NCBI GenBank assembly: GCA_947649625.1
Contig: CANSSJ010000010.1
Coordinates: 1-44,018 of the forward strand
Reading direction: 5' to 3'
DNA from: an uncultured Bacillota bacterium
GTDB lineage: Bacteria > Bacillota > Clostridia > Oscillospirales > Oscillospiraceae
DNA length: 44,018 nucleotides
The notes beneath the pieces are model-generated. The model worked only from the letters and a program-made list of their open reading frames with translations. It was not told the origin of the DNA and searched no databases. Below, piece after piece: positions 1-44,018 of this stretch. A program made the position numbers and the translations under genes. Within the stretch, counting starts at the first letter, position 1; each line of letters opens with the position of its first letter.

Positions 1-542
1 ACACCGACGCCATCGACCGGCTGCGCATCCAGTACGGCACCTCCTTCTGCTACCCCGTGAGCGCCATGGGAGCCCACGTCTCCGCCGTGCCCAACGAGGC
101 CAACGGGCGCCTCACCCCAATGGAGACCCGGGGGGTGACGGCCATGGCGGGCACCTTCGGCTATGAGCTGGACCCCAACAAAACCACTCCGGAGGAGCGG
201 GAGGTCATCAAACAGCAGGTGGCCTTCTTCAAGGAGCATTACGACCTGATCCAGCTTGGAGACTACTACCGCCTCACCGACCCCTTCGCCAACGGTCCCT
301 ACACCGCCTGGGAGCAGGTCTCCCCCGACCGCCGGGAGGCCCTGGTCTCCCTGGTGACCACCTCCCTCCAGGCCGCCGCCCCCTTCCGGACCCTGCGGCT
401 GAAAGGGCTGGACCCGGCGCTGACCTACCGGGTCAACGGCCAGGAGGCCTACCCCGGCGACATGCTGATGAACGCCGGCTATCCTCTGCCCATGTTCCAG
501 GGGGACTACCAGTCCCTGCAGCTGTACCTGTCCGCGGTCTGA
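1..542 (+). CDS. Alpha-galactosidase, GH36 family (C-terminal part only)
   Basis: The gene enters from the left edge; its reading frame is open from base 3 and ends at a TGA at 540-542, so only about the last 179 residues are present. The segment carries the GH36 C-terminal signature: an IQYGTSFCYP stretch, then GAHVSAVPNEANGR, then a MAGTFGYELDP block leading into the beta-sandwich C-terminal domain. GH36 enzymes hydrolyse alpha-1,6-linked galactose from raffinose-type sugars and galactomannan. The catalytic aspartates lie upstream of the window and cannot be checked. There is no signal peptide information. It converges on an AraC-type regulator and shares a terminator with it. Family call is firm; substrate is not visible. 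Confidence 0.9.
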   Translation, partial: TDAIDRLRIQYGTSFCYPVSAMGAHVSAVPNEANGRLTPMETRGVTAMAGTFGYELDPNKTTPEEREVIKQQVAFFKEHYDLIQLGDYYRLTDPFANGPYTAWEQVSPDRREALVSLVTTSLQAAAPFRTLRLKGLDPALTYRVNGQEAYPGDMLMNAGYPLPMFQGDYQSLQLYLSAV

Positions 543-550
543 GCAATATA

Positions 551-585
551 AAACGAGGCGGCCGCGACAGCGGTCACCTCGTTTT
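551..585. terminator. Bidirectional intrinsic terminator between GH36 gene and AraC gene
   Basis: An AAACGAGG arm pairs with CCTCGTTT, extended by a GC-rich inner stem closed by a GACA loop, and is followed by TTTT on the plus strand. The stop codon of the convergent AraC gene (574-576) lies inside the stem. Confidence 0.8.
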
Positions 586-1431
586 CTTGATTTGATTCTG
601 AGCCCGCCACTCCCGGGGGGAGAGGCCGTAGCGCTTCTTGAAGGCCCGGGAAAAATGGAGCTGGTTGGGGTAGCCGCAGGAGGCGGAGATGCTGCCGATG
701 GGGCTTCCGGTGGTCTTCATCAGCTCCGCCGCCTTGGACAGACGCAGCCGGATCAGGAACTCCTGAGGGGCACAGCCCATTTCCTCCTTGAACAGCTTGC
801 TGAAGTAACTGCGGTTCAGTTTGCAGGCGTCGGCCACGTCCTCCACCGTGACCTCCCGCTGATAGTGGTGCTCCATGTAGGTGACGGCCTCCTGGATATA
901 GAAGTCCTTCAGCTGGCCGCCCCGCAGTTCCCGCCGGGTGGAGGAGGACTGGATCAGCCCGTCCAGGAACAGACACAGGTGGCCGATGAGATGGAGGGCG
1001 GAGGCCTGGCTGTGGTCCGCGATGTAGAGCATGGTGTCCCGGACCGCATCCCCCTGGGCGGAGCTCAGGGGGCGGTAGATGGGCTGGGACATCCCCAGCC
1101 CGGCCCGCTCCACGTACTCCTTCACCCGCAGGCCGTCAAACTCCAGCCAGGTGTATTTCCACGGGTCGGTCTTGTCGGCCCGGTAGGTATTGACCTGTCC
1201 GGGGCAGATCAGAAAGCCCTGGCCCCCGCTCAGCGCGTACCTGTGGGTGGCGCCGCTCTGGTCGTTGGAATCCAGACAGCCCCTGCCCGAGATCACATAG
1301 TGGAACAGGTAGTGGTTGCGCACCGAGGGGCCGTAGGAGTGCAGCGGGGCGCACTGCTCCCAGCCGTACTGAAACAGCCGCAGGTCGAGAAAATTTTCGT
1401 TGGGAAATACGGAGAAAGACAGATCGTCCAC
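574..1431 (-). CDS. AraC family transcriptional regulator
   Basis: 285-residue protein with an N-terminal cupin-like sensing domain (HYLFHYVISGRG near residue 40, QGFLICPGQ near 90) and a C-terminal double helix-turn-helix (VEDVADACKLNRSYFSKLFKEE, then GSISASCGYPNQLHFSRAFKKRYGLSP). This is the standard AraC/XylS architecture in which sugar binding controls DNA binding. The start is a GTG at 1431, chosen because an AGGAGG site lies about nine bases upstream; no nearer ATG has a site. It converges on the alpha-galactosidase gene, so it is a plausible regulator of alpha-galactoside use, but position is the only evidence for the target. Confidence 0.88.
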   Translation of the reverse strand: MDDLSFSVFPNENFLDLRLFQYGWEQCAPLHSYGPSVRNHYLFHYVISGRGCLDSNDQSGATHRYALSGGQGFLICPGQVNTYRADKTDPWKYTWLEFDGLRVKEYVERAGLGMSQPIYRPLSSAQGDAVRDTMLYIADHSQASALHLIGHLCLFLDGLIQSSSTRRELRGGQLKDFYIQEAVTYMEHHYQREVTVEDVADACKLNRSYFSKLFKEEMGCAPQEFLIRLRLSKAAELMKTTGSPIGSISASCGYPNQLHFSRAFKKRYGLSPREWRAQNQIKKTR

Positions 1432-1487
1432 AGCGCCGCGCCTCCTCTCTGGTGGAAAACAGCCAAAAACTGGATTTTGTCGCCCAT

Positions 1488-1516
1488 ACTATATCACATA
1501 TTTAGGGAAAAACCAA
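1488..1516 (-). promoter_or_regulatory. Predicted sigma-A promoter of the AraC gene
   Basis: On the minus strand TTGGTT (1516-1511), a 17-base spacer and TATAGT (1493-1488) precede the GTG start by about 57 bases. Confidence 0.55.
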
Positions 1517-1557
1517 TGGTTATTTTGCGAAATTTTATAATTTTGTGCAAAATCAGA

Positions 1558-1582
1558 GCCCGCCCGGCAAAGCCGGACGGGC
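1558..1582 (-). terminator. Terminator-like hairpin after the secreted repeat-domain gene
   Basis: GCCCGCCCGGC and GCCGGACGGGC form an 11-bp arm pair (one mismatch) around AAA, just past the stop codon at 1590-1592. The following minus-strand bases are only moderately T-rich. Confidence 0.6.
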
Positions 1583-1589
1583 TTCTTCG

Positions 1590-2507
1590 TTATTTGCTGT
1601 AGGGCTTTCCGGTCTCGATGTACACGCCCCGGCCGGCCTCCCAGCCCACGTAGAAGTTCAGGGCCTCGCCCAGGTCACGGAGCTTGAAATAGTTGCTGCC
1701 GCCGATCTTATAGACGGTGAGGCTGGCCTCCATGCCGTCAATGACAATGACGTCGTTGGAGCGGGAGGCGTCTTTGGCGCTGCCGGGCGCGCCCGCCAGC
1801 TCCTTGCCGGTGGCCTCGTAGGGCCGGCCGGAGGTGACCGTCACCCTGCCGCCGGCGTAGCCCACCGCAAACTGCTTCCCGGTGCCGTTGAGCATGGCGG
1901 CGATATCCCGGATCTTGAAGTAGTTGCTCCCGCCGATCTTGTACACGGTGGGGGTCTGCTCTACGCCGTCCACCGCCAGTTTGTCGTTGGTGGGAGAGGC
2001 GGTTTTGGTCTCGGCAGGAGTGCTGGGGGTCGTGGGTGTGATGGGGGTGCTGGACTGAGAGCTGTCAGCGACTTTAGCATAGAGTTGGGCCATGCCGGGC
2101 GTCCCACTGATCGTATCCGTCATCCACAGGCCAAAATAGTATATATCTGCGCCTGTCAGGGTGACAGTATTCTGTTCGCCTCCTATGGCGCCCAAGTCAG
2201 AGTCACCGGTCCATTCCCAGGAGCCGGTCGGGGTGAGTGTGGTATTCTCCGGAAAAAGAAACACCAATACGTCGAACCCATAATCCGGGTCTTCCTCGCC
2301 GCCAATTTCTATAATGGTTGCTCCAACAGGGTCAGCCGAGGCCCGGATAAGGTGGTCCTTGTTGAAAATTGAGGCGAAATCCTTCGTCTTTTCAAATTCT
2401 TCGGCGTCACCTGAAGCAATAGACAATGCGGATACGGGGACAGCCAGAGCCAGAAGAGACAGGATAAGCGCCAAAGAAAGGGAAAGTGCCTTTTTCAGTT
2501 TTTTCAT
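1590..2507 (-). CDS. Secreted protein with two copper-amine-oxidase-N-terminal-like repeats
   Basis: 305 residues. Residues 1-28 form a typical signal peptide (MKKLKKA, a leucine-rich core, then VPVSALS). Residues 30-150 are an unrecognised region rich in short beta-like stretches. A Ser/Thr/Pro linker (about 150-172) leads to two repeats, each with VYKIGGSNYFK(I/L)RD followed by a G-rich VGY/VGW strand, at about 185-230 and 265-300. These repeats match the copper amine oxidase N-terminal-like domain (PF07833 type) that is abundant in envelope proteins of Oscillospiraceae; they do not imply oxidase activity. The gene stands alone with an unusually long upstream region. Function unknown; exported location is well supported. 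Confidence 0.75.
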   Translation of the reverse strand: MKKLKKALSLSLALILSLLALAVPVSALSIASGDAEEFEKTKDFASIFNKDHLIRASADPVGATIIEIGGEEDPDYGFDVLVFLFPENTTLTPTGSWEWTGDSDLGAIGGEQNTVTLTGADIYYFGLWMTDTISGTPGMAQLYAKVADSSQSSTPITPTTPSTPAETKTASPTNDKLAVDGVEQTPTVYKIGGSNYFKIRDIAAMLNGTGKQFAVGYAGGRVTVTSGRPYEATGKELAGAPGSAKDASRSNDVIVIDGMEASLTVYKIGGSNYFKLRDLGEALNFYVGWEAGRGVYIETGKPYSK

Positions 2508-2673
2508 CGCTTGTACCTCTTTTCCTTTGATTTGGGTATTCCCGGCGGCACATACCCCCGGAGGGCGGGATCATGCGGCCCTCCGAAGGCGTTTTCCGCC
2601 GAGACAAACAAAAGCGGCGCAGGATCATTTTATCCCACACCGCATATCCAGACACAAACCCTCAAACCGCCCC

Positions 2674-2702
2674 TTGTAAAGCGGCGGCTTTTCCGATATA
2701 AT
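2674..2702 (+). promoter_or_regulatory. Predicted plus-strand promoter facing into the inverted repeat
   Basis: TTGTAA (2674-2679), 17-base spacer, TATAAT (2697-2702). Transcription would begin near 2709 and run to the hairpin at 2859-2899, giving an RNA of about 190 bases with no credible coding frame. Confidence 0.45.
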
Positions 2703-2814
2703 GAGGGCTGGCGCAGCAATGCTGTTGTGTGGGAGGTTGTGTCTCCCGCATAGGGGCGCGGGGGACTGCTACTCCCCCACGTCCTGCCTTTATTTGCCTC
2801 GTAGCCCTACTATA
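2697..2814. repeat. GC-rich structured segment bounded by an imperfect inverted repeat
   Basis: The left end reads GATATAATGAGGGCT and the right end is its imperfect reverse complement, AGCCCTACTATATC. The enclosed roughly 95 bases fold into at least three hairpins: CAGC/GCTG near 2713-2723, a GGGAG/CTCCC stem near 2731-2748, and a long stem whose core is GGGGGA/TCCCCC near 2760-2778. Each repeat end contains the -10 element of a promoter pointing inward. I do not recognise the RNA class. It could be a leader RNA of the minus-strand gene ending at 2507, a plus-strand small RNA, or a small MITE-like element. Confidence 0.45.
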
Positions 2815-2837
2815 TCACAGTTTTGCGGAATGTACAA
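2809..2837 (-). promoter_or_regulatory. Predicted minus-strand promoter for the secreted repeat-domain gene
   Basis: TTGTAC (2837-2832), 17-base spacer, TATAGT (2814-2809). If used, the gene starting at 2507 would have a 5-prime leader of about 295 bases containing the GC-rich structured segment and further hairpins (CGGAGGGC/GCCCTCCG type near 2555-2585). Confidence 0.45.
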
Positions 2838-2858
2838 GGAAATTTTAGGCGGCCTTAT

Positions 2859-2899
2859 AAAAACCGCTCTGCCTTCCAAGGCAGAGCGGCTTAATTTTT
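2859..2899. terminator. Bidirectional terminator hairpin upstream of the small-peptide gene
   Basis: CCGCTCTGCCTT (2864-2875) pairs with AAGGCAGAGCGG (2878-2889). The plus strand continues CTTAATTTTT and the minus strand continues TTTTTATAA, so it can end a plus-strand RNA starting near 2709 or a minus-strand antisense RNA starting near 3164. Confidence 0.7.
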
Positions 2900-2904
2900 C
2901 GCAC

Positions 2905-2933
2905 TTGCGAAATTTGTTGGATATCGGTATAAT
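2905..2933 (+). promoter_or_regulatory. Predicted sigma-A promoter of the small-peptide gene
   Basis: TTGCGA (2905-2910), 17-base spacer, perfect TATAAT (2928-2933); start expected near 2940, about 44 bases before the GTG. Confidence 0.65.
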
Positions 2934-2983
2934 GGCTGTGCCGTCTTTCCCCGCCCCAGCTAAGGGAAAGGGGGTGAGATCCC

Positions 2984-3079
2984 GTGAGCGGGCCATGCGA
3001 TTTTTTGATGGCCGTCGCAGTAAATGTAATCGCATATTACATTTGCAAGTGGCTTGATGGTCATGGCAAAAGACGGTAA
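2984..3079 (+). CDS. Small membrane peptide, 31 residues, type I toxin-like
   Basis: Too short for ordinary gene finders but supported by a complete expression unit: a -10/-35 pair at 2905-2933, an AAAGGGGGTGAG ribosome site around 2966-2977, a GTG start at 2984 and an intrinsic terminator at 3088-3127. The peptide has a short start (SGPCDF), a hydrophobic core LMAVAVNVIAYYICKW and a basic tail LDGHGKRR, the layout of a single-pass membrane peptide. From memory, short hydrophobic peptides with a YYICKWLDG-type ending recur in gut Clostridia as hypothetical proteins. An ATG at 3008 in the same frame is an alternative start. In the next frame (+1) the terminator stem itself reads NPGEVTSLRGFFL. 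Function unknown. Confidence 0.55.
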   Translation: MSGPCDFLMAVAVNVIAYYICKWLDGHGKRR

Positions 3080-3087
3080 GCACAATC

Positions 3088-3127
3088 GAAACCCCGGAGA
3101 GGTCACATCTCTCCGGGGTTTCTTTTT
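3088..3127 (+). terminator. Intrinsic terminator of the small-peptide gene
   Basis: GAAACCCCGGAGAG (3088-3101) pairs perfectly with CTCTCCGGGGTTTC (3109-3122) around a 7-base loop, followed by TTTTT. Confidence 0.85.
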
Positions 3128-3170
3128 GTGATATCTCGTGAGCGGGTTAAATTTGGCTTTTGCCGAAATG

Positions 3171-3200
3171 ATTATACCACAGTTGACGTGGAATATGCAA
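3171..3200 (-). promoter_or_regulatory. Predicted antisense promoter with extended -10
   Basis: On the minus strand TTGCAT (3200-3195), 18-base spacer, TGGTATAAT with TATAAT at 3176-3171. It lies just past the rpiB stop codon and points into the small-peptide gene in antisense. Confidence 0.45.
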
Positions 3201-3209
3201 GAGCGAATT

Positions 3210-3647
3210 TCACTCCTTCTCCACGTCCATCATCAGTCCCACCCGGCGGGCATGGCGGCCCCCCTCAAACCCGGTATTGAGGAAGGCGTCCACAATGCGC
3301 TCGGCGGTCATCACGCCGGTAACGCCCGCCCCCAGGGCCAGCATATTGGCGTCGTTGTGCCGGCGGGTGAGCTCGGCGGACAGCACGTCGCCGCACAGGG
3401 CGCAGCGGATGCCTTTCACCTTGTTGGCCGTAATGGAGATGCCGATGCCGGTGGTGCAGATGACAATGCCCCGCTCACACCGGCCGTCGGCCACCGCCCG
3501 GGCGGCCGCTTTGCCGAATATGGGGTAGTCGCAGCTGTCGGTGCTGTCGGTGCCGAAGTCCTCGCAGGTAATGCCCTTCGCGGCCAGATATGCTTTGATG
3601 TGCTCTTTCAGCAGATAGCCTCCGTGGTCAGACGCAATGGCGATCAT
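3210..3647 (-). CDS. rpiB: Ribose-5-phosphate isomerase B (RpiB/LacAB family)
   Basis: 145 residues, the usual length for the family. It interconverts ribose-5-phosphate and ribulose-5-phosphate in the non-oxidative pentose phosphate pathway. Visible family marks are IASDHGG at the N-terminus, the phosphate and active-site block VICTTGIGISITANK (catalytic Cys near residue 64), RRHNDANMLALG near 96-106, and FEGGRHARRV near the C-terminus. The usual CGTGIG reads CTTGIG here, a Gly-to-Thr change next to the catalytic Cys. The start is the ATG at 3647 with GGAGGAA just upstream; the frame stays open much further but the extension is low-complexity shadow translation of the neighbour. LacA/LacB-type galactose-6-phosphate isomerase is the main alternative. 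Confidence 0.9.
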   Translation of the reverse strand: MIAIASDHGGYLLKEHIKAYLAAKGITCEDFGTDSTDSCDYPIFGKAAARAVADGRCERGIVICTTGIGISITANKVKGIRCALCGDVLSAELTRRHNDANMLALGAGVTGVMTAERIVDAFLNTGFEGGRHARRVGLMMDVEKE

Positions 3648-3673
3648 AAGTAATTCCTCCCGTTTTTTCTTCC

Positions 3674-3702
3674 ATTGTAGTCCATCTTTCTCTTTTTTGC
3701 AA
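3674..3702 (-). promoter_or_regulatory. Predicted sigma-A promoter of rpiB
   Basis: TTGCAA (3702-3697), 17-base spacer, TACAAT (3679-3674) on the minus strand, about 27 bases before the ATG at 3647. Confidence 0.6.
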
Positions 3703-3728
3703 GAGGCGGGAAAATTTTTGCCCTCCAT

Positions 3729-3757
3729 GTATAACCACCGCCCGGCCTGTCCAAAAT
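3729..3757 (+). promoter_or_regulatory. Predicted forespore (sigma-F/sigma-G type) promoter of the spoIIQ-like gene
   Basis: GTATA (3729-3733), exactly 15 bases, then GTCCAAAAT (3749-3757). This fits the sigma-F pattern GYWTA-N15-GGNNANAHT at every fixed position except the second G of the -10. No good sigma-A promoter is seen in the same gap on this strand. Confidence 0.55.
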
Positions 3758-3776
3758 AGGCTTCGGAGGTGGTTTT

Positions 3777-4535
3777 TTGAAAAACCAGAGCTTTTGGAGA
3801 AAACTGGGCGACTTCGCCATGGGAAAGGGCTTTTACATAGTCCTGTTCCTGTGTGTCGCCACCATAGGAATTTCGGGCTATTATCTGCTCCGCACCGTTG
3901 TCAACGGCACCCATCCCTCCGAACCGGCGGGAGGCGGCGCCTCCGTCACCATCCCCGATCAGAGCGCCAGCCGGCCCTCTGTCCCCGAGCCGGTGAAGGA
4001 CCCCCCCGCCGTCACCCCGTCCCCCCAGACCAAGCCGGCCCCAACGCCCAGCGCCCAGCCGGACGACCCGGAGCCGGTAAAGGACGACGCCCCCCAGCCG
4101 GACACCCAGGAGAGCGGCAAGACTGTCTCCAAGGTCTTCACCTGGCCGGTGCAGGGGGCGGTGCTCCGGGACTACAGTGTGGAGGTCCTGTCCCTGGACC
4201 CCACCATGGGGGACTGGCGCACCCACGGCGGACTGGACATCGCCGCCGCCCAGGGGGTGAAGGTGCTGTCCATCAGCGCGGGCACCGTGGAACAGGTCTA
4301 CACTGACGCCATGATGGGCACCACCGTGGTGGTGGACCACGGCGGCGGCCTCCAGTCCTGGTACTGCAATCTGGCTGAGGACGTGACCGTCCAGGCCGGG
4401 GACAAGGTGGACATCGGCAGCGAACTGGGCACCGTTGGCTCCTCCGCCATCGCCGAGGTGGGCGTCCCCTCCCACCTCCACCTGGAGACCACTCTGGGCG
4501 GCCAGCCGGTGGACCCGGGAGACTATCTGAATTAA
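3777..4535 (+). CDS. spoIIQ: Membrane-anchored M23 (LytM) peptidase-like protein, probable SpoIIQ
   Basis: 252 residues. A short cytoplasmic N-terminus is followed by one membrane helix (about residues 18-40), a Pro/Ser-rich linker to about 115, and a C-terminal LytM/M23 domain. The domain keeps the zinc ligands expected of an active fold: H and D in THGGLDIA and the HLH pair in SHLHLE. SpoIIQ sits in the forespore membrane and pairs with SpoIIIAH across the engulfing septum; clostridial versions often retain the zinc site, unlike that of Bacillus subtilis. The start is a TTG with GGAGGTGG directly upstream. The forespore-type promoter supports the sporulation role. A cell-wall endopeptidase of another pathway is the alternative. 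Confidence 0.7.
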   Translation: MKNQSFWRKLGDFAMGKGFYIVLFLCVATIGISGYYLLRTVVNGTHPSEPAGGGASVTIPDQSASRPSVPEPVKDPPAVTPSPQTKPAPTPSAQPDDPEPVKDDAPQPDTQESGKTVSKVFTWPVQGAVLRDYSVEVLSLDPTMGDWRTHGGLDIAAAQGVKVLSISAGTVEQVYTDAMMGTTVVVDHGGGLQSWYCNLAEDVTVQAGDKVDIGSELGTVGSSAIAEVGVPSHLHLETTLGGQPVDPGDYLN

Positions 4536-4542
4536 CGCAAAA

Positions 4543-4583
4543 TCCGCGCCCCGGAACCGTTTTTCCGGAGCGCGGACCTTTTT
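4543..4583. terminator. Bidirectional terminator between spoIIQ-like gene and kduD
   Basis: TCCGCGCCCCGGA (4543-4555) pairs with TCCGGAGCGCGGA (4564-4576) with one mismatch, followed by a T run on the plus strand. Confidence 0.85.
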
Positions 4584-4584
4584 C

Positions 4585-5385
4585 TCAGGGCTGCTTGCCA
4601 ATGTAAGCCAGGATGCCGCCGTCCACATATAAAATGTGTCCGTTGACGAAGTTGGAGGCGTCGGAGGCCAGGAACACCGCCGGGCCCATCAGGTCCTCCG
4701 GGTCCCCCCAGCGGCCCGCCGGGGTCTTGGAGACGATGAACTGGTCGAAGGGGTGGCGGCTGCCGTCGGGCTGCCGCTCCCGGAGGGGGGCGGTCTGGGG
4801 GGTGGCGATGTAGCCCGGGCCGATGCCGTTGCACTGGATGTTGGCCCCGCCGTACTCCGAGCAGATGTTCCGGGTGAGCATCTTCAGCCCGCCCTTGGCG
4901 GCGGCGTAGGCGGAGACGGTCTCCCGGCCCAGCTCGCTCATCATGGAGCAGATGTTGATGATCTTGCCGTGGCCCTTCTTCAGCATTCCGGGGATGACCG
5001 CCTTGGCACAGATAAAGGGGCCCACCAGGTCGATGTCCACCACCTGGCGGAAGTCCTCCACCGACATCTCAGTCATGGGGATCCGCTTGATGACGCCGGC
5101 ATTGTTCACCAGGATGTCCACGCCCCCCAGGTCGGCCTCGATTTGGGCGATCAGTCCGCTGACCTGAGCCTCGTCGGTGACGTCGGCGATGTAGCCGCGG
5201 GCGTCGATGCCCTTGGCGGCGTAATCGGCCAGGGCCCTGTCCAGGTTGGACTGGCTACGGCAGTTGAAGGCGATCTTCGCCCCCGCGTCCGCCAGCGCCT
5301 GGGCGATGGCGAAGCCGATGCCGTAGGCCCCGCCGGTGACCAGGGCGGTCTTTCCCTCCAGGGAGAACAGCATGCGCATATCCAT
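4585..5385 (-). CDS. kduD: SDR dehydrogenase, KduD / gluconate 5-dehydrogenase type
   Basis: 266-residue classical short-chain dehydrogenase. The cofactor motif TGGAYGIG lies near residues 17-24, NNAG near 92-95, the catalytic Ser in ICSMMSE, and YAAAKGG holds the catalytic Tyr and Lys. The C-terminal NGIGPGYIATPQT block is typical of the gluconate 5-dehydrogenase/KduD branch. Next to kduI the expected reaction is NAD-dependent interconversion of 2,5-diketo-3-deoxygluconate and 2-keto-3-deoxygluconate. It is last in the minus-strand arm, 49 bases after kduI, ending at a strong terminator. The start ATG at 5385 has AAAGGA about eight bases upstream. Gluconate or another keto-sugar remains possible as substrate. 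Confidence 0.82.
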   Translation of the reverse strand: MDMRMLFSLEGKTALVTGGAYGIGFAIAQALADAGAKIAFNCRSQSNLDRALADYAAKGIDARGYIADVTDEAQVSGLIAQIEADLGGVDILVNNAGVIKRIPMTEMSVEDFRQVVDIDLVGPFICAKAVIPGMLKKGHGKIINICSMMSELGRETVSAYAAAKGGLKMLTRNICSEYGGANIQCNGIGPGYIATPQTAPLRERQPDGSRHPFDQFIVSKTPAGRWGDPEDLMGPAVFLASDASNFVNGHILYVDGGILAYIGKQP

Positions 5386-5434
5386 ATTGGTCGTTCCTTT
5401 CAGAAGAGGGCCGCCGGCGGCGGCCCTCCGGCAT

Positions 5435-6277
5435 TTATTTCAGCTGGGTGGTGGGGATGACGTCCATGTCGTCAAAAGCCTGGTTTTCCCCGCCCATGGC
5501 CCAGATGAAGGTGTAGCTGGCGGTGCCCGCACCGGCGTGGATGGACCAGGAGGGGGAGATGACCGCCTGCTCGTTCTTCATGACAATGTGCCGTGTCTCC
5601 TGGCTCTGGCCCATCATGTGGAAGACCACCTGGTCCTCCGGGACCTCGAAGTACATGTAGACCTCCATCCGCCGCTCGTGGGTATGGGCGGGCATGGTGT
5701 TCCACACGCTGCCCTCCTCCAGCACGGTCATGCCCATGGACAGCTGGCAGGTCTTCAGCACGTCGGGGTGGATGAACTGGTTGATAACCCGCTTGTTGGA
5801 GGCGGCGGCGCTGCCCAGGGGCTTCTTGGCCGCGTCGGCGATTTTCAGCAGCTTTGTCCCATAGCTGCGGTGGGCGGGGGCGGACACCATGTAGAACTTG
5901 GCGGGCTTGGCGCTGTCTGCGCTGGCGAAGTGGACCTCCCTGGCCCCCATGGTGATATAGAGGCAGTCCTTGTAGCCCAGCTCGTACACCGTGCCGTCCA
6001 CGGTGACGGTGCCGGCCCCGCCGATGTTGAACATGCCGACTTCCCGGCGTTCCAGGAAGTAATGGGTGCCGAAGTTGGCCCACACGTCGATGCCCTTGTC
6101 GATGGACACGGACTCGTTCACGGCCATACAGCCCAGGGTGACCATCCGGTCCACGTGGCTGTAGACGGCCACCACCTGGTCGGGCCGGTACAGATCCTCA
6201 ATCAAAAATTCCTCCCGCAGCTCCTGGGTGGTGTAGCGTTTGACGTCGTTGGGGTTGGCGGAATAGCGGATGTCCAT
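5435..6277 (-). CDS. kduI: 5-keto-4-deoxyuronate isomerase
   Basis: 280 residues, full length for KduI. It isomerises 4-deoxy-L-threo-5-hexosulose uronate to 2,5-diketo-3-deoxygluconate in the breakdown of unsaturated uronates released by pectin or glycosaminoglycan lyases. The protein opens with DIRYSANPNDVKRYTT, a family hallmark. The cupin metal site is visible as PAHTHERRMEVYMYFE (two His and a Glu), with a further His in WSIHAGAG. It starts at an ATG with AGGAGG upstream, 12 bases after kdgF, so translation is probably coupled within the operon. Confidence 0.95.
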   Translation of the reverse strand: MDIRYSANPNDVKRYTTQELREEFLIEDLYRPDQVVAVYSHVDRMVTLGCMAVNESVSIDKGIDVWANFGTHYFLERREVGMFNIGGAGTVTVDGTVYELGYKDCLYITMGAREVHFASADSAKPAKFYMVSAPAHRSYGTKLLKIADAAKKPLGSAAASNKRVINQFIHPDVLKTCQLSMGMTVLEEGSVWNTMPAHTHERRMEVYMYFEVPEDQVVFHMMGQSQETRHIVMKNEQAVISPSWSIHAGAGTASYTFIWAMGGENQAFDDMDVIPTTQLK

Positions 6278-6289
6278 AGATAAAGCCTC

Positions 6290-6643
6290 CTATTGATGTT
6301 CCGGAAGGAAGTCCTCCCGCATGGGGTTAAAAATGTCCAGCAGCACACCCGCCTCCAGGCAGGTGCAGCCGTGGGGCACGCCATCCTTTTTGAGCAGGGT
6401 GTCCCCCGCCGCCACCTCGCGGGTCTCCCCGTCGATGGTGAAGGAGAACCGGCCGCTGACCACATAGGTGATCTGGGTGTGGGGGTGGCTGTGGAGGGCC
6501 CCCACCGCCCCGGCCTGGAAGGTGTTCTCCACGCACATCAGCGCGTCGGTATAGGCCAGCACCCGGCGGGTGACCCCCTCTCCGGCACTCTGGGGGAGAG
6601 CGTCCCCGTGGGGCACCCAGCGGGCGTCTTTTTCGGTAAACAT
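6290..6643 (-). CDS. kdgF: Small cupin, KdgF-like
   Basis: 117-residue single-domain cupin. The metal-binding motif is HSHPHTQ near residues 52-58 with a Glu/Gln position following, and a second His in GVPHGC. In pectin and alginate clusters KdgF converts 4,5-unsaturated uronic acid monomers to the linear ketonised form used by KduI. Its place immediately upstream of kduI and kduD supports that role more than the cupin fold alone does. It starts with AGGAGG seven bases upstream and follows gntR by 64 bases that contain a GC-rich hairpin without a T run. Confidence 0.8.
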   Translation of the reverse strand: MFTEKDARWVPHGDALPQSAGEGVTRRVLAYTDALMCVENTFQAGAVGALHSHPHTQITYVVSGRFSFTIDGETREVAAGDTLLKKDGVPHGCTCLEAGVLLDIFNPMREDFLPEHQ

Positions 6644-6707
6644 GGTCTTTCCTCCTGTGAAAGGGCGGGGGCGCGGGCGGCTGATGCCTCCGCGTCCCCG
6701 CCTTCTG

Positions 6708-7382
6708 TCATTTAAAATACTGGGGATAGGCCGCCCGGATATCGGCCGCGTCGATCTTATACCGGCTGAGGTGAATTTCCATCAGCTCCCGGGCCGCTTT
6801 GGGGTCCTTCCGGCCGATGGCCTGGAGGATGTCCTCGTGGTCCTGCACGATCTTGGTGTTCTTCACCGTGGACAGCGCCATGCTGCGCACCCGGTCGAAA
6901 TGGATGGCGATGTTCTGCATCAGCGCGAAGATCTGGGACTTCTTGGCGATCTCGAACAGGATCCCGTGGAACTGGTTGTCCAGGGTCATCAGCTCGTTGG
7001 TGTAGTAGTTGTCCAGGTAGAAATTCTGCAGCCGGACGTTGGCGCTCAGCCGCTCCAGATCCACCGGCTGGGCCATCTGGCAGTCCAGCTCCACCACCGC
7101 GCACTCCAGAAGGTTGCGCATAAACCGGGATTCCTCCACCAGCTCGTAGTCGATCAGGGGGACGGTGCTCTTCTTCTGGGGGTGGATCTCGATGATCTTC
7201 ACCCTGGACAGCTCGATGAGCGCCTCCCGCACCGGGGTGCGGGACAGCCCCATTTCCGCGGCCAGCTCGTTTTCGCTGATCTGGCTGCCCGGAGCCAGCT
7301 CCAGATTGACGATATTCTCCTTGATGTTCCGCAGGGCGTAGTCCCGGCCGGTCTCACGGGGAAGACGTTCCAACAGTTTCAT
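6708..7382 (-). CDS. GntR family regulator, FadR/FCD subfamily (UxuR-like)
   Basis: 224 residues: an N-terminal winged helix (YALRNIKENIVNLELAPGSQISENELAAEMGLSRTPVREALIEL, shown here only as a region, about residues 15-60) and a C-terminal all-helical FCD ligand domain with the metal-binding Asp/His positions (DNQFHGILFEIA near 135 and HEDILQAI near 185). FCD regulators of the UxuR/ExuR group bind hexuronates or their intermediates and usually repress. The gene lies between uxuB and kdgF and has its own promoter with a TAGTATAC-type palindrome, so self-regulation is likely. It is the best candidate for the protein that reads the three palindromes in this locus. Confidence 0.88.
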   Translation of the reverse strand: MKLLERLPRETGRDYALRNIKENIVNLELAPGSQISENELAAEMGLSRTPVREALIELSRVKIIEIHPQKKSTVPLIDYELVEESRFMRNLLECAVVELDCQMAQPVDLERLSANVRLQNFYLDNYYTNELMTLDNQFHGILFEIAKKSQIFALMQNIAIHFDRVRSMALSTVKNTKIVQDHEDILQAIGRKDPKAARELMEIHLSRYKIDAADIRAAYPQYFK

Positions 7383-7406
7383 AGCGTCGCCTCCATATAT
7401 AGTACC

Positions 7407-7450
7407 AGCATACAGGAATGTCTCCCGCGCGTCAAGAAATTGTATACTAG
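7407..7450 (-). promoter_or_regulatory. Promoter and operator-like site of the GntR gene
   Basis: TTGACG (7435-7430), 17-base spacer, TATGCT (7412-7407) on the minus strand. Just upstream, 7440-7450 reads CTAGTATACAA, a near copy of the CTAGTATACTAG palindrome seen at 13519 and 14239. The uxuB stop codon (7447-7449) lies inside this site. Confidence 0.6.
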
Positions 7451-9066
7451 TTTTTCAGATATTTTGTCAAAGTCTGCCGAACCGCGCCCGGCCCTGCCAG
7501 CTCCTCCCGGAGCATCCCGCCGATCTTACCCGCCAGTCCCGCCTGGCACAGGTCCACGCCGAAGAGGGCGGCGTTGGACAGGATGGGGGCCAGCACCTCG
7601 TCGGAGGCGGTCTCCGGCCGGCCTAGCTTCACCCCGGCCAGCTGCTCCTGGAGGGTGGACAACATGGGGTCGGCGCTGCACTCCATGGCCTCGCCCCTGT
7701 CGTCCACCGCCAGCAGATAGCGCAGCCAGCCGGCGATGGCCAGGGGGATATAGGTCAGGCTGGCAGGGTCCAGGTCGGGCCGGGCAATGTAGCTCTTGAT
7801 GGTCTCGCCGAAGCGGATGGCCACCTTCTGGCTGGTATCAGTGGCGATGCGCTGGGGAGTGTCGGGCATGAAGGGGTTGGGCAGGCGCCTGTCGATGACC
7901 TCGTGGATGAAGTCCATGGGGCTGAGAATCTTGGGGTCCACCACCACGGGGATGCCCTCCACATAGCCGATCTTCTCCACCAGGGCCTTCAATTCCGCAT
8001 CTTTCATCTCGGCGGCGATGGAGTCGTAGCCCAGCAGGCAGCCGTAGACCGCCAGGGCGGTGTGCAGGGGGTTGAGGCAGGTGGTCACCTTCATCTTCTC
8101 GGTGTTGTTCACCGTGTCCCGGTCGGTCATATACACCCCGGCCTTCTCCAGAGGGGGCCGGCCGTTGGGGAAACGGTCCTCCACCACCAGGTACTGGGGC
8201 TGTTCGGCGTTGACGAAGGGGGCGATGAAGGTGTTCTTGCCGGTGACGATGGGGGCCATATCCTCCACCCCGGCGGCGGCCAGAGCGTCCTCCACCACCT
8301 TGGCGGGGCGGGGGGTGATCTTGTCGATCATGGACCAGGGGAAGGAGACTTTCTCCTCGTCCCGCACCCAGGCGGCAAATTCCGGAGAGACGTGGCCCTT
8401 CTCCAGCCACTTGTCCACCACGGTCATCACGCTGGCGCGCAGCTTCTCCCCGTTGTGGGAGCAGTTGTCCATGCTCACGATGGCGATGGGGGTCCCGCCG
8501 GCGTTGAACCGCTCCAGCAGCAGGGCGGCGGTCATGCTCATGGCGTGGGAGCACCTGGCCGGGCCGTTGTCGAAGTCGGCCTGGACAAAGGGGAAGAACT
8601 CCCCGTGGATGTTCTGCAAAGCGTAGCCCTTCTCGGTGATGGTGTAGCTCACCATCTGGAGAGAGGGATTTCGGAAGATGGCTTTCAGCTGTTCCATGTC
8701 CTCCGGGAAGGCGCTCCCCGCCCGCAGGCCCTTGGCGATGGAGGCCACCACGTCCTTCTCCAGGGAGCCGTCGGGCAGCAGGGAGACCATCAGGGTCATG
8801 TTGTCAAAGGGGGTGTAAATCTTGTCGATGATATCGTAGTCGAAGGTGTCGGCGGCGATGATGCCGCTCTTCACCAGCCCCTGGTCCAGCAGCCGGTGCT
8901 GAAGCCGGGCGATGAAGCCCCGGAAGATGTTGCCCGCGCCGAAGTGGACCCAGATGGGATTGCGCTCCGTCTCGGCCGCCATGGCTTTCCAGTCGAATTT
9001 GGGCAGGGCGATGCCGGCCTGTTCCCAGGCGGCGGCGTCCTGAATGCCTTGATAGGATAATTTCAT
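7447..9066 (-). CDS. uxuB: Mannitol dehydrogenase family oxidoreductase, probable fructuronate reductase
   Basis: 539 residues, the usual size for fructuronate reductase/mannitol 2-dehydrogenase. The N-terminal Rossmann domain carries VHFGAGNIFRGF near residue 40. The catalytic C-terminal domain carries NNTEKMKVTTCLNPLHTAL, where the family Lys and His are expected. UxuB reduces D-fructuronate to D-mannonate with NADH, the step before UxuA. It directly follows uxuA on the same strand with a 154-base gap and its own AGG-rich ribosome site, which supports fructuronate over mannitol. A second family member (uxaB) in the plus-strand arm would serve tagaturonate. Confidence 0.87.
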   Translation of the reverse strand: MKLSYQGIQDAAAWEQAGIALPKFDWKAMAAETERNPIWVHFGAGNIFRGFIARLQHRLLDQGLVKSGIIAADTFDYDIIDKIYTPFDNMTLMVSLLPDGSLEKDVVASIAKGLRAGSAFPEDMEQLKAIFRNPSLQMVSYTITEKGYALQNIHGEFFPFVQADFDNGPARCSHAMSMTAALLLERFNAGGTPIAIVSMDNCSHNGEKLRASVMTVVDKWLEKGHVSPEFAAWVRDEEKVSFPWSMIDKITPRPAKVVEDALAAAGVEDMAPIVTGKNTFIAPFVNAEQPQYLVVEDRFPNGRPPLEKAGVYMTDRDTVNNTEKMKVTTCLNPLHTALAVYGCLLGYDSIAAEMKDAELKALVEKIGYVEGIPVVVDPKILSPMDFIHEVIDRRLPNPFMPDTPQRIATDTSQKVAIRFGETIKSYIARPDLDPASLTYIPLAIAGWLRYLLAVDDRGEAMECSADPMLSTLQEQLAGVKLGRPETASDEVLAPILSNAALFGVDLCQAGLAGKIGGMLREELAGPGAVRQTLTKYLKN

Positions 9067-9220
9067 GGTCTGCCTCCAAACATAGTTTTCTGCATTAACC
9101 CGCTGTCAAGCTGCGCATTGGGCGCATGGCCGGGTCGCTTTCGCTCCGTCTCGGGTGAAACCCGCCGCTCTGCGGCGGCTGGGCTTTTCCCCTCGCGCCG
9201 CTCCAAGCTCCCCTATGCGC
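9067..9220 (-). other. uxuA-uxuB intergenic segment with a GC hairpin
   Basis: CCGCCGC (9162-9168) and GCGGCGG (9172-9178) form a tight stem with a 3-base loop, followed on the minus strand by GTTTCACCC. It may slow transcription or protect the upstream message. No gene or palindromic operator is seen in the segment. Confidence 0.4.
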
Positions 9221-10306
9221 CTATGCTTCGCTCTTCTCCCGCTCCAACATGTCCCAGCAGCCCCACAGATACATGATGCCCAGGGCCCGGTCGTACAGGC
9301 CGTAGCCGGGGCGCACCGTGCCGGGCTCCTCGCCCCACAGGTGCCGGCCGTGGTCGGGACGGATATAGCCGTCGAAGCCGCAGTCGTGGTAGGCCCGCAT
9401 GATCTCCAGGATACCGGTGTCGCCGTCGCAGTCCCGGTGGCTGGCCTCGGAGAAGTCGCCGTTGGGCATGTGCTTCACGTTGCGGATGTGGGCAAAGGCC
9501 ACCCGGTCGCAGCAGGAGCGGATGATGTCGGCCACGTCGTTGGCCTTGTTGGCCCCCAGAGAGCCGGAGCACAGGCACAGGCAGTTGTGGGGATCGTCCA
9601 CCATCTTCAGGAAGCGGAGGATGGACTCCTTGTCCACCAGCAGGCGGGGGATACCGAAGATATCCCAGGGAGGGTCGTCCATGTGGATGGCCATTTTGAT
9701 GCCCGTCTCCCGGCAGGTGGGCATGAGGGCCTCCAGGAAGTATTTCAGGTTCTCCCACAGCTTCTCCTTGGTGACGGGGGCATACTTCTCAAACAGCTCG
9801 TCCAGCTTGGCCATCCGCTCCGGCTCCCAGCCGGGGAAGGTCATGTGGTACTTCTCGGTGAAGGACATGACATAGTCGGCCATGGCCTTGTAGTCCTGCT
9901 GGATCTTGTCCTTCTCGTAGTACAGGACGGTGGAGCCGTCCCCCACGGGGTGGAACAGGTCGGTGCGGGTCCAGTCGAAGATGGGCATGAAGTTGTAGGT
10001 GACCACCTTCACCCCGAAGGGGGCCAGGTTGCGCAGGGTCTGCTTGTAGTTCTCGATATACTGGTCCCGGGTGGGCAGGCCGATCTTGATGTCGTCGTGG
10101 ACGTTGACGCTCTCCACCACGTCCATGTTGAAGCCGTACTCGTCCAGCTGCTTCTTCACGGCGGCGATCTCCTCGGGCTGCCAGATCTCGCCGGGCATTT
10201 TGTCGTGAAGGGCCCAGACGATGCCCGTCACGCCGGGGATCTGCTTGATGTCGGACAGCTTGATCTGGTCGTTGCCCTCTCCGTACCAGCGAAATGTCAT
10301 CTGCAT
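9221..10306 (-). CDS. uxuA: Mannonate dehydratase
   Basis: 361 residues, full length. UxuA dehydrates D-mannonate to 2-keto-3-deoxygluconate. The TIM-barrel protein shows family marks: FRWYGEGND at the start, GIVWALHD near 28, YNFMPIFDWTRT near 105, MAIHMDDPPW near 205, LCSGSLGANKANDV near 245, HIRN, and IRPDHGRHLWGE near 320, which supply the metal ligands. It begins at an ATG with GGGAGG nine bases upstream and lies 15 bases after dctM, so it should be co-transcribed with the TRAP carrier. Confidence 0.96.
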   Translation of the reverse strand: MQMTFRWYGEGNDQIKLSDIKQIPGVTGIVWALHDKMPGEIWQPEEIAAVKKQLDEYGFNMDVVESVNVHDDIKIGLPTRDQYIENYKQTLRNLAPFGVKVVTYNFMPIFDWTRTDLFHPVGDGSTVLYYEKDKIQQDYKAMADYVMSFTEKYHMTFPGWEPERMAKLDELFEKYAPVTKEKLWENLKYFLEALMPTCRETGIKMAIHMDDPPWDIFGIPRLLVDKESILRFLKMVDDPHNCLCLCSGSLGANKANDVADIIRSCCDRVAFAHIRNVKHMPNGDFSEASHRDCDGDTGILEIMRAYHDCGFDGYIRPDHGRHLWGEEPGTVRPGYGLYDRALGIMYLWGCWDMLEREKSEA

Positions 10307-10321
10307 AATGTCAATCCTCCC

Positions 10322-11650
10322 TTATTTCAAGAACAGCAGCGGAACGGTGGGATCATACCCGCACAGCTTGGGAATCAGCAGGCTGATGTCGGGAATGAAG
10401 GAGATCAGCAGCAGGGCGATGATCATGCACAGGTAGAAGGGCAGGGTGGCCTTGACCACCTTCTCCATGGGCCGCTTGGCCACGGCGGAGCCGATGAACA
10501 GCACCGCACCCACAGGGGGGGTCAGCAGGCCGATGCCGCAGTTGAGGACCACCATGATGCCGAACTGGATGGGGTCCAGGCCGCAGTATTGGGTGGCCAC
10601 GGGGAGCAGGATGGGGGTGGCGATGAGGATAATGGGGGCCATATCCATAATCATGCCCAGAATCAGCAGAATTACGTTGAGCAGGAGGATCAGGATGATC
10701 CGGTTGTCGGTGAGACCGACGATGGCCTTGGCGGCCAGGTCGGGCACATGCAGCTTGGTCAGGCAGTCGCCGAACACGGCGGAGGTGGCGATGAGGATCA
10801 TCACAATGGCCAGGGTGCCCACGCACTCGTCCAGAGCCTTCCACACGCCCTTCCAGTCCACGCCCTTGTACACAAAGACGGAGACCACCAGGGAGTAGAG
10901 CACGGCGATGGCGGCCGACTCGGTGGCGGTGAAGGCGCCGCCCACAACGCCAACCACCACGACCACGATAGCCAGCAGGGCCCAGATGGACACGCTGAGC
11001 TGCTTGAGGAAGGCGCCGAGGCGGAACTTATCTCCCTTGGGGTAGTTGCGCTTGACCGAGATGATATAGGAACCAATCATCAGGGCAATGGCCAGAATGG
11101 CGCCGGGCAGGTAGCCCGCCAGGAACAGGGAGCCCACCGAGATACCGCCGGCGGTGGTGGCAAAGATGACCATGTTATGGCTGGGAGGCACCAGCAGGCC
11201 CTCGCAGGAGGAGGTGATGGTGACGGCGGTGGAGAAGTCGGCGTCATAGCCCTGGTCTACCATCATGGGGATCATGATGGAGCCAATGGAGGCGGTGTCG
11301 GCCGAGGCGGAGCCCGAGATGCCGCCGAAGAAGTAGGAGGCCACGATATTCACCATGGCCAGGCCGCCCCGCATCCATCCCACGCAGGCGTTGGCCAGGG
11401 CAATCAGCTTATCCGAAATTCCGCCCTTGCCCATGAGCACGCCCATGGTGATAAAGAAGGGCACGGCCATCAGAGAGAAGGAGGAGATGCCCTTCACCAT
11501 CAGGCGGCAGACGGCGTTGAGGCTGTTGCCCATGGCCATCAGACAGAACACGGAGCTCAGGCCCACGGCGTAGGCGATGGGAAACCGCAGGAAGATCATC
11601 ACCGCGAAGGAGCCCAGCAGAACAGCGATCGCGAGAGCGTTTACATCCAT
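10322..11650 (-). CDS. dctM: TRAP transporter large permease, DctM family
   Basis: 442 residues with about 12 hydrophobic segments and the DctM signature patterns: FPIAYAVGLSS near residue 25, GGISGSASADTASIGSIMIP near 120, PPSHNMVIFA near 155, and GLLTPPVGAVLF near 375. It forms the sodium-driven channel unit of a TRAP carrier together with DctQ. The start codon overlaps the stop of dctQ (TAATG), a mark of translational coupling. Given uxuA and uxuB downstream, the likely cargo is glucuronate or galacturonate. Confidence 0.93.
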   Translation of the reverse strand: MDVNALAIAVLLGSFAVMIFLRFPIAYAVGLSSVFCLMAMGNSLNAVCRLMVKGISSFSLMAVPFFITMGVLMGKGGISDKLIALANACVGWMRGGLAMVNIVASYFFGGISGSASADTASIGSIMIPMMVDQGYDADFSTAVTITSSCEGLLVPPSHNMVIFATTAGGISVGSLFLAGYLPGAILAIALMIGSYIISVKRNYPKGDKFRLGAFLKQLSVSIWALLAIVVVVVGVVGGAFTATESAAIAVLYSLVVSVFVYKGVDWKGVWKALDECVGTLAIVMILIATSAVFGDCLTKLHVPDLAAKAIVGLTDNRIILILLLNVILLILGMIMDMAPIILIATPILLPVATQYCGLDPIQFGIMVVLNCGIGLLTPPVGAVLFIGSAVAKRPMEKVVKATLPFYLCMIIALLLISFIPDISLLIPKLCGYDPTVPLLFLK

Positions 11651-12219
11651 TATTTCTGCACCTCCTCGTCCTCAATGAAGAAAGCCTTCACGTGGCTGTA
11701 GAGCGATTCCAGCTCAAAGACGATCATGGCCACGCCCGCCAGGGGCACCGGGAAGTACATCCAGAACCGGCTCAGCCAGGGGATGGACTCGTAAAAGCCC
11801 TTGCTGCCCAGGGTGGTGGTGTACTTCCAGCCCTCCGTCACCATAATAAAGCCCAGAACCATCACGGCCACGTCAGCCAGGACCTCCAGCGCTTTCAGCA
11901 CCTTTTTGGGCAGGTAGACGTCGAAGGCGGTCATGCGGATGTGGGCGCCGGTGCGAATCGCCAGAGCGGCGGACAGCACCGCCATGTAGGACATACAGGT
12001 GAGCACGATCTGCTCGGTCCAGGGGGGATCCTTGATGATCAGCAGGAACTGAAGGAAATCGTATTTGTGGCCCCACTCCTGGCAGTAGCGGCCCAGCACG
12101 GCGTAGCTGGTAATGGCGATGTCGGCGATCAGCAGCAGCTTGCACAAAATCAGGACGATCTTATACGTCACGTCGTAGGCCGGCCGGACCTTATCCAAGG
12201 TCGTAAAAATCTTCGGCAT
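11650..12219 (-). CDS. dctQ: TRAP transporter small permease, DctQ family
   Basis: 189 residues with four predicted membrane helices (about 25-45, 75-95, 115-135 and 155-175) and the DctQ feature of an amphipathic loop carrying RTGAHIRMTAFD. DctQ joins DctM in the membrane and is required for transport although its mechanism is not settled. Its start follows an AGGGAA-type site. A hairpin in the 99-base gap after dctP may lower its expression relative to the binding protein. Confidence 0.9.
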   Translation of the reverse strand: MPKIFTTLDKVRPAYDVTYKIVLILCKLLLIADIAITSYAVLGRYCQEWGHKYDFLQFLLIIKDPPWTEQIVLTCMSYMAVLSAALAIRTGAHIRMTAFDVYLPKKVLKALEVLADVAVMVLGFIMVTEGWKYTTTLGSKGFYESIPWLSRFWMYFPVPLAGVAMIVFELESLYSHVKAFFIEDEEVQK

Positions 12220-12260
12220 TGAGTTCCCTCACTTTCACAGAAAATTAACACAGAAAATTG

Positions 12261-12292
12261 CGGGGGACACGGGACTGATCCCGCGTCCCCCG
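12261..12292 (-). terminator. Hairpin between dctP and dctQ, partial terminator
   Basis: CGGGGGACRCGGGA-type arms pair around a 4-base loop, with CAATTTTCTG following on the minus strand. Such hairpins behind binding-protein genes commonly keep the binding protein in excess over the permease. Confidence 0.6.
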
Positions 12293-12318
12293 TATGACGG
12301 ATAAGTTGGACGAACAGT

Positions 12319-13410
12319 TTACTTCATGCCCAGGATCTGCTGATACAGATCGGCCTGCTTGTCAATGGCCTCCTTGATGGCGGGAGCGCTGGAGCAGGCT
12401 TCCTGCCAGGGGCTCTTATCGGGCACGTCCACCACGTTGCAGCCCTCAGCCTTCAGCTGCTCCAGGACCTCATCCTCAGCGGACTGAGACAGGTTCTGGT
12501 TGAACTTCTGGACCTCCTTGCCGGCCTCCATGATGACGGCCTGCTGGGCGGGGGTCAGCTTGGCCCAGGCGGTGTCGGTGATGACACACTGGATAGCGCC
12601 CAGGGTGTGGCCGTCCAGGATCAGGTTGTTGGCCACCTCGGGGAAGGCGTTGGACTTGTAGTTGGCGATGGGCTGCTCGGCGGCGTCGCACACGCCGGTG
12701 TTCAGAGCGGAGTACAGCTCACCGAAGGAGACCACCGTGGGGGAGCCGCCCAGGCCCTCCACCATGCCGTTCATGATGGGGTCGTTGGACACGCGGATCT
12801 TCATGCCGTCCAGGTCCTCGATTCCGTTGATGGGCTTATTGGCGAAGAAGTGACGGAAGCCCTCCTCGCCGTAGAAGATGCCCCGCAGGGGCAGGCCGAT
12901 CTCCTGGGGCTCGTTGAGGAACTCGGTGGCCAGGTCGCTGTTGGCGAAGTTCCACCAGTGGTCACGGCTCTCAAAGGTGAAGGGCAGAGAGAGCAGCACG
13001 GACTTCTCGGCGCCGTAGCTGGTCAGAGCGAAGGCGGAGATACGGCTCATGTCGATGGAGTCGTCGCCGCCGATGATGGCGTCCAGAACGTCGTTCTCAG
13101 AGCCCAGTACGCCGGAGTCACGGACGTCGATGGTGATGGAGCCGCCGGACTTCTCCTCCACCAGGCGCTTGAACTCGGAAGCGGTCTGGCCCACGATGGT
13201 ATCCAGGGGGTTGACCTCGGCATACACCAAGGTTACCTTGGGGTCGTTGGCGACATCGCCAACGTCGCCGCCGGAGACGGGGTTGGACTGGCCGGCGTTG
13301 GAGCCGGGGTTGCTGGCGGAGCCGTTGTTGGCGGGCTTGTCGCCGCCGCCGCAGGCGGCCAGGCTGAAGAGCATAGCCGTGGCGAGCAGAGCAGATACAA
13401 GTTTCTTCAT
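12319..13410 (-). CDS. dctP: TRAP transporter solute-binding lipoprotein, DctP family
   Basis: 363 residues from the ATG at 13410. That start is preferred over an upstream in-frame ATG at 13428 because the latter lies inside the AGGAGG ribosome site. A lipoprotein signal ends at LFSLAAC, followed by a Gly/Asn/Ser-rich linker and the DctP domain (VTLVYAEVNPLDT near 60; the family arginine likely in MKIRVSNDP near 205; AEQPIANYKSN near 245). It binds the substrate outside the membrane and hands it to DctQM. Substrate is inferred from the hexuronate genes downstream. It is first in the minus-strand arm, behind a perfect operator-like palindrome. Confidence 0.92.
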   Translation of the reverse strand: MKKLVSALLATAMLFSLAACGGGDKPANNGSASNPGSNAGQSNPVSGGDVGDVANDPKVTLVYAEVNPLDTIVGQTASEFKRLVEEKSGGSITIDVRDSGVLGSENDVLDAIIGGDDSIDMSRISAFALTSYGAEKSVLLSLPFTFESRDHWWNFANSDLATEFLNEPQEIGLPLRGIFYGEEGFRHFFANKPINGIEDLDGMKIRVSNDPIMNGMVEGLGGSPTVVSFGELYSALNTGVCDAAEQPIANYKSNAFPEVANNLILDGHTLGAIQCVITDTAWAKLTPAQQAVIMEAGKEVQKFNQNLSQSAEDEVLEQLKAEGCNVVDVPDKSPWQEACSSAPAIKEAIDKQADLYQQILGMK

Positions 13411-13488
13411 TGATGAAATCCTCCTCATATTTCTGAATTAAGTGGTTTTGCTGAAAGCTGGGGTTGGACTTGCTCTTAACGCACACAT

Positions 13489-13532
13489 ACTTTACCACAG
13501 ACCTCCCCGTTTTGTCTACTAGTATACTAGTA
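13489..13532 (-). promoter_or_regulatory. Promoter and palindromic operator of the TRAP/uxu arm
   Basis: TAGACA (13518-13513), 18-base spacer, TAAAGT (13494-13489) on the minus strand. Directly upstream lies a perfect 16-base palindrome TACTAGTATACTAGTA (13517-13532), overlapping the -35. Its core fits the TNGT-N2-ACNA form of FadR-family operators. Confidence 0.65.
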
Positions 13533-13648
13533 AAAAATGAGCGGCTGTTTTTGTGTAATATGGCAAAAATGATCTTGTGGGGTTGCCAAAAACCTCTGCA
13601 TCTGTTAAAAAAGTATAAAGATATCCAAGATAAAGGGAGGGCTCCTCT

Positions 13649-14173
13649 ATGAATTATACCGTTCAGGCCCGGATCACGCCGGAAATCTTTCAGGAATTTG
13701 CCTGGTTCGACCTGCTGCGCCAGCAAAAGCGCTGGCGGACTCCCCTGCTTTTCCTTCTTATCATGTCCGCCTTCTCGGCGGTCTGCTTTTTAACGGCCGG
13801 CCGGGTGCGGGGAGCCGCCCTGCTGGGCGGCGTGCTGCTGGGGGTGGGGATCATCCTCCCCCTGGGGTGGCTGCTCTCCTTTTACCTGTCCCTCCGCGCC
13901 GAGACAAAGAAGCTCAAGCTGGCCCGGGCACCGGTGGCCTACACCCTGCGTCTCACCAATCAGGGCCTGGCGGTATCCAATGAGACCGAGAAGGCCGACT
14001 TTCCCTGGTCTCAGCTCCACCGGGCCTGCCGGCTACGCCGGTCCATCTGCCTGTACGCCGCCCCCCGCAGGGCCTTCCTGCTCCCCTCCGAGCCCGGGGA
14101 CGCTGGGGACCGCCTCTGGGGGGAGATCTGCCAGCGCCTGCCTGACGAAAAGGTGAGGGATCTCAGACACTGA
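13649..14173 (+). CDS. Unknown membrane protein, YcxB-like
   Basis: 174 residues. Two adjacent membrane helices (about 32-50 and 56-78) are followed by a soluble C-terminal part with YTLRLTNQGLAVSNETEKADFPWSQL, which resembles the YcxB-like C-terminal domain found in many small Firmicute membrane proteins. The start ATG at 13649 has AGGGAGGG upstream. It sits alone between the divergent arms of the hexuronate locus, between two copies of the operator palindrome. Nothing in the sequence links it to sugar metabolism, so it may simply be inserted there. Function unknown. Confidence 0.6.
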   Translation: MNYTVQARITPEIFQEFAWFDLLRQQKRWRTPLLFLLIMSAFSAVCFLTAGRVRGAALLGGVLLGVGIILPLGWLLSFYLSLRAETKKLKLARAPVAYTLRLTNQGLAVSNETEKADFPWSQLHRACRLRRSICLYAAPRRAFLLPSEPGDAGDRLWGEICQRLPDEKVRDLRH

Positions 14174-14231
14174 TCCGGCTTCTTTTATAATCTGCACAAA
14201 AATTGTCCTGAAATTTTTATGCTTTCTCCAA

Positions 14232-14259
14232 TTGTATTCTAGTATACTAGGTATATAAT
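14232..14259 (+). promoter_or_regulatory. Promoter with embedded operator for the eda-kdgK-uxa arm
   Basis: TTGTAT (14232-14237), spacer of 16 bases, TATAAT (14254-14259). A perfect palindrome CTAGTATACTAG (14239-14250) fills the spacer, the classic place for a repressor to block polymerase. Confidence 0.7.
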
Positions 14260-14330
14260 GAGACTGCAAAGCTCTTAACGCGGGTCATTTGCAAGCGACA
14301 GACTATTTATCTACCTGGAGGAATGCAGTG

Positions 14331-15275
14331 ATGAACAAAATTCTGCAAACCATATCAAATATCGGCATCATCCCCGTCATCGCCATTGACGACGCCGCCA
14401 AGGCCGTCCCTCTGGCCCGGGCGCTGGCCGACGGCGGCCTGCCCGCCGCTGAGGTCACTTTCCGCACCGCCGCCGCTGAGGACGCCATCAAGGCCATCGC
14501 CAGGGAGGTCCCCGAGATGCTGCTGGGAGCGGGCACCGTTCTGACCACCGAGCAGGCCGACCGGGCCATGGCCGCCGGGGCCTCCTTCATCGTGGCTCCC
14601 GGCTACGATCCCCACGTCACCCGGCACGTCATCGACAGAGGCGGCCTGATGGTGCCCGGCACCGCCACCGCCGGAGAGATGCAGCAGGCCATGAACCAGG
14701 GCTGTGAGGTGCTGAAGTACTTTCCCGCCGAGGCCAACGGCGGCGTGGCCATGCTGAAAAACATCGGCGCCGCCCTGAAGGGCGCCAAGTGGATGTGCAC
14801 CGGGGGCGTCAACGCCAAGAACGTCAACGACTACCTGGGCTACTCCCAGATCGTGGCCGTTGGCGGCACCTGGATGTGCAAGAAGGACCTGATCGAGGCC
14901 GAGGCCTGGGACCAGATCACCGCCATCTGCAGGGAGGCGGTCAAGACCATGCTGGGCTTCTCCCTGGCCCATGTGGGCATCAACTGCGAGAATGAGTCGG
15001 AGGCAGAGAAAGCCGCCAAAACCCTGTGCGCCCTCTTCGGCTTCGATTACAGGGCGGGCAACAGCTCCATCTTCGCCGGCAGCGCCGTGGAGTGCATGAA
15101 GGCTCCCTATCTGGGTAAAAACGGCCATATCGCCATCGCTGCCAACGATCTGGACCGGGCCGTCTATCACCTGGGCCGCCAGGGCGTGGAGTTTGACGAG
15201 TCCACCCGCAAGCCCAAGGCCATCTACCTCAAGGACGAGGTGGGCGGCTTCGCCATCCATCTTGTTCAGAAATAA
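14331..15275 (+). CDS. eda: KDPG/KHG aldolase fused to a glyoxalase-like (VOC) domain
   Basis: 314 residues from the ATG at 14331, which has GGAGG about nine bases upstream. Residues 1-205 are a class I KDPG aldolase with AEVTFRT (catalytic Glu 41), GAGTVLT, and VLKYFPAEANGG holding the Schiff-base Lys 129. It cleaves 2-keto-3-deoxy-6-phosphogluconate to pyruvate and glyceraldehyde-3-phosphate. Residues 213-314 are extra relative to the usual 200-210-residue enzyme and look like half of a VOC/glyoxalase fold: LAHVGINCE at the start, GHIAIAANDLDRAVYHLGRQGVEF in the middle, GGFAIHLVQK at the end. The role of the added domain is unknown. First enzyme gene behind the operator-bearing promoter. 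Confidence 0.9.
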   Translation: MNKILQTISNIGIIPVIAIDDAAKAVPLARALADGGLPAAEVTFRTAAAEDAIKAIAREVPEMLLGAGTVLTTEQADRAMAAGASFIVAPGYDPHVTRHVIDRGGLMVPGTATAGEMQQAMNQGCEVLKYFPAEANGGVAMLKNIGAALKGAKWMCTGGVNAKNVNDYLGYSQIVAVGGTWMCKKDLIEAEAWDQITAICREAVKTMLGFSLAHVGINCENESEAEKAAKTLCALFGFDYRAGNSSIFAGSAVECMKAPYLGKNGHIAIAANDLDRAVYHLGRQGVEFDESTRKPKAIYLKDEVGGFAIHLVQK

Positions 15276-15288
15276 GGAGGAAATGAAC

Positions 15289-16317
15289 ATGGCTAAAGTA
15301 GTAACCTTCGGCGAGCTGATGATCCGGCTCCAGCCTTACAACTACGAGCGCTTCGTCCAGGCCGATCACCTGGAGTTTACCTTCGGCGGCGGCGAGGCCA
15401 ACGTGGCCGTCTCCCTGGCCAACTACGGCCTGGACGCCGCCTACGTCACCAAGCTCCCCGCCCACGCCATCGGCCAGGCGGCGGTGAACTCCCTGCGGCG
15501 CTACGGGGTGGACACCAGCATGATCGTCCGGGGCGGCGACCGGGTGGGCATCTACTTCAACGAGAAGGGCGCCTCCCAGCGGGGCTCCGTCTGCATCTAC
15601 GACCGGGCCCACTCCGCCATCCAGGAGGCGGCCACCACCGACTTCGACTGGGACAAGATCTTCGAGGGCGTGGACTGGTTCCACTTCACCGGCATCACCC
15701 CGGCCCTGGGCCCCAACGTGGTGGACATCTGCCGGGAGGCCTGCAAGGCCGCCAAGGCCAAGGGCGTCAAGATCTCCTGCGACCTGAACTACCGGGGCAA
15801 GCTGTGGACCCGGGAGCAGGCCCGGGAGGCCATGACCGACCTGTGCCAGTACGTGGACGTGTGCATCTCCAACGAGGAGGACGCCAAGGACGTGTTCGGC
15901 ATCGAGGCTGAGGCCACCGACATCTACGCCGGCGAGATCAACCGGGAGGGCTACAAGTCGGTGGCCAAGCAGCTGGCCGACAGGTTCGGCTTTGAGAAGG
16001 TGGCCATCACCCTGCGGGAGTCCCACTCCGCCTTTGACAACGGCTGGTCCGCCATGCTCTACGACGCGGCCAGCGGCGAGTACTGCTTCTCCAAGAAGTA
16101 CGAGCTGCACATCATTGACCGTGTGGGCGGCGGTGACTCCTTCGGCGGCGGGCTGATCTACTCCCTGCTCACCGGCAAGTCCACCCAGGCGGCGGTGGAG
16201 TTCGCCGTGGCGGCCTCCGCCCTGAAGCACTCCATCGAGGGGGACTACAACATGGTCACCGTGGCCGAGGTGGAGAAGCTGGCCGGCGGCGACGGGTCCG
16301 GCAGAATCCAGCGGTAA
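15289..16317 (+). CDS. kdgK: 2-keto-3-deoxygluconate kinase, PfkB family
   Basis: 342 residues from the ATG at 15289. An ATG at 15283 is in frame but only two bases from the AGGAGG site. The protein shows the PfkB marks GELMIRL at the N-terminus, FGGGEANVAVSLA near residue 32, and the ATP and catalytic signature DRVGGGDSFGGGLIYSL near 280 with the catalytic Asp. It phosphorylates 2-keto-3-deoxygluconate at C6, supplying Eda. The gene follows eda by 13 bases, with the eda stop touching its ribosome site. Confidence 0.93.
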   Translation: MAKVVTFGELMIRLQPYNYERFVQADHLEFTFGGGEANVAVSLANYGLDAAYVTKLPAHAIGQAAVNSLRRYGVDTSMIVRGGDRVGIYFNEKGASQRGSVCIYDRAHSAIQEAATTDFDWDKIFEGVDWFHFTGITPALGPNVVDICREACKAAKAKGVKISCDLNYRGKLWTREQAREAMTDLCQYVDVCISNEEDAKDVFGIEAEATDIYAGEINREGYKSVAKQLADRFGFEKVAITLRESHSAFDNGWSAMLYDAASGEYCFSKKYELHIIDRVGGGDSFGGGLIYSLLTGKSTQAAVEFAVAASALKHSIEGDYNMVTVAEVEKLAGGDGSGRIQR

Positions 16318-16325
16318 TATTTTTT

Positions 16326-16349
16326 AGGGCCGCCCGTTTGGGCGGCCCT
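16326..16349. repeat. Perfect hairpin between kdgK and uxaC
   Basis: AGGGCCGCCC (16326-16335) and GGGCGGCCCT (16340-16349) around GTTT. The T run lies before the stem on the plus strand and no T run follows, so it is unlikely to terminate; processing or stability is more plausible. Confidence 0.6.
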
Positions 16350-16374
16350 GCGAAAGTATCAAGGAGGTTTCAAC

Positions 16375-17808
16375 ATGAGAGAATTTATGGACAAGGACTT
16401 TTTGCTGGAGACCGCCACGGCCCGCCATCTCTATCACGACTACGCCGCTCCCATGCCCCTGGTGGACTACCACTGCCACATCTCCCCCCGGGAGATTTTT
16501 GAGGACCGCCGGTTCGACAACCTGGTGGAGGTCTGGCTGGGGGGCGAGAACCCCGACGGCACCTACTTCGGCGACCACTACAAATGGCGTCTCATGCGCT
16601 CCAACGGCGTTCCCGAGGACTATGTCACCGGCTCCAGGCCCGCCTTCGAGCGCTTTCTGAAGTTCGCCGAGACCCTGGAGATGGCCATGGGCAACCCCAT
16701 GTACCACTGGTGCAACCTGGAGCTGCGCCAGTTCTTCGGCTACGACAAGCCCCTCACTCCCGAGACCGCTCAGGAGTGCTGGGACTTCTGCAATGAGAAA
16801 CTGCGCCACGACCCCGATCTCACCGTCCGGGGCATCATCAAAAAGGCCAACGTGGCCATGATCGGCACCACCGACGACCCCATCGACTCGCTGGTGTGGC
16901 ACGAGAAGATCGCCGCCGACTCCACCATCACCGTGAAGGTGTGTCCCTCCTTCCGCCCCGACAAGGCCATCAACATCACCAAGCCCGGCTTCGCGGAGTA
17001 CATCGGCAAGCTGGCCGCCAGCGTGGGCAAGGACAGCCTGGACACTGTGGAGGACGTGTGCGCCGCCCTCACCCAGCGGCTGGAGTTCTTCGCCAAACTG
17101 GGCTGCCGGGCCAGCGACCACGGTTTGGACTACATCCCCTTCCGGCCCGCCTCCATGGAGAAGGTCAACGAGGCGTTCAAGGACGCCATGAAGGGCAGGG
17201 AGATCAGCACCGAGGAGGCGGAGCGCTATCAGACCGCCATCCTGCTCCATCTGGGCCGGGAGTACCACCGCCTGGGCATCGCCATGCAGCTGCACTACTC
17301 CTGTATGCGCAACATGAACGCCCGGATGTACGCCAAGATGGGCCCGGACACCGGCTTCGACGCCATCTCCCAGAACACCTGCGGCGAGGACATCGCCCGC
17401 CTGCTGTCCGCCCTGGACGAGGAGGGCAGGTGCCCCAAGACCATCCTCTACTCCCTCAACCCCGCCGACAATCAGCAGCTGGGCACCATCCTCGGCTGCT
17501 TCCAGTCCGACGAGATCCCCGGCAAGATCCAGCACGGCTCCGCCTGGTGGTTCAACGACACCAAGTCCGGCATGGAGGAGCAGATGAAGTCCCTGGCCAA
17601 TCTGGGCCTGCTGGGCAACTTCGTGGGGATGCTCACCGACTCCCGCTCCTTCCTCAGCTACGCCCGGCACGACTATTTCCGCCGCATCCTGTGCAGCCTG
17701 ATGGGCAACTGGGTGGAGAACGGGGAGTACCCCAACCACGAGGCCTCTTTGAAGAAGATCGTGGAGGGCATCTCCTACCACAACGCCGCCCGGTACTTTG
17801 GGGTGTGA
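16375..17808 (+). CDS. uxaC: Glucuronate/galacturonate isomerase
   Basis: 477 residues, full length for UxaC. It converts D-glucuronate to D-fructuronate and D-galacturonate to D-tagaturonate, the shared first step of both branches here. The amidohydrolase-fold metal motif VDYHCHISPREI lies near residue 30; family blocks DHYKWRLMRSNG near 65, TTDDPIDSL near 165, SFRPDKA near 187, SDHGLDY near 246, and a DSRSFLSYARHDYFRRI block near 420 are all present. It starts at an ATG with AAGGAGG nine bases upstream. Confidence 0.97.
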   Translation: MREFMDKDFLLETATARHLYHDYAAPMPLVDYHCHISPREIFEDRRFDNLVEVWLGGENPDGTYFGDHYKWRLMRSNGVPEDYVTGSRPAFERFLKFAETLEMAMGNPMYHWCNLELRQFFGYDKPLTPETAQECWDFCNEKLRHDPDLTVRGIIKKANVAMIGTTDDPIDSLVWHEKIAADSTITVKVCPSFRPDKAINITKPGFAEYIGKLAASVGKDSLDTVEDVCAALTQRLEFFAKLGCRASDHGLDYIPFRPASMEKVNEAFKDAMKGREISTEEAERYQTAILLHLGREYHRLGIAMQLHYSCMRNMNARMYAKMGPDTGFDAISQNTCGEDIARLLSALDEEGRCPKTILYSLNPADNQQLGTILGCFQSDEIPGKIQHGSAWWFNDTKSGMEEQMKSLANLGLLGNFVGMLTDSRSFLSYARHDYFRRILCSLMGNWVENGEYPNHEASLKKIVEGISYHNAARYFGV

Positions 17809-17811
17809 TCT

Positions 17812-19005
17812 ATGACAAAGGAACTGTCTCCGGCGGAGCACCAGCAAAACCGCCTGCTGCGCAACGTGCTCTTCGCCTTTTTTGTCAGCGGCGCGGCCTC
17901 TCAGCCCCTGGGCTCCTTCATCCCCTTCCTCCGGGAACAGTACGGCTTCAGCTATGACCTGTCCGGCGTGCTGCTGTCCTGCCAGTCCACGGGCAACCTG
18001 ATCTCCGTGCTGCTGGCCGGCTTCCTGCCTATCTATCTGGGCCGCCGGCGGGCCATCCTCACCACCTCGGTGTGGATGGCGGTGGCCTACCTCATCTTCG
18101 CCAGCGGCTTCGGCTCCCCCGCCCTCTTCGTGGCCGCCTTCACCATGACGGGTATCGCCCGGGGAGGCAACTCCAACTTCTCCAACACCATGATCTCCAC
18201 CCTGCCCGGCGACAAGGCCACCCGGGGCTATAACCTGCTCCACGGCTGCTTTGCCGTGGGGGCGCTGCTCTCCCCCCTGGTGCTGGTGTTCTGCACCAAC
18301 CGGTGGCCCGGCATGGGCTGGCGGCTGGTGGCGGCGCTGCTGGCCCTGCTGTGCCTGAGCCAGATCGCCATCTACGCCAAAATGCCTCTGCCCCAGGAAC
18401 CCGGCGGCAAGAGCGTCAAGACGGTGGACCGCAGTTTCTTAAAGGTGAAGCAGTTCTGGCTGGGCAGCGCCATGCTGTTCTTCTACATCTCGGTGGAGTA
18501 CGCCATCGTGGGCTGGCTGGTGTCCTACTTCCAGGATACCGGCATCCTCAGCGCTGACTACGCCCAGATGATGAACAGCCTGCTGTGGCTGGTCATCTTC
18601 TGCGGCCGGATGATCGGCGCGGCCATCACGGGTAAGGTCAGCCGGAACAGGCTGCTACTCATGGACGGCGTGGGCTTTTTCGCCTTCTTCCTGCTGATGT
18701 TTTTCAGCCGGGACCCGGTCCTCATCGTGCTGGGGCTGATGGGGGTAGGGCTGTTCATGGCCACCATCTACCCCACCGCCTTCGCCTTCGGCAGCGACTG
18801 CATCCGTGGCAACGACCTAGGATGCAGCATCATGATCTTCACCGGCAGCGCCGGCGGCATCATCACCCCCGCCCTAGTGGGACTGGTGGCCGAGCGGGCC
18901 GGCATCCGGGCCGGCATGGGGCTGGTTGCGGTGTTCACCGCTCTGCTTCTGCTGAGCATCGTGCTCAGCGTCGCCAGCGTAAAAACCACAAAAAAAGGAG
19001 CATAG
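17812..19005 (+). CDS. MFS transporter, probable hexuronate carrier
   Basis: 397 residues with about 12 membrane segments and MFS features such as LGRRRAIL in the first cytoplasmic loop (near residue 75) and RGYNLLHGCFAVGALLSP near 143, a pattern seen in FucP-like and related sugar carriers. It lies three bases after uxaC and four bases before uxaB, so it is translated as part of the same message. Cargo is inferred from that position: galacturonate or glucuronate. It would be a second uptake route beside the TRAP carrier. Confidence 0.82.
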   Translation: MTKELSPAEHQQNRLLRNVLFAFFVSGAASQPLGSFIPFLREQYGFSYDLSGVLLSCQSTGNLISVLLAGFLPIYLGRRRAILTTSVWMAVAYLIFASGFGSPALFVAAFTMTGIARGGNSNFSNTMISTLPGDKATRGYNLLHGCFAVGALLSPLVLVFCTNRWPGMGWRLVAALLALLCLSQIAIYAKMPLPQEPGGKSVKTVDRSFLKVKQFWLGSAMLFFYISVEYAIVGWLVSYFQDTGILSADYAQMMNSLLWLVIFCGRMIGAAITGKVSRNRLLLMDGVGFFAFFLLMFFSRDPVLIVLGLMGVGLFMATIYPTAFAFGSDCIRGNDLGCSIMIFTGSAGGIITPALVGLVAERAGIRAGMGLVAVFTALLLLSIVLSVASVKTTKKGA

Positions 19006-19009
19006 ACCT

Positions 19010-20443
19010 ATGGAAAAGCTCAGTTATTCCCTTCTGGAGCGCCGGGGTTATGACGGTTATCTGCTGAAGGACGCCCCGGAGCGGGTTCTCCAGTTTGGCG
19101 AGGGCGCTTTCCTGCGGGCCTTCGCGGAGGACTTTATCGACCAGATGAACGAGAAGGCCGGCTTCCACGCCAAGGTGGCCCTGGTCCAGCCCCGGGGGGG
19201 CCACCCGGACACCTGCACCCGGTTCGCGGAGCAGGACGGCCTGTATACCCTCCTTCTCCGGGGCCGGGAGAAGGGGGAGGCGGTGTCCCGGAAGCGGATC
19301 GTCTCCTGCGTCTCCCGCTGCCTGGACCCCAGGGGGGACTGGCAGTCCGTGCTGGACTGCGCCCAGAACCCCGACCTGCGCTTTATCATCTCCAACACCA
19401 CCGAGGCGGGCATTGTCTTCGATCCGGCCTGTAAAGCAGACGACGCCCCGCCGGCCAGCTTCCCCGGCAAGCTGACCCTCCTCCTCCACCAGCGCTGGAA
19501 GCTGGGCCTGCCTGGCTTTATCATTCTGGCCTGCGAGCTCAGCGAGCACAACGGCGAGGAGCTGCGGCGCTGCGTGGGCGAATACGCCGGTCTGTGGGGA
19601 TTGGAGCCCGGGTTCAAGACCTGGGTGGAACAGGATAACCTGTTCTGCTCCACCGTGGTGGACCGGATCGTCACCGGCCATCCCAAGGCCGACGCAGAGG
19701 CCCTCTGTCAGGAGCTGGGCTATCAGGACGACCTGCTGGACACCGGCGAGGTCTTTGCCTCCTGGATCATCGAGGGGCCCCAGTCCATCAAGGACGAGCT
19801 CCCCTTCGAGAAAGCCGGCCTGCCCATCCAGGTGGTGGACGACCACGTACCCTACAAGCAGCGCAAGGTGCGCATACTCAACGGGGCCCACACCGGCTTC
19901 GTGCTGGCCGCCCACCTGGCCGGCTTCAAGATCGTCCGGGACTGCATGGAGGACAAGGTCGTCCGGGGCTTTATGAACAAGCTGCTCTACGACGAGGTCA
20001 TCCCCACTCTGCCCCTGGAGCGGAAGGACCTGGAGGACTTCGCCGCCGCGGTGGCCGACCGGTTCAACAACCCCTATATCGACCACGCCCTGCTCTCCAT
20101 CGCCCTGAACTCCACCGCAAAATGGAAGGCCCGGGTCATGCCCAGCCTGCTGGACAGCGTCCGGAATACGGGCAGGCTGCCCCGCTGCATCACCTTCTCC
20201 TTCGCGGCCTATCTGGCCTTTTATCAGACCCAGCAGCCCCAGGACGACCCCTGGGTGCTGGAGTTCTATCAGGAGCACAAAGGGGACTCCTCCGCCGAAC
20301 TGGTCCGCGCCGCCATCCGCAACGAGCGGATGTGGGGCGGCGAGCTGGCCGCCCTGGAGGGCTTTGAGGAGGCGGTGACCGCCGCGCTGGAGCGCATCCG
20401 GACCGCAGGCGCCTACGAGGCCATGAAGGAGTGTCTGGCATGA
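19010..20443 (+). CDS. uxaB: Tagaturonate reductase (altronate oxidoreductase)
   Basis: 477-residue member of the mannitol dehydrogenase family. The N-terminal Rossmann motif is LQFGEGAFLRAF near residue 28; NTTEAGI near 125 and KVRILNGAHTGFVLAAHLAG near 285 carry the cofactor-side and catalytic Lys/His residues. UxaB reduces D-tagaturonate to D-altronate. It is clearly different from the UxuB-type protein at 7447-9066, and its direct coupling to uxaA (ATGA overlap at 20440-20443) supports tagaturonate as substrate. Confidence 0.93.
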   Translation: MEKLSYSLLERRGYDGYLLKDAPERVLQFGEGAFLRAFAEDFIDQMNEKAGFHAKVALVQPRGGHPDTCTRFAEQDGLYTLLLRGREKGEAVSRKRIVSCVSRCLDPRGDWQSVLDCAQNPDLRFIISNTTEAGIVFDPACKADDAPPASFPGKLTLLLHQRWKLGLPGFIILACELSEHNGEELRRCVGEYAGLWGLEPGFKTWVEQDNLFCSTVVDRIVTGHPKADAEALCQELGYQDDLLDTGEVFASWIIEGPQSIKDELPFEKAGLPIQVVDDHVPYKQRKVRILNGAHTGFVLAAHLAGFKIVRDCMEDKVVRGFMNKLLYDEVIPTLPLERKDLEDFAAAVADRFNNPYIDHALLSIALNSTAKWKARVMPSLLDSVRNTGRLPRCITFSFAAYLAFYQTQQPQDDPWVLEFYQEHKGDSSAELVRAAIRNERMWGGELAALEGFEEAVTAALERIRTAGAYEAMKECLA

Positions 20444-21918
20444 AGCTGATCCGAATCCATCCCGCCGACAACGTGGCCGTGGCCCTGGAGGACCTGGCCC
20501 CGGGTGAGGTGCTGACCGTTGACAGCCATGCCGTCACCGCCGTCCAGGCCATCCAGCGGGGTCACAAGATCGCCCTGACTCTCATCCCCGCCGGGGCGCC
20601 CATTGTCAAATACGGCTGCGCCATCGGCCTGGCCGAAGAAAACATCGCCCCGGGGCAGTGGGTCCACGTCCACAACGTGCGCACCGGCCTGTCCGAGGGC
20701 GGGGCGTATACCTACTGCCACAAGACCTGTGACCTGCCCCAGGTTCCTTACCGGGATTTTCGGGGCTTTCTCCGCCCTGACGGCAGGGTGGGCATCCGCA
20801 ACGAGATTTGGATCATCCCTACGGTAGGGTGCGTCAACAACATTGCCCAGCAGCTGGTCCGGGAGAACCAGCACCTGGTCTCGGGGAGCGTGGAGGGACT
20901 GTACACCTTCCCCCACCCCTTCGGCTGCTCCCAGATGGGGGACGACCACACCCAGACCAGGAAGCTGCTCTCCGCCCTGGTCCGCCACCCCAACGCCGGG
21001 GGTGTACTGGTGCTGGGCCTGGGCTGCGAGAACCTGACCATGGACCAGTTCAAACAGGAACTGGGGGACTGGGACGAGCACCGGGTGAAATTCCTGGTCT
21101 GCCAGGAAGCTGAGGATGAGATCGCCGCCGGCTCCGCCCTGCTCCGCCAGTTGGCCGAGTACGCCGGCAGCTTCTTCCGCACCCTCACCCCCGCTTCCAA
21201 GCTGGTAGTGGGTATGAAATGCGGCGGCAGCGACGGCCTGTCGGGCATCACCGCCAACCCCGCCGTGGGCCGCTTTTCCGACCGGCTCATCGCCCTGGGA
21301 GGCTCCACCGTCCTCACCGAGGTGCCCGAGATGTTCGGGGCCGAGAGCATCCTCTTCCAGCGCTGCGAGAGCGAGGCGGTCTTTCACAAGGCGGTGAAGA
21401 TGATCGAGAACTTCAAGGACTATTTCACCTCCCACGGCCAGGTGGTCTATGAGAATCCCAGCCCCGGCAACAAGGCGGGAGGCATCACCACTCTGGAGGA
21501 CAAGTCCTGCGGCTGTGTCCAGAAGGGGGGCTCCGCCCAGATCGTGGACGTGCTGGGCTACGGCGAGGCCGTCACAAAGAGGGGGCTGAACCTGCTGTCC
21601 GGCCCGGGCAACGACCTGGTGTCCACCACTGCCCTCACCGCCGCCGGAGCCCACCTGATCCTGTTCACCACCGGCCGGGGCACCCCCTTCGGCGCTCCCG
21701 CCCCCACCGTGAAAATTTCCACCAACACCGCCCTCTTCGAGAAGAAGAGAAACTGGATCGACTTCAACGCCGGCTCTGTGGCCCAAGGCGAGAGCCTGGA
21801 CACGGCGGGGGACCGGCTTCTGGACTATGTGCTGTCGGTGGCCTCCGGCGAGCGGACCAGCGCCGAGCGCCGGGGCGCCCGGGAGATCTCCATTTTCAAG
21901 GACGGCGTTGTGCTGTAA
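20440..21918 (+). CDS. uxaA: Altronate dehydratase
   Basis: 492 residues from the ATG at 20440, which overlaps the uxaB stop and has AAGGAG eight bases upstream. It has an N-terminal SAF-like domain (IHPADNVAVALEDLAPGE, residues about 5-22) and the long UxaA/GarD C-terminal part with GFLRPDGRVGIRNE near 110, GCSQMGDDH near 168, GCENLTMDQ near 195, KCGGSDGLSGITANP near 265, and AGGITTLEDKSCGCVQKGG near 350. UxaA dehydrates D-altronate to 2-keto-3-deoxygluconate, completing the galacturonate branch. Confidence 0.96.
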   Translation: MKLIRIHPADNVAVALEDLAPGEVLTVDSHAVTAVQAIQRGHKIALTLIPAGAPIVKYGCAIGLAEENIAPGQWVHVHNVRTGLSEGGAYTYCHKTCDLPQVPYRDFRGFLRPDGRVGIRNEIWIIPTVGCVNNIAQQLVRENQHLVSGSVEGLYTFPHPFGCSQMGDDHTQTRKLLSALVRHPNAGGVLVLGLGCENLTMDQFKQELGDWDEHRVKFLVCQEAEDEIAAGSALLRQLAEYAGSFFRTLTPASKLVVGMKCGGSDGLSGITANPAVGRFSDRLIALGGSTVLTEVPEMFGAESILFQRCESEAVFHKAVKMIENFKDYFTSHGQVVYENPSPGNKAGGITTLEDKSCGCVQKGGSAQIVDVLGYGEAVTKRGLNLLSGPGNDLVSTTALTAAGAHLILFTTGRGTPFGAPAPTVKISTNTALFEKKRNWIDFNAGSVAQGESLDTAGDRLLDYVLSVASGERTSAERRGAREISIFKDGVVL

Positions 21919-21933
21919 AAGGAGTGCGTCAAT

Positions 21934-22362
21934 ATGAAAGACCAGAACTGCGCCTACTGTATGCGGGAGGACAACCCCGCCCTGCTGGACGCCTTCGGCA
22001 TCTTCATCTGCCGGCTGAGCGTCAGCGACCTGATCCTCTTCAAAGAGCAGAGCCATCCCGGCCGGTGCATCGTGGCCTACAGGGACCACGTCAGCGAGCT
22101 GACGGAGCTGTCCGATGAAGAGCGGAATGCCTTCTTCGCCGACGTGGCCAGGGCCGCCAGGGCCATCCACGCCGCCTTCCACCCCGACAAGGTGAATTAC
22201 GGCGCCTACGGCGACACGGGGCGGCATCTCCATTTCCACCTGGTCCCCAAGTACAAAGACCAGTTTGAGTGGGGCGGTGTGTTCCAGATGGACCCCAGGC
22301 AGACCGCCCTGTCCCAGGAGGAGTATCAGGCGATGATCGAAAAGATCAGGGCCGTCCTGTAG
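21934..22362 (+). CDS. HIT family protein
   Basis: 142 residues with the histidine triad RHLHFHLVP (His 98, 100 and 102) and an N-terminal CAYC pair that may bind zinc. HIT proteins hydrolyse or transfer nucleotides from nucleoside phosphoramidates and dinucleoside polyphosphates. It follows uxaA by 15 bases with its own AAAGGAG site and ends at a strong terminator, so it is the last gene of the uronate message. No role in uronate metabolism is known to me; a housekeeping gene captured by the operon is the simplest view. Confidence 0.9.
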   Translation: MKDQNCAYCMREDNPALLDAFGIFICRLSVSDLILFKEQSHPGRCIVAYRDHVSELTELSDEERNAFFADVARAARAIHAAFHPDKVNYGAYGDTGRHLHFHLVPKYKDQFEWGGVFQMDPRQTALSQEEYQAMIEKIRAVL

Positions 22363-22401
22363 TCCTGGCCCGCCGCCCGGAGGGAGAACCGGGCAAAATG
22401 G

Positions 22402-22450
22402 AAAAACTCTGGCCCGGAGCGGGGAGAACCCGCTCCGGGCCAGAGTTTTT
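22402..22450 (+). terminator. Strong intrinsic terminator of the uxa arm
   Basis: AAAAACTCTGGCCCGGAGCG pairs perfectly with its complement downstream around a short GAGAA-type loop, and the stem is followed by TTTTT. One of the longest stems in the window. Confidence 0.9.
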
Positions 22451-22509
22451 ATTCCTCCATCCCCCACTTGCGGGGCCGGGGAAATTGTATTAAAATAGGG
22501 AGGCGGGAG

Positions 22510-23868
22510 ATGAATACCATGGAATTGCTGCAAACACAGTCTCAACAGCTTAATTATCAGCAGATGCAGGGGCTAAAGCTGCTGCAGATGAGCTCTCCGG
22601 AACTGGAGCAGTATCTGCGGGAGCTGGCCCAGGAGAACCCCCTGGTGGATCTGGAGCCGGACCCCGCCCCCCGTGAGGAGGACGACAGCCTGCTCAGCTA
22701 TCTGCGGTGGCTGGAGGACAACGACCATCAGAACCTCTACTACTCGCAGATGAGCGAGGAGGAACTGGACCCACTGTCCCGGGTCGGGACGGAGGGCGGC
22801 CTGGAAGAGACGCTGTTCCGTTTTCTCTCCCGCCAGCTCTACGCCATGGACCTGGAGGAGGATCTGGCCGACGCGGTGCGGTATCTGGCCTCCAGCCTGG
22901 ACGGGCGGGGCTACCTTACCGCCCCCCTGGCCGAGCTGGCCCGGGCCGGCCGCTTCCCTCTCCCCCGCCTGGAGCGGGCACTGGAGGTCCTCCGCGGGCT
23001 GGAGCCCGCCGGGGTAGGCGCGGCGGATCTCTCCCAGTGCCTGGAGCTGCAGCTGCTCCGCATCCGGGAGGAGGGCCCCGCCCTGACCATTGTGCGCAGC
23101 CACCTGCCCCTGCTGGCCAAGCGGCATTACTCCTCCATCGCCGGAAAAATGAATATTTCCGTGGAACAGGTGAAGGCGGCCGAGGCCATCATCCGGGAAC
23201 TGGACCCCCGGCCCGGCGCCGTCTTTGAGCGGCCGGAGCAGACCACCTATATCCTGCCGGATATCTTCGTGGACGAGGAGGACGGGCGGTACACCGCCCG
23301 GGCCAGAAGGCCGGGCCGCCCGCCCTTCCAGATCAACAGCTACTACCGCAGGCTGCTGCTTCAGTCCCAGGACCCGCAGGTCAGGGACTATTTGAAGGAG
23401 AAGCTCCAGCAGGCCGAGGGGGTCCTGCGGGCGGTGGACCAGCGGGAGAGCACCCTGCTGCGGTGCGCCCAGGCTATTGTGGACGCCCAGGCTGAGTTTT
23501 TCCGCCGGGGGCCCCAGGCCCTGCTGCCCATGCGCCTGGCCGATGTAGCCGAAACGCTGGGCCTCCACGAGTCCACCATCAGCCGGGCGGTGCGGGAAAA
23601 GTACATCCAGTGTCCCCAAGGCATATACCCCATGGGCTACTTCTTCTCCCGCAGCGCGGCTGCCGGGAAGCCGGGGGTGGGCGGCGTGGCGGCCAGGCTG
23701 CTGCTGAAACAGCTCATCGACCAGGAGGACAAGACCAGGCCCCTGTCCGACCAGAAGCTGGCCGGCCTTCTGGCCCAGGCTGGCTGCCCCGTATCCCGCC
23801 GCACAGTGGCAAAGTACCGCGGGGAGATGAATATCCCCGATCTGTCCGGCCGGACCTGCCCCCTTTGA
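22510..23868 (+). CDS. rpoN: RNA polymerase sigma-54 factor
   Basis: 452 residues from the ATG at 22510 with GGGAGG upstream; an ATG at 22519 is possible. Region I is glutamine/leucine-rich (LLQTQSQQLNYQQMQGLKLLQMS), followed by an acidic stretch (about 45-85), the core-binding domain, the helix-turn-helix LADVAETLGLHESTISRAV (about 350-370) and the RpoN box VSRRTVAKYR near the C-terminus. Sigma-54 directs polymerase to -24/-12 promoters and needs an AAA+ activator. No activator gene and no clear -24/-12 promoter is visible in the window, so its targets lie elsewhere. Confidence 0.95.
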   Translation: MNTMELLQTQSQQLNYQQMQGLKLLQMSSPELEQYLRELAQENPLVDLEPDPAPREEDDSLLSYLRWLEDNDHQNLYYSQMSEEELDPLSRVGTEGGLEETLFRFLSRQLYAMDLEEDLADAVRYLASSLDGRGYLTAPLAELARAGRFPLPRLERALEVLRGLEPAGVGAADLSQCLELQLLRIREEGPALTIVRSHLPLLAKRHYSSIAGKMNISVEQVKAAEAIIRELDPRPGAVFERPEQTTYILPDIFVDEEDGRYTARARRPGRPPFQINSYYRRLLLQSQDPQVRDYLKEKLQQAEGVLRAVDQRESTLLRCAQAIVDAQAEFFRRGPQALLPMRLADVAETLGLHESTISRAVREKYIQCPQGIYPMGYFFSRSAAAGKPGVGGVAARLLLKQLIDQEDKTRPLSDQKLAGLLAQAGCPVSRRTVAKYRGEMNIPDLSGRTCPL

Positions 23869-23878
23869 GCCCCATGTC

Positions 23879-23907
23879 TTGCCTCCGGCGGAAAAACCGT
23901 GTATAAT
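23879..23907 (+). promoter_or_regulatory. Predicted promoter of the 373-residue unknown gene
   Basis: TTGCCT (23879-23884), 17-base spacer, TATAAT (23902-23907), about 35 bases before the TTG start at 23942. Confidence 0.65.
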
Positions 23908-23941
23908 AGGGTTATTACCCATACTCAGGAGGGGATCTTGC

Positions 23942-25063
23942 TTGCATGTAGATCTGACGGCGCGTTCCGCCGCGGAATATGACCTGCTCCGATCCGGGCA
24001 GATGACTCCGGCCATGGCGGCGGAGTATCTTCGGGAGGGGCGCGTTGTCCCTCGGGGTTTCGCCGAGGTTCTGCGGGAGCTGTATCCCCTGCCCGACCTT
24101 CAGATCAGGCTTCAGGAGGCCTTTCTGGCCGGCTGCCCCGAGGCCAACCCGGAGTCCACCGCCCGAAAGCTGCGCAACTGGCTGTCCGGCCAGAGCACGC
24201 CGGCCAGCCGGGAAGATATCTTCCAGATCGCCTTCGCCCTGGGGCTGTCCGAGGCGGGGGCCGGCACCCTGCTGGGCCTGTGCACCGGCTACGGCATCCA
24301 CTACCGGGACGGTCGGGAAGTGGTCTACGCCTGGTTCCTGCGCAATGGCCGGGGCTATCTGGAGGCCCGGAACTTTTTCCGGACCCTGCCCCCCGTCCCC
24401 CGCCCGGAGGACATCCCGCTCAGCCTCCGCACCCACGTCACCCAGGAGCTGCGGGCCGACTTCCAGCGGGTCCAGTCCCTCCAGGACCTGCGGGCCTGCT
24501 ACCTGGCCAATTTAGAGCAGCTGGGCGCCCTCCATGTACGGGCCTACTCCTACTTTGAAAAATACCTGGCCCTGCTAGTCCGCCCTGCCTCCACCTGGGG
24601 GGAGGAGCGGGAACCCGACTACTCTATCGAGGCCGTGATGGACCAGTACCTGTCTCTGCGGATGCCCTCGGGCCGCAGCCGCCGGAACTACTCCGTGGTG
24701 CAGAAGCTCATCAAGCACAACTGGCCCAACGCCACTCTGCTGAAAAATATCCGCCTGCACCGGGAGGACGTGCCCCGGAAGCTGCTCCTGCTGCTCTATG
24801 TCATCACCGAGAACGGTCTGGACGATACTTACAGTGAGCTGGACGAGGAGTACCTCACTCCCCAGGACCGGCTGGAGGACCACTGGTGGAGCCTGAACGC
24901 CATCCTGTCCGACTGCGGGATGCCCCCGCTGGACCCCCGGAACGCCGCCGACTGGCTGGTGCTCTACGCCGTCACCGCCGTGGACGAGCCCATGAGCCAG
25001 CGGATGGAGAAGGTCATCGAGCTGATGTTCGCCGATGTGACGGAAAAGGACCCCGCGCCCTGA
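23942..25063 (+). CDS. Unknown protein with HTH-like N-terminal region
   Basis: 373 residues from a TTG at 23942, chosen because AGGAGGGG ends seven bases upstream and no ATG or GTG is suitably placed. Residues about 65-115 (STARKLRNWLSGQSTPASRE, then DIFQIAFALGLSEAGAGTLL) resemble the helix-turn-helix layout of XRE-type proteins with a W-L-SGxSxP turn. The rest is mostly alpha-helical with no motif I recognise; no membrane helix or signal peptide is seen. It converges on the membrane kinase gene and shares a terminator with it. A regulator or kinase target is possible but unproven. Confidence 0.65.
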   Translation: MHVDLTARSAAEYDLLRSGQMTPAMAAEYLREGRVVPRGFAEVLRELYPLPDLQIRLQEAFLAGCPEANPESTARKLRNWLSGQSTPASREDIFQIAFALGLSEAGAGTLLGLCTGYGIHYRDGREVVYAWFLRNGRGYLEARNFFRTLPPVPRPEDIPLSLRTHVTQELRADFQRVQSLQDLRACYLANLEQLGALHVRAYSYFEKYLALLVRPASTWGEEREPDYSIEAVMDQYLSLRMPSGRSRRNYSVVQKLIKHNWPNATLLKNIRLHREDVPRKLLLLLYVITENGLDDTYSELDEEYLTPQDRLEDHWWSLNAILSDCGMPPLDPRNAADWLVLYAVTAVDEPMSQRMEKVIELMFADVTEKDPAP

Positions 25064-25078
25064 GGGCGCGGGGTCCTT
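25046..25078. terminator. Bidirectional terminator between the unknown gene and the membrane kinase gene
   Basis: AAGGACCCCGCGCCC (25046-25060) pairs perfectly with its complement (25064-25078) around TGA, which is also the stop codon of the plus-strand gene. Confidence 0.75.
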
Positions 25079-25081
25079 CGA

Positions 25082-28000
25082 TCATTTCGCGAGCAGATCC
25101 TCCGGCACGCCGGGGGCGGAGCCACCCTCCAGAAGCTCAATTCCCATGTCCCACCTCTGGTCCGTGGCGATTACGCCCCGGTTGTCCAGGGTGCCGCTGA
25201 TCTGGATCGGGATGGACCCGCTGTCCTGGAGGAAGAGATACTCATAGTTGGTCAGCTTCCCGCTGATGGCGGCGTGCCCGGGCAGACGGAGCTCCCCGCG
25301 GTTCACCACCGTCCCGGCCAGCTCCACCGGCTGCCACTCCCAGCCGAAGAGCTCTACCTCCCCCTGGTTTTCCAGAGTGGTATCGCCATCCAGCAGGACG
25401 GAGCAGCTCCGGGCAAACAGCCTGCTTTCAGGGCCGATCTCCACCTGGCAGCCGCGCAGGGACAGGCCGCCGCTGAACCGGGCCGCGCTGCCGTCAATGA
25501 TCCGGATGGACGAGCCATTGAACTCCACCTCTCGGGTGGACAGCAGGGTACCGCCGTCCACCTCCACCGGGGCGCCGGCGCTGAGCGGGCTGTCGAAGGC
25601 CAGCAGGCTCCGCCCTCCAGACAGATGGAGGCCGCCGCAGTCCGTCAGGTCCCGCACAAAGGCCGTGCCGCCCTCCTCCACCCGCAGGGCGCCGCCCCGC
25701 AGGTCCGCATTGCCCAGCAGGAAGCCGTCCGGCCCGGAGATGGTCAGGTCGCCGCTGGAGAGGATCAGTCTGCCGTTCTCCTCCAGCGCCAGCGTCTTGG
25801 TGACAGTGAGCTCCGACTCCAGGACGATCTCCGCACCCCGCTCCACCAGGACAACGCCGCAGGACTCGTCCGCCATGGCCTCCCGGAGCTGAGGACCGTT
25901 GGACACCGTTCTGATGTTTTCCATGGCGTCCCAGGCGAAGGGGATAAACCGGCCGCCGCTCTCCTGCACCATCCGCTCCGGCAGGGCGTCGATGTCCGCC
26001 TGTCCGGCCAGGATCAGGCCGCCGTTCCAGCTCTCGCTGCCCTGGGGCACCGCCAGGGAGCCGGTGGTCCCCGGGAACTCCATGGTGCCGGCGTTGTCCA
26101 GATGTCCGGTGTCGTCCGTCACCCGGAGGGTGCCGCCGTTGTTCTCCAGATGGGTGTCGTTTTGCAGCCAGCCGTTGGCCCTCACCAGGATCTCCCCGGT
26201 ATTATAGGCCCGCAGGTCGTTGGCCAGCCACAGGCGGCCCGCTTCCTTCTCGCCGGGGCCGTCCCCCTCCGCCAGGAGGGTGCCGTAGTTGAACAGACTC
26301 TCGCAGGCAATGTCCAGGAAAAAGTCATTGTCCGGATCGAGGCCGCGCTGGGCCGGACTGCCGCTAATGCCGCAGCTGGCCAGGGTGCCCAGGTTGCAGA
26401 TGTTGATTCCGTCCTTGATCTGGCACTGGTGCAGCCGGATCTCCCCCAGGTTGACCAGGCCGCCGTTTTCAGCCATATGTCCGCCGGCGTCGATGAGGCC
26501 ATAGTTGACGATCCAGGAGGAATTGCTGATCCCCCACTGGCCCATCTGCACATTGCCGCCCTGGATGGTCCCCCGGTTCACCAGCTTGGAGCCGTTGACG
26601 CACCAGGAGGTCCCCTCGGTCAGGGTGACGGTGACCCCCTCGGGGACCAGAACGGAGCACTCCTGGGCAAAGCCGTCCCCGGTCTCGACGGTGATGTCGC
26701 TGTCGATGACCACGGGCCGGCTGTTCTCGTTCAGCGCGGCCAAGAACTGTTTGGCCGAGTTCACGTGGACGGCGGGGCTGGAGAACACCGACTCCTCCGG
26801 CAGGATCAGACGGTGTCTGCCATCCAGAGGCTCGCCGCTGTGGAGCAGGACGGTCCCCCCCTCCTCCAGGGAGAGGTCGGACTCCCACTCCAGCCACAGG
26901 ATGTTGACCCCCTCCAGGGACCCCTGGGGGGCCACCGAGACGGTCCCGCCCCCCTCGGTCCGCAGCAGGCCGTTGACATTCGCCTCTCCCTCCACCCGGA
27001 GGGAGCCTCCCGCCCCAACGGTGACATACTGAACCGTATCCAGCCTGGAGCCGGCCTCCACCCGCAGGGGCTTGGTGATCTCCAGGGGCTCGGTCACGAT
27101 GATGTCGCAGCCCGACAGGGTAATTGCGGTCACGCCGCCGTCGGCCAGCAGGGCCCGCAGCCCGGCCTCGTCCCCGCCGGTGAGGGCCGCCGCATCCTGG
27201 AAGTCAGACGCCGGCGTCTGGACCCCGGGCCCCTGCGACATGTCGCCCGGGGCCTTCGGCCCCAGCCAGGGCCGCCAGATCAGCAGCCCCAGCACAAGGA
27301 GGAAGGCCGCCGCGCAGCCGGCGAAGATCCCGATCTGTTTCTGGCTCCATCCGCTCCAGAAGGCGGGGGCCGCCTCCGGGGCGGGCTCCCCCTCCGGCTC
27401 CTGCTCCGGCTCTGGGGGCAGGACGGGCTCCGCCTCGGGCTCCTGGAAGCTCGCCACCCCTTCGTAGAGGGCGGTGTGCAGCTCCTGGACCGACTGGAAG
27501 CGCCGCCGGGGGGTGGGGGCCATCCCCCGCAGAAGGGCCTGCTCCTGCTTTTCCGTCAGCTCCGCCCCCAGCTTCCGGGGCGGGATCAGCTCGTCCTCCA
27601 CCAGCCGGTCCATGGCCTGGGGCGGCTTGCGGCCGGTGAGGCAGTAGTAGATGGTGCAGGACAGGGCGTACACGTCGGTCCAGGGGCCCTGGCCCTTGCT
27701 CTGGTACTGCTCCACCGGGGCGTAGCCGTGCTTCAGGGCGATGGTCAGGGTGGCCTCGCCGCCGGCGGTCTCCCGGGCGCAGCCGAAGTCCAGCAGGCGG
27801 ACCTCCCCCTTTTCCAGCATCAGGTTCTCCGGGCTGATATCCCGATGGATGAGCCCCAGCTCGTGCATGGAGCCCAGAGCGGAGAAGAGGGGCTCGATGG
27901 TGTGGAGCAGCTCCCCGGCGGAGATGCGGCCGCCCCGCTGCTCCACCAGCTCCTTGAAGGTGGTGCCGTCCACGTACTCCATGACGATGTAGGCGGTGTT

Positions 28001-28411
28001 GTTCACCTCGAAGAAGTCCCGGACGCTGACGATGGTGGACAGCTTCTCCATCCGGGCCATGGTGCGGGCCTCCTGGAGGAAGCGCTCCTTGCCGTTTTCA
28101 TAGCGGCTGCCCGCCGCCCCGGCGTAGCTGGACACGTCCAGCGACACCGAGCTCATCCGGCTGGCCCGGTCGGTGGGGAAATACTCCTTGATGGCCACCT
28201 TCAGCTCCAGCCGCAGGTCGCAGCCGATGTAGGTGATTCCGAAGCCGCCCTCCCCCAGGGCCCGGCCCACCAGGTAGCGGTCCCGGAGGATGGTGCCCGG
28301 GGGCAGATGGTGGTGGGAGGGGGTGTAGCTGCCCTCGGTGAGGCCGCAGACGGGGCAGGGCGCGTCTGGCTCCACCGGAGACATGCAATAGGGGCAGAAA
28401 TGCCGGTCCAC
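25082..28411 (-). CDS. Membrane Ser/Thr protein kinase with zinc ribbon and large repeat-rich ectodomain
   Basis: 1109 residues from a GTG at 28411, which has GGAGGAGGTGAGG just upstream; a TTG at 28453 lies on top of the -10 element. Order of parts: zinc ribbon (Cys 6, 9, 19, 22); kinase domain about 46-316 with GEGGFGITY, Lys 75 in VAIKEYFP, HRDISPEN at 189-196, LLDFGCAR with DFG at 208-210, and GYAPVEQY; acidic Pro/Glu-rich linker; one membrane helix about 359-380; then about 700 extracellular residues of short G-rich beta-strand turns (for example GGTVSVAPQGSLEG, NNGGTLRVTDDTGHLDNAGTM), suggesting a beta-helix. The catalytic-loop Lys of HRDxKxxN is Ser here. It probably senses an outside cue and phosphorylates cytoplasmic targets. 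Confidence 0.88.
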   Translation of the reverse strand: MDRHFCPYCMSPVEPDAPCPVCGLTEGSYTPSHHHLPPGTILRDRYLVGRALGEGGFGITYIGCDLRLELKVAIKEYFPTDRASRMSSVSLDVSSYAGAAGSRYENGKERFLQEARTMARMEKLSTIVSVRDFFEVNNTAYIVMEYVDGTTFKELVEQRGGRISAGELLHTIEPLFSALGSMHELGLIHRDISPENLMLEKGEVRLLDFGCARETAGGEATLTIALKHGYAPVEQYQSKGQGPWTDVYALSCTIYYCLTGRKPPQAMDRLVEDELIPPRKLGAELTEKQEQALLRGMAPTPRRRFQSVQELHTALYEGVASFQEPEAEPVLPPEPEQEPEGEPAPEAAPAFWSGWSQKQIGIFAGCAAAFLLVLGLLIWRPWLGPKAPGDMSQGPGVQTPASDFQDAAALTGGDEAGLRALLADGGVTAITLSGCDIIVTEPLEITKPLRVEAGSRLDTVQYVTVGAGGSLRVEGEANVNGLLRTEGGGTVSVAPQGSLEGVNILWLEWESDLSLEEGGTVLLHSGEPLDGRHRLILPEESVFSSPAVHVNSAKQFLAALNENSRPVVIDSDITVETGDGFAQECSVLVPEGVTVTLTEGTSWCVNGSKLVNRGTIQGGNVQMGQWGISNSSWIVNYGLIDAGGHMAENGGLVNLGEIRLHQCQIKDGINICNLGTLASCGISGSPAQRGLDPDNDFFLDIACESLFNYGTLLAEGDGPGEKEAGRLWLANDLRAYNTGEILVRANGWLQNDTHLENNGGTLRVTDDTGHLDNAGTMEFPGTTGSLAVPQGSESWNGGLILAGQADIDALPERMVQESGGRFIPFAWDAMENIRTVSNGPQLREAMADESCGVVLVERGAEIVLESELTVTKTLALEENGRLILSSGDLTISGPDGFLLGNADLRGGALRVEEGGTAFVRDLTDCGGLHLSGGRSLLAFDSPLSAGAPVEVDGGTLLSTREVEFNGSSIRIIDGSAARFSGGLSLRGCQVEIGPESRLFARSCSVLLDGDTTLENQGEVELFGWEWQPVELAGTVVNRGELRLPGHAAISGKLTNYEYLFLQDSGSIPIQISGTLDNRGVIATDQRWDMGIELLEGGSAPGVPEDLLAK

Positions 28412-28452
28412 GTACCTCACCTCCTCCGGCCGGGCCTGTGCTGATACAGGCA

Positions 28453-28481
28453 ATTATACATAACGATCACCGTTTTCACAA
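28453..28481 (-). promoter_or_regulatory. Predicted sigma-A promoter of the membrane kinase gene
   Basis: TTGTGA (28481-28476), 17-base spacer, TATAAT (28458-28453) on the minus strand, about 42 bases before the GTG start. Confidence 0.65.
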
Positions 28482-28517
28482 CATGGTTTTATGATAGGAA
28501 CGGATACTTTATTTGTG

Positions 28518-28542
28518 TTTTCCCCGCCTGAGGCGGGGAAAA
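28518..28542. terminator. Hairpin after the soluble kinase gene
   Basis: TTTTCCCCGCC (28518-28528) and GGCGGGGAAAA (28532-28542) pair perfectly around TGA. The T/A pairs are part of the stem, so termination strength is uncertain; it separates the five-gene operon from the membrane kinase gene. Confidence 0.6.
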
Positions 28543-28543
28543 C

Positions 28544-29548
28544 CTATCTCTTTCCGCCGAACAGCAGGGTCTTCAGCCTCTGCCACAGGCCGGGACGGGC
28601 ATATGCCTCCGGGAAGAGGGCGCGGCAGAAGGCCCCCATATCGGCGGGGCGCTCCCTGGGCCGCACCGTCAGCGCCCACAGCAGCGCCCCCTCCTGGGCG
28701 GAGGTCAGCTCCGCCCCCAGGGAGGCGGGCAGCTGGAGGCCGTCGTCCAGCAGGCGTTCGGTGGAGGTGGGCGGAACCACGCCGGTGAGGCTGTGGTACA
28801 CCGTGGCCGCCAGGGCGTACACGTCGGTCCAGGGGCCCTGGCCGTGGGTCTGGTACTGCTCCACCGGGGCGAAGCCGTGCTTGAGGAGCACCGTCATGGA
28901 CTTGCCGTCCTCCATGGACCGGGCGCAGCCGAAGTCCAGCAGTTTCAGCGCGCCGGTCTTCATCCACATCACGTTGTCCGGGCTGATGTCCCGGTGGATG
29001 ATGCCGGCGGCGTGGAGCTTGCCGATGTCCTCCATCAGGGGCCGCAGGCGGGGCAGCAGCTCGGCGGCGGGGATGCGGCCCTTCTCGTTGACGATGCGGT
29101 ACAGCGGGGTGCCGTCCAGATACTCCATCACCAGATAGGCGGTGTTGTTGGTCTCAATGTAGTCAATGCCCTGGACCACCGCCGGCATCCCCTCCAGCGA
29201 GGCCAGCATCCGGGCCTCCTCCACAAAGTGGTAGCGCCCGCCCTCGTAGACCGCCTCCTGGCCGGGCAGGGCCTCCACCTGTCCCCCCGGTCCCCGGCGG
29301 GAGCAGCGGGTGGGAAAGTACTCCTTCACCGCCGTGCGGCGGCCGGTCTCCTCCTCCAGGGCGATGTAGGTGACCCCGAAGCCCCCCTGGCCCAGGTGGA
29401 CCCCCAGGCGGTAGTGGTTCTGGTTCCCCTTGAGCACCGTCCCCACCGGGAGGAGGTGCTCCGGGTTGCCGTCATGGAGGCTCTTGCCGCAGTGGGGGCA
29501 GAAGTTCCCCTCCTCCGCGGGCCTCATGCAGTGGGGACAGTATCCCAT
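28544..29548 (-). CDS. Soluble Ser/Thr protein kinase with N-terminal zinc ribbon
   Basis: 334 residues, no membrane helix. The zinc ribbon uses Cys 4, 7, 17 and 20 (YCPHC and FCPHCG). The kinase domain has LGQGGFGVTY near 52-61, Lys 75 in AVKEYFP, HRDISPDN at 185-192, LLDFGCAR with DFG at 205-207, and GFAPVEQYQ near 227. As in the membrane kinase, the catalytic-loop Lys is replaced by Ser. The two kinases share the same opening architecture and are likely paralogues. The start lies one base after the protease gene's stop, so the two are co-translated. Confidence 0.9.
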   Translation of the reverse strand: MGYCPHCMRPAEEGNFCPHCGKSLHDGNPEHLLPVGTVLKGNQNHYRLGVHLGQGGFGVTYIALEEETGRRTAVKEYFPTRCSRRGPGGQVEALPGQEAVYEGGRYHFVEEARMLASLEGMPAVVQGIDYIETNNTAYLVMEYLDGTPLYRIVNEKGRIPAAELLPRLRPLMEDIGKLHAAGIIHRDISPDNVMWMKTGALKLLDFGCARSMEDGKSMTVLLKHGFAPVEQYQTHGQGPWTDVYALAATVYHSLTGVVPPTSTERLLDDGLQLPASLGAELTSAQEGALLWALTVRPRERPADMGAFCRALFPEAYARPGLWQRLKTLLFGGKR

Positions 29549-29549
29549 C

Positions 29550-30944
29550 CTACACCCCTCCCTTGACCGCGATCTGGAACATCTCCGTCTCCGAGCCCAG
29601 ACAGAAGCGGTCGCCGGGGCTGAGGCGGACGGGCTGATTGGCGGTCAGCCGGTTCCCGCCCGGCAGGAAGGTGCCGTGGCTGGACCCCAGGTCCTTCAGC
29701 CAGAGCTGGCCGTTCTCCACCGTCAGCACACAGTGGGCGCCGCTGACTCCCGGGGTATTGGCGGGGTAGACCAGGTCGTTCCGGGCCGGGTCCCGGCCGA
29801 TGCGCACCTGCCCGCTGATGGGGAAGCGCCGGCCGGCAAAGGCGCCGGACACCCCCTGGAGACGCAGTTCTCCCGAAACTGCCGAGGCGGGAACTGCTGT
29901 CTCAGCAGTCTTTTTCCCTCCCGTTTTCTTCCGCAGGAGCAGGATCACAGCGGCGGCTCCGGCCACCCCCACGGCGATCCCGATGACAAGCGCAGGGCTG
30001 GGGCCGCCCCTGTAGGTGTCGTACTGGATATCCAGGCTGTCCAGCACCTTCATCACGTGCTCGCTGACCACCGAGCCGGAGTGGTTGGTGGTGGCGGCGT
30101 TGTCCATGCCGGTGAGGTTGAAGCCGATGGTATTCACCCCCACCACCGCCCCCTTATCGTTGATGAGAGGGCCGCCCGAGTTGCCGCCGTTGATGGCGGC
30201 GTCGTGCTGGATGATGCGGGCGTTCTCGGTGGCGTAGTCCACAAAGCGGGACACCACGCCGGTGGTGATGGTGACGCTCTCCACGCTGCCGGCGTAGTCG
30301 GTGTTGTGGTTCTCGTCGGTGGTGGCGGCATCGGCGCTGAGGGGGTAGCCCAGGGCGTACACCGTGTCTCCCACCGACACGCCGCCCCCCTCCGCCGGAG
30401 CCAGGGGCAGGGCCTTCCGCCCCTCCAGCGGCTCCGCCGCCCGCAGGACGGCCAGGTCAGGCTCGTCCTCCCTCGCCTGGTAGAGCACGCTGCACGGCAC
30501 CACCCGGCTGGTGTCCAGGCCGGTGGCGCTGGAAAAGGCGTAGTCGTCCTTGAGCAGGTAGGCCCGGACCAGCTTAAAGTCTATCTGGGTCGTCATATCG
30601 TGGATCTGGGGGGTCTCCTGGGCCATGGCGTCGGCCTGGGCCTTTCCCAGGGCGAACTGATAGGCCTGGTACATGGTCCAGATCTCGGTGCTGTCGCCTA
30701 CCACATGGCGGTTGGTCACAAAGAGGTCGGTCTCCTGGCCGGCCCTGCCTACGCCGAAGGCCGACCCCACCGCAGAGGTCTCCCCCAGCTTCAGGTCCAG
30801 GTCCACCAGATATACCTCATAGAGGGACAGCACCCGGACCACGCCGCTCCGGCTGTCCGCCGCGGCGTTTTTCGCGGCCAGCGCCGCCGGCATGGAAGCC
30901 AGCAGGACCAGAACGGCCAATATTGCTCCGATCTTTCTTTTCAA
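29550..30944 (-). CDS. Exported trypsin-like serine protease with a C-terminal FHA domain
   Basis: 464 residues. A signal peptide (1-23, ending ALAA) is followed by an S1/HtrA-like protease domain with His 80 (VTNRHVVG), Asp 163 (PDLAVL) and Ser 256 (GGNSGGPL). A membrane helix (about 318-337) with a following RKK stop places the C-terminus inside the cell. There an FHA domain (about 379-445) carries the phosphopeptide-site residues in RIGRDPARND, SGAHC and LGSSHGTFL. The outside part can cut or sense proteins and the inside part can bind a phospho-threonine made by the neighbouring kinases. No PDZ domain is present, unlike HtrA. Confidence 0.88.
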   Translation of the reverse strand: MKRKIGAILAVLVLLASMPAALAAKNAAADSRSGVVRVLSLYEVYLVDLDLKLGETSAVGSAFGVGRAGQETDLFVTNRHVVGDSTEIWTMYQAYQFALGKAQADAMAQETPQIHDMTTQIDFKLVRAYLLKDDYAFSSATGLDTSRVVPCSVLYQAREDEPDLAVLRAAEPLEGRKALPLAPAEGGGVSVGDTVYALGYPLSADAATTDENHNTDYAGSVESVTITTGVVSRFVDYATENARIIQHDAAINGGNSGGPLINDKGAVVGVNTIGFNLTGMDNAATTNHSGSVVSEHVMKVLDSLDIQYDTYRGGPSPALVIGIAVGVAGAAAVILLLRKKTGGKKTAETAVPASAVSGELRLQGVSGAFAGRRFPISGQVRIGRDPARNDLVYPANTPGVSGAHCVLTVENGQLWLKDLGSSHGTFLPGGNRLTANQPVRLSPGDRFCLGSETEMFQIAVKGGV

Positions 30945-30956
30945 TCCGATCTCCTC

Positions 30957-31673
30957 CTATTCCTCCTCCACCCACACGGCGGCGGCGGTATTGTTGTCAT
31001 TGTCCTCCGGAGCCCTGGCGTCCAGCCGGGCCCGCATTTTGTCCAGCCACTCCTCCGGGCTGGCGGCGGCGGCCAGGTCGTCCGCCATCTCCTGCTCCAG
31101 CACATACTCCCAGAAGCCGTCGCTGCACAGCAGGAAGGCGTGCCTGCCCGGCGGGAGCGCCTCCTCCCGGACGTCCACCTTCAGCTCCCCGTCCTGGCCC
31201 AGAGCCCGGAGCACCCGGCTGCGGTCCTCATGGAAGCGGATCTGGTCGGGGGTGATCTCTCCCAGCATCACGCCGATCTGGGCGGCGCTGTGGTCCCGGG
31301 TCTGAAAGGCCAGCCCGCCGTCCCGGAAATAGTAGATGCGGCTGTCTCCCACGTGGGCCATCACCGCCCGGCCCGGTTCCAGGGCCAGCGCCGTCACAGT
31401 GGTTTTCATGGCACACTGGCGGGTCTGGAGGGAGAGCACCCGGCGGTTCCCCTCCTGGATCAGGCGCTCCAGCTCCTCCGGGTCCGCGTTTCCCCCCCAG
31501 CCCTCACAGATCACCTCCGCGGCGGCGGCCGAGGCCTTCTCTCCGCCGCCGTGTCCTCCCAGCCCGTCAGCCACTACCAGGCACAGGCGGTCCTCCCCCC
31601 GGAGGGCCCGGCGGACGGTATCCTCATTGTGGGGCCGGCCTCCCATCTCTGAATAGCTCGCGATCTGGAACAT
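30957..31673 (-). CDS. PP2C-type protein phosphatase (soluble)
   Basis: 238 residues from the ATG at 31673 with GGGAGGCG upstream, the normal length for a bacterial PrpC/Stp-type phosphatase. Metal-site residues are visible in NEDTV, VVADGLGGHGGGEKAS, GDSRIYYFR, LLCSDGFWE and the final DNDNNTAA. It removes phosphate from Ser/Thr residues and would reverse the kinases encoded in the same cluster. It lies 12 bases before the protease gene start. Confidence 0.92.
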   Translation of the reverse strand: MFQIASYSEMGGRPHNEDTVRRALRGEDRLCLVVADGLGGHGGGEKASAAAAEVICEGWGGNADPEELERLIQEGNRRVLSLQTRQCAMKTTVTALALEPGRAVMAHVGDSRIYYFRDGGLAFQTRDHSAAQIGVMLGEITPDQIRFHEDRSRVLRALGQDGELKVDVREEALPPGRHAFLLCSDGFWEYVLEQEMADDLAAAASPEEWLDKMRARLDARAPEDNDNNTAAAVWVEEE

Positions 31674-31708
31674 GCTTTCGCCTCCCGGTCGTTGTGCCGT
31701 CCCCCCGC

Positions 31709-32761
31709 TCAACAGCGCAGGATCACGGCGGTGTAGTTGTCCTGATTGGAGTAGTCTTTTCCCTGGATAGCCGCCCGGATGGCCTCCGCAGCCCCCGGCC
31801 CTCCGGCCAGGATGCCGGTCAGCTCCTCCTCGGTGAGGGCGTTGTACACCCCGTCGCTCATGAGAATAAACACGTCGCCGGGGCGGATCTCGACGGACTG
31901 GGCGGGCAGGTCGGCGTATTTCAGCTGTCCCATACCCAGAAAACTGGTCAGCCCGGAGCCCTGAGGGTGGCTCAGCGCCTCCGCGATGGAGCTCTCGCCG
32001 TTGACGGCCCGGAGGTACAGCTCCTCCCGGAAGACATGCTCCCGGTTGAGCTGGAACAGCGCGCCGTCCCGGCACAGGCAGATGCGGCTGTCCCCCACCG
32101 ACAGGCAGTGGAACCGCCCCTCCCGGAGCAGGGCCATCACCAGGGTGGAGCCGCCGCTGTACAGCCCGTCGGGGCCCAGCATGTCGTTCACCGCCATGTT
32201 GGCCCGGGTCAGCAGGGTGAGCAGCACCTCCTCCGGCGGCCCCTGGAGCATCCCGAAGCTGTTGGCGATGGCGGTCACCGCCGCCTGGCTCACCTGATCG
32301 CCGTTGCTCAGGCCGCCCATGCCGTCCCCCACCACGGCCAGCAGGCCGGGGCCCTGTTCGATCAGCTCCCGGGGAGGAGCGTCCTCCCCGGCGGAGACAA
32401 AAAAGCTGTCCTGCTGGCTCTTCCGGCGGCCCTGCTCGTGGAGCTTCTCAATGGTAACGCACCGGCCGGCGGAGACCCCGGCGTCTTTTTTCCTCCGGAG
32501 CACTTTGGCGATGCCCATTCCGGCCAGCGCCAGCAGGAGCCCGGCGGTCAGTCCCAGCCCCGCCCAGGCGGCGGGCGGGAGCGTCCCCGGCAGCTGTTGT
32601 CCCGGGCCTTCGACGGCGGTGGAGGTACTCCCCATCTGCCCGGAGGAGACCCCCGTCTGTGAGGAAGAGGCTCCCGTCTGCCCGGCCGGCGGCGCGGCGG
32701 GCGGCGGAGAGGAGGCGGCCGCCTCTGGGGCCATCACGCTCTGATTTCCCGCGTCAGCCAT
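31709..32761 (-). CDS. Membrane-anchored PP2C-type protein phosphatase
   Basis: 350 residues from the ATG at 32761, which has AGGAGAG upstream and overlaps the FHA gene stop by eight bases. A low-complexity Ser/Gly/Gln-rich N-terminus (1-60) without signal peptide leads to one membrane helix (about 65-86) and a basic RRKK stop, placing the C-terminal phosphatase (103-350) in the cytoplasm. PP2C motifs: SQQDSFFV, VVGDGMGGLSNGDQVS, VGDSRICLCRD, LMSDGVYNALTEEEL and NQDNYTAVI. A second phosphatase, anchored near the membrane kinase, distinguishes this cluster from the usual single-phosphatase PrkC/PrpC pair. Confidence 0.9.
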   Translation of the reverse strand: MADAGNQSVMAPEAAASSPPPAAPPAGQTGASSSQTGVSSGQMGSTSTAVEGPGQQLPGTLPPAAWAGLGLTAGLLLALAGMGIAKVLRRKKDAGVSAGRCVTIEKLHEQGRRKSQQDSFFVSAGEDAPPRELIEQGPGLLAVVGDGMGGLSNGDQVSQAAVTAIANSFGMLQGPPEEVLLTLLTRANMAVNDMLGPDGLYSGGSTLVMALLREGRFHCLSVGDSRICLCRDGALFQLNREHVFREELYLRAVNGESSIAEALSHPQGSGLTSFLGMGQLKYADLPAQSVEIRPGDVFILMSDGVYNALTEEELTGILAGGPGAAEAIRAAIQGKDYSNQDNYTAVILRC

Positions 32762-33356
32762 TGCCGCTCTCCTGGTTCCAGCTGAACTGCTCGCCGCACA
32801 GGGCCACAAAGATCAGCTTGGTCGTGCCGATGGAGATGACGTCGTAGCTCTTGATCTCCACCGCGTTGAGGACGGTCTTGCCGTTGACCTTGATCAGGTT
32901 GCGGCCGGCGGCGGGGCCTACGAAATAGGTCAGCTCGCTGCTGTCGAAGGCGATCATGGCGTGGTTCTGGCGGGAGATCTGCTGATCTCCCCGGATCTGG
33001 ATATCTCCCGACTCCCTGCCGATGTAGTTGTAGCCGGCGTGGACGCGGTAATCCATCCCCCGCACCGGGCCCTCCACACACACCAGCCAGCCCACCACGG
33101 GCTCGGCCTGGCCGGGATTCCCCTGGTCGCCGCCGATCATGGTCTCCACGCTGAAAGGGTTGGTCCCCCCGGCGGGGGGCGCGGTGGCCCCAAAGCTGGC
33201 GGAATATCCGCCGCCGCTCAGCGGCTCAGTGGCGCTGAAGCCGCCCCCCAGGTTCTCCGTGCCGGGCACGGCGCCGCAGAATGGACAGCTGGCGTGCTTG
33301 GCCCCGTCGTAGTGGTGGCCGTTGGGACAGGTCGCCATGGTCGTCTTGATCTCCAT
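32754..33356 (-). CDS. FHA domain protein with zinc-ribbon-like N-terminus
   Basis: 200 residues from the ATG at 33356 with CAGGAGGG seven bases upstream; an ATG at 33380 lies before the ribosome site. The N-terminus has CPNGHHYDGAKHASCPFCG (Cys 10, 24, 27 plus His), a probable zinc site like that of the two kinases. A flexible Gly/Ser-rich linker (35-85) is followed by an FHA domain (about 103-185) with YIGRESGDIQI, QISRQNHAMI and GRNLIKVNGK. FHA domains bind phospho-threonine, so this is a likely kinase substrate or adaptor. First gene of the five-gene signalling operon. Confidence 0.88.
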   Translation of the reverse strand: MEIKTTMATCPNGHHYDGAKHASCPFCGAVPGTENLGGGFSATEPLSGGGYSASFGATAPPAGGTNPFSVETMIGGDQGNPGQAEPVVGWLVCVEGPVRGMDYRVHAGYNYIGRESGDIQIRGDQQISRQNHAMIAFDSSELTYFVGPAAGRNLIKVNGKTVLNAVEIKSYDVISIGTTKLIFVALCGEQFSWNQESGNG

Positions 33357-33509
33357 ACAAATTCCCTCCTGAATCATCATTTATCAAAATAGGGCTGCCT
33401 TGATTGTGTCGTATTTTAGCACCCGGGCAGGCCGCGCTGTCCAAGAGGATTCCGGTGGGGCGGAAGCGTTCCTGCGGGGCCGCTTCGCCCCGCGATCCGC
33501 AAAAAAACG

Positions 33510-33538
33510 TTGCCATCTCAGGAAAAATAATGTATACT
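33510..33538 (+). promoter_or_regulatory. Predicted sigma-A promoter of the TetR gene
   Basis: TTGCCA (33510-33515), 17-base spacer, TATACT (33533-33538), about 30-36 bases before the candidate start codons. Confidence 0.6.
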
Positions 33539-33567
33539 CTGTCTGTAGTTGAGCCGGAATCTGCCTA

Positions 33568-34185
33568 TTGGGGGTGTCGCTTTTAGATGATACCAAAACA
33601 AGGATTCTCTCCGCGACGATGAAGGCGGTACGGAGGTACGGCCTGGAGGGAACCCGCATCCAGAATATCAGCGAACTGGCGGGCCTCTCCGCCGGGGCTC
33701 TGTACCGCTACTTTGACGGCAAGGACGACCTCATGATCGCATGCTTCACCTATGTGGACCGGCAGGTCGCGGAACTCTTTGAGCACCTGGAACTTGATCC
33801 GCAGGCCATGCTCACAGATCCGGTCGGCACGGTAAAGAGCCTCTGGCTGCCCTACTTCCGTTTCTGGGCGGCCCACCCGGACGAGACCATCTTCTACCAC
33901 CGCTTCCGGGACAGCGCCTCCTTCCCCAGGTACGACAAGGTCCGGGACGCCAGCTACTTCTCTGCCTTCTCCGACATGGTGCGGATGTTTATGTCCTCCT
34001 TCCCCCCGCTCAGCCAGATCAATCAGGACCTGCTGTGGCTCCATGTGCTCACCAGCACCGTGATGTACGCCAAGTACGTGGTGGAAGGGCTCCTCCCCAA
34101 CAACCAGGAGACGGAAGATACTGTATTCCAGCTTTTGTCCGTCGGCCTGAGCGGCTACCTCAGGCCCGAACCCTCTGATACATAA
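33568..34185 (+). CDS. TetR family transcriptional regulator
   Basis: About 205 residues. The N-terminal helix-turn-helix reads ILSATMKAVRRYGLEGTRIQNISELAGLSAGALYRYFDGKDDLM in order across residues 12-55 (given as a region), the classic TetR pattern; the C-terminal helices form a ligand pocket with no recognised specificity. The start is uncertain: TTG 33568 and GTG 33574 are in frame, neither has a clean ribosome site, and there is no ATG. Neighbours on both sides are on the opposite strand, so no target gene is suggested by position. Confidence 0.85.
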   Translation: MGVSLLDDTKTRILSATMKAVRRYGLEGTRIQNISELAGLSAGALYRYFDGKDDLMIACFTYVDRQVAELFEHLELDPQAMLTDPVGTVKSLWLPYFRFWAAHPDETIFYHRFRDSASFPRYDKVRDASYFSAFSDMVRMFMSSFPPLSQINQDLLWLHVLTSTVMYAKYVVEGLLPNNQETEDTVFQLLSVGLSGYLRPEPSDT

Positions 34186-34219
34186 AAAACGTACCGCCTT
34201 CCGGCGGTACGTTTTTTAT
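34182..34219. terminator. Bidirectional terminator between TetR and ROK genes
   Basis: ATAAAAAACGTACCGCC and its perfect complement flank TTCC, giving T runs on both strands. The TetR stop codon lies in the first arm. Confidence 0.9.
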
Positions 34220-34273
34220 GATATGGCGCTCCGCGCCCTCTCCGCCCGGCGGACAGAGCGCGGCCGGATCGGG

Positions 34274-35401
34274 CTAGATATGCTCCAGAAAATCCACGAT
34301 AAAATGGAGGGCCACACCCAGGGGGACGGTGTGCCGCCGCAGGGTGCTGAGTTGGAGATAGCCGGCGTCAGGCACGATATAATTGATTCCCGCCGCATAC
34401 TCCCGCAGGCGGGGCAGGTAGGGGGCCAGATACTCGCTCAGGATACCGCCCAGCACCACGTCGCAGTCCATCGCCATGTGGATGTTGTTGATCCCGATGG
34501 CCAGATGCCGCAGCATGTTGTCCCACAGGGCCTCATACTCCTCATACCGCGGGCCCCGGCGCTCCAGAACGGAGAAAAACTCCTCCAGAGACACGCCGAA
34601 AGCGCTGAGGATACGGCGGGGGGAGCAGTAGGCCTCCAGACAGCCCTGAGCCCCGCAGGTGCAGGGCAGGCCCCCCGGCTCCACACACATATGGCCGAAC
34701 TCTCCGCTGCGCCGGTTGTCCCCCAGATAGGGGGCCCCGCCGAAGAGGATGGCCCCGCCTACGCCGTTCTCCAGGGAGAGGTAGGCCATATTCCGGCCGC
34801 TCCTCCGGACAAAGAGCTCCGCGTGGCCGCCGCTGGTCGCGTCGTTCTCCACATAGGTAGGGTACGGGATCGACTCGGTAAGCCCTTCCAGGGAGGTGTC
34901 CCTCAGCCGGAGCGTGGGGGCGGCGGTGATGTTCCGGCTGTCCGGGGACATGACGGCGGGCAGGGCGACGCCCACCCCCAGCAGCTTCTCCCTGTCTATG
35001 GAAAAGCGGTCTAAAAACTGCTCCAGCGACTGGGCCAGCAGCTCTCCCATGTCGGCAAAGCTGACGATCGGGGTGTTATCCACCTCCTGATAGGCCAGCT
35101 CGTTGAGCAGCAGGTCGGCCGCCGCCAGACGCAGGCGGTGCTCCGTCACCGAGATGCCCACCGCCACACGGGCGTCGGGCACAATGGACAGGCCGCTGGC
35201 CTTCCGCCCGCCGGTGGACTGCTGCTCGCCGGAGTCCCGGATCAGCCCCGCCTCCATCAGCCGGGACAGGTTCTGATACACTGTGGGCAGACTGAGATTC
35301 AGCTCCCGGGCCAGGCTCTGCCGGGAGCAGAAGTCTTTGGACTGATACAGGTAGCGGTATAGCCGATGGCCGTTCGCCCCAATGTCAGATTTCATATTCA
35401 T
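34274..35401 (-). CDS. ROK family transcriptional regulator (XylR/NagC-like)
   Basis: 375 residues; the ATG at 35395 is an alternative start two codons in. The winged helix lies at about 15-65 (SRQSLARELNLSLPTVYQNLSRLMEAGLI). The ROK sugar-binding part follows, with VGVALPAVMSP, ENDATSGGHAE near 185 and the zinc signature GHMCVEPGGLPCTCGAQGCLEAYCS near 240-265. ROK repressors release DNA on sugar binding. The gene is divergent from the ChvE/MmsAB/XylB operon and is the likely controller of it, paralleling XylR next to xylose genes. Confidence 0.9.
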   Translation of the reverse strand: MNMKSDIGANGHRLYRYLYQSKDFCSRQSLARELNLSLPTVYQNLSRLMEAGLIRDSGEQQSTGGRKASGLSIVPDARVAVGISVTEHRLRLAAADLLLNELAYQEVDNTPIVSFADMGELLAQSLEQFLDRFSIDREKLLGVGVALPAVMSPDSRNITAAPTLRLRDTSLEGLTESIPYPTYVENDATSGGHAELFVRRSGRNMAYLSLENGVGGAILFGGAPYLGDNRRSGEFGHMCVEPGGLPCTCGAQGCLEAYCSPRRILSAFGVSLEEFFSVLERRGPRYEEYEALWDNMLRHLAIGINNIHMAMDCDVVLGGILSEYLAPYLPRLREYAAGINYIVPDAGYLQLSTLRRHTVPLGVALHFIVDFLEHI

Positions 35402-35438
35402 TCCCCGTCTCTCTCTGCACTTTTATGCCAATAACACT

Positions 35439-35467
35439 ATAATAGCAAAAGGCGCTTTACAAAACAA
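35439..35467 (-). promoter_or_regulatory. Predicted promoter of the ROK gene
   Basis: TTGTTT (35467-35462), 17-base spacer, TATTAT (35444-35439) on the minus strand. Confidence 0.5.
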
Positions 35468-35483
35468 GGGGGAGCCTTTTGCT
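35444..35483. repeat. 10-bp perfect inverted repeat in the ROK/ABC intergenic region
   Basis: AGCAAAAGGC (35444-35453) and GCCTTTTGCT (35474-35483) are exact inverted copies 20 bases apart, overlapping the ROK promoter. Operator for dimer binding or a hairpin. Confidence 0.55.
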
Positions 35484-35552
35484 GTTTTCAACAAACCAGA
35501 CAAGCAGAATCCGTGCAATATGGCGAATTTTTCTTTTTAGCGCAAAATAATA

Positions 35553-35581
35553 TTGACATCAGTAAAGCAACTTTATAGAAT
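35553..35581 (+). promoter_or_regulatory. Near-consensus promoter of the sugar operon, with operator-like repeat
   Basis: TTGACA (35553-35558), 17-base spacer, TAGAAT (35576-35581). The spacer holds TAAAG-CAA-CTTTA (35563-35575), an inverted repeat well placed for repression, for example by the divergent ROK protein. Confidence 0.7.
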
Positions 35582-35589
35582 TAAGCTCA

Positions 35590-35630
35590 CAGAAGCAGTT
35601 GCTTCTGTCCTTCCCCCGGAGCCGGGGGAA
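35590..35630 (+). other. Two tandem hairpins in the sugar-operon leader
   Basis: CAGAAGCA/TGCTTCTG (35590-35607) and TTCCCCCGG/CCGGGGGAA (35611-35630) lie between the predicted start near 35588 and the AGGAGG site. Probably message-stabilising or attenuating structures. Confidence 0.5.
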
Positions 35631-35654
35631 AATAAATAGCAGGAGGAAATGAAT

Positions 35655-36851
35655 ATGAAAAAGACACTTGCACTGATCCTTGCGGCCTGCATGTCCCTCT
35701 CCCTCGTCGCCTGCGGCGGCGGCGGTGACAAGAGCAATACGCCTCCCGCCGGCGGCAGCAACGCCGGCACCAGCCAGGCTGGCAGCCAGCAGCCCTCCAG
35801 CGGCGGCGAGACCAAGACCGTGGGCATCGCCATGCCCACCCAGTCCCTGGAGCGGTGGAACCGTGACGGTGCCTATCTGGACGAGCAGTTCAAGGCCGCC
35901 GGCTACAACACCATCGTCACCTACTCCGACAACAAGAACGAGCAGCAGGTCAACGACATCCAGAACATGCTGTCCCAGGGCGTGGACCTGCTGGTCATCG
36001 CCGCCATCGACGGCAACGGCCTGAACACCGTCATGAACGACGCCGGCGCCGCGGGCATCCCCGTCATCGCCTACGACCGCCTGATCATGAACGACAACAG
36101 CACCTACTATGTCTCCTTCGACAACTACACCGTGGGCAAGCTCCAGGGCGAGTACGTCCGTGACGCTCTCGATCTGGACAACGCCGCCGGCCCCTTCAAC
36201 ATGGAGTTCACCGCCGGCGACCCCGCCGACAACAACGCCCCCTTCTTCTTCAACGGCGCTATGGACGTGATTAAGCCCTACATCGACAGTGGCAAGGTGG
36301 TTGTCCCCTCCGGCCAGACCGCCTTCGACGCCGTGGCCACCGACCAGTGGCAGACCGATGTGGCTCTGGACCGCGCCCAGAACGTGCTGGCCTCCTTCTA
36401 CGCCGACGGCACCAAGCTTGACGCCTGGCTGTGCTCCAACGACTCCACCTCCATGGGCGTGACCCAGGCCGTCACCCAAGACTACGCCGGCGACAACGCC
36501 GTGGTCATCACCGGCCAGGACGGCGACGTGGCCAACCTGCGCAACATCAAGGACGGCAAGCAGTCCATGACCGTGTACAAGGCCGTGGCCAACGAGGCCG
36601 TTGTCACCCTGGACCTAGCCAAGGCCATCCTGGAGGGCAAGACCGCCGACGCCAGCCTGATCTCCGCCTCCGGCTGGGGCTTCGACTGCGCCTACGACAC
36701 CGAGTCCTACGAGACCACCCCCGGCCACAAGTGCCCCTCCTTCCTGCTGGTGCCCGACGTTGTCACCGCCGACAACATGGAAGAGAAGCTGGTCACCCCC
36801 GGCTACTACAAGGTAGGCGCTGACGGCTATCTGGAGGCCACCAACGGCTAA
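35655..36851 (+). CDS. chvE: Sugar-binding lipoprotein, ChvE-type (CUT2 ABC importer)
   Basis: 398 residues from the ATG at 35655, eight bases after AGGAGG. A lipoprotein signal ends at SLSLVAC; a Gly/Ser-rich linker precedes the periplasmic-binding fold starting at VGIAMPTQSLERWNRDG. Blocks QQVNDIQNMLSQGVDLLVIAAIDG, IPVIAYDRLIM and VITGQDGD match the ChvE/XylF branch for aldopentoses and related monosaccharides. It is the first gene of the operon and is followed by a partial terminator, so it should be made in excess over the permease. Exact sugar unknown. Confidence 0.92.
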   Translation: MKKTLALILAACMSLSLVACGGGGDKSNTPPAGGSNAGTSQAGSQQPSSGGETKTVGIAMPTQSLERWNRDGAYLDEQFKAAGYNTIVTYSDNKNEQQVNDIQNMLSQGVDLLVIAAIDGNGLNTVMNDAGAAGIPVIAYDRLIMNDNSTYYVSFDNYTVGKLQGEYVRDALDLDNAAGPFNMEFTAGDPADNNAPFFFNGAMDVIKPYIDSGKVVVPSGQTAFDAVATDQWQTDVALDRAQNVLASFYADGTKLDAWLCSNDSTSMGVTQAVTQDYAGDNAVVITGQDGDVANLRNIKDGKQSMTVYKAVANEAVVTLDLAKAILEGKTADASLISASGWGFDCAYDTESYETTPGHKCPSFLLVPDVVTADNMEEKLVTPGYYKVGADGYLEATNG

Positions 36852-36880
36852 TCCCAAACCCCCCAAGCAATCAAACCACC

Positions 36881-36916
36881 GGTGGGCGGGGCAGACGCCC
36901 CGCCCGCCTTAATTTT
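36881..36916 (+). terminator. Partial terminator after the sugar-binding protein gene
   Basis: GGTGGGCGGGGC (36881-36892) pairs with GCCCCGCCCGCC (36897-36908) around AGAC and is followed by TTAATTTT. Confidence 0.65.
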
Positions 36917-36943
36917 AGCAGGCGATAGAGAGGAGGAATACGC

Positions 36944-38485
36944 TTGGCTGATGTTATTTTGGAAATGAAGTCCATCACCAAGGAGTTTCCCGGCGTCAAG
37001 GCCCTGGACAACGTGAATCTGAGGGTAGAGGCCGGGGAAATTCACGCCCTGATCGGCGAGAACGGGGCGGGCAAATCCACGCTGATGAACGTGCTGTCGG
37101 GCACCTACCCCATCGGCAGCTACACCGGCGAGATCTACTACGAGGGCAAGCTGTGCCAGTTCAAGACCCAGAAGGACAGCGAGGCCCTGGGCATTGTCAT
37201 CATCCACCAGGAGCTGGCCCTCATCCCCCTGCTGTCCATCGGGGAGAATATGTTCCTGGGCAACGAGATCAAAAATTCCATGGGGTACATCGACTGGGAC
37301 AAAACCTTCAGCGAGGCCGAGCGCCACATGCGCCAGGTGGGGCTGAACGAGTCCGCTCAGACCCTTGTTAAAGATATCGGCACCGGCAAGCAGCAGCTGG
37401 TGGAAATCGCGAAAGCCTTCTCCAAAAAGGTGAAGCTGCTTATTCTGGACGAGCCCACCTCCTCCCTCAACGACGAGGACGCCAAAATGCTGCTGGACCT
37501 GCTGATGGAGTTCAAGAAGGAGGGCCTGACCTCCATCATCATCACCCACAAGCTTAACGAGATCATCTACTGCGCCGACAAGGCCACCATCATCCGGGAC
37601 GGCACCTGTATCGAGACCCTGGTAAAGGGTGTGGACGAGTTCAGCGAGGACCGGATCATCAAGGGCATGGTGGGCCGCTCCCTGGACGACCGCTACCCCG
37701 CCCGGGAGCACAACGTCCAGCCCGAGGTCAACCTGGAGGTAAAGAACTGGACGGTCCACCACCCCCTGTACCCCGAGCGGGTGGTAGACGACAACATCTC
37801 CTTCCACGTCCGCCGGGGCGAGGTGGTGGGCTTCTCCGGCCTCCAGGGCGCGGGCCGCACCGAGCTGGCCATGTCCATCTTCGGCCGCAGCTACGGCACG
37901 GGCATCTCCGGCGAGGTATACATCGGGGGCCGGAAGGTGGATTTAAAGTCCCCCCAGGACGCCATCCGCCACAAAATCGCCTACATCACCGAGGACCGGA
38001 AGACCAACGGCCTGATCCTGGACGAGTCCATCCGCTTCAACACCACCCTGGCCCGTCTGGACAAGGTGTGCAGGGGCAGCGTCATCGACCGGGACCAGGA
38101 GGTCCAGGCCGCCGAGCAGATGACAAAGGACATGGGCACCAAGACCCCCACCATCGAGCAGAACGTGGGCAACCTGTCCGGCGGCAATCAGCAGAAGGCC
38201 CTGCTGGGCAAGTGGATGTTTACCGAGCCGGACATCCTCATCATGGATGAGCCCACCCGGGGTATCGACGTGGGCGCCAAGTACGAAATTTACTGCCTCA
38301 TCAACCAGATGGTGGCCCAGGGCAAGTCGGTGCTGATGATCTCCTCCGAGCTGCCCGAACTGCTGGGCATGTGCGACCGCATCTACGTGATGAACGAGGG
38401 CCGCCTGCTGGCCGAGGTGGACGCGGCGGAGGCCACCCAGGAGAGCATTATGGGCTACATCATCCGCGACACAGCCAAGGCGTAA
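36944..38485 (+). CDS. mmsA: Sugar ABC importer ATPase with two nucleotide-binding domains (MmsA/GguA type)
   Basis: 513 residues from a TTG start with GAGGAGG upstream. The first domain has Walker [10 protein letters not shown], signature LSGT-type and Walker [13 protein letters not shown]. The second has the degenerate Walker [11 protein letters not shown] typical of CUT2 sugar ATPases, signature [14 protein letters not shown] and Walker [29 protein letters not shown] in the linker matches the multiple-monosaccharide GguA/MmsA branch. Works with the ChvE-type lipoprotein and the MmsB permease encoded on either side. Confidence 0.93.
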
Positions 38486-38501
38486 TAGGGAGGGAACGAC
38501 A

Positions 38502-39683
38502 ATGACAGAAACGAAACAAGAATTCAATCTGGTAAAATTTTTGACCAAATACGCCATGGTAATCGCCCTGGCGGTGGTCTTTGTCCTGTTTTCCGCGCTG
38601 ACCAAGGGGACCCTGCTGTCCCCCCAGAACATGACGAACCTGATGCTTCAGAACGGCTACGTGCTGGTCATGGCCTGCGGTATGCTGCTGTGCATCCTGA
38701 CAGGCGGCAACATCGACCTGTCCGTGGGCTCGGTGGTCTGTGTGGTGGGCGGCATCGCCGCCGTGATGGTGACCAACATGCACCTGCCCGCCATCCCGGT
38801 GATCCTGCTGTGCCTGGTCATCGGCCTGCTGGTGGGCGTGTGGCAGGGCTACTGGATCGGCTACGTCCGCATCCCCCCCTTCATTACCACCCTGGGCGGC
38901 ATGTTCATCTTCCGGGGCATCGGCCGTCTGGTGCTGAACAGCAAGACGGTGGCCATCCAGGACCCCACCTTCCTGAACATCTTCACCGCCTACATCAAGA
39001 TCCCCGGCCTGGACGACGGCAAAATCAAGCTGTCCCCCCTCATCGTGGGCGCGGCGGCCGCCGCCTGGGTCATCCTCAGCACCGTGAAGAACCGCCGGGA
39101 CCGGGCCAAAAAGGGCTACCGCCAGAACAGCGCCTTCGGCGACTTTGTCAAGGCTGGCCTCATCGCCGCCCTGGTCCTCTGGTACTGCTGGCAGCTCAGC
39201 CAGTACCGGGGCATCTCCGTCATGCTGGTGTGGGTGCTGGCCATCTGCCTGATCTATAACTTTATCACCGCCAAGACCGCCTTCGGCCGGTACTTCTACG
39301 CCGTGGGCGGCAACGAGAAGGCCACCAAGCTCTCCGGCATCAACACCGACAAAATCTACTTCATCGCCTACGCCAACATGGGCCTGCTGGCCGGCCTGTG
39401 CGGCCTGCTGTGCGCCGCCCGGGTAGGCTCGGTCAACGGCTCCACCGGCACCTCCTTCGAGATGGACGCCATCGGCTCCTGCTTCATCGGCGGCGCTTCC
39501 GCCTACGGCGGCAGCGGCACGGTGGGCGGCGTGGTCATCGGCGCGCTGCTCCTGGGCGTTATCAACATGGGCATGTCCATCATGGGCCTGGGCGACGCCT
39601 GGCAGTACGTCATCAAGGGCGGCGTCCTGCTGCTGGCCGTCATCTTCGACGTGGTCACCAGCCGCAAGTCCGGCTCCAAGTAA
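38502..39683 (+). CDS. mmsB: Sugar ABC importer permease (MmsB/GguB type)
   Basis: 393 residues with about ten membrane segments and the CUT2 permease marks GGNIDLSVGSVVCV near residue 67, PPFITTLGGMFIFRGIG near 125, AVGGNEKATKLSGI near 268 and FEMDAIGSCFIGGASAYGGSGTVGGVVIGALLLGVI near 322 (a region). The long middle segment with a charged loop (about 180-215) is typical of the GguB branch. It starts 16 bases after the ATPase stop with GGGAGGG upstream. Confidence 0.93.
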   Translation: MTETKQEFNLVKFLTKYAMVIALAVVFVLFSALTKGTLLSPQNMTNLMLQNGYVLVMACGMLLCILTGGNIDLSVGSVVCVVGGIAAVMVTNMHLPAIPVILLCLVIGLLVGVWQGYWIGYVRIPPFITTLGGMFIFRGIGRLVLNSKTVAIQDPTFLNIFTAYIKIPGLDDGKIKLSPLIVGAAAAAWVILSTVKNRRDRAKKGYRQNSAFGDFVKAGLIAALVLWYCWQLSQYRGISVMLVWVLAICLIYNFITAKTAFGRYFYAVGGNEKATKLSGINTDKIYFIAYANMGLLAGLCGLLCAARVGSVNGSTGTSFEMDAIGSCFIGGASAYGGSGTVGGVVIGALLLGVINMGMSIMGLGDAWQYVIKGGVLLLAVIFDVVTSRKSGSK

Positions 39684-39693
39684 GGAGAACGTC

Positions 39694-41172
39694 ATGCTGT
39701 ATATCGGAATCGACCTGGGCACCTCCGCCGTCAAGCTGCTGCTGATGGACGGCGAGGGTGAGATCAAGAATATCGTCTCCAAAGACTACCCCCTGGAGTT
39801 CCCAAAGCCCGGCTGGAGCCAGCAGAACCCGGAGGACTGGAAAAAAGCTGTTCTGGAGGGCATCCCGGAGTTGTTAACGGGCTTCGACGCCAGCCAGGTG
39901 GCGGGCATCGGCGCCGGCGGTCAGATGCACGGGCTGGTGGTGCTGGACAAGGAGGACAACGTCATCCGCCCCGCCATCCTGTGGAACGACGGCCGCACCG
40001 CCAAGCAGGTGGACTACCTGAACAACGAGATCGGCAAGGAGAAGCTGTCCCAGCTCACCGCCAACATCGCCTTTGCCGGCTTCACCGCCCCCAAGATTCT
40101 TTGGATGCGTGAGAATGAGCCAGAGAACTTCGCCAAAATCGCGAAAATCATGCTCCCCAAAGATTTTATCAACTACATCCTCACCGGCGTCCACTGCACC
40201 GACTACTCCGACGCCAGCGGGATGCTCCTCCTGGACGTGGCCCACAAATGCTGGTCCCAGGAGATGCTGGACCTCTGCGGTATTTCCGAGGCCCAGATGC
40301 CCCAGCTCTTCGAGAGCTACGAGAAGGTGGGCACCCTGAAGCCCGAAATCGCTCAACAGCTGGGCCTGCCTGAGCAGGTCGTCGTCTGCGCCGGCGCGGG
40401 GGACAACGCCGCCGCCGCCGTGGGCACCGGCACCGTGGGGGAGGGGGCCTGCAATATCTCCCTGGGCACCTCGGGCACCATCTTCATCTCCAGCGGCAAA
40501 TTCGGGGTGGACCCCAACAACGCCCTCCACGCCTTCGCCCACGCCGACGGCCACTACCACCTCATGGGCTGTATGCTCTCCGCCGCCAGCTGCAACAAGT
40601 GGCTGATGGAGGACATCTTCCAGACCTCTGACTACGCCGGAGAACAGAAGGACATCACCCCCGACAAGCTGGGGAACAACCACGTCTATTTCCTGCCCTA
40701 CCTCATGGGGGAGCGCTCCCCCATCAACGACACCGACGCCCGGGGCACCTTCACCGGCCTGACTATGGACACCACCCGCTCCGACCTGACCCAGGCGGTG
40801 CTGGAGGGGGTGGCCTTCGCCATCCGGGACAGCTTTGAGGTGGCAAAATCACTGGGCATCCACATTGAGCGCAGCAAGATCTGCGGCGGCGGGGCCAAGA
40901 GCCCCCTGTGGAAGACCATTATGTCCAACGTGCTGAACATCCAGCTGGACCTCCCCGAGTCAGAGCAGGGTCCCGGCATGGGCGGAGCCATGCTGGCCAT
41001 GGTGGCCTGCGGCCTCTACCCCTCCGTGGCCGGCGCCTGCGCCAAACTGGTGCGCACCGCCGAGACAGTCTCCCCCGACCCTGAGCTGGCCACCCGGTAT
41101 GAGGAGCGCTACCAGCAGTTCCGGAACATCTACCCCGCCATGCGGGAGCTGTTTTCCCAGCTGAACCGGTGA
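39694..41172 (+). CDS. xylB: FGGY sugar kinase, xylulokinase-like
   Basis: 492 residues. IGIDLGTSAVKLLLMD opens the protein, GQMHGLVVLD lies near 77, and the catalytic Asp is in PAILWNDGRT-type or DYSDASGMLLLDV context; LGTSGTIF near 262 and ICGGGAKSPLWKTIMSNVL near 400 are standard FGGY blocks, with MHG being characteristic of xylulokinases. It phosphorylates a ketose made by the operon's isomerase, probably D-xylulose. No xylose isomerase gene is visible in the window, so another ketopentose is possible. Confidence 0.9.
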   Translation: MLYIGIDLGTSAVKLLLMDGEGEIKNIVSKDYPLEFPKPGWSQQNPEDWKKAVLEGIPELLTGFDASQVAGIGAGGQMHGLVVLDKEDNVIRPAILWNDGRTAKQVDYLNNEIGKEKLSQLTANIAFAGFTAPKILWMRENEPENFAKIAKIMLPKDFINYILTGVHCTDYSDASGMLLLDVAHKCWSQEMLDLCGISEAQMPQLFESYEKVGTLKPEIAQQLGLPEQVVVCAGAGDNAAAAVGTGTVGEGACNISLGTSGTIFISSGKFGVDPNNALHAFAHADGHYHLMGCMLSAASCNKWLMEDIFQTSDYAGEQKDITPDKLGNNHVYFLPYLMGERSPINDTDARGTFTGLTMDTTRSDLTQAVLEGVAFAIRDSFEVAKSLGIHIERSKICGGGAKSPLWKTIMSNVLNIQLDLPESEQGPGMGGAMLAMVACGLYPSVAGACAKLVRTAETVSPDPELATRYEERYQQFRNIYPAMRELFSQLNR

Positions 41173-41456
41173 GCCAGATGGAGAAAAAGCGCTACCATGT
41201 GGTCCGGAAGCAGCAGGCGGACATGAGAGCTCTGCTGCGGGCATTGGTGTCGGCCTATCTGCTCTACCTGGGCTTCCGGCTGATCTCTCAGGAGGGCGGG
41301 GATCTGGCCTTCCGTCTGGCGGGCGGAGCCTTTGCCGTCGGGGCCGCCGCTTTCGGCTGGTATACCTGGAAAAGCTACCGGGCCAACCTGAAAGACGCGG
41401 AGCTCACCCCCGAGGAGGAAGCGGAGCTGCGCCGGGAACAGGAGCTGGAGCCATGA
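41169..41456 (+). CDS. Small membrane protein of unknown function
   Basis: 95 residues from GTG 41169 (overlapping the xylB stop as GTGA) or 92 from ATG 41178; neither has a strong ribosome site, so translational coupling is assumed. Two predicted membrane helices (about 22-40 and 48-66) are followed by a highly charged tail ending EEEAELRREQELEP. The following gene overlaps it by ATGA. No family recognised. Confidence 0.7.
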   Translation: MSQMEKKRYHVVRKQQADMRALLRALVSAYLLYLGFRLISQEGGDLAFRLAGGAFAVGAAAFGWYTWKSYRANLKDAELTPEEEAELRREQELEP

Positions 41457-42115
41457 GACAGACACGCTGGACCGAGCTGGCCGTCCGAGTGGCCCTGCTG
41501 CTGGCCGGACTTACCGTCGCCCACCTGGGCGTCACCCTGTTTCTGGAGTCCGACCTGGGCTCCGACCCCTTCAACGTGCTGATTCAGGGCCTGTACCGGG
41601 CCCTGCCCTGGCCGGGTTGGATGACCCACGGCCGGGTCCATCTGCTGGTCAGCCTCCTGATCGTGCTGGTGCTGCTGGTGATCGCCCGCGGCTATGTGCG
41701 CATCGGGACAATCCTGTGCATGGCCCTGGGCGGGCCCATCATTGACCTGTGGACCATCCCCCTGGCCCCCCTCTTCCCCGAGGAGCTGGCCCTGCCCTGG
41801 CGGCTGCCGGCTCTGGTGCTGGGCTGTGTGATTCTGGCCTTCGGCATGACGGTGGTCATCCGCTCCGAGGCGGGCACCGGCCCAAACGACCTGGTGGCGG
41901 TGGTCCTCAGCGACAAGACTGGCAAGCCCTTTGGCCCCGTCCGGGTGATCGTGGACATCCTCTTCGCCCTCACTGGCTTTCTGCTGGGGGGCGTGGTAGG
42001 CTTGGGCACCATCGTCTGCGCCGGGTTGGTTGGCCCCTGCGCCCAGGTTTTTCTCCCCATCAGCGGGAAGCTGTGCGATCTCTGCCTGAACAAAATACGA
42101 GGTGATACGCCATGA
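41453..42115 (+). CDS. YczE/YyaS/YitT-type membrane protein
   Basis: 220 residues with five or six membrane segments and the family-like motif FLESDLGSDPFNVLIQG near the N-terminus, repeated in degenerate form as IRSEAGTGPNDLVAVVLSD. This resembles the YczE family of integral membrane proteins of unknown role. Start and stop overlap both neighbours (ATGA at 41453-41456 and 42112-42115), so it is a true operon member. A link to transport of the operon's sugar or product is conceivable but not shown. Confidence 0.78.
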   Translation: MRQTRWTELAVRVALLLAGLTVAHLGVTLFLESDLGSDPFNVLIQGLYRALPWPGWMTHGRVHLLVSLLIVLVLLVIARGYVRIGTILCMALGGPIIDLWTIPLAPLFPEELALPWRLPALVLGCVILAFGMTVVIRSEAGTGPNDLVAVVLSDKTGKPFGPVRVIVDILFALTGFLLGGVVGLGTIVCAGLVGPCAQVFLPISGKLCDLCLNKIRGDTP

Positions 42116-42747
42116 AAATTTATTCCATCCATGACCCCGAGTTCGTCCCCTACGGCAAAGTGCTGGAGGGCTACGACGCTGCCTGTCTGCTGAAAGCCAT
42201 GGAGACCATCCCCCTGCCCGAATCGGGGGTGGCCTACGAGCCCAGCATCCCCGTGCTGGAGGCCACCTGCGTCTACGGTCCGCTCCAGAACAACGCCTAC
42301 GGCGGGATGCCCGTCCAGATCGGTATGTGCTGGGGCCGCAACACCAAACTGAACTGCCTGGAGTACCACCGGGACAGCGAGGTCAACATCGGCACGGTTG
42401 ACTTCATCCTCCTGCTGGCCAAACAGGACGAGATTGTGGACGGCGTGCTGGACACGGCGAAAGTGAAGGCCTTCCGGGTGCCCGCCGGGATAGCAGTGGA
42501 GGTCTACGCCACCACCCTGCACTACGCCCCCTGTCATGTGAACGAGGGGGATGGCTTCCGGGTAGCCGTGGTCCTGCCCCGGGGCACCAACACCGCCGCC
42601 CCCGGCGCGCAGCCCCTGAACGAGGAGGACAAGTGGCTCACTGCCCGGAACAAGTGGCTGCTGGCCCACCCGGAGAGCGCCGAAGCTGCTCAGGGCGCCC
42701 ACATCGGCTTGAAGGGTGAAAACATCGACATTTCCAACGATATTTAA
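42112..42747 (+). CDS. DUF4867-like protein of sugar operons
   Basis: 211 residues; opens with MKIYSIHDPEFVPYGKVLEGYD. The central part (CLEYHRDSEVNIGTVDFILLL, then FRVPAGIAVEVYATTLHYAPC) reads like a cupin-type barrel with a possible metal site in the EYHRDSE and LHYAPCHV segments. From memory this matches the DUF4867 family, often found beside FucI-like isomerases. A sugar epimerase/mutarotase-like helper is a reasonable guess; no activity can be assigned. It is coupled to the upstream gene by ATGA. Confidence 0.75.
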   Translation: MKIYSIHDPEFVPYGKVLEGYDAACLLKAMETIPLPESGVAYEPSIPVLEATCVYGPLQNNAYGGMPVQIGMCWGRNTKLNCLEYHRDSEVNIGTVDFILLLAKQDEIVDGVLDTAKVKAFRVPAGIAVEVYATTLHYAPCHVNEGDGFRVAVVLPRGTNTAAPGAQPLNEEDKWLTARNKWLLAHPESAEAAQGAHIGLKGENIDISNDI

Positions 42748-42760
42748 GGAGGAATTACAT

Positions 42761-44018
42761 ATGCTTACCAACATCCCTGAAGTGAAGCTGGGCATCATTG
42801 CCGTCTCCCGGGACTGCTTCATCATCGACCTGTCTGAGCGCCGCCGCAGCGCCATCGTGGCCGCCTGCGCCAGGGACGGCCTGGACCTCTACGAGTGCAA
42901 AACCACCGTGGAGAACGAGAAGGACATGCTCAAGGCTGTTGAGGAGATCAAGACCGCCGGCTGCAACGCCCTGGTGGTCTTCCTGGGCAACTTCGGCCCC
43001 GAGACCCCCGAGACTCTCATCGCCAAGAACTTCGACGGCCCCTGCATGTACGTGGCCGCCGCCGAGGGAGACGGCGACCTCATCAACGGCCGGGGCGACG
43101 CCTACTGCGGTATGCTCAACTGCTCCTACAACCTGGGAATGCGCCACCTCAAGGCCTTTATCCCCGAGTACCCCGTGGGCACCGCTGAAGACGTGGCCAA
43201 AATGATTGGCGAGTTCAAGCCCATCGCCTGCGCCCTCATCGGCCTGTCCCAGTTGAAGATCATCACCTTCGGCCCCCGGCCCCAGGACTTCTTCGCCTGC
43301 AACGCCCCCATCAAAGGCCTGTACGAGATCGGCGTGGAGATCGAGGAGAACTCCGAGCTGGACCTGCTGGTGGCCTACAAGGCCCACGCCAACGACCCCC
43401 GCATCCCGGAAGTCTGCGCCGACATGGCTAAAGAGATGGGAGAGGGCTGCTACTACGCCGATATGAACGAGCGGATGGCCCAGCTGGAGCTGACCCTGCT
43501 GGACTGGGCGGAAGCCCACAAGGGCGCCCGGCAGTACGTGGCCTTCGCCGACAAGTGCTGGCCCGCCTTCCCTGAGGCCTTCGGCTTCGAGCCCTGCTAC
43601 GTCAACTCCCGCCTGGTGAGCCGGGGCATCCCCGTCTCCTGCGAGGTGGACATCTACGGCGCTTTGTCCGAATACATCGGCATGTGCGTCTCCGGCGACA
43701 CGGTGACCCTGCTGGACATCAACAACTCCGTCCCCGCCTCCATCTATGAGGAGGACATCAAGGGCAAGTTCGACTACCGGCTCACCGATACCTTCATGGG
43801 CTTCCACTGCGGCAACACCCCCTCCTGCAAGCTGTGCGCCGACCGGGCGGTGAAGTATCAGCTGATCCAGCACCGGCTGCTGGAGCCCAAGGATTCCGAG
43901 CCCGATTTCACCCGGGGCACCCTGGAGGGCGACATCGCCGCCAGCGACATCACCTTCTACCGGCTCCAGTGCGACAGCGAGGGCGTTCTCCGGGCCTACA
44001 TCGCCCAGGGCGAGGTGC
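42761..44018 (+). CDS. L-fucose/L-arabinose isomerase family protein (cut by window end)
   Basis: The frame starts at ATG 42761 with AAGGAGG eight bases upstream and is open to the last base, giving at least 419 residues. PEVKLGIIAVSRDCFIIDLSERRR opens the protein; NCSYNLGMRH, ALIGLSQLKIITFGPRPQDF and a DTFMGFHCGNTPSCKLC block near 345 match the FucI/AraA-like superfamily seen in Clostridia. Such enzymes interconvert aldoses and ketoses with a divalent metal. With the XylB-like kinase it would form an isomerase-kinase pair; the true sugar is not evident. Confidence 0.88.
   Translation, partial: MLTNIPEVKLGIIAVSRDCFIIDLSERRRSAIVAACARDGLDLYECKTTVENEKDMLKAVEEIKTAGCNALVVFLGNFGPETPETLIAKNFDGPCMYVAAAEGDGDLINGRGDAYCGMLNCSYNLGMRHLKAFIPEYPVGTAEDVAKMIGEFKPIACALIGLSQLKIITFGPRPQDFFACNAPIKGLYEIGVEIEENSELDLLVAYKAHANDPRIPEVCADMAKEMGEGCYYADMNERMAQLELTLLDWAEAHKGARQYVAFADKCWPAFPEAFGFEPCYVNSRLVSRGIPVSCEVDIYGALSEYIGMCVSGDTVTLLDINNSVPASIYEEDIKGKFDYRLTDTFMGFHCGNTPSCKLCADRAVKYQLIQHRLLEPKDSEPDFTRGTLEGDIAASDITFYRLQCDSEGVLRAYIAQGEV

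Follow-up and report, generated by a model that had tools for sequence, protein, structure and literature searches.

A six-gene kinase, phosphatase and FHA island of gut Clostridia and an adjoining seventh gene: a candidate transmembrane phospho-signalling module

Discussion of serine/threonine phospho-signalling in Clostridia is dominated by PrkC. The locus described here, found in a stretch of 44,018 nucleotides (hereafter the window) from an uncultured Oscillospiraceae bacterium, raises the question of whether a second, self-contained network of this kind is encoded apart from the familiar one. In the reading favoured here, to which a probability of about one half is given, the island would constitute a dedicated transmembrane Ser/Thr phospho-signalling module. 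Some gut Clostridia carry this well-conserved island, whose probable role is to convert an external stimulus into regulated protein cleavage, among other responses.

The preliminary description of the window reported six genes on one strand, closely spaced over the first five, and both points are borne out: the set is intact and occupies positions 25082-33356 of the minus strand. The first gene (32754..33356) encodes FHA-Zn, a protein of 200 aa with an N-terminal CxxGH...CPxC metal motif, a variable linker and an FHA domain. It overlaps by 8 bases the gene of a 350-aa PP2C phosphatase with a single N-terminal transmembrane (TM) segment (31709..32761), which is followed after 35 bases by the gene of a soluble PP2C phosphatase of 238 aa (30957..31673). 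After a gap of 12 bases comes the trypsin-TM-FHA gene (29550..30944), whose 464-aa product is predicted from its sequence to carry a signal sequence, a protease domain outside, a TM segment and an FHA domain inside. A single base separates it from the gene of a zinc-ribbon Ser/Thr kinase of 334 aa without TM segment (28544..29548). The sixth gene (25082..28411; 1109 aa from GTG 28411) encodes a large kinase made of a zinc ribbon, a Ser/Thr kinase domain, a TM segment and a big ectodomain. FHA, PP2C, trypsin and kinase domains are found in the island proteins by Pfam above cut-off; the zinc ribbons either score under the cut-off there or do not appear in its listing, and they are assigned from CxxC pairs, which are N-terminal in both kinases. 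On the plus strand, convergent with the large kinase, lies a seventh gene, P0007 (23942..25063; 373 aa from TTG 23942), with a promoter-like site at 23879..23907.

The two kinase genes are separated by a hairpin with a 12-bp stem (28517..28543) and by a minus-strand promoter-like site, TTGTGA-17-TATAAT (28453..28481). Because of this arrangement, and because the near relative L050 retains the TATAAT and a GTG start with its ribosome site, GTG 28411 is the most likely start of the large kinase, in preference to TTG 28453. Since the promoter-like site and the hairpin precede it, the large kinase is probably transcribed from its own promoter, and the layout is best described as a five-gene run plus a sixth gene. 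The interpretation in the preliminary description is partly supported. It missed P0007, the linker threonine discussed below, the large-kinase promoter and the FHA proteins that other islands carry instead.

The neighbourhood comparison called for in that description was performed on 80 GTDB loci with FHA-Zn, the best 80 of the 452 relatives found in one GTDB scan, which include two near-identical pairs (L051/L053 and L103/L104). In 47 of these 80 loci, FHA-Zn is followed on the same strand by membrane PP2C, soluble PP2C and trypsin-TM-FHA in that order, usually with the kinase genes next after this four-gene core. Intergenic gaps in the GTDB loci have a median of 3 bases, and 255 of 307 do not exceed 50. 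The genes flanking the island in the window (rpoN, TetR, NagC and ABC) have close matches solely in L050. The association of the genes is beyond chance, because the four-gene order is kept while the flank genes recur only in that relative. The random association that the preliminary description would have taken as a refutation is not what the loci show. The membrane PP2C adjoins FHA-Zn in all 16 more distant loci examined; these represent 16 of a further 30 genomes in which FHA-Zn was matched (9 of 23 plus 7 of 7). Trees of four island proteins agree (r 0.55 to 0.81, without species-tree control). When the trypsin-type gene is missing, PrsW-like-FHA and/or vWA-FHA genes are often present (16 of 25 loci). 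Kinase, protease and metal-motif counts given below were obtained with regular expressions, over a set that includes five duplicate contigs, recognised by their length (L035/L092, L036/L087, L037/L070, L039/L090 and L042/L073; 92 loci, 87 distinct). One locus, L043, was recruited through FHA similarity and is devoid of FHA-Zn.

Within the family, FHA-Zn is sporadic: it occurs in 16 of 150 genomes and in neither of the two same-genus genomes searched. This scatter favours a first alternative, a role in defence or conflict as a TerY-P-like or kinase-phosphatase module, in which the kinases and PP2C would restrain a harmful activity that is freed on attack. TerY-P triads pair vWA, PP2C and zinc-ribbon kinase proteins, as a passage of PMC11090510 describes, and vWA-FHA genes do occur in other islands. 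The PADLOC models PD-T4-6 and mad6 match the kinases, and PDC-M21C the soluble PP2C. The kinase matches are nevertheless weak as evidence because these models match kinases broadly; PADLOC gave broad kinase, PP2C and protease matches only, and none for P0007. Moreover, FHA-Zn has no relatives in the phage collection or in 41 candidate stretches of viral contigs, no nuclease or other effector is recognised in the island, the ribbons are N-terminal in the window, and no vWA match is obtained among the six island proteins or P0007. A defence role is thus considered unlikely.

A different alternative, likewise improbable and ranked behind defence, is that the island is a second housekeeping system of PrkC/PrpC type, which has diverged and serves wall growth or sporulation. 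Gene clustering provides a precedent, since FHA, kinase and phosphatase genes of M. tuberculosis are described as clustered in a passage of PMC1262709. The Stk1/PASTA kinase and Stp1 models are also the best or near-best NCBIfam models for the island kinases and PP2Cs. Their scores, however, fall far under the equivalog cut-offs (155 and 111.6 of 450 bits for Stk1, 143.3 and 95 of 230 bits for Stp1). PASTA is absent from the two window kinases (P0005 and P0006) by Pfam, in agreement with the preliminary description, and it is present in the kinase of a PP2C/PASTA-kinase pair located on contig C77 of the same genome, apart from the island. The catalytic loop of the island kinases is of the Lys-free HRDx[S/A/T/C]P form in 149 of the 149 kinases with the motif, and the sporadic distribution of FHA-Zn is not that of a core function. 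The island is a network separate from the ordinary PASTA kinase/PP2C pair, because that pair sits elsewhere in the genome; the separate envelope network proposed at the outset is upheld in this respect, the core order being conserved and the flanks unshared. One FHA protein was found in the genome outside the island, a PrsW-FHA on contig C15.

The least probable alternative is that the island regulates a machine for secretion or injection, either a type VII system or one controlled in the manner of the type VI threonine phosphorylation pathway (PpkA/PppA/Fha). It can draw on a weak match of the protease FHA domain to the type VI FHA (TagH) model (34.6 of 120.25 bits, below cut-off) and on distant FHA-Zn/PP2C cassettes such as L172, whose surroundings include an AHH nuclease-domain gene alongside genes that were not recognised. 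Against it, the shared neighbour families of the loci, judged by eye, contain no recognised secretion gene, and the best EssC score in the own genome, which is 94.59% complete, stays under the cut-off (43.7 of 778.4 bits), which speaks against a type VII link.

Support for the favoured signalling module comes in part from FHA-Zn. Of 90 FHA-Zn proteins, 89 carry the CxxGH...CPxC-type motif, and the remaining one is truncated at a contig end. Linker counts were restricted to the 80 distinct sequences among the 87 that fit the core motif (three of the 90 do not). The phospho-Thr-binding GR of the FHA domain is present in all 80, and a linker threonine, Thr72 in the window (codon 33141..33143, minus strand), occupies an aligned column in 79. 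By position it is found in 78 of 80 sequences versus at most 51 in 1000 shuffles, in an otherwise hypervariable linker, and it is a predicted phospho-site. Among distant relatives, L173 is devoid of it and in L185 it is shifted. When compared with the PDB, the FHA-Zn profile matches GarA entries best (E 5e-7), one of which was deposited as pThr22. Judged from this match, the relationship to GarA is homology only, as for any FHA domain; it is the nearly invariant linker threonine that suggests a GarA/OdhI-like phospho-switch.

Kinase motifs are complete in 145 of 150 island kinases. It had also been proposed that matching cysteine clusters help to assemble kinases and FHA protein. This idea is less well supported: the metal motif is near-universal in FHA-Zn, but the zinc-ribbon pattern is missing from 20 of the 150 kinases, several whole small kinases in the same slot among them. 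The ectodomain of the large kinase (25085..27268) contains NxG repeats and is probably a beta-helix: it resembles adhesin-type beta-helices through weak PDB matches (E 5e-4 to 2e-3), and the kinase of locus L184 has a Pectate_lyase_5 match. Pfam lists nothing in the ectodomain of the window kinase. In the protease, the phospho-Thr-binding residues of the FHA domain (GR and SxxH) are present in 47 of 47 proteins. Simple patterns detect the catalytic His in 61, Asp in 47 and Ser in 65 of 65 proteins; since the Asp pattern is loose, a full triad per protein is not established by these counts. Do/HtrA proteases combine a trypsin domain with PDZ; in the window protease Pfam lists Trypsin_2 and no PDZ domain, and the Do-family score is below cut-off (62.7 of 416.2 bits).

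P0007 adjoins 16 of the 17 trypsin-type islands with enough flank, family membership in the loci having been settled by tblastn, and its distant relatives likewise adjoin kinase genes. The single protein has no match in Pfam, NCBIfam, PADLOC or PHROGs, and a search of 291 class genomes returned one weak match beyond the own genome. Members of two family alignments, A2 and A4, show scattered Pfam matches (best E 0.019 and 0.0084, respectively). The A2 profile matches no PDB chain; that of A4 matches CpcN over 27 residues (E 5.5e-4) and weaker entries, none a DNA-binding protein by name. A helix-turn-helix assignment, suggested at first by inspection, is unsupported, one A4 member touching HTH_32 at only 0.12. 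On comparative grounds, the two kinases, the two PP2Cs, FHA-Zn, trypsin-TM-FHA and P0007 are one conserved unit.

The mechanism proposed for this unit can be summarized as follows. The kinase with the adhesin-like ectodomain would sense contact or a glycan outside the cell, and the kinases would phosphorylate the linker threonine of FHA-Zn. The phosphorylated protein may then act as a switch of the GarA/OdhI kind or as a scaffold, with phospho-Thr of the same or a neighbouring protein bound by its FHA domain. Phospho-Thr sites could recruit the membrane protease through its cytoplasmic FHA domain and thereby link the signal to extracytoplasmic proteolysis. Resetting would fall to the two PP2Cs, one membrane-bound and one soluble, and P0007 may be a cytoplasmic protein that either partners the kinases or acts as their output. 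Taken as a complete chain of kinase-driven regulated proteolysis, from receptor kinase through a zinc-finger FHA switch at one threonine to a phospho-Thr-gated membrane protease, with PrsW-FHA or vWA-FHA proteins in that last role in other islands and P0007 as a new class of kinase effector, this scheme is more tentative than the module itself. With a predicted receptor, switch residue, readers, erasers and proteolytic output, the island provides a second network that is complete in itself. It reduces the envelope reach of bacterial Ser/Thr kinase signals to concrete targets: one threonine, one protease-FHA interaction and one undescribed partner. The FHA subfamily signature PVVGWLVC ... LCGxxFxW provides a marker for locating such islands.

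No name for the island was found in the open-licence literature searched (titles, abstract openings and passages); it is a variation on known kinase/PP2C/FHA modules. The nearest parallel to its switch is GarA/OdhI of the actinobacterial PknG pathway, in which a threonine also lies N-terminal to the FHA domain. The spacing of the threonine to that domain differs between GarA and FHA-Zn, which is further set apart by its zinc-finger N-terminus, long variable linker and membership of a kinase/PP2C/protease island. PrkC/PrpC (Stk1/Stp1) likewise associates a membrane kinase with a PP2C, whereas the island has two of each, FHA readers and no PASTA. The M. tuberculosis cluster consists of fhaA/fhaB-pstP-pknA/pknB. 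TerY-P triads share the zinc-ribbon kinase and PP2C, but their ribbon is C-terminal, and the window island adds FHA proteins and a membrane protease. The prophage module KKP is described in a passage of PMC11341870 as a PP2C with two short kinase genes (900-1300 bp), one with CSD and one with FHA; two kinases and a PP2C in a row are common to both, but in the island FHA-Zn is encoded apart from the kinases, whose genes measure 1005 and about 3330 bp. Finally, PrsW-FHA is presented in a passage of PMC3482391, which names no kinase or PP2C neighbours, as a membrane protease fused to FHA and a predicted signalling peptidase, whereas the protease of the window island has an extracytoplasmic trypsin fold.

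The six adjacent same-strand genes of the preliminary description are all intact on the minus strand of the window (25082..33356). In transcription order, they encode FHA-Zn (200 aa), an FHA protein with an N-terminal CxxGH...CPxC metal motif; a PP2C with one transmembrane segment (350 aa); a soluble PP2C (238 aa); a protein combining a signal sequence, a trypsin-like domain, a transmembrane segment and an FHA domain (464 aa); a zinc-ribbon kinase (334 aa); and a larger zinc-ribbon kinase that spans the membrane once and has some 730 aa of ectodomain. The junctions of the first five genes measure -8, 35, 12 and 1 bases, and 132 bases separate the small-kinase gene from that of the large kinase, counted to its corrected GTG start. 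A hairpin (stem of 12 bp) and a TTGTGA-17-TATAAT site resembling a promoter fall within this interval, the promoter scan reporting consensus matches only (3 found versus 0.7 expected). Because of the hairpin, the promoter-like site and the conservation of both a TATAAT and the large-kinase start in the near relative L050, the large kinase gene is probably transcribed separately.

Scanning GTDB with the FHA-Zn alignment gave 452 relatives, the best 80 of which were kept. The order FHA-Zn, membrane PP2C, soluble PP2C and trypsin-FHA opens 47 of these 80 loci on one strand, and only the soluble PP2C is missing from it in six more. The full order is followed through two kinases before the contig end in 28 of the 80; the remaining loci are cut, of another type or fragmented by the ORF choice of the analysis. 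Intergenic gaps in this set have a median of 3 bases and are at most 50 bases in 255/307 cases. Close matches to the window flank genes (rpoN, TetR, NagC and two ABC genes), by contrast, recur only in L050. Given this and the order kept in 47 of the 80 loci, the association of the island genes proposed earlier is non-random. Within 150 sampled family genomes, own genome included, FHA-Zn occurs in 16 (E < 1e-10) and protease-FHA orthologues in 9 (E < 1e-30). Sixteen more distant FHA-Zn loci, taken from 30 other genomes matched, all carry a membrane-type PP2C and in six cases a trypsin-FHA gene, in varied order.

Several other loci are recorded separately. The FHA-Zn island of L124 lies in a MAG titled Syntrophobacterales, reflecting either transfer beyond Clostridia or a misbinned contig. 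Distant FHA-Zn/PP2C/long PP2C-like cassettes occur in L172, L169, L170, L171, L173-L175 and L185; those of L172 and L169, the two with ORFs listed, sit within large gene clusters, the cluster genes of L172 being devoid of Pfam matches and an AHH nuclease-domain gene lying near its cassette. The Leisingera plasmids L188 and L189 carry a kinase, an FHA protein of the FHA-Zn subfamily, a PP2C, a P-loop-like or zeta-toxin-annotated protein and two dynamin-family genes as one cassette.

Searching the own genome for Pfam kinase domains returned three matches, two in the island and one on contig C77, where the kinase bears PASTA domains and adjoins a PP2C. The suggestion of a separate network is borne out by this second pair kept elsewhere. 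The FHA proteins found were FHA-Zn, the protease-FHA and, on contig C15, a single PrsW-FHA; this tally combines several searches, as the six-frame Pfam search missed FHA-Zn. The C15 protein, an orphan PrsW intramembrane protease-FHA with N-terminal CxxC pairs (L046:8798-10240), is located away from the island, and the 20 kb retrieved for this locus yielded no relative of a kinase or PP2C.

The trypsin-type protein is present in 67 of the 92 loci fetched (62/87 distinct). PrsW-like-FHA and/or vWA-FHA genes are carried by 16 of the other 25; of the nine left, eight end soon after the first genes and L043 is without FHA-Zn. Trypsin accompanies vWA or PrsW in three loci. Pfam confirmed PrsW with FHA in L044, L045, L046, L106, L109 and L117, and vWA with FHA in L110, L118 and L119. 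Longer 7-TM FHA proteins in L107, L108, L110 and L120 match the PrsW query (1e-23 to 1e-25); the Pfam test, made on L108, gave no PrsW confirmation. In L044, L045 and L109 the PrsW-FHA gene comes immediately after FHA-Zn and membrane PP2C, before any soluble PP2C; in L106 and L117 it is upstream of FHA-Zn. The loci thus usually keep a membrane protein that has its FHA domain in the cytoplasm, while the partner domain is exchanged, and we infer mainly from this that the FHA-linked protease may be the signalling output. PrsW-FHA fusions were earlier predicted as signalling peptidases (PMC3482391).

Kinase motifs are complete in 145/150 island kinases. All 149 motif-bearing kinases of 150 examined have the catalytic loop HRDx[S/A/T/C]P[D/E]N, those of the window being of the same kind, and Lys is absent from the usual HRDxK place in these 149. 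Alignment of 22 ectodomains revealed NxG repeats, and the profile weakly matched (E 5e-4 to 2e-3) PDB entries for a serine-rich cell-wall-anchored protein, a possible adhesin and Awp1A, which are beta-solenoids. In the L184 kinase at the same position, Pfam detects a pectate-lyase-like adhesive domain (3e-13), and other island kinases bear MORN, Sel1 or LRR_5 repeats; the kinases may be read as exchangeable sensors.

The FHA phospho-Thr-binding residues are present in the module. The linker preceding the FHA domain of FHA-Zn is hypervariable, yet one aligned column is Thr in 79/80 distinct sequences (Thr72 in the window, codon 33141..33143, minus strand). Without recourse to the alignment, 78/80 sequences have a Thr 10-16 residues ahead of the core; in 1000 trials with shuffled linkers this count averaged 37 and never exceeded 51. 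Among solved structures, GarA entries match best, one of them deposited under the name Rv1827 pThr 22, and together these features suggest a phospho-switch. Of the distant homologues, L173 is without the linker Thr and that of L185 is shifted. The metal motif occurs in 89/90 FHA-Zn proteins, the remaining one being cut by a contig end, as CxxGH in 64 and CxxC in 18, a Cys/His exchange that fits metal binding. The idea that matching zinc ribbons assist assembly is weakened for the 20/150 kinases lacking the ribbon by pattern.

Clustering of non-core neighbours singled out one family, that of P0007, a convergent gene at 23942-25063 (plus strand). It was detected by tblastn in 35/92 loci (32/87 distinct). 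Among the best 80 of 452 loci, it accompanies 16 of the 17 trypsin-type islands having the FHA-Zn/PP2C/PP2C/protease/kinase order and at least 1.3 kb downstream, the exception being L091. Its usual place is convergent, after the last kinase; it is upstream on the island's strand in L078, L080, L088, L089, L090 and the duplicate L039, so its place changes yet the association is kept. P0007 matches at 1e-10 in 7/150 family genomes. The five strong matches (> 500 bits, own included) all fall among the 16 FHA-Zn genomes (own genome excluded, 4/4 within 15/149, hypergeometric chance 7e-5, relatedness ignored), 11 of which are without one; the two weaker matches are in G071, which has FHA-Zn, and G143, which lacks it. 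In G046, P0007 is on a different contig and, as in the window, convergent with a large kinase. L127, L186, L187 and L190 contain distant P0007 relatives, each beside a gene for a kinase-domain protein of roughly 960-1005 aa; L186, the one scanned, also gave a weak AAA_16 match. Pfam, NCBIfam, PADLOC, PHROGs and PDB returned nothing convincing for P0007. The rpoN (sigma-54) gene (22468-23868) lies directly upstream on the same strand, a neighbourhood recurring only in L050.

FHA-Zn was not found in the two same-genus genomes searched. Such a sporadic distribution accords with a conflict module, though that role is unlikely. It argues against a core housekeeping function and hence against a second PrkC system, which we consider improbable. 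A regulator of a secretion machine is likewise improbable. In the signalling pathway favored here, a kinase would phosphorylate Thr72 of FHA-Zn, the protease would be recruited through its FHA domain, PP2C would reset the signal and P0007 would act as a partner.

A search of open-licence literature found no description of this gene set. Kinase/PP2C/FHA modules are already known, and the set of this island differs by a tested feature from each one considered, with the sole exception of GarA/OdhI, whose phospho-switch has a predicted likeness in FHA-Zn.
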